A stretch of 28,494 bases of DNA. Source: a virus. The position numbers and the translations under genes are program-made. The notes beneath the pieces are model-generated. The model had not been told where the DNA came from and ran no database searches. It worked only from the letters and a program-made list of their open reading frames with translations. The DNA is taken from positions 1 to 28,494 of the IMG/VR virus record IMGVR_UViG_3300007539_000138. One strand, 5' to 3'. The stretch's first letter is position 1; each line of letters starts with the position of its first letter. Positions 1-28,494 of the stretch are shown piece after piece.

Positions 1-1542
1 TCCATCACTATCAGACTGAACAACTGTTTCTTCTTTAGCAATCTGACCTAGTACAGTTTTTAATCTGTTCAAAGCCGCAATTGTCTCTTCCTGTTCACCA
101 TTACCATACTGTGCAACACCGTCCACATAGTATGCAAGCGCAGCGTCGTAAGATTGTAAGTTGCCTCCATACTGTAGGTCATAGAGAACTGCATCAATGA
201 TTAGGCCTACGTCTCTGGCACATAGGGAGTCATTGTAGGCAAAGCTAGAAGAGAACGGAGCATTCTGTTCTGTGACTTGTTTGTTAATCCAAGCGATGAT
301 TTCGTCTTGAATAAACCCTTTGTTTTCTAAGATTTGATCACCAGCATATCCGAAGTTGCTATCACGCCCTGTAGGCCATGGAGCAGTTCCTCCGAGAAGG
401 GTAGTATACTGGTATGCATCTGCTGCACTCGTTCCACTGTCAATGATCTGAATAATCTCGTCCCAGAGTAATCCAGCTTCACTATCTACGGAGTCGTTAG
501 TGATAGTATTGAGAGTGAATTCTTTTGCTTCTCTAAGCGCTCCTACGGTCTGTGGTTTCTGGTCATTAATAACCGTACTTGCTGCACCACTGTAATATCT
601 CTTACCTGAAGCTACTGATCTATAGTTAGTACCAAATAGGAAATCGTACCTTACAGCATCTACCAGAAACTTAGTGTCTCTGTTACACTTTGCTTCATTA
701 TAGTTGAAGTTGTACCATATAGGAGCTTCAACCATCTGCTTTTCGATATACTGACCAACTTCTTCAGCCAAGAATAATTTATTAGCTAACAAAAGGTCTC
801 TAGAGTTTGTTGCATCATCTTCAATTGTAGCATTACCATAATAAGACCTTGTAGCCAAGTATGTATTAGGATATGCTGCAGAGTCTAATGCATCCGCATT
901 GTCTCTACCATTTTGAATGATATCAACTAGTTCATCCCAATAATCATCAGATCTATTTTTAGCTGGAATGTTACCAGTTTTTCTTACAATAAAAGGTCCA
1001 ATAGGAGCAGAATCCCCAGTAGACAGAAACAAGCTTGTGTTTGAGTTTGCAAACTTAGCTTTCATCCATTCTAGACTGGTTAAAACTTCTGCTATACCCT
1101 TAGTGTAAGATCCTGCTCTACCTTGGAATACTTGATTAAATTTAGAACCTAATGCAATGTCATATTTTGCACCATCAATGTAGTATTGAAGATCACGTAT
1201 TGTCTTTTCTTCAATAATAGATTCTTCCGCACCATCAGAATCCAATCCAGCATCGGCACGTCTTTGTGCCGCCATTTCTAATGCCTTATCAATCGTAAGG
1301 AATGCCCTATCTAAGCTTGTACCATCGTTACTATCATCACCGCTCTTAGAAACATAAAAGACGTTTTCTGCTACTGCTGAACCGCCAAGTTCCACAATAG
1401 AAAGTTCGCCATTTTTATCTCTCTTGAAGAACATCTTGCCGTCATGTGTATTGACGGCAACCTCACCCAGCGCAAGCTGACTAGCTGTAGGTTTATTACC
1501 TGCGACCGAACTACGGCGCAGCTTAATAGTAGAAGCTGACAT
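1..1542 (-). CDS. Tail fibre / virion structural protein, C-terminus cut by window edge
   Basis: The frame is open for 514 codons and runs off the window, so the C-terminus is missing. The start ATG at 1542 has GGAG six bases upstream. The N-terminus (LRRSSVAGNKPTASQLALGE, then NTHDGKMFFK) is the head seen on many marine T4-like fibre and structural proteins. It is followed by YVSKSGDDSNDGTSLDRAF at about residues 63-81, a typical entry into a right-handed beta-helix. Three copies of a degenerate block (RD, then IDA or IDG, YD, G-N or G-S, Y) occur near plus coordinates 125-226, 597-692 and 1105-1205. The gene has its own late promoter and structured leader. It probably forms a host-contacting appendage; the family is recognised by its head only and the receptor is unknown. 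Confidence 0.75.
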   Translation of the reverse strand, partial: MSASTIKLRRSSVAGNKPTASQLALGEVAVNTHDGKMFFKRDKNGELSIVELGGSAVAENVFYVSKSGDDSNDGTSLDRAFLTIDKALEMAAQRRADAGLDSDGAEESIIEEKTIRDLQYYIDGAKYDIALGSKFNQVFQGRAGSYTKGIAEVLTSLEWMKAKFANSNTSLFLSTGDSAPIGPFIVRKTGNIPAKNRSDDYWDELVDIIQNGRDNADALDSAAYPNTYLATRSYYGNATIEDDATNSRDLLLANKLFLAEEVGQYIEKQMVEAPIWYNFNYNEAKCNRDTKFLVDAVRYDFLFGTNYRSVASGKRYYSGAASTVINDQKPQTVGALREAKEFTLNTITNDSVDSEAGLLWDEIIQIIDSGTSAADAYQYTTLLGGTAPWPTGRDSNFGYAGDQILENKGFIQDEIIAWINKQVTEQNAPFSSSFAYNDSLCARDVGLIIDAVLYDLQYGGNLQSYDAALAYYVDGVAQYGNGEQEETIAALNRLKTVLGQIAKEETVVQSDSDG

Positions 1543-1547
1543 TACAT

Positions 1548-1551
1548 CTCC
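1548..1551 (-). promoter_or_regulatory. Ribosome binding site of the edge fibre gene
   Basis: GGAG, then ATGTA, then the start ATG. The ATG inside GGAGATG is out of frame, so the second ATG at 1542 is the start. Confidence 0.6.
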
Positions 1552-1594
1552 AGGTTTTCCATACGACTATATAGTCTAAATTTTTATATTTTAT

Positions 1595-1623
1595 AGTGGC
1601 GAAGCTATATAGTTTTCGCCACT
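1595..1623 (-). promoter_or_regulatory. Perfect 9-bp hairpin at the 5' end of a late leader
   Basis: On the minus strand, AGTGGCGAA and TTCGCCACT flank an 11-base loop containing ACTATATAG. The hairpin starts about seven bases after the TATAAATA box, so it would be at or very near the transcript's 5' end. What follows is A-rich (ATAAAATATAAAAA), not a U-tract, so it does not look like an intrinsic terminator for this strand. The loop can pair with the palindrome GACTATATAGTC at 1565-1576, giving a possible pseudoknot. Confidence 0.6.
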
Positions 1624-1629
1624 TTCATT

Positions 1630-1637
1630 TATTTATA
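1630..1637 (-). promoter_or_regulatory. T4-type late promoter box (TATAAATA)
   Basis: An exact TATAAATA lies directly after the TAG stop of the DSA-repeat fibre gene and upstream of the edge fibre gene. In T4 this box is the only sequence element read by the late sigma factor gp55. A start about 6-7 bases downstream would give a leader of about 80 bases. Confidence 0.7.
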
Positions 1638-3437
1638 CTAGAAAGTACCGCCGTCTACCTGATTAATTTCAACATATCCTGTGCTTACTGTAACTCTAAA
1701 GTCACTATCGTTGAACTTAGCAAGACCTGCGCCATTAGCAATTAAGGATGTATCTGGATGCTCATCTGCACTATCGAACCTAAGTTCAGCCGTTGCGCCA
1801 GAGGAACTAACTGTACCGGCCAGTGGTACAGTAAAGTCGATTGCTCCGCCGGAATCATCATATCTTACATGAATGAAGTTCTGAATACTTGTGGTGCTAT
1901 CAACCATTGCCCCAACAAAGTCTTCAATGGCTTCTGCCTTGAGAGCAACTTGTGGAGCATTAGGAGCATCAATAAAGATAAAATCAGTTGAGTCAAACAT
2001 CGTCTTAAGACCGACAGAATCGGTAATTCTTAAGATATCAAATGTTGCAGAGTCGCCGGTCAGCGTAGTAAAGTGTGCCGAATCTACACCATTAATATTT
2101 GTAAACGACGCATTAGTAGCAGATAATTTGTTAATCTGAGCAGAATCAATCGTACCAGAATCGAGATAGAATCTAGTGATTCGTGCTGAGTCGATGTATG
2201 CAGAGTCAATATCAGCAAAATTGATATGGGCGGAATCAGCAAATAGATTTCCAACGTAAGCAGAATCGATATACGCAGAGTCGATATCAGCGGTATTGAT
2301 GTGTGCTGAGTCAACAAAGAGGTTCGTGATATTAGCAGAATCGATCTGAGTACTGTCTAACGTGGTCGGACCAGTTACGTTCAGCTTGCCAAAGTCTGCT
2401 GAGTCAGCGCTAATACCACCATTGGATCCGGAAGATCCAGTAATATGAAGATCTCTATTAATTTGGAATTCAGAATCAGGATCATACCATTCTAAGGACG
2501 GAGCAGCAGTGCTACCCCATGCAGAAGAATCGCCAATCTGAATACCACCACCGGTAAGATCCGATGTATTAGTAGCATCGTCACCAAGTACCAGATTCTT
2601 ATCACTAATAGTAACTTCAGTTGAGTTAACAGTAGTGGTAGTACCTTCTACCCTTAAGTTACCGAGAATAACTAATTCACCAGAGTCGCCCACTGGGAAC
2701 GGGTTAATAGTAAGTGTAGAGCCACTAGTAGACTGGATAGTTGTTCCACTAATATTAATTTCACCAATATTAGCAGAATCAGCATCAACATAGTTAATCT
2801 TAGCAGAGTCGATAGTTGCTCTATTAGTAACTGTTAGATCGTCAATTTTAGCAGAGTCGATATATGCAGAATCAGCACTAAAGAATTCAATATGCGCAGA
2901 ATCGGTAACCTCGATATTTGTTACCGAAAGATTACTATCAATTGTGAGCTTAGTAATTGTAGCGGAATCTGCGAGTAAAGAACTGATATTACTGAGAACG
3001 TTTCCACTGAATGTAATATTACCAGCAGCATCAAATACTAAATCTCCAGAAGAAGTGGTAATAGTATTACTGTCTGCTTCACCAAAGCGAAGGTTATCTA
3101 CTCGCCATCTGTCAATAACACCAAGACTGTCTACGAGTACTACCGTACCATAGGAGTTATCAGAGGTTTCATATGTAGGAGTAATCTGAAGAACACCAGG
3201 GGTGTGATCCATCTTTTTGGTGTAGTATTCACCACCAACAATGGCTGATCTATTACCTCCTACTCCATTTGGTACACCGACAAATAATCTTTGACCAGAT
3301 GCGGTTGCACTAGGATTAGGTGCACCAGCACCAAAGGTATAGGCAGGTTCACCTCTAGCTAGAATGGTACCCGGAGAATTGTCCGAATCGGAACGTTTAA
3401 AAAGTATGGTAGCACTATGGCCAGATCCGTGTGACAT
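1638..3437 (-). CDS. Tail fibre-like protein with DSA repeats
   Basis: This 599-aa protein has a marine T4-like fibre head at residues 1-120 (ATILFKRSD, LARGEPAYTF, LFVGVPNG, EYYTKKMDHTPG). The middle, about 155-465, is low-complexity with repeated DSA and DSAxI units. It includes a near-perfect tandem pair of 25 residues at 375-399 and 400-424 (core DSAHIN-ADIDSAYIDSA). Between them, around 245-335, is a fibre segment with SDKNLVLGDDATNTSDLTGGGIQI. There are 32 Asp-Ser dipeptides in the protein. It ends in VDGGTF, almost the same as the upstream gene's end (VEGGTF). The start follows the upstream stop directly (TAAATG), with a GGGGG stretch upstream. The repeats suggest an elongated trimeric shaft, which is inference. 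Receptor specificity is unknown. Confidence 0.7.
   Translation of the reverse strand: MSHGSGHSATILFKRSDSDNSPGTILARGEPAYTFGAGAPNPSATASGQRLFVGVPNGVGGNRSAIVGGEYYTKKMDHTPGVLQITPTYETSDNSYGTVVLVDSLGVIDRWRVDNLRFGEADSNTITTSSGDLVFDAAGNITFSGNVLSNISSLLADSATITKLTIDSNLSVTNIEVTDSAHIEFFSADSAYIDSAKIDDLTVTNRATIDSAKINYVDADSANIGEINISGTTIQSTSGSTLTINPFPVGDSGELVILGNLRVEGTTTTVNSTEVTISDKNLVLGDDATNTSDLTGGGIQIGDSSAWGSTAAPSLEWYDPDSEFQINRDLHITGSSGSNGGISADSADFGKLNVTGPTTLDSTQIDSANITNLFVDSAHINTADIDSAYIDSAYVGNLFADSAHINFADIDSAYIDSARITRFYLDSGTIDSAQINKLSATNASFTNINGVDSAHFTTLTGDSATFDILRITDSVGLKTMFDSTDFIFIDAPNAPQVALKAEAIEDFVGAMVDSTTSIQNFIHVRYDDSGGAIDFTVPLAGTVSSSGATAELRFDSADEHPDTSLIANGAGLAKFNDSDFRVTVSTGYVEINQVDGGTF
2166..2315 (-). 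repeat. Tandem 75-base repeat inside the DSA fibre gene
   Basis: Two consecutive 75-base units (2241-2315 and 2166-2240) encode VDSAHINTADIDSAYIDSAY and ADSAHINFADIDSAYIDSAR, each followed by five more residues. They are part of a wider field of DSA units between about 2030 and 3010. Codons differ between units, so the similarity is stronger in protein than in DNA, which argues against a very recent duplication. Confidence 0.7.
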
Positions 3438-3788
3438 TTAGAATGTGCCCCCTTCGACCGTCTGTCTATCTAATATTACCTTTGCTTCCCATTGTCTAAA
3501 TCCCTGCGTTCCACTCACATAATTCCATTGTAAGATGCTACCATTTTTAATAGGAGCTTGACCGTTTTGAATTCTGGTGACATTATCAGTCGAACCGGCA
3601 ATGTTAAATCCATCACTATCAAGTACATCAGACATATTAGATAAAGAAAGATCTGTTCGAGTTAAAGCTTTAAGAGTGCCAGCGGGACTACCGATAACAA
3701 TCTTTTCAACCAAAGTATTATTTTTATATTCTACCTTGACCTTTTTTGTCTCTTTTGTTCTTCTTAATTCGCTAACGTAAGTAGGCAT
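3438..3788 (-). CDS. Small structural protein of unknown function
   Basis: This 116-aa protein is not recognised beyond its setting. It starts MPTYVSELRRTKETKKVKVE, has no membrane segment or signal peptide, and contains a likely beta-rich middle. It ends TVEGGTF, a tail shared with the fibre gene just downstream (VDGGTF). Its start lies three bases past the stop of the BppU-like gene. The junction GAGATAAGATATGCC closely matches the one in front of gp8. It sits between a small BppU-like protein and a fibre, so it may connect or decorate a fibre; that is inference from position. Confidence 0.55.
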   Translation of the reverse strand: MPTYVSELRRTKETKKVKVEYKNNTLVEKIVIGSPAGTLKALTRTDLSLSNMSDVLDSDGFNIAGSTDNVTRIQNGQAPIKNGSILQWNYVSGTQGFRQWEAKVILDRQTVEGGTF

Positions 3789-3791
3789 ATC

Positions 3792-4151
3792 TTATCTCGT
3801 TACTGAAGGGGTTACAGTGATTTTACCTTCAAGGATTCTTTCAACAGTAGTATTACTATCAATCAAATCGCTATTTCTAAGCTCTACATCATAAACATAA
3901 CGACCAGGCTTCATTTTCTCAGTATCTTGTCTATCAAGCAATAGGTTAATAATTCCTGCACCTAAAGGGGCTCCATAACTCACTCTGAAGTCAAAGATTT
4001 GATCACTATCAGTTGTATTGTAAGTTTTCTTAATCTTAGCTGCTGCAAAGAAGTTTGTCAGATCTTTAGGAGTGTTATCCTCCTCGACCAGATGTAACTC
4101 AATGGCTACGTCACTTCCTCTATCAACTGTAAGATCTCTCTGTTGAGCCAT
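3792..4151 (-). CDS. Small virion protein resembling BppU N-terminal / fibre-adaptor domains
   Basis: This 119-aa protein is one beta-rich domain. The sequence runs LTVDRGSDVAIELHLVEED, then LTNFFAAAKIKKTY, then PGRYVYDVEL and a final ILEGKITVTPSVT. This order (pull-in strand, LT-AAKIRK, PGRY-YD, EG-ITVTP) is the pattern of the small phage domain related to BppU N-terminus, common beside fibres in marine T4-like phages. The start has AAAGGAAA upstream and a late promoter just before it, so it heads a three-gene late unit with the 116-aa protein and the DSA fibre. It probably has a structural or baseplate-adaptor role. Confidence 0.6.
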   Translation of the reverse strand: MAQQRDLTVDRGSDVAIELHLVEEDNTPKDLTNFFAAAKIKKTYNTTDSDQIFDFRVSYGAPLGAGIINLLLDRQDTEKMKPGRYVYDVELRNSDLIDSNTTVERILEGKITVTPSVTR

Positions 4152-4167
4152 TATTTTTCCTTTAGAT

Positions 4168-4182
4168 ACAATATTATATTGT
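4168..4182 (-). promoter_or_regulatory. Short hairpin directly after a late promoter
   Basis: On the minus strand ACAAT-ATAAT-ATTGT forms a short stem that begins at the base after TATAAATA. It would overlap the transcription start, so a role in the RNA is uncertain. Confidence 0.3.
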
Positions 4183-4190
4183 TATTTATA
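4183..4190 (-). promoter_or_regulatory. T4-type late promoter box (TATAAATA)
   Basis: An exact TATAAATA lies in the 40-base gap after the TGA stop of the 68-aa gene, 32 bases before the start of the BppU-like gene. Confidence 0.7.
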
Positions 4191-4191
4191 A

Positions 4192-4398
4192 TCATTTGGA
4201 TTTAATTATAGAAGACACTAAATCTTTTAATGTCTCCACTTCATCTTCCAAACTTTTAATTTTTTTCTTTTCTTCTAATCTATTTTTCTTTATAGCCTTG
4301 GCTCGGGCTAACCCTTCTTCATCAAAATTGGAAACTACACCTGTAGTCATATTTTTATACAGGCCTTTCGATCCTTCAACTTTTGCAAAATTACTCAT
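4192..4398 (-). CDS. 68-aa coiled-coil virion-region protein
   Basis: The start is placed at the internal ATG at 4398, giving MSNFAKVEGSKGLYKN. A further in-frame ATG at 4416 would add six residues inside the upstream gene and looks unlikely. The start at 4398 is one base after the 1771-aa gene's stop (TAAAATG). The N-terminal part (FAKVEGSKGLYKNMTTGVV) is a pattern I associate with a small conserved protein of marine T4-like phages. Residues 30-68 are highly charged and helical (KKNRLEEKKKIKSLEDEV) and probably form a coiled coil. Function is unknown; it may be a small baseplate or assembly factor. Confidence 0.6.
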   Translation of the reverse strand: MSNFAKVEGSKGLYKNMTTGVVSNFDEEGLARAKAIKKNRLEEKKKIKSLEDEVETLKDLVSSIIKSK

Positions 4399-4399
4399 T

Positions 4400-7300
4400 T
4401 TATGTACCCAAAGCAATGGCTCTCAAATCTTTAATCATTGGCACCTTAGAAGAGTTGCTAGAGTTAAATACAAACTTTAATTGGAATGAATTAAACTCAG
4501 TTAAAGAGCCGCCTAGGCCACCGATTGTCCATTCATATTCTCTAAAGACGCCTCTACTTTGGTCTGCGCCAATTACAGTGTCGGCATCAATGTAAACCCA
4601 ACTTTGATTTCCTAATACATCATCTACACCTTCTGATAGAGTTCTGTAGTATAAATCAACTCTTGATTCGGAAGGTCTATTAATGCCAGCTAATACTTTG
4701 ATACCAACAGCCGCTTGTCCCAACGTAACAGGCACTGTAATATGCTTAGATAGCGAAGAGCCATCGGCTGGATCAGTTTCGGAAACCCAGCTAATAGGGT
4801 TATTAATTGGATATGAAGCATTGGCATCAGAATCTTGATCGTCAACAAAGTTTGAATAAGTTCTCAAAGATGCTGTTTCGAGGTCTAATACTGGAGAAAC
4901 CCATGTATCAGATGTGGAAAATCTACCAACAATTTCTGCAGATTTTCTATTTGAACCACCAAGTTGAGTTTCTGTTGTTTCTATTCTACTATTAGCAATG
5001 ACTTTAGGGTTGTCAAATATCACTAACTCTCCTGGCAGAATGTCTCTACCAGTAGGAGTAGCATATGCTGCTGCTGAAACATCATTCGCATAAGAATATG
5101 ACACACCATTTGCAATAGACGCATTAAATGTCGCTGAAGTTCCTTCAACGTTAAACACATCTAAATTGGGGATCATTTCATTAAATCTAATATTAGCTTC
5201 GCTCACAACATTTGATCCACCTGTAAGCAGTGAAGCTGTTGCCTGAGAATCAGCATCATAGGTGAATCCCCAACCATCTACTTTAGTGATGGTTCTAGTA
5301 CCATTCAAGCTTGATCCCAAAATACCCGCATATCTTGTGTTGTCATCAAATCCACTAATTTGAACTGGATCGCCAATTACAAATCCATGATCAGCCATCA
5401 TAATATTAACAGAACTATCTGCGTCTGTAGTAAGCAAAGGATCAGTTTGTAGTGCCATAGATGGGCTTGCGGATGAGTCATTTTCTAAATTAAATACCCC
5501 TGAGGTTGCAAAATCAGCACGATTCAATCTAAACATCATATCTCTACGCTGGTCTGGAGTCCAGGTGATAGCGTTTTGTGACATAAAGAATGAACCAACA
5601 GTAGGCTGCTTTGTAACTCTCTTACTGCTGCTTCCTACTAAGAAGTTTTCAATCTCTGCTACATATACATTATATTCTTGTGTATTTGCAATCAAAACAA
5701 ATGCATATTCAGTGAAGCCTTCTAGGTATAAAGGTCTATCGAATGTGAACCTGGTCATACCTTGACTTCTAATTCGATCCATTGTTCCTTCATTTAAATT
5801 TTCAGGAGCTTCGGTAAATGAATTAATTGTATCAATATTTGGAGTGAGAGTCACAACACCACCAGGCATGATATTATTTTGAGAAGGTACGCCGTTTTCT
5901 ACTGGTCGCACTTCAAGTCTAATTGGAACTGTGTTAGATTTCGTGGCTAAGAATACATCAATGCTTGTGATAAACCCACCATTAGCATTTGCTAACTGGA
6001 AAGACTGTGCAATAGGTTCTTTGCGCTTGCCTCTTCTTCTTCTACGACCAGTTGGCTGCTGAGGTTGAGGTCTTGGGCGTGGGCGTGGATTAACTCTAAT
6101 TGTAGTCTGCACTGAGATTTGATTAATCAGAGAAGTTAATTCACCTTGAGCAATGTAATTTGTGCCTGCACCAGACAAAGCTTGAGCATCATCATTAACA
6201 CTGATATCAAGAAGCTTAACCTCTTTTACGCCAGCATCAAATTTTATTTGTGAGTTATTTGGAATATAGAAAGAACCACTGACCATACCATAAGCATCTG
6301 TAACCAAAGTACCTGATGTTTCTGGGTGGCTGAGTAGGCCAACATATTCTCCAGAAAGATAATCATCTGGAGCAGATACTTCCGAGAATGTTCTATAGTC
6401 TTCTTGCTGAACATAATCTGCAAGATTGACGCCATCAAAAAACAGGAAATGCTCTCTATTAGGCGCCAATTCTTGCGCTCTAAAGAATACTCTTCTAGAC
6501 CTAATATATGGCAGCAAATCCACTGATTCCACTCTTCGACCTACAACAGTTCTAACTACAGTTCTGTTACCGTTTGTGGTGGTCGTGGAGCTACCAATAT
6601 CACCAAAAGAGCTTGAAGGTGTTGGTTTGGTATCAACAATTGTAGTATCAATAGGAAAAGAACCTACTGTATTGTTTGTTGCTAACGGATTTGCTGCTTG
6701 ACCGCCACCTGCAAATCTAGTTAGAGAACTACTTCTGTTTCTGCGGCCAGAAAGTGTGAATGTATTAACAACTACACGAGGAGGGTTTCTACGAGGAGGC
6801 ATACCCAAGAGACCACGCCAAGCTTCTCGCCGCCGTCTAGTGGTGTTAACCGTGCCGCCTGATGGTCTTCTACGAGTTACAACAGGGTCTCTTCCTCTAC
6901 TAGTACTTTCAGATACTACTTCTTCACCAATTACAACAGATTCATTCCAAATGTCGGTTTCTGGAGAAATATCAAGTGTTCCAGAATAAAGAATAACATC
7001 AAAAGGATTGACATTGACTGTTGTAGTTGCCAAATCCTGATATGTTACTACAGCGTCACTGTAATTTAAATATACAGAAGAATTTTTAACTACGGTATTT
7101 AAGTTACTAGATGCTGTACTGTCATATGAAAGTTTAGCATTTTTCTCATTAACAAAAGGTCTAATTACATTTAAATCAAGGTCTAATGTTGCATTGTATT
7201 GTGAACTGAATACATCAGAAAATAGCATATCTTTAAAGTTGTCGGCAAAAAAACCATTCTTAAATCTATTGTTACCATTAGAGTCAAATACTTCTGTAGT

Positions 7301-9715
7301 AGAAGTTTCTAATTCCAACAGGCTAAGGGATACTGCCCGCTCAACATTATCAATTCTTTCTACAATGTCTCCAATATCACGCATTGTATATCTGCGATTA
7401 TCGATATACCCCATAGACAGATCATTAGGATCATCGACCCATGGTTGCATCGAAATTGTGTAGAGTTGCATAGCATTAAATGGTACACTAGGCATAATAG
7501 GTTCAGCGTTAGGCTGACCTTCAATATATTGAATACCTTCTGGTGTAGCAACCAAAACATCCATTCTAGACTGATAGTAGGTCACGTCTGCCTGTATAGT
7601 GTCGGTCGCTCTAGGAAGCTCATGGATAGAAGAAAAGCCTCCAGAGTTATTCTTAACACTTCTAAAATCCAATACGTTTCTGAGGTCTACAGAAATACCA
7701 TTTTTCTGTCTATAAACTGGAATGTCTTCATAAGCAACCTCGTTGGCATATGAATTAACAGAGAAGAAATCACCTTGACCACCATGCTGGAAGTACTGAT
7801 ATTTAACTCTAACATTACCAGTGTAAGAGCCACTTCTCAGTGTAATTTTACCCACGTCATAAAAGTTATCTCTTTGACCATCATCAGTTTCAAACTGCGA
7901 AGATACATCTTCACTATCCGCATTTAAAATTGCATCAAACGAATAAATGTCAGCATGAGGTAAAGTTAATATATTGTTGGTAAGTGTTCCAGTTGCACTA
8001 TCTGAAACCAAGTTTTTAGTTCTTTCACGGGACTGATTTTCTTTATTCACGTAGTAGAGAATATGATAAGAACCACTAGATGGTAGATTTTGAATATCAG
8101 CATTACCGCCATTAGCAGTAATTGTAGGAGAAACAACAGCACCTACACTATCAGTAACAATCCATAAAGAAGTATCTGAATATGATTGAGTTGTGCCCAA
8201 ACCAGGCATTGAAATTGTTGTGGCGGCTGGAGCGGTAGCGTCTAATACCCAATCTTGCTCTGTATAACTAATAACGCTAAGAGATTGTGGCTTTACTCTA
8301 GGAAGGCTAAAGAATGAATTGTTGTTAGAAGCTTCTTTAATAACAGCCACGCTATTTTCTAACTCTAAATCTCCATATCTAAAGTCAGTACCATCACCAA
8401 TACTTCTGACATCTCTGAAGAATTGATTGGTATGCATCTGAACATCAAAGATATAGAATCTATAAAAACCTCCGCTTTGAGATACATGACGAATTCTTGC
8501 CGTGCCAATGACAGTATTAACAGGATCAGACCCACCGCCTACTAAAGTATAAAGATTCCATTGTTCTAGAGTTGAAACATCTGGAATACCTTTTAAAGTA
8601 TTGATTTGAACATAGTGACCATAGTTTGCGTTAATGGCTTCAGATTCAATAAGTTCCGTGTTTCTAGATTTACTAACTTCAATTTTCTTTTCAGCAGTTT
8701 CTTCTATTCTATATCCCTGCACATATGCGATGCCTGGAGATATATTCAAAGTTAAGTTATTATCACTAGTTCTGCTTTCTGTGAAGTTAGCGGTAAATGG
8801 CTCAACTACATAGTTGCCTGATTCTTCAAAAGTTCTCTTGGCCATTTCGTCGCCAAGAATGTTGTATGTATTCTTGTCAATAGGCTGAGTAATCTCACCG
8901 TTAACCATATCATTTGTAATAATAAAGTTATCAGTACTTGTCACTGTATCTGATGTGGCTAATGTTAAAGTAATTCTATATCTGTCCGCACCTGGTGCAG
9001 ATCTGTTTGGTAATACGTTTTGATTATCATAAAGATCATCAGTATCAGCTACTGTTACAATATCTTCTGTTACTTTAAAACCAATAGAAGTTGTAGGAGT
9101 ATTAGAATATTTAGAAATAATTAGTGATTGAGCTTGAGTTTGTACAAAGTGGCCTTGAACAAAATAAGCGCCATCATTAACAGCTATTTTATATCCTTTA
9201 CCTACTGTTGGGTTGGCGGGTTGACTTTGTGTAGTAACAACATTAGGTCTAGTGCCACCAGTCGCCGGATTAGTGACGGTCAGTGTTCTATTTCCAGAAA
9301 ATTTAACAGAAGTGACTCCAGTTAAAGCTGTGCCTGCGCTAATATATTTAATGTAAATTGTGTCTGGATCACTGTTTTCCGCAGGTACAACTTCCAGAAC
9401 TTCAGCTTTAACACTGTTTGTGGTGTCTAGAAGATGGTCTCCTGGTTGTGGAGCATTTGTGGAACTTAATGACTGAACCTTTACAAATTCATAATCCGGA
9501 TTGGTAATCAGCCCGCCTGGATTAACTACAGATCCTTCTTTAAAAATGTTTCTAGCAAATCTTGCCAGTTCATGCTGAATAATTGTCTGAGATTGTGTAA
9601 GCTCTCTTGCTTGAAGAGGACGGCCAGAGTTAAACAGAATACGGTGATAATTGTCACTATCACGGTAATCGTCCTTATAGGTTACTGAAAAGGTATCTTT
9701 ATTAAAATCGGCCAT
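4400..9715 (-). CDS. Giant DUF4815-type virion structural protein
   Basis: This 1771-aa protein begins MADFNKDTFSVTYKDDYRDS, then YHRILFNSGRPLQARELTQSQ and GSVVNPGG, the signature of the large DUF4815 structural protein of marine T4-like phages. The N-terminal domain covers about 1-700 and has beta-sandwich-like stretches. Residues 760-870 contain RYTMRDIGDIVERIDNVE, a likely helical hinge. Two Arg-rich low-complexity stretches occur at about 940-1000 and 1209-1232 (RPRPRPQPQQ, then GRRRRRGKRK). The C-terminal third (about 1235-1771) is again beta-rich, starting IAQSFQLANANGGFITSIDV. It follows gp8 by 11 bases and precedes the 68-aa gene. Position next to gp8 fits a baseplate-periphery or short-fibre connector role, perhaps doing work of T4 gp10 or the missing part of gp7; that is inference. 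Confidence 0.8.
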   Translation of the reverse strand: MADFNKDTFSVTYKDDYRDSDNYHRILFNSGRPLQARELTQSQTIIQHELARFARNIFKEGSVVNPGGLITNPDYEFVKVQSLSSTNAPQPGDHLLDTTNSVKAEVLEVVPAENSDPDTIYIKYISAGTALTGVTSVKFSGNRTLTVTNPATGGTRPNVVTTQSQPANPTVGKGYKIAVNDGAYFVQGHFVQTQAQSLIISKYSNTPTTSIGFKVTEDIVTVADTDDLYDNQNVLPNRSAPGADRYRITLTLATSDTVTSTDNFIITNDMVNGEITQPIDKNTYNILGDEMAKRTFEESGNYVVEPFTANFTESRTSDNNLTLNISPGIAYVQGYRIEETAEKKIEVSKSRNTELIESEAINANYGHYVQINTLKGIPDVSTLEQWNLYTLVGGGSDPVNTVIGTARIRHVSQSGGFYRFYIFDVQMHTNQFFRDVRSIGDGTDFRYGDLELENSVAVIKEASNNNSFFSLPRVKPQSLSVISYTEQDWVLDATAPAATTISMPGLGTTQSYSDTSLWIVTDSVGAVVSPTITANGGNADIQNLPSSGSYHILYYVNKENQSRERTKNLVSDSATGTLTNNILTLPHADIYSFDAILNADSEDVSSQFETDDGQRDNFYDVGKITLRSGSYTGNVRVKYQYFQHGGQGDFFSVNSYANEVAYEDIPVYRQKNGISVDLRNVLDFRSVKNNSGGFSSIHELPRATDTIQADVTYYQSRMDVLVATPEGIQYIEGQPNAEPIMPSVPFNAMQLYTISMQPWVDDPNDLSMGYIDNRRYTMRDIGDIVERIDNVERAVSLSLLELETSTTEVFDSNGNNRFKNGFFADNFKDMLFSDVFSSQYNATLDLDLNVIRPFVNEKNAKLSYDSTASSNLNTVVKNSSVYLNYSDAVVTYQDLATTTVNVNPFDVILYSGTLDISPETDIWNESVVIGEEVVSESTSRGRDPVVTRRRPSGGTVNTTRRRREAWRGLLGMPPRRNPPRVVVNTFTLSGRRNRSSSLTRFAGGGQAANPLATNNTVGSFPIDTTIVDTKPTPSSSFGDIGSSTTTTNGNRTVVRTVVGRRVESVDLLPYIRSRRVFFRAQELAPNREHFLFFDGVNLADYVQQEDYRTFSEVSAPDDYLSGEYVGLLSHPETSGTLVTDAYGMVSGSFYIPNNSQIKFDAGVKEVKLLDISVNDDAQALSGAGTNYIAQGELTSLINQISVQTTIRVNPRPRPRPQPQQPTGRRRRRGKRKEPIAQSFQLANANGGFITSIDVFLATKSNTVPIRLEVRPVENGVPSQNNIMPGGVVTLTPNIDTINSFTEAPENLNEGTMDRIRSQGMTRFTFDRPLYLEGFTEYAFVLIANTQEYNVYVAEIENFLVGSSSKRVTKQPTVGSFFMSQNAITWTPDQRRDMMFRLNRADFATSGVFNLENDSSASPSMALQTDPLLTTDADSSVNIMMADHGFVIGDPVQISGFDDNTRYAGILGSSLNGTRTITKVDGWGFTYDADSQATASLLTGGSNVVSEANIRFNEMIPNLDVFNVEGTSATFNASIANGVSYSYANDVSAAAYATPTGRDILPGELVIFDNPKVIANSRIETTETQLGGSNRKSAEIVGRFSTSDTWVSPVLDLETASLRTYSNFVDDQDSDANASYPINNPISWVSETDPADGSSLSKHITVPVTLGQAAVGIKVLAGINRPSESRVDLYYRTLSEGVDDVLGNQSWVYIDADTVIGADQSRGVFREYEWTIGGLGGSLTEFNSFQLKFVFNSSNSSKVPMIKDLRAIALGT

Positions 9716-9726
9716 TTCTTGCTCTC

Positions 9727-11151
9727 TTAAAGTTGAATAATAATCTTAACGTCTTCTGTGCTTTGCGCATCTCTTTGAATGGCAGCACGATTATCAATAT
9801 AAATAATTTCTCCGGAAAATGGATTAACTTCAGGATCTGAATCTGAAATCAGACTACCAACATCAGTGGGGTCAGCAATGTTGAAAATAGCGTTTGCATT
9901 CTCATCATTAGAATTGAATCTACGAAATCCAGTCTTTTCATTTTGATGATAAAGAATAAGCTTATTTCCAGATCCATCGCTATCATCATCATCTACAAAA
10001 GCAACTGCTTCAGAACTACCACCTTGAATAGTCATGTCTTTTGCAAGACCGCTTGTAGATTCTACTACTAGTCTCCTTAAAGAGGAACCTGTGATACCAG
10101 TAAAATCAGAGTCATTGAATTTCTTAAGATTTCTAAGAAGACCTACTTGTCTAAAATCTTGATCAACCAAGAAATCTCCCGCTCCCGCTGCACCAGAAAT
10201 TTTTGCGTTAAACATGATAGAAGTTGCTCTAAGATCGTCTCTAATGTCGGCACCTACACCATTCTTAGAAATGACGGGCCTAATAACTGCAGGTGTGGTT
10301 GGTGTACCAGTGATTTCAACGTTAGCTGCGTTGTAGCCAGAACCAAAAGAAAATGCTCCAAAGCCATTCGAATCTACTTCGGCAGAAATAATTGCGCCTG
10401 TGGTTCTACTAATACCAATTTTTAATAATGCATTAGTACCATCACCCAAAACGGTTGCCGTGTCAGTTGAATCATAGCCGGCCCCACCAGAAACAATTTT
10501 ATATCCTGTAATTTCACCAGGTACTGCTGCCGCTTGAACCGCTAATTGCTGTTGTTCTGCAACAGTGTTGAATTCTCCTTGAGGAGCAGAATCCACCTTT
10601 TCAACAGGAAAATAATTAGAAGTTGAAAATTTATTAAGTTTTGCAGGGTCTAAGATTGTTAGGAATCTCCAGACATAACCATCACCCAGCAGCTTAGTGC
10701 CTTCTGAAGGAAGAATTTCAGTACCAGGATTGTTTAGAGAAGGGTTGATCTGTCCAGTTGCTGTTTTACCTTGTTGCAGACAAATATATACTCTATTGTT
10801 TTCGGTTAAAACGTAATATTGCCCGTTACCAACATCATTAGTTGTACCATTACCTAAAGCTGAAACATCTCCTTCAAACGCTTTATAAATTGTACCAGAA
10901 GACCAGTTGTATCTTTTGCTAACAAAACTTACATCAGAAGTCAAGTAAACAGATTGTAAATTAGATCTAAAAATAGACTTTGCGTATTCAGTGTTTACGG
11001 TCTGTGCTGCCGTTGGAGTAATATCAGTTTCGGCTTGCCATGTATCAGATTTGCCAATACCTACAAAGTATCTGGTATCAGAATCCGCCGTATCAGCAAT
11101 GATCTTTTCAATCAATAACTTTTTGGTATCATTTGTAATAATTGCGGGCAT
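9727..11151 (-). CDS. gp8: Baseplate wedge subunit gp8, with internal insertion
   Basis: This 474-aa protein carries the landmarks of T4 gp8 (334 aa): YFVGIGKSDTW at residues 28-38 (FGRSEPW in T4), GDGYVWRFL at 156-164 (GDGYVWEYL in T4), and the C-terminal GEIIYIDNRAAI at 447-458 (GEMIYMENRPPI in T4). gp8 dimers join the wedge and link it to the peripheral proteins. About 100 extra residues at 205-300 contain two glycine-rich units (VSGGAGYDSTDTATVLGDGT and FGSGYNAANVEITG), a common phage beta-repeat. The start at 11151 follows an AAGAGATAAG purine tract, and the stop lies 11 bases before the DUF4815 gene. Identity is confident; the role of the insert is unknown. Confidence 0.8.
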   Translation of the reverse strand: MPAIITNDTKKLLIEKIIADTADSDTRYFVGIGKSDTWQAETDITPTAAQTVNTEYAKSIFRSNLQSVYLTSDVSFVSKRYNWSSGTIYKAFEGDVSALGNGTTNDVGNGQYYVLTENNRVYICLQQGKTATGQINPSLNNPGTEILPSEGTKLLGDGYVWRFLTILDPAKLNKFSTSNYFPVEKVDSAPQGEFNTVAEQQQLAVQAAAVPGEITGYKIVSGGAGYDSTDTATVLGDGTNALLKIGISRTTGAIISAEVDSNGFGAFSFGSGYNAANVEITGTPTTPAVIRPVISKNGVGADIRDDLRATSIMFNAKISGAAGAGDFLVDQDFRQVGLLRNLKKFNDSDFTGITGSSLRRLVVESTSGLAKDMTIQGGSSEAVAFVDDDDSDGSGNKLILYHQNEKTGFRRFNSNDENANAIFNIADPTDVGSLISDSDPEVNPFSGEIIYIDNRAAIQRDAQSTEDVKIIIQL

Positions 11152-11164
11152 GTCTTATCTCTTT

Positions 11165-12247
11165 TTACGGTGTTACTGTTAAAGTGGTGTCAGCCGAATC
11201 TTTAGAGCCAAGTAAGAACCATTCGGTTCCGTCCCAGATAATTTGGGCTGTGCCGTTTTGATTTAATGCAAAGCTTGTACCATTAGCAAATGCCGTTGGA
11301 GTTATTACAGCATTCAAAGTACTCTTGTTGATAAGAATCTTATACTCACCTTGCTCTGTGCCACTATCTAAACTGGCTGCTAAGTTAGAAGCAGTTTTAT
11401 TTAGAATGACTAAGGACGCAGAATCTGAAATCGCTCCGTCTACATTCATTTCTTGAGTTTTGTATGCAACTTTATTTAGACAGATAGACCCATTACCCTT
11501 TGTTCCGATCTCAATATTAATATTATCACTGTCTCCAACTGCAGAAATTTTAGGGTCTGCGCCACCATTAGAAGAAATTTCAACATAGTTTGCAGGAACG
11601 CCGGTACTTGTCAAGCCTAGAATTTCGTTGCCATTAGAGTCCAGAACTTCAGAAGTAATGTAAGGAGTAGTAAGTCTAAGGTTAGTAAAGTTTGTTTGGT
11701 CAGCACCAGTCTTCATATTAACACTGTATGCGCCGTGACCGCTAGTGAGAGTATCGCTGTCAATAAGTTTGACCCAGCCTTCAGCGTCGTGTGCAACTAC
11801 TGCTACTCCTTCATGGTGAAGGAATGCAAACATACCGTGATAGGTAGTAGAACTAGGAAGTTCGTTGACAGAATCATAGGCGTTACCGAACAGTACCCTT
11901 GCCGCACTACCATTAGGAGAATCTTTTAAGTCGATGTATCTGTCTGTGCCGTGGTGACCACCATGTCCAGTTTCGATTACAATCAAATCACCAGAGTGAT
12001 GAGGCATATGAACTGTAGTATTAGAATCTTCATGCTCATGGAATTCTAATTTGGTTTGATAGGTACCATCACTGTAGATTACACCATTGCTATCAAAGAG
12101 TATACCGACAGTAGAACTTCTATTGTCACCACCCAGAATAGTATATAGCTCAGTAAAATTATCATTAATCTTGGTACCACCGGATCTAAGAGTATCGCCA
12201 GTTCCGTCGTTTGCGTTCGTACCTAGATCTAATATTTGTTTTGTCAT
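11165..12247 (-). CDS. gp9/gp10-headed structural protein with His-rich segment
   Basis: Residues 9-40 (LGTNANDGTGDTLRSGGTKI, then NDNFTELYTILGG) match the N-terminal module of T4 gp10 (DDGTGDYLRKGGIKI) and gp9, which attaches those proteins to the wedge. After it comes a His-rich stretch, residues 70-153, with twelve histidines (LEFHEHED, VHMPHHSGD, TGHGGHHG). The C-terminal part has small beta units such as VEISSNGGADPKISAVGDSD and a final QIIWDGTEWFLLGSKDS. Its own late promoter overlaps the upstream stop, and the start has AGTAGGTAAC. It lies just upstream of gp8, its expected docking partner. Most likely a baseplate-bound fibre or fibre connector. Confidence 0.65.
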   Translation of the reverse strand: MTKQILDLGTNANDGTGDTLRSGGTKINDNFTELYTILGGDNRSSTVGILFDSNGVIYSDGTYQTKLEFHEHEDSNTTVHMPHHSGDLIVIETGHGGHHGTDRYIDLKDSPNGSAARVLFGNAYDSVNELPSSTTYHGMFAFLHHEGVAVVAHDAEGWVKLIDSDTLTSGHGAYSVNMKTGADQTNFTNLRLTTPYITSEVLDSNGNEILGLTSTGVPANYVEISSNGGADPKISAVGDSDNINIEIGTKGNGSICLNKVAYKTQEMNVDGAISDSASLVILNKTASNLAASLDSGTEQGEYKILINKSTLNAVITPTAFANGTSFALNQNGTAQIIWDGTEWFLLGSKDSADTTLTVTP

Positions 12248-12276
12248 GTTACCTACTCAAATCTATTTATTGTAAA

Positions 12277-12284
12277 TATTTATA
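12277..12284 (-). promoter_or_regulatory. T4-type late promoter box (TATAAATA), overlapping a stop codon
   Basis: The box is formed from the last codons and TAA stop of the S74 fibre gene (GTATAAATA). It lies 30 bases before the start of the gp9/gp10-headed gene. Confidence 0.7.
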
Positions 12285-13773
12285 CATTATTCTTAAGCTC
12301 TTCAATCTCAGCTTTTAATTCTTTAATAGCTTCAATCAAAAGACCTACCATGTTACCATATCTAACTGCCAGCGCTCTACCATCTTCTCTAGTATTGTCT
12401 ACAGTATCATAAACAGCTTCTGGAAGAACCTCTTGAACTTCTTGAGCAATAACACCTGTCATAGGCTCTTTAGAGCCAATATAGTTAAAAGTCACACCAT
12501 TAATTTTTGAAACTTTATCTAAAGCATTTGGTATTGTTTCGATATTCTCTTTTAAGTTTCTATCAGAAAAACTACCAAAAGCAGTAATGTTGCCTACAGT
12601 TACAAAGTCTCCATCGGCCTGAAATTGATAATTTAGAGTATTGTTCTGATAAATTTGTAAACTTTCTGCAGAACTTATGCTAATTGCACTAAAGTTCAGA
12701 CCTTTTTTAATTTCAAAATCACCACTAGAATTTGATACTTGAATAGAAACTTCTGATTCGTCATCAGTTACACCTTTAAAAGGAATAATCGATGTATTAG
12801 GAGCAACGTAATTTGATAAAACTGAGCCGTTACTAATTTCCAGTTTTTGTGTAGGAGCATTAGTTCCAATACCAACTTCTCCTGTATCTAAAATAGTAAG
12901 TCTTTTTGTTGCACCTAAAGTCGATATATAAAAGTCACCACCAGAAGTCGTCGCCAATCTAACATCATAGTCTTCAGCAATAGCATTCTTAAAATCAATA
13001 TGAGCTTCGGAGCTTAAATGAGTAAGTTCAATAGTACCTGTTTCTGTTAAGGACACGCCAGAAGTGGCAGCAGAATTTTTAGATTGAATGCCACCAACCA
13101 CATCTAAGGCAACAGTGGGCTGGTCTATATTAACACCAACTCTACTGCTAGTTAGCCAAACATTATTCATTAATTTTAAATAGTGATTAAACCCACCAGC
13201 AACTTCACTATAGGTTACAAATTTTCCATCAGTGCCTAAAGATTGATTGCCCGAATTTTTAATAGAAAAAGTATTTCCATTTGATGTAATATCATACCCG
13301 TTAGCAGTATTACTAGCAACATCATATAAATTTAAAGTGGAGTTAGTAGCAGCCCGAATTCTAACAGTATCATCAGCATCACCATGAATTTGAAGATTGT
13401 ATGTAGGGTTAGTTGCTGAAGTGCCAATACCAATTTTATCAGAAGATGTTAAATTTATAAGATCATCGGATGCTAGAGAATCAAAATTCAAAGACCCTCC
13501 ATACGATGTATTGGTAATTGCTCCACTTTGAATTTTATCAAATGTAACTGCACCATCTTGGATTTTAGTAGTGCTAATGGCATCAGTGCCAATCTGACTG
13601 GAATCAAACGGCGTATTAAATTCATTTTCTAAAGACTCTAATGCACTATCTAATTTCTCTGCGATAGAATTAATTTTTGAGCCAGCCGTTCTTAAGGTGT
13701 CACCATCATTAGCATTTGGTGCGCTGCCAATATTAATAAGCTGACTTGAATCGAAATATACGGTGTGAGGCAT
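12280..13773 (-). CDS. Tail fibre with C-terminal S74 self-cleaving chaperone domain
   Basis: This 497-aa protein starts with a variant of the gp9/gp10 docking module (GSAPNANDGDTLRTAGSKIN at residues 16-35). The shaft contains fibre units such as KIGIGTSATNPTYNLQIHGD (113-132) and VGIGTNAPTQKLEISNG (300-316). From about residue 400 it has a peptidase S74 intramolecular chaperone: SDRNLKENIETIPNALDKVS, then GVIAQEVQEVLPEAV and a helical end (LLIEAIKELKAEIEELK). Ser403-Asp404 is the expected autocleavage site, with Lys408 nearby as the usual partner. The domain trimerises the fibre and then cuts itself off, leaving about 402 residues. CAGGAAA precedes the start. A host-binding role is likely; the target is unknown. 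Confidence 0.85.
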   Translation of the reverse strand: MPHTVYFDSSQLINIGSAPNANDGDTLRTAGSKINSIAEKLDSALESLENEFNTPFDSSQIGTDAISTTKIQDGAVTFDKIQSGAITNTSYGGSLNFDSLASDDLINLTSSDKIGIGTSATNPTYNLQIHGDADDTVRIRAATNSTLNLYDVASNTANGYDITSNGNTFSIKNSGNQSLGTDGKFVTYSEVAGGFNHYLKLMNNVWLTSSRVGVNIDQPTVALDVVGGIQSKNSAATSGVSLTETGTIELTHLSSEAHIDFKNAIAEDYDVRLATTSGGDFYISTLGATKRLTILDTGEVGIGTNAPTQKLEISNGSVLSNYVAPNTSIIPFKGVTDDESEVSIQVSNSSGDFEIKKGLNFSAISISSAESLQIYQNNTLNYQFQADGDFVTVGNITAFGSFSDRNLKENIETIPNALDKVSKINGVTFNYIGSKEPMTGVIAQEVQEVLPEAVYDTVDNTREDGRALAVRYGNMVGLLIEAIKELKAEIEELKNNV

Positions 13774-13805
13774 CAGTTACTTTCCTGTGTGTAAGGGCGT
13801 AAATT

Positions 13806-13813
13806 TATTTATA
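13806..13813 (-). promoter_or_regulatory. T4-type late promoter box (TATAAATA)
   Basis: An exact box begins just before the TAG stop of the gp7-like gene region ends and lies 33 bases ahead of the S74 fibre start. The following leader has no obvious hairpin, and the fibre's CAGGAAA ribosome site lies near its end. Confidence 0.7.
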
Positions 13814-13814
13814 A

Positions 13815-14963
13815 CTAAACTGGCACGGAATCTGCCAAAGCATGAGCTAAGTCTGGATATTCATAGTCATCATAAAACTCAAAAACATCTTCATCAAAAG
13901 TCTCATAAGTGTTCGAGAAATTGATACTCGCAAAGACTCTATTACCTTGCTGGTTAAGAATATAAGAGGATGCGTCAAACGTTGAACTGTCGGCATCAGA
14001 GAAGTCTGCGCCTGCACCGGTGCCATCTTCACTAGAGTCGGACATATTCAATTCGTATCCTGTGCTATCTACATCATTAGACCATCTTGGTGAATTCGGG
14101 TCTAAGATATCTGCAATAGTATCATATTGACCATTGTATGGAGAATCTCTTAATATACCCTCAATCTTTTCATAGTAATCTTCATTATATTCATCATAAA
14201 AATTGAAACCTTTATCTCCATAAAATCTTCTATCAAGAGTATCATCGATATGTGTCACGGAACCTAATCCTCCCATATTAATAATACTGATATCTTCTAC
14301 CAAAGATTTAGCAGAAAACTCACCTAAATTCAACGTGGATATTTCACCTGATGCTTGTGTAGATATACTAGCAATTTCTTCAAATGACGTTTCATAGAAG
14401 ATGGCAAAGCCCGCAGGATGCAGGTAGTTTTTATAATAATTAGAATATTGATTTCCAGGAATACCAGATTTTAAAAGAATAGAATAGATTTGATAAAAGT
14501 ATGAGTCTTGAATATATTTTTCAGACTGATCTCCAATTTCACTTTCCCCTACAATAAACATAGATTTTCTAGGAAGAACTCTTTCTACATTTTCCTGAAA
14601 AAAGTATCTAAAAAATCCATCAATTGCTGTATTAGAACCTTTTACTCTATAAAGTCCTGGTAGCAGTTTATATGAAAATCTTGGTGCAGGGAACGTGTCG
14701 CTGACAAGCCCAGGCGCTCTTTCTTCAAACATTAACCTCAAATTATCAGAACTAGTTGCACCTGGATCTTTAGCATAAAAAATATTCTTAAGTAAATTTG
14801 TGGGTTGACCATCGCTATCTAAATACTCGTAATAAGCATTTAAAAAGTTTATCAAATCTGGATACTGTTCACCAAAATGCTCAGGTAAAATAGTGTCAAC
14901 TTGAGGCTGGTATAAATTGGCCTTTAATCTGTTGTCATCTTCTGTTGTCTTTATATTAAGCAT
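13815..14963 (-). CDS. Probable baseplate wedge protein related to the C-terminal part of gp7
   Basis: This 382-aa protein directly follows gp6 (one-base gap), as gene 7 does in T4. Its landmarks are ILPEHFGEQYPDLINFLNAY (residues 25-44), VKGSNTAIDGFFRYFF (107-122) and NYLHPAGFAIF (179-189). They match, in order, elements I recall from the last third of T4 gp7: a PDSY-FEAFCEAYIQYLS helix, KGIEASYKFLF and HPVGFGF. T4 gp7 is over 1000 aa, so about two thirds would be missing. The C-terminal 140 residues are very acidic (EDGTGAGADFSDADSS, FDEDVFEFYDDYEYPD). Alternatively it is a separate marine phage wedge family. The role in the wedge is inferred from order and motifs. Confidence 0.6.
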   Translation of the reverse strand: MLNIKTTEDDNRLKANLYQPQVDTILPEHFGEQYPDLINFLNAYYEYLDSDGQPTNLLKNIFYAKDPGATSSDNLRLMFEERAPGLVSDTFPAPRFSYKLLPGLYRVKGSNTAIDGFFRYFFQENVERVLPRKSMFIVGESEIGDQSEKYIQDSYFYQIYSILLKSGIPGNQYSNYYKNYLHPAGFAIFYETSFEEIASISTQASGEISTLNLGEFSAKSLVEDISIINMGGLGSVTHIDDTLDRRFYGDKGFNFYDEYNEDYYEKIEGILRDSPYNGQYDTIADILDPNSPRWSNDVDSTGYELNMSDSSEDGTGAGADFSDADSSTFDASSYILNQQGNRVFASINFSNTYETFDEDVFEFYDDYEYPDLAHALADSVPV

Positions 14964-14964
14964 T

Positions 14965-16848
14965 TTAGTTTGTCACACCTACAGTCGAATTTGACAGGTT
15001 TGTGTCTGGAATTGCTGTTGTCACATTATTACCTATTGTGATGAGAGTATTTCTAAGAGGCTTAAATACCGAATCATCAGCAGGTATCGCTGTTATAGAA
15101 ATAAAATCTTCTCCGGAAGTTATCGATTCTGGAGAAAATGAAGACAAGAAAACCGTGCCTGTTGATGGGTTGTAACTACCTACATTATCAACCAAAACTG
15201 TGCCTTCCAAATCCACAATAACCAAGGTTGTTGAATGTCCAGTAGAATTTCTAATTACACAATTTTTACCTCTAAAAATAAATTTACTACTTGTTATACT
15301 AAATTCTGTCATTTTAGGATTTTCAATAGAATTCAAAAAAGAGATGTTATAAGAAGCTTTTACAAAATCACCTACAGAATTACGTAAAGGTAAAAATCTA
15401 GAAGACATGGTCAAACTAATATCACTGCCTAAAATTGAATTATCAGATGCATCAACAAAAGTTTGTAGTTTAGATTTTCTGAGAATATCATTAAACTTTC
15501 CTGTATTATTTGCAAAATATTGCGCAACAGCATTTTTTACTTTGTTGTTAATACCATTAAGAGTCAAATTAGTCTCGGATTGATCATATTTAAAAGTCGT
15601 ATTAATATTAACTTGCTGAAATGTCGGTTGAACAAACTCAGCTTCAACACCAACAACCGAAAGAGGATCGGTTAGATTTGTTTTAATTATTTGCTCAGTT
15701 GTCGCAATTTGAGCTGGTGTCAAGGTATCTTCATACACAATAGAAACCATAGTTTTACCATATTTGGCAGGAACATTATCTTCACCTCCCCATGCATTGA
15801 TAGACTTAATGCCAGGAACACCATTGGCGATTACGCCTCTATAGTCACTAGGTGCTACAAGTCTGTTCTGCGCAAGATAAGATAAAGGAGCATTCACTCT
15901 AATGGATTCAGTAGTTTCTTTATCTGCACCAAAAGCGGATTTTGAGATTGTGGTTATTGATAATGGATATGATACATTATTTACGCTTAATGTCGGAAAG
16001 GTTGGAGAAAATACAGAAGCACCATTAGCATTCTTACCCTTGGTCTTAAGATAGGTAATACGAATGATTTGTCCCTCAGTTGGGTTATTACCGGTCAAAC
16101 CACCAATAGCAAAGTTGAATTCCCAAAATCCATTATAAGTTTCAAGAGGAAGATAGAGTGCAGTGTTTTCATCGATGGTAGAAATAATTTGACCACCAGA
16201 TGTAGCATTTGCACTGAAGTAGCTAGTAAAGTTATCAGAGTTAATATCGTCATAAACCTGTACAGCAACAGTAGAAAGATCCAGCTCGGTATCTGGTACT
16301 ACATATACTTGACGATCAGTACCAGGTTCTGCAATAAAAGTTTTTACGGAAATATCACCTTGAAGAACCATAACATTTTGATTACCTAAAGGATCTTCAA
16401 ATGTATAAATTCCATTGCCAGTTCTATCGTAGCCGCTATAGTCCAATAGTGTTCTAAAAGTATATTCAACGCCATCTACAGAGGTTGTAAAAGCCCAGCC
16501 AGCAGGAAGAGTGATAGATTCAGGTTTAATAGCCGCAGACGATAAGTTAATAGAAATTTTCAAATTGGCTCTAGAGGCCGTCTTAGATCTAGGAATATAT
16601 CCAAAAGAAAGCGAGTGATTGACCAGAGAGGTTCTTAGCTGTGCTGTAGGCAGGAATGTTTCATTTAGAGCAAAGTTTGCAAGCAGACCATTCAAATGAG
16701 TGTTATATGCAAGCACATCTAGAATGTTAGACAAAGCAGAACCTTCAAAGTCATAGTCCTCGAATTCACTTTTAGATGAAAAATATGATTTAAGCGAGGC
16801 TTTAATGTTGTCAAAATCTAGTTCTGATGCTTTAATAGTGGTCGCCAT
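14965..16848 (-). CDS. gp6: Baseplate wedge subunit gp6
   Basis: This 627-aa protein (T4 gp6 is 660) begins ATTIKASELDFDNIKASLKS, then FEGSALSNILDVLAYNTHLN (residues 35-54), LNETFLPTAQLRTSLVNHSL (61-80) and FGYIPRSKTASRA (82-94). These are the conserved N-terminal signature of the gp6 family, which dimerises to form the continuous inner ring of the baseplate. The J-like central part (about 290-420) contains ESIRVNAPLSYLAQNRLVAP and the DYRGVIANGVPG segment. It sits two bases after gp25 and one base before the gp7-like gene, the order expected for a wedge operon. No abnormality is visible. Confident assignment. Confidence 0.9.
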   Translation of the reverse strand: MATTIKASELDFDNIKASLKSYFSSKSEFEDYDFEGSALSNILDVLAYNTHLNGLLANFALNETFLPTAQLRTSLVNHSLSFGYIPRSKTASRANLKISINLSSAAIKPESITLPAGWAFTTSVDGVEYTFRTLLDYSGYDRTGNGIYTFEDPLGNQNVMVLQGDISVKTFIAEPGTDRQVYVVPDTELDLSTVAVQVYDDINSDNFTSYFSANATSGGQIISTIDENTALYLPLETYNGFWEFNFAIGGLTGNNPTEGQIIRITYLKTKGKNANGASVFSPTFPTLSVNNVSYPLSITTISKSAFGADKETTESIRVNAPLSYLAQNRLVAPSDYRGVIANGVPGIKSINAWGGEDNVPAKYGKTMVSIVYEDTLTPAQIATTEQIIKTNLTDPLSVVGVEAEFVQPTFQQVNINTTFKYDQSETNLTLNGINNKVKNAVAQYFANNTGKFNDILRKSKLQTFVDASDNSILGSDISLTMSSRFLPLRNSVGDFVKASYNISFLNSIENPKMTEFSITSSKFIFRGKNCVIRNSTGHSTTLVIVDLEGTVLVDNVGSYNPSTGTVFLSSFSPESITSGEDFISITAIPADDSVFKPLRNTLITIGNNVTTAIPDTNLSNSTVGVTN

Positions 16849-16850
16849 TT

Positions 16851-17300
16851 TTATCTAATCCTTGATATTGTAGTATCTAGTACAACTATTTCTTCTGTGT
16901 TTACAATTCTAAATTTCACGGTTACTGATAAAGAATTTGCATCCGGAATAGCACTAACATTAACATCTAACACTTCTGCTCTAGGTTCATAAATTCTTAA
17001 TACTTTGGAAATATCGTTTTTCATAAAAACGGCATTTTCTTCTAATGTATAATTATCAAATAACTTCGATCTAATATTTGCACCAAAAAATGGATTAAAA
17101 GGTCTTTCATAATGATTAGTTTGCAAAATAGTCTTTACAGATTGCTTGACGGCTGCAGCATCTAGTTTCTTGAACACATCACCAGTTGTTCTAGGTGTAA
17201 AAGTTAAGTCTAAGTCAGAATAATTTCTCGATCTATAGCCAACTATAGAAGGGCTTGTTAGATTAGCATCTTCCAACGATAGTGATTTTTGTACAGCCAT
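16851..17300 (-). CDS. gp25: Baseplate wedge / sheath initiator gp25
   Basis: At 149 aa this is close to T4 gp25 (132 aa). It has the family motifs ERPFNPFFGANI (residues 65-76) and the EPR triplet at 105-107 (RIYEPRAEVLDV). gp25 nucleates sheath polymerisation: its handshake domain resembles that of the sheath protein, and the EPR motif maintains the wedge core. The start at 17300 is preceded by AGAAGG. It heads a late unit gp25-gp6-gp7-like with its own promoter. Nothing unusual is seen. Confidence 0.92.
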   Translation of the reverse strand: MAVQKSLSLEDANLTSPSIVGYRSRNYSDLDLTFTPRTTGDVFKKLDAAAVKQSVKTILQTNHYERPFNPFFGANIRSKLFDNYTLEENAVFMKNDISKVLRIYEPRAEVLDVNVSAIPDANSLSVTVKFRIVNTEEIVVLDTTISRIR

Positions 17301-17325
17301 TTTAGCCTTCTATTAGGTTTTATAT

Positions 17326-18192
17326 TTATTTATACTGGAAAAACCCAAGCCCGTCTTTAATATAAGTTCTAAAGTTAATATCCGTTCTAACTTTTCGTTC
17401 AAAATTACCTCTATAGAGCTTATCAACCTTAGGCATAACTACAATAATTTCAGCATTGTAATCTTTGTTTTCATCTAGAGGTGCGCCGCCTGCATTTGGA
17501 TTTAATCCATCAAAATGTAAAATTAGCCCTTGAAATGAATGATTATCTTTCCAATAATTCGCTAACTCAAAAGTTTTCCAAGGATTAGGAAATCCTTTTC
17601 TATCCAAAACTTCATAGACAACTACTCTACCCTGAGTTTGCAAATGTCTAATATCACCAGATACTAAATTTTCGCCAGCGGTTGGTTTGACTAAACTTTC
17701 AGTAATTGATAAACTAAAATCTCTAAACTTTTTATTATTATTAAACCCTAAAATCAAAGGAACATGAGCATATAGTCTTTGAGCTATAGTTTTTCTTTCG
17801 CTGAAGCTTAGATGATTTAATGTGGGTTTGCTACCAGGAGTGTTAGCAAAAGATGACATAGTAAGACCTTTTGCCAATTTTGTTCCCATATCAATCTCAG
17901 AAAGCTTATATGGGTCATAGATGGGGTCTGGCAATATCTTTTTAGGCGAATACTCTTCTTTATATTTTTTAGAATTTATTGAGCCTGTAAAGGAATCTAA
18001 TCCATATTTTTTACTTGACTCCATATCATAGTATGTTCTAATTCTCTTAGGAACAGGAACAAAATAATCAGCAGCAATAATACCTTTAGCAGTGCATGAA
18101 CCTAATAATGCACCATCTCCTCTATTGTTTGGATCACGTAGTAGAGACCTAACTTCTCTGGTGCTAATTGTATTAAGATTAAATTGTACCAT
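17326..18192 (-). CDS. Tail-tip region protein of unknown function, possible degenerate M15-like fold
   Basis: This 288-aa protein is not recognised with confidence. It lies between the needle gene and gp25, and its start overlaps the needle stop (TAATG); the needle's last codons supply GGAGGA as its ribosome site. Residues 157-232 (RDFSLSITESLVKP, RHLQTQGRVVVYEVLD, ANYWKDNHSFQGLILHFDG) have the strand-loop-strand-helix-strand order of phage M15-type peptidases, in which S-H, G-A-D and W-H give the metal ligands. Here only His183 is a plausible ligand; the Asp and final His positions are not filled. No signal peptide or membrane helix is seen. A structural baseplate or hub-associated role is likely from context. 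The last codons TAT AAA TAA also form the next late promoter. Confidence 0.5.
   Translation of the reverse strand: MVQFNLNTISTREVRSLLRDPNNRGDGALLGSCTAKGIIAADYFVPVPKRIRTYYDMESSKKYGLDSFTGSINSKKYKEEYSPKKILPDPIYDPYKLSEIDMGTKLAKGLTMSSFANTPGSKPTLNHLSFSERKTIAQRLYAHVPLILGFNNNKKFRDFSLSITESLVKPTAGENLVSGDIRHLQTQGRVVVYEVLDRKGFPNPWKTFELANYWKDNHSFQGLILHFDGLNPNAGGAPLDENKDYNAEIIVVMPKVDKLYRGNFERKVRTDINFRTYIKDGLGFFQYK
17327..17334 (-). promoter_or_regulatory. T4-type late promoter box (TATAAATA), built into a stop codon
   Basis: TATAAATA is made of the final Tyr and Lys codons and the TAA stop of the 288-aa gene. It drives gp25, gp6 and the gp7-like gene. Confidence 0.7.
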
Positions 18193-20003
18193 TATAAAAT
18201 TCCTCCGTAATAATCAATCATACTCTGAATAGTAGGTCTAGGGATTTTACCATCATATCTAAGCTTATCTGCTTGTCTACCTCTATCATCTGTAGAAAGA
18301 TTGAGGTTACCATTATTAAACCCTGTCCACCACTGAGTTACATTCTTATTTCTTCCGCTTACCGCAGCAGGCGAGAATTGAGCGCCTTGAATAAGAGCAG
18401 CTTGTGTAGCAACATCATACTTATTTAAGTTGTTTTTCCAAATACCATCAATACCATGAGCCCTAGTCCAATCAGGATAAGCTCTAATTTGATCTGCAAA
18501 AGAAGCATTTTGGTACTGACTCCAAGTTAATCCGCCTAGAGTGCCACTACCATCTGCTGTATGCCCCCAAGTATTTTCGCCCATTTGGAAAGCGCCTTTA
18601 TAATATTCACTATTTGTCATGCTATAAGGGTGACTAAATAAGTTACTATTCAATGGATCTCCGGATTCTGTACGAATTACTTCTGCAACAGCGGCTGGGT
18701 CAGCTCCAATCTCTCTAGCAACATCATTAATTGCTGTTTCAACTTCTGCTGCTGTCGAACCACCCAATAAGCCTTGTGCTTCGGCCTTTTGTAAATCTGC
18801 TCTTTGCTTTTCTGTAATGCTTCCTGTTGTAGCAGGTGGTTCGCCGTCACCAAATGTGTCTGGTCTGTTATCGGTGTTATCTGTTGTAGATTCACCAGAA
18901 GAACCACCTTCACCTTTAACACTCTGGCTAATCTTATCATCATCAACCTCTACCTTTCTAACACCCAAGGTCTTAGTCTGGTTAAGAGCTTCATTCATAT
19001 TAGAATGTGTTGGTTCAGCAGTTGCATCAGTGTTAACCGCTGTATTCTGTACAGAATACCCTTGAGCTGATCCGACCCCGCCGCCGGCTTCAGGGTCAGC
19101 ATATTCTTGAGAATTAGTTATGTCTGATCTTATTGCTTTTTCAGCAGTACCTTTTAGATCACCATGGAAGGTAGGAGCTTCAACTCCTTCTTCAAATGAA
19201 CCTGAGTGGCCGTAGATATTCTTAGTGTACATAATCATCTCATCTCCGCCAATAGTGCCTTTATGTCCGGCAACTGTAACACACTTACCTAGCATAAAGT
19301 TTTCTGGAGCAGATGTAGTAATACGCTCTTCGGCCGTTTCTCTAATCTCACCACCTGCAATGATTTCAATATCACCTGGCGCTGAAATCTTAAGATCATT
19401 TTTAGAAACAATATGAGTAGTCTTCATACTTTCAACTGTATAGTCACCAAGGACAACTTCAGATTTATTACCTTGTGTTGTGACAACTCTATCACCTACA
19501 AAGTTTTCGACCTTCTCCTGTTTGATTTCTTCCACTTGTTTGCCTTGAGTTTCTAGTGTGAAGTTGTTACACTTAATATTAAAATCACCAGTAACATTCA
19601 AGTTCAAATTGCCAGTGTAGGTGATGTCGCCATTACCATTGACTACCATCAAAAATCCATTACCGACTAGTTTAACCATTCTGCCTACGGTATTAATAAG
19701 CATACCGTCTTCACCTTCACCGGGATACATTTCAATACCATGACCATCCGCATGTGTCCAGGTAAGTCTCTCTGCTTCAGGCGTATCATCAACTTCAATT
19801 CTGTGGCCTGATTTTGACTCTTCTACTTTGTTGTGAGGATACTCAGGTTCCCAATCTTGAGGTGGTAAATCAACACCTTCTGGAACTGGTGGATATACAA
19901 TTCTAGGCTCCCATTCACCTCTAGCAGCTTTGTTAGTTGTGGCTTCCTGCTCATATCCAGGTCTAGGAAAATTACCTTCTGGGTCCTTAAATCCTGTTGA
20001 CAT
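18192..20003 (-). CDS. Tail needle protein (gp5 C-terminal type) with transglycosylase-like domain
   Basis: This 603-aa protein begins without an OB fold. Residues 66-130 (SGHRIEVDDTPEAERLTWTH, then INTVGRMVKLVGNGFLM) match the start of the gp5/VgrG-type needle. About 130-290 is a beta-helix with short strand repeats (GNLNLNVTGDFNIKC, DYTVESMKTTHIVSKNDLKI). A low-complexity linker follows (about 300-395, rich in S, T, G, D). The C-terminal 200 residues look like a lytic transglycosylase or goose-lysozyme-type domain: VAEVIRTESG with Glu446 as candidate catalytic acid, then YKGAFQMGENTWG (468-480). The start overlaps the amidase-like stop (TAATG) and has AGAGGA upstream. In T4 the lysozyme lies before the needle; here a wall-active domain lies after it. 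Confidence 0.75.
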   Translation of the reverse strand: MSTGFKDPEGNFPRPGYEQEATTNKAARGEWEPRIVYPPVPEGVDLPPQDWEPEYPHNKVEESKSGHRIEVDDTPEAERLTWTHADGHGIEMYPGEGEDGMLINTVGRMVKLVGNGFLMVVNGNGDITYTGNLNLNVTGDFNIKCNNFTLETQGKQVEEIKQEKVENFVGDRVVTTQGNKSEVVLGDYTVESMKTTHIVSKNDLKISAPGDIEIIAGGEIRETAEERITTSAPENFMLGKCVTVAGHKGTIGGDEMIMYTKNIYGHSGSFEEGVEAPTFHGDLKGTAEKAIRSDITNSQEYADPEAGGGVGSAQGYSVQNTAVNTDATAEPTHSNMNEALNQTKTLGVRKVEVDDDKISQSVKGEGGSSGESTTDNTDNRPDTFGDGEPPATTGSITEKQRADLQKAEAQGLLGGSTAAEVETAINDVAREIGADPAAVAEVIRTESGDPLNSNLFSHPYSMTNSEYYKGAFQMGENTWGHTADGSGTLGGLTWSQYQNASFADQIRAYPDWTRAHGIDGIWKNNLNKYDVATQAALIQGAQFSPAAVSGRNKNVTQWWTGFNNGNLNLSTDDRGRQADKLRYDGKIPRPTIQSMIDYYGGIL

Positions 20004-20665
20004 TAATTAAATCCTCTTTCTCGACTCATACTAATAAGAGTTTCTGTTGTAGGCGCACCATAATCAGATAACTGTGATATTCTAAGAGTATTTCTTTTAC
20101 TAAAAGACTTCTCAATATATCTAATAACATTAAATCCAGGATCATAAGCACTTGGATTAATGTTATCATGACCCCATACTTGGCCTCCAGGTAAAATAGA
20201 ATAGAAACACTTTATGAATTTCTTAAATGTTTTCCATTGACCAGGTGTACAAGTATTCATATCTTGTACACCATTATTAAATCCTCCAACAAAGGCTATA
20301 CTAATGCTTCTTTGTAAATGATTAGAAGCTGTTGTATGATTAGTTGTTTTACCAATTAACTTGTTCACTTGAATATTACCATTTTGTAGAATTAAAAAGT
20401 GAAATGGAATTTCGGAAATGTTCATTTCGGACCTATAAAAATTTTCCAAATCTTCTTTTTCAAATCTTTGTCTGTAATCCGTTTTTGTATTATACACCAC
20501 AACCTGAGTGTATTCTCTTTCGCAAGACCTCATGTAAGTCTCTAGAGCTTCATAAGTTTCAATGTAATCACCTTCTTTTACTTCTGAAGGAATGAAAACA
20601 GGTGTCTTATCTAAAGGAAAATCCGTTAGATAAGTTTTAAGATAGGGAGAAAAAATAGTGTACAT
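20003..20665 (-). CDS. Amidase_2 / T7-lysozyme-like protein with altered active site
   Basis: This 220-aa protein aligns along its length with T7 lysozyme, an N-acetylmuramoyl-L-alanine amidase: VVVYNTKTDY (residues 55-64) with FVHCSATKP, IPFHFLILQNGNIQ (86-99) with VGYHFIIKRDGTV, SISIAFVGGFN (120-130) with SIGVCLVGGID, CTPGQWKTFKKFI (139-151), and VWGHDNINPSAYDPGF (163-178) with LRAHHEVAPKACPSF. By this hand alignment T7 His17 becomes Tyr58, Tyr46 becomes Phe88, Lys128 becomes Ser172 and Cys130 becomes Asp175; only His166 keeps a zinc-ligand position. It is probably not a normal amidase, though it may still bind peptidoglycan. The gene follows the M23 gene, whose TAG stop lies in its AGGAAA ribosome site, and overlaps the needle gene start. 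Confidence 0.65.
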   Translation of the reverse strand: MYTIFSPYLKTYLTDFPLDKTPVFIPSEVKEGDYIETYEALETYMRSCEREYTQVVVYNTKTDYRQRFEKEDLENFYRSEMNISEIPFHFLILQNGNIQVNKLIGKTTNHTTASNHLQRSISIAFVGGFNNGVQDMNTCTPGQWKTFKKFIKCFYSILPGGQVWGHDNINPSAYDPGFNVIRYIEKSFSKRNTLRISQLSDYGAPTTETLISMSRERGFN

Positions 20666-20676
20666 GATTTAATTTC

Positions 20677-21717
20677 CTATTTAATGAAATTACAAGGGGG
20701 TTGAGGTACATTATTATGTCTAATTTCAAAATGAACATGGGGATCAGTACCTACTGCATTACCAGAAGTTCCCATATATCCTACTAATTGCCCTCTCTTC
20801 ACATTTTCTCCGGGTGACAGTCCAGCTAACTCACTTAAGTGAGCATACGCTGATGTTAACCCATCTCCGTGATCTAGTTTTACAGCAATTCCGTATCCGA
20901 CGGATAGCCCATCTTCACTCACTCTTTTACTATACATTACTTTACCATCTCTAGCCGCATAAACTGGAGTACCATAATCAGCGAATATATCTAATCCTTG
21001 GTGAGATCTACCCCCAGATCTGGGATCTCCCCAATCTCCACAGTTGTAGCTTCCTCCTGGAACAGGATTGTCCATTTCTCCAGAAGATACTGTTTCCTCC
21101 GCACTCTTATTCAGATCATCACCATAAGACTGTGCCTGACTGGTGCCCTCGCTTCCGCCCCCACTGGTATTACTATATTTGACAATTTGATCTTGAGCGT
21201 AAACAATAGTATTATCACAAAAGATTTTAAACAAATCTCCGGCATGAGGTCCAGCTGAAGCTGGTATAGTGGTACCATCACGTCTTGTCAAGCCACTATG
21301 TTTAGTTTTATCATTAGCATCGGTAAATGTTTTAGGAGGTCCAGATTGACCAGGTGCTTTGCCTCCAGGAGTTAAAGAACCGGTGGCTTCAGAAGAATTT
21401 GAAGGTGGATTATATTCTGGTTGTTTGTCGAACTTTAGTTGCTCATTGTTAATAACTCTTTCTGCCTGATCTAAACCACCTTCATAATAACTTTTAGGAT
21501 CCTCAATAGGGTCTGTTTGATTCTGAGGTGGAATATCAAAACCCTTCTCTTGCTGCGCCAGTTCATCTGGATATGCAGAAGAATTATTTTGCTCTTCTAA
21601 AGACTTGCCAACTGTATCATTCTGTGCTATAGTCTTTTTTCTTAAATCCCTGAGAATTTGGTCCTGATATACAGGATATTGCCTATTAATATCAATAGCT
21701 TCTATTGTCATTCCCAT
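20677..21717 (-). CDS. M23 metallopeptidase (peptidoglycan endopeptidase), tail-associated
   Basis: Residues 228-335 of this 346-aa protein are an M23/LytM domain: RSHQGLDIFADYGTPVYAAR, then YGIAVKLDHGDGLTSAYAHL, GENVKRGQLVGYMGTSGNA and DPHVHFEIRHNN. Zinc ligands His239, Asp243 and His329 and the catalytic His293 and His327 are all present, so it should cut peptide cross-links in peptidoglycan. Residues 1-225 are a hydrophilic, low-complexity segment (PPQNQTDPIEDPKSYYEGG; PGGKAPGQSGPPK; SGGGSEGTSQ). There is no signal peptide, in keeping with a virion-borne enzyme. The start at 21717 overlaps the upstream stop (TAATG); an in-frame ATG at 21711 right after GGGA is an alternative. It probably helps the tail cross the cell wall. 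Confidence 0.85.
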   Translation of the reverse strand: MGMTIEAIDINRQYPVYQDQILRDLRKKTIAQNDTVGKSLEEQNNSSAYPDELAQQEKGFDIPPQNQTDPIEDPKSYYEGGLDQAERVINNEQLKFDKQPEYNPPSNSSEATGSLTPGGKAPGQSGPPKTFTDANDKTKHSGLTRRDGTTIPASAGPHAGDLFKIFCDNTIVYAQDQIVKYSNTSGGGSEGTSQAQSYGDDLNKSAEETVSSGEMDNPVPGGSYNCGDWGDPRSGGRSHQGLDIFADYGTPVYAARDGKVMYSKRVSEDGLSVGYGIAVKLDHGDGLTSAYAHLSELAGLSPGENVKRGQLVGYMGTSGNAVGTDPHVHFEIRHNNVPQPPCNFIK

Positions 21718-22070
21718 TAGATACTATTCCTATCTAAAATTTCATAGGCCATATTAACTGTTGCATCAACATTGCCGTCTTTGATAATATCGTTATGAAA
21801 AATTGCTGCAGCTTCTTCTATTGTAGATGCTTTTCTAAATTCATCTCCGTGAGATTTACTTTCTTTTCTAATCTCTTTTAGCAGAAAGGTGGTTTGAGCA
21901 ATTTGATCTTCTAGCTCTAAGTTGTTCTTAAAACAAAAATTTTTATATCTTGTTAATTTGTCACCTGAAAACCTGTACAAGCCAAAGACCTCTAATGTGG
22001 CATCCGGAGGCTTGTTGTAGATGGTCAAATTACTAACCGGTGTGCGCCTTTCATAATTAACTTTAGCCAT
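21717..22070 (-). CDS. Half phage-tail-lysozyme-like protein lacking catalytic part
   Basis: Residues 29-117 of this 117-aa protein (FGLYRFSGDKLTRYKNFC, DQIAQTTFLLKEI, GDEFRKASTIEEAAAIF, TVNMAYEIL) follow the second half of phage tail lysozyme domains: a GLFQW-like stretch, then R-L-F-A, a D-Q-F-L-EL helix and a final AT-EA-IF helix. The first half, which carries the catalytic Glu, is absent. The end of the upstream OB-fold protein (ASQAGLSQEAGATIAGYLRS) resembles the missing first helix. The frame of this gene is open upstream to 22097, so a single base change in 22072-22097 would fuse both genes. It could be a scaffold relic, a partner in a split domain, or the product of a sequence error. 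Match is by eye; moderate confidence. Confidence 0.5.
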   Translation of the reverse strand: MAKVNYERRTPVSNLTIYNKPPDATLEVFGLYRFSGDKLTRYKNFCFKNNLELEDQIAQTTFLLKEIRKESKSHGDEFRKASTIEEAAAIFHNDIIKDGNVDATVNMAYEILDRNSI

Positions 22071-22071
22071 T

Positions 22072-22626
22072 CTATTGTTCTCCCTGATTATAAGATCTTA
22101 AGTAACCAGCGATGGTAGCACCAGCTTCTTGTGATAAACCTGCTTGAGAAGCAAGCTCAATCACTACCAACTCTCCTGCCAAATTCACCGATATATCACC
22201 TTCAGAGTTGAAACTTGTAGGAGTTTGTCCTATGGTGCCTTCAATACTAACTGGTCTAATACGTTTTTCTGGTGTAATGTCATCTCCAGATTTCAATTCA
22301 ATTTTAGGCATAGTGCCAAAAATAACTGGACTTTGAGAATGCTTACCGTCCATAAACATACCAAAGACCCAAGAACCATTTTCAATTCCGTTTGGGCTTC
22401 TACCTACACCAGATACGCCACCATAAGTGGCTGGCACTAACACTGTAGCCCAAGGTAACTTTTCTGTAGGAACATCTTCTGTATATGCATTGTGTAGCCC
22501 TAAAATGCGGACTCTAACACGACCAAGAAAATCAGGATCATTGGTATTATCTTCTACAATACCAATAAAAAATCTAACATCATCACCGTAAAATTCTTTT
22601 TGTAAATTATTTAATATATCTGCCAT
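22072..22626 (-). CDS. gp5: gp5-type OB-fold hub protein (N-terminal part of gp5)
   Basis: Residues 17-107 of this 184-aa protein are the OB domain of T4 gp5: VRFFIGIVEDNTNDPDFLGR, VRVRILGLHNAY, VPTEKLPWATVLVP, SWVFGMFMDGKHSQSPVIFG (T4: WFIGVVEDRMDPLKLGRVRV, IPTEKLPWMSV, TRVYGHFLD). In T4 this domain sits on the gp27 trimer and is joined to lysozyme and needle in one chain. Here the chain ends after an extra 75 residues, and the other gp5 parts are separate genes. The final 30 residues (ELASQAGLSQEAGATIAGYL) look like the first helix of a tail lysozyme. Its start overlaps the hub gene's stop (TAATG), so the two are probably translated together. Confidence 0.8.
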   Translation of the reverse strand: MADILNNLQKEFYGDDVRFFIGIVEDNTNDPDFLGRVRVRILGLHNAYTEDVPTEKLPWATVLVPATYGGVSGVGRSPNGIENGSWVFGMFMDGKHSQSPVIFGTMPKIELKSGDDITPEKRIRPVSIEGTIGQTPTSFNSEGDISVNLAGELVVIELASQAGLSQEAGATIAGYLRSYNQGEQ

Positions 22627-23987
22627 TAGACTTGATTCACTTTTCCAGCTTCTTGTGATAGACTTGGTAATGTATCACTCTTTGCGAGAGTTAAGGTGGA
22701 TATCCATCTATTTTTGAAGATTGTATGTTTAATTCCATATATCAAATATCTACCAGATCTCTTTTTGTCTTTAATTCTTTCTCTAGAAACATTTTCTTCA
22801 TCAATAGGTATATCTTTTGTAATAAACACGTCAATCATTTTACCCAAATTTTCAACACCAAACTCTAGACCTGGCACAGCAATATTGATAGGTGATTGAG
22901 ACATGAAATTATATAAAGCTTGTGATTCTGCTTTCTTCTTATGTCTTTCCATATCCTCTTCCTCATTATAAGAGAAAATACCATCATCAAATAATTTTCT
23001 AGTCACCAATTGAGACCAGTAGGTGTTTTGACCTTCGTGATACGGTCGACCAATTTTAAAATTAGTATCATAATTATGATCTGTGGTTCCATTTGGTTTA
23101 GGTAATTTATCTAAAGGTGTTGGTAAGTCAAATCTTTTTTCATGACTACCATATTCATAAGGATCAATGTAATTAAAATAACCACCATATACATTTCTCG
23201 ACATAGCTAATAGTGTGTCTTCATTGTTACCTATCGTATAACCAGAAATTTGTTTAGCTATTGTATCATAATCTTCGCTACCGCCAACTAATTTGTGAGT
23301 TAGTCTAGTGAATTTATAAGGCTCTGAGTTTATAGGAGATTGATTTAACAGTGTCTCTAAACTCTTTAGTTGAAGATTATCATCACTCATTGTGGAATAA
23401 AGGTAAAATGGTGAACCATTAGATGTTGTACATCTACCTGTCATCCAAATTGCTGCCGCTAATGGATTAGTTGTGAAAGGAAAAACAACTCTCATGTTTG
23501 ATTGATAAGAAGACTCTGTGCTTACGCTCACACCTAATTGCTCTTCACAAACTTGTTTACAAATGTCTTCTGGTTTACCATCATAAACTTTACTAAATCT
23601 TGTAGAATTACTAAGCATAGCATGTTCTTCAATCAACTTTACAACATAGACCGAAGTGCCATCATTCAATTTCTGACCGTAACTAACACCTGTACAAATA
23701 AACTCTTTAGATATTTTAACATTTTCATCTTTATCAATAATACTCAGATAAACTCTTTCTTGGCCAATGAAAGGTGCTGCATTAGAAGCATTAGAAGAGT
23801 CCACAATAATTAATTCAGCCGACATGTAAGGAAGACCTATGTTTTCAAAGAATCTAACTTCCATTGTGATTTTTGAAATATCAATTGTAGGAAACCTTTC
23901 AGACTGAACAAATACTCTTGTCTGTCCTACATAATAAGGAGTAAATCCATCATTTTTTACTTGATTGCTAGACGCAACATCTACCAT
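22626..23987 (-). CDS. gp27: Baseplate hub subunit, gp27-like
   Basis: This 453-aa protein (T4 gp27 is 391) starts with a domain typical of gp27-like hubs: TRVFVQSERFPTIDISKITM, EVRFFENIGLPYMSAELII (residues 45-63), then FICTGVSYGQKLNDG and KVYDGKPEDICKQVCEEQLG (about 136-155), a LysM-like or secretin-like helix pair seen in this family. The C-terminus has RSGRYLIYGIKHTIFKNRWI (416-435), the usual exit strand. gp27 trimers form the central hub onto which gp5 docks and which connects to the tube. Position right before the gp5-type OB gene supports this. Family match is by pattern; alternatives are another hub paralogue. GGAGG precedes the start at 23987. Confidence 0.7.
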   Translation of the reverse strand: MVDVASSNQVKNDGFTPYYVGQTRVFVQSERFPTIDISKITMEVRFFENIGLPYMSAELIIVDSSNASNAAPFIGQERVYLSIIDKDENVKISKEFICTGVSYGQKLNDGTSVYVVKLIEEHAMLSNSTRFSKVYDGKPEDICKQVCEEQLGVSVSTESSYQSNMRVVFPFTTNPLAAAIWMTGRCTTSNGSPFYLYSTMSDDNLQLKSLETLLNQSPINSEPYKFTRLTHKLVGGSEDYDTIAKQISGYTIGNNEDTLLAMSRNVYGGYFNYIDPYEYGSHEKRFDLPTPLDKLPKPNGTTDHNYDTNFKIGRPYHEGQNTYWSQLVTRKLFDDGIFSYNEEEDMERHKKKAESQALYNFMSQSPINIAVPGLEFGVENLGKMIDVFITKDIPIDEENVSRERIKDKKRSGRYLIYGIKHTIFKNRWISTLTLAKSDTLPSLSQEAGKVNQV

Positions 23988-23989
23988 TA

Positions 23990-26182
23990 TTAATAGCCTC
24001 CGCTACTTCCAGAAGAAGATTCAGCTACCACTACATCATTAGTATTTCGATCTGGAATTACAGAATATTCACTATAGCCTTGAGATTGTGAATTTTGAGG
24101 CTCTTCTTCAACTGTAGCCTGGTTTAATATACTTTTAAATTGTGCATCAAATTGCTGTATAATACCTGGCTTAATAACTTTAATTGATTTGACTTCATCA
24201 TTTTCTCTAACATATTTTTCTCGAAATGTCACCGGCAGTAAAGTTGCAGGCTCAAGTTTGTCATAGTTAGCAGTAATATAAGCATCATATCTTGTTTTCA
24301 ATTCATCGTAAGCATCGGTTTTATTTGTAAAATCTCCGATGATTTGACTTTCAAATAATCCAGTTTCTGAATTATAAACACTAACTGTATCGGTACTGTT
24401 ACTGATAATAGGCGTCGATCCATAGAAAGTTTTATAGAATTTTTTAACCTCAGGTGGGTTGGCCGCCAGTGCAGCACCAAATGCCAGCTGTCCTATTAAG
24501 GTGGTAAGATCCAATTGACCTGCAGCTTCTGCCGCAACATATGCATCAGATTGCTCTGTAGTTAAAATGAAATAAGGAAATGCTGCTAATGCTGGAGCAT
24601 AGGTTGCTACAGTGGCGTGACCTCCACTGACTGCAATTCCTTGAAATATCGCTACTTGATTAGGAATGTCAGCATTGGCTTCTGTATAGTCATCAATAGT
24701 ATATCCCATTACAATACTAATATTTTCGGTTAGAGTAGGGTCAACATCAATAAGTTTGTCAATAAGAAAGAGATAATCAAACTCAATTGTTATTCTATTT
24801 TCAAGAATATCATTGGTCAATGAATCTGCTATTTTAAAAGGATTTTTTGACAAAATATCACCAAAGGCGGAAATCAAAGTTTGTTGATATGATTCACTGA
24901 CCGTAGTTAGGTTAAAGACTGCTGTAAAAAATAAGTTATACTCAATCAAACTAAGAGTTTTACCGGTCTGCTTCTTTGCTTCAAAGAGTTGTAAGATAGC
25001 AAAGTAAAGCACAAGTATGTTTGCTCCTGGTAGAAGGTTTCCTAGAATAGCAAACTGATTGGCTTCCGTTAAGCTAAAATTAACATTAATATCGTTAAAG
25101 TTGGATAAATTAGGTCCTTCTTCTAAATTAATTATCCAAGTTCCGGCATTGTCAATGTTTTGTGCTAGATTGGTATAGTCCCATAATCCAGTATTAGGAT
25201 CAAGCGCTCCTGTGTCTTGAATGCTATACACATTCTGACCTTGAACCACTGTGGTTGCAACCTCAAAGTTTTTGAGAGGAGATAAAGATGTGGCACTAGT
25301 AGCTGCTGCGGCCGCTTCGGCGGCTTGTTGAGTGTATCCTAAAGCTAAAAACTGTGGGATTAGCACCTCTGCTTCTGCAGCTATGATAGTCTGAAGAGTG
25401 GTCTGACTAATACTATTCTTATCATTAGTATATATTACTCCGTCTTCTCCAGCAGCAGTGTTCGCAGTAACATCAATGTAGTTATATAAAGTAGGGCTAT
25501 ATGACAGGCTATAAGAAGTTCTCTGAACATAAGGAGCCCTAGGAAAAATATCTACATATTCACCATCAGTGTTTTCGTAATGATGTTTAGAATTATATTC
25601 ATCTATCACTCGATCAACTTTTAGTGAAGCTAGGCCAATTGTTTCGCCATCGGCATCTTCTACAATTCTGACACTTTCAGCATCTTCATCATCTTCAAAA
25701 TTAATAATATCAGAGGCACTTTGATTGACGCCAGGAGAAGGGTCGGGAATAAGCTTTACAATAATTTGACCTAAGTCTGGTCTTCTCTTCAAGATTTCGC
25801 CATGAGCGCCAGAACTAAGACCTCTGATAATGTCACCTACCTGAAATCGACCCGTCATATCTTCTCTGGTTACGAGAACCTTATGAGGATGTTCTCTTTG
25901 AACTTTTTTTACAATTTCTTTTTCAGTTAAAGGCCAACCTCTTAATCTCAGTTCATCATTCATTAAGAAAAAGGTCCAGTGATAATCAGGCGAGCCATAT
26001 AATTTTTGAGAAATCTGATCAGGTCTCTCACCGTCTTTAATTTGATACGTTTGATAAAATCCAATATCATCTTTCGCTCTATCAAAGATATCGATATAAA
26101 CACCAATGTCCTGAACCATCGTTTTATTGGTTAAGCCACCAAAAGGATAAGAAATTTTAGGGTAATTAGTAAAATATGACAT
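23990..26182 (-). CDS. gp53: Baseplate wedge gp53 with a ~400-residue insertion
   Basis: Residues 1-95 of this 730-aa protein hold the gp53 signature: VYIDIFDRAKDDIGFYQTYQ, KDGERPDQISQKLYGSPDYH, WTFFLMNDELRLRGWPL. It is followed by a small beta module with a SSGAHGEILKRRPDLGQIIV stretch (123-142). The usual gp53 ending (TFREKYVRENDEVKSIKVIK, PGIIQQFDAQFKSIL, 652-686) comes only at the far end. Between about 240 and 645 lies an unrelated Ala-rich, largely helical region (AEVLIPQFLALGYTQQAAEA, ANILVLYFAILQLF, YVAAEAAGQLDLTTLIGQLA). A Gly/Ser-rich tail ends the protein. T4 gp53 is 196 aa. gp53 is part of the wedge core and joins neighbouring wedges. GGAGGAAA precedes the start; the stop is two bases before the hub gene. 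Confidence 0.8.
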   Translation of the reverse strand: MSYFTNYPKISYPFGGLTNKTMVQDIGVYIDIFDRAKDDIGFYQTYQIKDGERPDQISQKLYGSPDYHWTFFLMNDELRLRGWPLTEKEIVKKVQREHPHKVLVTREDMTGRFQVGDIIRGLSSGAHGEILKRRPDLGQIIVKLIPDPSPGVNQSASDIINFEDDEDAESVRIVEDADGETIGLASLKVDRVIDEYNSKHHYENTDGEYVDIFPRAPYVQRTSYSLSYSPTLYNYIDVTANTAAGEDGVIYTNDKNSISQTTLQTIIAAEAEVLIPQFLALGYTQQAAEAAAAATSATSLSPLKNFEVATTVVQGQNVYSIQDTGALDPNTGLWDYTNLAQNIDNAGTWIINLEEGPNLSNFNDINVNFSLTEANQFAILGNLLPGANILVLYFAILQLFEAKKQTGKTLSLIEYNLFFTAVFNLTTVSESYQQTLISAFGDILSKNPFKIADSLTNDILENRITIEFDYLFLIDKLIDVDPTLTENISIVMGYTIDDYTEANADIPNQVAIFQGIAVSGGHATVATYAPALAAFPYFILTTEQSDAYVAAEAAGQLDLTTLIGQLAFGAALAANPPEVKKFYKTFYGSTPIISNSTDTVSVYNSETGLFESQIIGDFTNKTDAYDELKTRYDAYITANYDKLEPATLLPVTFREKYVRENDEVKSIKVIKPGIIQQFDAQFKSILNQATVEEEPQNSQSQGYSEYSVIPDRNTNDVVVAESSSGSSGGY

Positions 26183-26185
26183 TAA

Positions 26186-26986
26186 TTAATTTCCTCCTTC
26201 AACATCATCTTTATCTAGAGGTCTTTCTTCAACAAAGTTTAGAGCAAGTTGCGTTTCATTGAATCTACCGTCTTTAAATAATGAAGAAGAGCGTGGATTA
26301 AATGTGGTGCTTATGCTAGTTAAGTAGCAGGGCAAGAGTTCAGGAACATCCTGCATCTTTTCATTCTTGTATCTAAACTCAATAAAAAATCTAGTAGGAA
26401 AGGCATATGCAAGTTCACCAGCTCTTAATGTCGGGTATGCATTAACTCTGAAAAATTTAACAATCTTATTGATTTCAATTGCCTCTTGCTGACTTGCAGG
26501 AGATAATAAAAATGTAAAGTTAAAACTTCTAATAGCTACATCTCTAAACAAAGATCGTTTATGAGGATTAGCTGTAATTTTAGTTGCAGATGAGATGCCT
26601 TCTGCAATATCTCCTGGTGCCAAAGTTTGAGCGCCAAGATTTAATAGTGCTGCACCGCCACCGTTTTCTACTAAGCTTCTTGCGGTACCAATAGTACCAT
26701 CGGCCGAAAGCAAATTGTTTAGTTGAGAAGTCCAATTGTTAAATGAATTCTCTAATGTGCCTGGGGGTCCTTTAGAAAGTTCAACACCCTTTTCGACTAA
26801 GTAGCCGGCTAAGTTTAGATTAGCATTATCATATACAATACCATCTGCAAAATTCATACCTTCTGGCATGTAAAGAATAGCTCTATCGCCATCTGCTCCG
26901 CTGCCTGTAGATGATTCTGCGGTGAAAAATATAGAAGCTTTATATTTTTCATCTGGAATAAGAGGAAACTTGTAGCCTTCAGCCAT
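26186..26986 (-). CDS. gp48: Baseplate tail-tube cap (gp48-like)
   Basis: This 266-aa protein has its best landmark at residues 138-169 (TANPHKRSLFRDVAIRSFNF, TFLLSPASQQEA), then IVKFFRVNAYPTL and a C-terminal FFIEFRYKNE, LPCYLTSISTTFNP and NETQLALNFVEERPL. This arrangement belongs to the gp19-fold family of tube proteins that includes gp48 (tube cap) and gp54 (tube initiator). Size, and position before gp53, fit gp48; gp54 is the alternative. These proteins form the first rings on the hub from which the tail tube grows. It is the first gene of the minus-strand cluster; AGGATAAAAC precedes its ATG and a late promoter lies 35 bases upstream. It ends DVEGGN. Confidence 0.7.
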   Translation of the reverse strand: MAEGYKFPLIPDEKYKASIFFTAESSTGSGADGDRAILYMPEGMNFADGIVYDNANLNLAGYLVEKGVELSKGPPGTLENSFNNWTSQLNNLLSADGTIGTARSLVENGGGAALLNLGAQTLAPGDIAEGISSATKITANPHKRSLFRDVAIRSFNFTFLLSPASQQEAIEINKIVKFFRVNAYPTLRAGELAYAFPTRFFIEFRYKNEKMQDVPELLPCYLTSISTTFNPRSSSLFKDGRFNETQLALNFVEERPLDKDDVEGGN

Positions 26987-27020
26987 GTTTTATCCTAAAT
27001 AAATATATATTGATTTAAAT

Positions 27021-27028
27021 TATTTATA
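27021..27028 (-). promoter_or_regulatory. T4-type late promoter box (TATAAATA) in the divergent gap
   Basis: An exact box lies 35 bases before the gp48-like start in the 52-base gap between the two divergent gene sets. For the plus-strand genes I see only a weak candidate: TAAATAAATA at 26996-27005, 34 bases before the gp4 start, which is not an exact late box. Confidence 0.65.
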
Positions 27029-27038
27029 ACGGCGGACT

Positions 27039-27476
27039 ATGAAGACTTACAAAGGTAAATACAAAGTAAAAAATCCAGAGAAATATTCAGGCGATCATAC
27101 TCAGGTTATTTATAGATCATATTGGGAAAAGTTTGCATTTATGTGGTGCGAAGATCAGAGTCAAATCAAATCATGGTGCTCAGAGGAAACTGTCATCCCG
27201 TACATCAGTGCGGTTGATAATAAGTACCATAGATACTTCGTGGACTTATTAATTAAGACCAAAGAAGGTAAAACCATCTTGGTTGAGATTAAACCTAAGA
27301 AACAAACCAAGCCTCCTCGAGGTAAGAAGAAGACTAAGAGATTCATCAGTGAGTCATTAGAGTATGTTCGTAATCAATGCAAATGGAAAGCAGCCAAGGA
27401 ATACTGTCTAGACCGTGGCTGGGAATTTCAGATCTGGACAGAAGATACACTAAGACAAATGGGAATGAAAACATAA
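27039..27476 (+). CDS. gp4: Head completion protein gp4 (nuclease-fold)
   Basis: This 145-aa protein (T4 gp4 is about 150) carries KNPEKYSGDHTQVIYRSYWE (residues 11-30), SEETVIPYISAVDNKYHRYF (48-67), VDLLI and LVEIKPK (81-87). This is the TnsA/restriction-endonuclease-like fold described for gp4: Glu30 or Glu38, Asp69 and Glu83-x-Lys85 make a plausible metal site. gp4 acts on filled heads before tails attach. The ATG at 27039 follows GGCGGACT, a weak ribosome site. The next gene starts directly at its stop (TAAATG). In T4 gene 4 is next to gene 53 on the same strand; here they are near each other but divergent. Confidence 0.85.
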   Translation: MKTYKGKYKVKNPEKYSGDHTQVIYRSYWEKFAFMWCEDQSQIKSWCSEETVIPYISAVDNKYHRYFVDLLIKTKEGKTILVEIKPKKQTKPPRGKKKTKRFISESLEYVRNQCKWKAAKEYCLDRGWEFQIWTEDTLRQMGMKT

Positions 27477-28064
27477 ATGGCAAGCTTATTTGATAAATTG
27501 GAGATAGAAGCGTTTCGTGCTGGTATTACTCCAAGAACAAAGGAATCAATTAAATGGTTTCGTAATAAAGCACAGCAACTTAACCCTAATAGGTCGAGTC
27601 TTTTGAAAGATGAAGCTCTTAAACTAACTTCACGACCTAGAGTTGGTGATATGTATATGTATTTCTATGATCCTAAAACAAAAGACACTTTGCCTTACTA
27701 CGATAGATTTCCTCTAACAATTTTGGTTGATAGAGCACCTAAAGGATTTTATGGGTTAAATTTGCATTATTTACCTTTAAACGTAAGAGCTAAATTGTTG
27801 GATTCTCTTCTGGATACGATAAATAATAATAAGTATGACGAATCCACTAGATTTAGGTTATCTTACGATATGTTGAATCGTGCATCCAAAATGAATGCTT
27901 TTAAGCCTTGCTTCAAGCGCTATTTAACAAGTCATGTAAGATCTAGGTTGGCTAAAGTCAATGCTCCTGAGTGGGAGATTGCGACATTTTTACCAACTGC
28001 CGACTTTGAAAAGGCTTCGCTCGGAACAGTATATCGTGACTCAAGAAGAAAGATAGCTGCGTAA
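27477..28064 (+). CDS. Conserved phage protein of unknown function
   Basis: This 195-aa protein has a pattern I have seen in marine T4-like phages next to gp4 or tube genes: RPRVGDMYMYFYDPKTKDTL (residues 53-72), PYYDRFPLTILVDR, GFYGLNLHYLPLNVRAKLLD (90-109), KPCFKRYLTSHVRSRL and EWEIATFLP. No catalytic motif, signal peptide or membrane helix is visible. It starts exactly at the gp4 stop and its own stop overlaps the next start (TAATG). A role in head or tail completion is plausible from place alone; I do not assign a T4 gene number. Confidence 0.65.
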   Translation: MASLFDKLEIEAFRAGITPRTKESIKWFRNKAQQLNPNRSSLLKDEALKLTSRPRVGDMYMYFYDPKTKDTLPYYDRFPLTILVDRAPKGFYGLNLHYLPLNVRAKLLDSLLDTINNNKYDESTRFRLSYDMLNRASKMNAFKPCFKRYLTSHVRSRLAKVNAPEWEIATFLPTADFEKASLGTVYRDSRRKIAA

Positions 28065-28494
28065 TGGCAAACATAGAACAATTAAAAGGTGCGTTTAATA
28101 GAGGAGTTTCATATGCCAATAGGTATAGGGTTATAATTCCCAACTTTAGACAAGGCGATGTTTATTGTCAAGCCACCAATTTACCTGGTAGACAGATTAC
28201 AACCAATCCTCGCACCATCGGTATGTTGACACAGAAAATGCCTTATGGCTTTATCTTTGATGATGTAAATCTACAGTTCTTATTGGATGGTAATTACACT
28301 GTTAAAAAATTCTTTGAAGACTGGCAAATGCAAATTTACGGTCAAGATACTTACGAATTAAGTTACAAATACGGAAGCGGCACCGGTAACACAGGCGGTT
28401 ATACAAAAGATGTAGTTATCGAACAACTTGATAAGCAGTCTGAAAAGGTTATCTATTCAGTAAAACTAAAAGGTGCATTTCCTGTTACCATAAA
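28064..28494 (+). CDS. Tail-tube-fold protein (gp19 or gp54 family), C-terminus cut by window edge
   Basis: The frame is open to the window end (143 complete codons). It reads MANIEQLKGAFNRGVSYANR, then IIPNFRQGDVYCQATNLPGR, PYGFIFDDVNLQFLLDGNYT, VKKFFEDWQMQIYG and, near the end, VIYSVKLKGAFPVTI. The order (strand, C-ATNLPG, hairpin, F-DWQ helix, K-GAFPV) is that of the gp19 tube fold, as in T4 gp19 (FQCKATALPAG, FVDWQ, IEIKGLWPT). It could be the tube protein itself or gp54, the tube initiator; the missing end would tell. The start overlaps the previous stop. Confidence 0.7.
   Translation, partial: MANIEQLKGAFNRGVSYANRYRVIIPNFRQGDVYCQATNLPGRQITTNPRTIGMLTQKMPYGFIFDDVNLQFLLDGNYTVKKFFEDWQMQIYGQDTYELSYKYGSGTGNTGGYTKDVVIEQLDKQSEKVIYSVKLKGAFPVTI

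Follow-up and report, generated by a model that had tools for sequence, protein, structure and literature searches.

Comparison of related sequences indicates that the tail-fibre gene of what seems to be a marine T4-like phage has a real conserved leader, comprising one well-supported hairpin (H1) and a second symmetric element (H2), whereas a conserved pseudoknot between the two is unsupported. Protection of the 5′ end would be the most likely function of this leader, with possible tuning of translation, and the proposal in the original prediction that it stabilises the mRNA or controls translation is plausible.

The window, by which we mean the whole stretch of DNA analysed, is a virus sequence of 28,494 bases whose minus strand carries T4-type tail genes and all of the leader features described here. 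The late promoter motif TATAAATA (1630–1637) comes right after the stop codon that ends the upstream gene (1638–3437), which encodes 599 aa with the C-terminus VDGGTF. H1 (1595–1623) consists of the arms AGTGGCGAA (1623–1615) and TTCGCCACT (1603–1595), which form nine perfect pairs around the 11-base loop AACTATATAGC (1604–1614). An A/T-rich spacer (1577–1594), with no U-tract after H1, joins this hairpin to H2 (1565–1576), the palindrome GACTATATAGTC, which is able to fold as a 4-bp hairpin with an AUAU loop. The ribosome-binding sequence GGAG (1548–1551) is found 13 bases 3′ of H2, and the tail-fibre gene (1–1542) starts with an ATG at 1542, with 513 aa visible before it continues past the window edge. 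The product of this gene matched phrog_4527 short tail fiber protein (2.4e-24), and also phrog_5342 and phrog_17885 tail fiber protein. The promoter, 9-bp stem, 11-base loop, palindrome and ribosome site that had been claimed for this locus were thus all found, on the minus strand, as was a 9-base arm of the loop complementary to an arm of H2, 30 bases apart.

The window leader (1538–1632) has a z of −2.71 and folds better than all but one of 200 dinucleotide shuffles, and its first 45 bases gave a z of −5.6 (60 shuffles). Nine other promoter-like sites in the window, located 16–34 bases (in one case 120) 5′ of a gene, gave z values of −0.76 to +1.68, in agreement with the earlier statement that the other late leaders are short and mostly unstructured. 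The two window copies of CTATATAG both lie in the leader, but at least two copies were also present in 25 of 100 shuffled windows. As a separate observation on the upstream gene, its terminus (1638–1660) resembles that of the window gene at 3438–3788, which ends in VEGGTF (3438–3455), and the upstream fibre-like proteins of L003–L012, L014–L017 and L073 end in DGG(T/S)(F/Y) with a late promoter directly after; this ending may be a common C-terminal tag.

Relatives were collected from viral_contigs using the first 113 fibre residues as query, which gave 39 loci, and using the same fibre query as an alignment, which gave 28 loci, 22 of them on contigs from the first search. Besides the window, 18 contigs were read as close relatives. 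They carry 13 distinct H1-type leaders, another hairpin in L009 and L073, and a leader without H1 in L017, while L013 is identical to L011 and L022 to L017, as judged from a leader set in which L006, L008 and L073 are cut 4 bases late owing to a second promoter motif; including the window, there are 17 distinct leaders (14 H1-type, two with a replacement hairpin and one without). Homologs of the upstream gene sit 5′ of the leader in all 15 relatives compared. L009, L073 and L017 were omitted from the alignment (A2) as H1 is absent, L041 was omitted from the tree and the fourfold-site test owing to its short coding part, and L037 is cut at a contig end and so has no leader. The leaders of the more distant loci that were read were short or different.

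The exact stem pattern had one match in viral_contigs, in an unrelated stretch, the loop-plus-arm pattern matched 14 stretches, three of them (L045, L050 and L052) unrelated sequence, and the promoter-stem pattern matched 16, again with three (L058, L059 and L061) unrelated; a final pattern scan gave 11 stretches, all on contigs from the earlier searches. The sequence CTCATATAG was found in 10 of 17 relative records, as a single copy in nine and as two in G002. Nine of these ten carriers have a copy at the leader, while the remaining one, G016, has no leader of this type. A covariance model (R1) run against 38 sources gave 13 matches up to an E-value of 1, comprising eight expected ones, three reverse-strand echoes at those leaders, L080 (E 0.14) and a G001 site (E 0.17). 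In Phage C48C1, the nearest named record by gp8 (33% identity), no such leader was found within 75 bases 5′ of the fibre gene CDS0001. A scan of genome_contigs yielded one distant relative, L116, where positions 1001–1231 of a Thalassobacter stenotrophicus genome contig share 52% identity with the fibre N-terminal query; this stretch is perhaps a prophage.

In the 14-row alignment of 14 distinct leaders, 94.4% of the H1 stem cells are paired, and three of the nine pairs show changes on both sides. Pair 20–42 appears as G-C, G.U or A-U, and pair 21–41 as C-G or U-A. When mapped onto a tree built from fibre coding sequence, in which 13 of the 16 tips have H1 states, pairs 20–42, 21–41 and 24–39 show four, two and four changes of state, respectively, always to standard pairs on A2. 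When the 3′ partners of H1 and H2 were slid by 1–3 columns, the share of paired cells fell from 91% to 32–53%. Only three measures stand out against 500 shuffles, namely cells paired and the covariation score, each reached by one shuffle, and cells changed on both sides, reached by eight; the observed number of doubly changed pairs was reached by 145 and that of pair types by 449. A scripted count of the H1 core (eight pairs, or six in L009 and L073) gave 113 Watson-Crick, 10 G.U, no A.C and one other among 124 cells from 16 leaders, part of the pairs being fixed beforehand by the anchor patterns with which the script locates H1 and H2; the occurrence of G.U but no A.C points to selection on the sense-strand RNA. 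The ninth stem pair is broken in 7 of 13 leaders.

RNAalifold applied to A2 predicted H1 with an inner 3-bp extension, H2 being absent from the prediction. With 30 coding bases added, the probability of H1 exceeded 0.5 in 10 of 14 transcripts and was low in L005 and L014 (~0.43), L006 (0.03) and L016 (0.01). Full fibre leaders from the six scanned H1 genomes had z values of −3.3 to −6.6. The loop contains CTCATATAGT in 11 of the 14 H1-type leaders and CTATATAG in the window, L041 and L016. A different hairpin sequence covers the start site in L009 and L073, although these replacement hairpins are missing from the minimum-energy folds with 30 coding bases; H1 is lacking in L017 and in the identical leader of L022. 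Pairing rather than sequence is kept in H1, as seen both from the compensatory changes and from the other hairpin in L009 and L073. Identity among 13 leaders is 0.83 compared to 0.56 at fourfold sites of the fibre gene, the leader being higher in 77 of 78 pairs, in a comparison where the leader takes in the first fibre-gene codons. Taken as evidence from alignment, these data show that the leader is under strong selection and that H1 is a sense-strand RNA hairpin conserved by compensatory change.

The arms of H2 are kept in all 17 leaders, as GACT or GACTT, with GGCTT in two, and the loop bases vary, giving the pattern GACT(T)NNNN(A)AGTC in relatives. The distance from H2 to GGAG is 11–13 bases (17/17), and comparison shows H2 to be a symmetric element with a set spacing from the ribosome site 3′ of it. 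Among 82 H2 cells there are two G.U pairs, in a count whose anchor pattern leaves little space for A.C. MAFFT placed the 12-base H2 of the window group off register by one in A2, and the H2 pairing of 85.7% in that alignment is too low. The predicted energy of isolated H2 is −2.8 to −3.7 kcal/mol, and its probability exceeded 0.5 in 7 of 17 whole transcripts (30 coding bases added), with 0.62 in the window. An ATG is also found 1–2 bases 3′ of H2 in all 17 leaders, directly followed by TAG in 12; in the window, a 6-codon frame (1562–1543) starts from it and overlaps the fibre start, possibly a tiny upstream reading frame, or a product of chance. Separately, in the distant fibre leaders of L083/L086/L088 and L080 (bases 1900–2000), the region from a late promoter-like motif to the start codon contains the paired palindromic elements GGGTTATATAACCC, GGCTATATAGCC and GGCTACATAGCC, centred on ATAT or ACAT.

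The 9-bp match between the H1 loop and the downstream sequence has a P of about 0.001 in the window (2000 shuffles of the downstream part), a value that ignores that both copies are one self-complementary octamer. The H1 loop and H2 of the window both contain CTATATAG, which is its own reverse complement, and the loop matches H2 because both carry the self-complementary CUAUAUAG. The original prediction made conserved pairing in related phages its test; the H1 stem passes it but pairing of the loop with H2 does not, as the loops of all 13 other H1-type leaders give only 4–6 consecutive Watson-Crick pairs, a length reached by 28–99% of shuffles. The predicted loop–H2 duplex in the window has an energy of −9.1 kcal/mol, compared to −2.8 kcal/mol for isolated H2 (pseudoknot penalty excluded), whereas five other loop–H2 combinations gave −1.3 to −5.0. 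L041 came nearest to support, with a loop–downstream duplex energy reached by 7% of shuffles. Counted on A2, with its H2 register off by one, only 1 of 14 and 2 of 13 sequences, respectively, form the two pairs at the centre of the helix that had been proposed. A conserved loop–H2 pseudoknot was rejected in the relatives on these grounds, and the pairing in the window is probably a by-product of the shared self-complementary cap. We thus regard an H-type pseudoknot setting fibre translation, like that of T4 gene 32, as very improbable; such a structure may form in this one phage, though it is not what selection has kept.

The motif TATAAATA 5′ of a late structural gene identifies a T4-type late promoter, with predicted activity. 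In T4, the late consensus TATAAATA is placed at −13 to −6 (PMC1524935), a distance that puts the predicted +1 at base 1624. With the T4 distance assumed, H1 begins at +2 in 12 of 14 leaders, at +1 in L011 and at +3 in L008. The six-pair core of the replacement hairpin begins at +1 in L073 and at −2 in L009, where the full stem extends from −4. The start is uncertain in L006, L008 and L073 because a second, overlapping promoter motif lies 4 bases further on. The H1 stem is also found 13–15 bases 3′ of the upstream stop codon (14/14), and with this fixed distance its position does not set H1 apart from a 3′ element.

Scanning 124 intergenic promoter-like sites from 14 sources gave 13 hairpin rows, seven of which belong to this fibre leader, from six genomes, one of them represented by both of its overlapping motifs; the other six rows represent five hairpins of other genes, beginning at −6 to +3, some of them terminator-like. 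None of 54 in-gene motifs had a start-site hairpin. The scan, with a loop limit of 16, missed the G011 fibre hairpin, and the G007 and G012 parts stop short of the fibre leader. Strong hairpins over late starts are thus rare in these phages, regular at the fibre gene and present elsewhere as well. Among loci outside the fibre leader, a G001 fragment (L096, near 10460 and 15774) has strong hairpins at its portal and tail-tube genes (assigned by PHROGs), from −4 and −3, respectively, relative to the predicted late starts; a U-tract comes after the tail-tube hairpin, giving a terminator-like hairpin directly on a late start. In Phage C48C1 (L111, 27020–27110), 5′ of a fibre-assembly gene, the late motif falls within a long hairpin, in one of its arms and its loop, and read-through and late transcripts would consequently fold differently, as reported for T4 gene e.

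Our preferred explanation, held tentatively and at slightly less than even confidence, is that the leader serves the late fibre mRNA as a conserved, structured 5′ UTR, with a 5′-terminal hairpin that shields the message. By closing the primary transcript at its 5′ end, H1 would slow both pyrophosphate removal of the RppH type and 5′-end-dependent entry of an RNase E-type enzyme; slow entry into decay would in turn give a longer-lived fibre mRNA, while H2 probably acts on the ribosome site. As reviewed for E. coli, RppH and RNase E need single-stranded 5′ ends, and 5′ structure stabilises mRNA because of this reliance; loss of RppH alters only about 10% of E. coli mRNAs (PMC3997798). The start of the stem at +2, under the assumed T4 distance, fits a shield, and the presence of another hairpin there in L009 and L073 is consistent with a structural role. 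Shielding alone would not require the loop to be conserved; the identity of CTCATATAGT in 11 of 14 leaders points to a partner and keeps an operator reading alive.

According to that reading, H1 and H2 bind one phage or host RNA-binding protein that sets fibre translation, as for the operators of T4 genes 32 and 43. The loop is constant while the stem varies, both hairpins have similar U-A-closed caps, such hairpin pairs also occur by sequence in L083/L086/L088 and L080, and H2 keeps its distance from GGAG. However, A/T-rich caps easily recur in A/T-rich DNA, L017 has lost the loop and L009 and L073 have a changed one, L083 has two alternative folds, and the binding protein is only putative, which together make an operator unlikely. 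Its more specific form, in which H1 and H2 act as twin operators whose similar caps are recognised by one phage or host RNA-binding protein, and can also pair into a two-state switch where both caps are one palindrome, as in the window, appears quite doubtful. H1 could instead be a 3′ element of the upstream gene, either a terminator or a 3′ stabilising hairpin, in line with its constant position past the stop codon of homologous upstream genes and with the terminator-like hairpins over other late promoter-like sites (G001 55774; C48C1 before CDS0201). We consider this rather unlikely, as a U-tract is missing after H1 in 14 leaders, the next bases being ATAAAATA, CTAATATA or TAAAAATA, and a terminator here would also end the transcript from its own promoter; the absence of H1 from a hairpin listing with a loop limit of 8 is uninformative, since that limit excludes it regardless.

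A switch hiding the ribosome site, with GGAG paired to upstream or coding bases in alternative folds, would account for the 13 of 17 predicted transcripts (30 coding bases added) in which GGAG is below 50% unpaired, and for a 13-bp helix that joins the 5′ half of H2 to AUGUAGGUUUGGA, predicted in L004, L008, L009, L016, L017 and L073. The partners nonetheless vary between relatives, with no compensatory changes seen for them, and GGAG is 58–79% unpaired in the window, L041, L003 and L010, leaving such a switch decidedly improbable. The palindromes in both window elements could also suggest a DNA element beside the promoter, such as a dyad-symmetric protein site, a cruciform or a recombination joint; given the G.U pairs without A.C in the H1 core, which indicate selection on the sense RNA, and the H2 length of 12 or 14 bases, which makes the half-site spacing vary, this is extremely unlikely.

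Among known systems, the 5′-end shield resembles the stem-loops that stabilise E. coli mRNAs from the 5′ terminus (Emory 1992; Bouvet and Belasco 1992; papA; PMC3997798), where a hairpin likewise occupies the extreme 5′ terminus of the transcript, here a predicted one. The present case differs in concerning a late phage transcript with a conserved loop as well, and stabilisation would here follow by analogy. Among T4-type phages, the gene 32 pseudoknot of T4, T2 and RB69 (PMC3014915) also lies 5′ of an A/U-rich stretch and ribosome site, whereas here the pairing is not conserved and the gene is a late fibre gene rather than that of a DNA-binding protein. The T4 gene 43 operator is similarly an upstream hairpin with a conserved loop, but in a polymerase gene and with a known binder, the binder here being putative. 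The leaders of T4 e, soc, 49 and I-TevI also combine a late promoter with leader structure; in those, the ribosome site is within the helix and late transcripts escape it, while H1 is located wholly 3′ of the promoter and leaves GGAG uncovered. T4 genes 25 and 38 have a small hairpin near a tail-gene start as well, and a split ribosome site of their kind was rejected as their hairpin lies between the SD and AUG, whereas H2 is 11–13 bases upstream of GGAG. None of these T4 leaders, as described in PMC3014915, has the anatomy found here. The cyanophage RNA motifs manA, wcaG and PhotoRC-II are associated with metabolic and photosynthesis genes (PMC2864571). Rfam 15 gave no gathering-score matches in the window, the best in 1500–1700 being 16.4 bits against a cut-off of 58.7, and a narrow search of open-access literature found no conserved fibre-gene leader of this type.

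The leader is a new instance of an overall kind already known, and adds, for uncultured marine T4-like phages, a conserved fibre-gene leader RNA that is missing from Rfam 15. The tempting idea of a pseudoknot is also corrected: two hairpins sharing one palindromic cap will look complementary and need not pair. The conservation of the leader suggests that the dose of the fibre protein is tuned after transcription; if the twin operators were true, this marine T4-like lineage would set the amount of its receptor-binding fibre after transcription.

Follow-up and report, generated by a model that had tools for sequence, protein, structure and literature searches.

Gp53 of phage T4 is a small conserved part of the contractile-tail dome (PMC3004832). 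In the virus record analysed here, an ORF at the corresponding place encodes 730 aa, which raises the question of what the additional residues are, how they were acquired and what they may do in the baseplate. The stretch of DNA that was analysed (the window) comprises positions 1 to 28,494 of IMG/VR record IMGVR_UViG_3300007539_000138. The original prediction held that the ORF encodes a gp53 more than three times as long as that of T4, with a long helical insertion between its conserved ends.

The attribution to gp53 is confirmed by matches to Pfam Phage_gp53 (PF11246; aa 37–78, E 4.2e-5, 23.8 bits with a cutoff of 21) and to PHROG 232, 'baseplate wedge subunit' (aa 1–97, E 6.7e-23). When T4 gp53 (5hx2_F) is searched with a profile built from the long forms, two blocks align at a whole-sequence E of 1.5e-5; block 1 corresponds to T4 residues 46–97, the LysM part, and block 2, which is weak (5.7 bits) and contains the IKVIKPG ending, to T4 residues 151–192. 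The ORF lies between a gp48-like tube cap ORF and a gp27-like ORF, and the same order is found in the related phage C48C1. The window ORF has the N-terminal gp53/LysM-like domain, the C-terminal segment and the gp48-to-gp27/gp5 position of a T4-type gp53. It departs from this type in size; most short forms collected here have 163–298 aa, a compactness that is typical of the family and not strictly defining, and the ratio to the 196 aa of T4 gp53 is as large as had been stated. The ORF is a gp53 with an extra domain.

The layout of the protein is given in the table below. Short relatives of 238–258 aa can be aligned over their full length with the two flanks but have nothing corresponding to aa 214–647, so the insertion between conserved gp53 ends is genuine. 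It had been placed at 24248–25465; the location is correct, and the true insert is slightly wider. The beta domain that precedes it, common to short-form relatives, lies outside the T4 gp53 profile match. The 40-aa Ser/Gly-rich C-terminal tail had been overlooked. Alignment A6 was used for these comparisons, as in A1 the C-termini of the short forms were misaligned by MAFFT.

Table. Features of the window, in window coordinates
Feature	Positions	Strand	Basis and remarks
1771-aa ORF	4400–9715		Matches PHROGs 358 and 877 (unknown function)
288-aa ORF	17326–18192		No Pfam or PHROG match
Tail-lysozyme gene region	18192–22626		Divided into separate ORFs
gp5 C-terminal/needle-like ORF	18192–20003
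Amidase	20003–20665
M23 peptidase	20677–21717
Partial Phage_lysozyme2	21717–22070		Profile positions 45–115 of 140, just below cutoff
Gp5_OB alone	22072–22626
gp27-like ORF	22626–23987
gp53 (baseplate wedge) ORF, long form, 730 aa	23990–26182	(-)	Pfam and PHROG matches; flanked by gp48-like and gp27-like ORFs
gp53 aa 691–730, Ser/Gly-rich tail ending in Tyr, predicted disordered	23993–24112	(-)	Long-form comparison, AF2
gp53 aa 648–690, conserved C-terminal segment (PVTFREKY...IKVIKPGIIQQF)	24113–24241	(-)	Short-relative alignment; weak T4 match, residues 151–192
gp53 aa 214–647, clade-specific insert domain, ~434 residues	24242–25543	(-)	Missing in short relatives, present in long-form relatives; AF2
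gp53 aa 500–574, helical hairpin unit B	24461–24685	(-)	AF2; resembles unit A in L045/L046, absent from L049
gp53 aa 371–456, helical sub-bundle, hydrophobic stretch aa 379–397 (Kyte-Doolittle 1.91)	24815–25072	(-)	AF2, hydropathy
gp53 aa 260–297, helical hairpin unit A	25292–25405	(-)	AF2; shorter in window phage than in L045/L046
gp53 aa 101–213, beta domain (FQVGDIIRGLSSGAHGEI) and EYNSKHHYENTDGEYVDI linker	25544–25882	(-)	Alignment A6, AF2 strands; common to short-form relatives
gp53 aa 1–100, LysM-like gp53 core	25883–26182	(-)	PF11246, phrog_232; aligns to T4 gp53 residues 46–97
gp48-like tube cap ORF	26186–26986

The commonest residues in the insert are Ala, Thr and Leu. The enrichment first described for Ala, Leu, Asp and Thr is borne out for three of these and not for Asp, which accounts for 26 of 438 residues in the insert vs 23 of 214 in the N-terminal part. 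The GC and GC3 contents of the insert (0.377 and 0.267) are close to those of the N-terminal part (0.358 and 0.238), and the neighbouring genes are similar. The insert matched no family or sequence in Pfam, PHROG, NCBIfam or the PDB, and tblastn matched nothing in cultured phage records; a lack of resemblance to known phage proteins is thus supported, and the insert corresponds to no curated family, PDB sequence or cultured phage sequence searched. The best-placed cultured phages have only the first ~20% of the window gp53 in common with it. No description of long gp53s was found in the open-access literature.

The fold of the insert was modelled with AlphaFold2 (AF2). The single-sequence model had a pLDDT of 33; with an MSA combining 23 long and 13 short forms (36 sequences), which is shallow for the insert with its 22 other long forms, the pLDDT reached 76 and the pTM 0.68. 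Confidence exceeds 83 over most of aa 460–640 and is low at 234–257, 299–327 and 692–730. The insert is predicted to be an alpha/beta domain with nested helical bundles. Its modelled helices form a bundle (371–456), hairpins (500–574) and a last helix (621–638), in line with the helical character proposed from the sequence; the MSA-based model also contains six strands (218–229, 465–474, 489–498, 578–587, 598–604 and 609–615), which that description did not include. In a Foldseek search of the PDB, gp53 itself tops the list, no match has E <0.001 and no solved structure resembles the insert, so its function is not inferable from its fold; the matches among viral models are gp53-like proteins or partial.

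Queries with gp27, with gp4 and with profiles brought in the relatives, whereas exact peptide patterns from the insert, which overlook diverged sequences, gave no hits in viral and genome contigs. The collection comprises 117 distinct complete gp53s, of which 40 have 500–751 aa, five have 343–476 aa and 72 are shorter. In a tree built from the core columns only, the long forms and L182 (349 aa; relatives are designated here by L numbers) make up one clade with an SH-aLRT of 94 in the full tree, L182 lying inside. After removal of long outliers and near-copies, all insert-bearing rows fall on one side of a single branch (SH-aLRT 96). The insertion site is the same in many independent contigs, and no insert-free allele was seen within the clade, the smallest form being the minimal insert of L182. 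The long gp53 is the standard form throughout its clade, so the view of it as an oddity of a single phage, implied by the original prediction, has to be given up. In the collection searched, no cultured phage belongs to this clade, and the insert domain is undescribed.

The inserts differ greatly in size. L182 has ~110 aa at the same gp53 site, with motifs common to the larger inserts; the inserts of L060 and L066 have ~245 aa and those of the window's subclade (L044, L045, L046, L049) 383–459 aa, the whole series running from ~110 through 203–242 to 383–459 aa. Helical units have been gained or lost within the window's own subclade; L049 is without unit B, and the window phage and L049 have a short unit A. 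Units A and B are alike in L045 and L046 (score 78, with 0 of 500 shuffles as high), and in the window protein itself no such duplication is visible. In L175 (1707–2294), and also in L176 and L181, a different region of ~200 aa is nested in the same gp53 site. Growth of the insert by nesting is the simplest reading of this series. A second insertion site, used by several lineages inside and outside the long clade (L038–L040, L061, L063, L058, L103 and L112), is located in the gp53 beta domain near window aa 147–162.

A terminal Tyr after a Ser/Gly-rich stretch is present in 36 of the 40 long forms vs one of 77 shorter forms. The tails are otherwise only ~31% identical; L175, L176, L181 and L182 are without the tail, and L185 looks frameshifted. 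Because conservation sits at the very last residue, the sequences suggest docking of the tail.

Other genes of the window show further peculiarities. Most short-gp53 relatives have a longer OB ORF (~245–380 aa) in the tail-lysozyme region, which in the long clade persists in L171 and L182. Shortening of gp5 correlates with long gp53; a single event behind both was rejected, as L171 has a long gp53 and an unshortened gp5 ORF of 292 aa. The 288-aa ORF is conserved upstream of gp25 across the clade. The 1771-aa ORF has Arg/Pro-rich stretches in the middle of the protein.

The insert is under purifying selection among close relatives; dN/dS is 0.08–0.21 in 10 of 11 computable close pairs, and 0.42 in one very close pair. 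Across subclades its median identity is 22% vs 57% for the LysM core (aa 1–100). L060 and L138 are 97% identical over 8.67 kb with one sharp exception, a 500-nt block with ~20 mismatches per 100 nt that lies entirely within the insert. L060 resembles L066 more closely within the insert than on either side of it; therefore, the tract was probably imported from an L066-like phage, although this is a single pair and may reflect a mix in metagenomic assembly. Adaptive swapping was rejected, since the proteins encoded by the two alleles are 90% identical and dN/dS is 0.14, values that point to recombination and not to diversifying selection. A modular domain that folds separately would agree with the purifying selection and with a recombination tract that does not extend beyond the insert. 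Originally, the domain was also predicted to stick out of the inner wedge, where it might alter the shape of the baseplate.

Our preferred account, about evenly poised between right and wrong, is that the domain was gained once, was enlarged by accretion and braces the inner wedge or serves it as an adaptor, while the tail is a tether. In the ancestor of an uncultured T4-like clade, a small alpha/beta domain would have entered the loop that joins the gp53 beta domain to the C-terminal helix; most of the same clade also carries the Tyr-ended Ser/Gly tail, and subclades would then have enlarged the insert with helical bundles or other modules nested inside it. T4 gp53 is added to the wedge after gp6, and its binding triggers the immediate joining of six wedge complexes (PMC3004832). 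As in T4, a virion presumably has six gp53 copies, and the unchanged core would keep the usual wedge-joining work, because it is conserved. The insert would fold independently on the inner wedge and may brace it against, or adapt it to, the hub, the adjacent wedge or the fibre base; the flexible tail may dock its terminal Tyr into a partner. The low insert identity across subclades (~20%) counts against such a role, being loose for a brace bound to conserved partners.

That divergence favours the main rival, in which gp53 would bear an accessory domain for receptor binding or adhesion, a module binding the host surface from the baseplate. The confinement of the L060/L138 tract to the insert and the proposal that extra sheath domains help adsorption (PMC9230969) also favour this rival, as does the 32.5% identity over 122 aa (E 9e-4) of the nested L175 region to a putative tail fibre protein (MW202613.1). 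This resemblance, however, is weak and limited to one subclade, and the window's own insert matches no known receptor-binding or fibre family. Purifying selection and the 90% protein identity of the swapped allele argue against the rival, T4 gp53 lies in the upper dome around the hub and not at the rim (PMC3004832), and the window encodes tail-fibre genes as well; a surface-binding function is thus judged unlikely, if worth serious attention. The insert could also be a tolerated, self-folding decoration accreted passively at a permissive loop, contributing at most to general virion stability and having no specific partner. Large length differences, helical units gained and lost in the window's subclade and the second permissive site in other subclades are compatible with passive accretion, but a function that has been maintained is indicated by purifying selection, by persistence of the insert in every clade member seen and by the terminal Tyr, which hardly varies; this explanation seems improbable.

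Hydrophobic helices of the insert might alternatively help the baseplate to engage or breach the outer membrane. The stretch ILGNLLPGANILVLYFAIL (see the table), similar peaks in L045, L046, L049 and L061 and a weak subthreshold Pfam match to DcuC prompt this idea, but the inserts of L063, L058, L065 and L059 have no such peak, and in the AF2 model these helices belong to a helical series, which would suit a soluble bundle. A membrane role was rejected as a general explanation, hydrophobicity not being conserved among the inserts, and appears very improbable for the domain at large. An assembly chimera, an intein or a homing element may look alike at first sight, each producing a large in-frame insertion in a conserved gene. 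Such an origin is scarcely credible: independent contigs share the insertion site, which eliminates a chimera; neither the window gp53 nor other insert-bearing proteins scanned against Pfam had a match to Hint or another intein/endonuclease family, which argues against an intein; and GC and GC3 of the insert match the flanks, with no insert-free allele in the clade.

A combined possibility, to be regarded as rather doubtful, is an exchangeable adapter or surface-binding module in an inner-wedge protein together with a Tyr-ended tether; if true, the uncultured clade would have a baseplate contact absent from T4 and from cultured cyanophages. Across a whole environmental clade, the nesting of domains has made gp53 more than twice as large, with a Tyr-ended tail in addition; large additions are tolerated in the inner wedge and apparently favoured by selection. 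Long gp53 offers a concrete target for cryo-EM.

The long gp53 shares with T4 gp53 (PF11246; PDB 5HX2, 5IV5) the LysM-like core, the C-terminal segment and the identity of a baseplate wedge protein; the T4 protein, in contrast, has nothing equivalent to the insert or to the tail, and its profile match leaves out the beta domain. The gp53s of Kyanoviridae and relatives (C48C1, S-RSM4, Pelagibacter phage Mosig; PHROG 232) have the N-terminal core in common with it, and phage C48C1 also the beta domain and the gene order gp48-gp53-gp27-gp5, but their annotated genes encode ~180–240 aa, with neither insert nor Ser/Gly-Tyr tail. Tail sheath proteins have become larger through domains placed away from the surface that contacts the tube (PMC9230969). 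In them, too, added or nested domains enlarge a conserved core of the contractile tail, although the protein is the sheath rather than gp53 and the domains are mostly Ig-like. The wedge protein gp31 of cyanophage A-1(L) contains an insertion domain with two conformers that occupy the hub cleft or hold the long tail fibre, and the C-terminal tail of the LysM protein gp16 enters the hub barrels or sits on the tube initiator (PMC10966104). The A-1(L) insertion has ~100 aa and belongs to a different wedge protein; the likeness to the long gp53 is that a wedge protein holds an extra domain and that the C-terminal tail of a LysM baseplate protein is functional.
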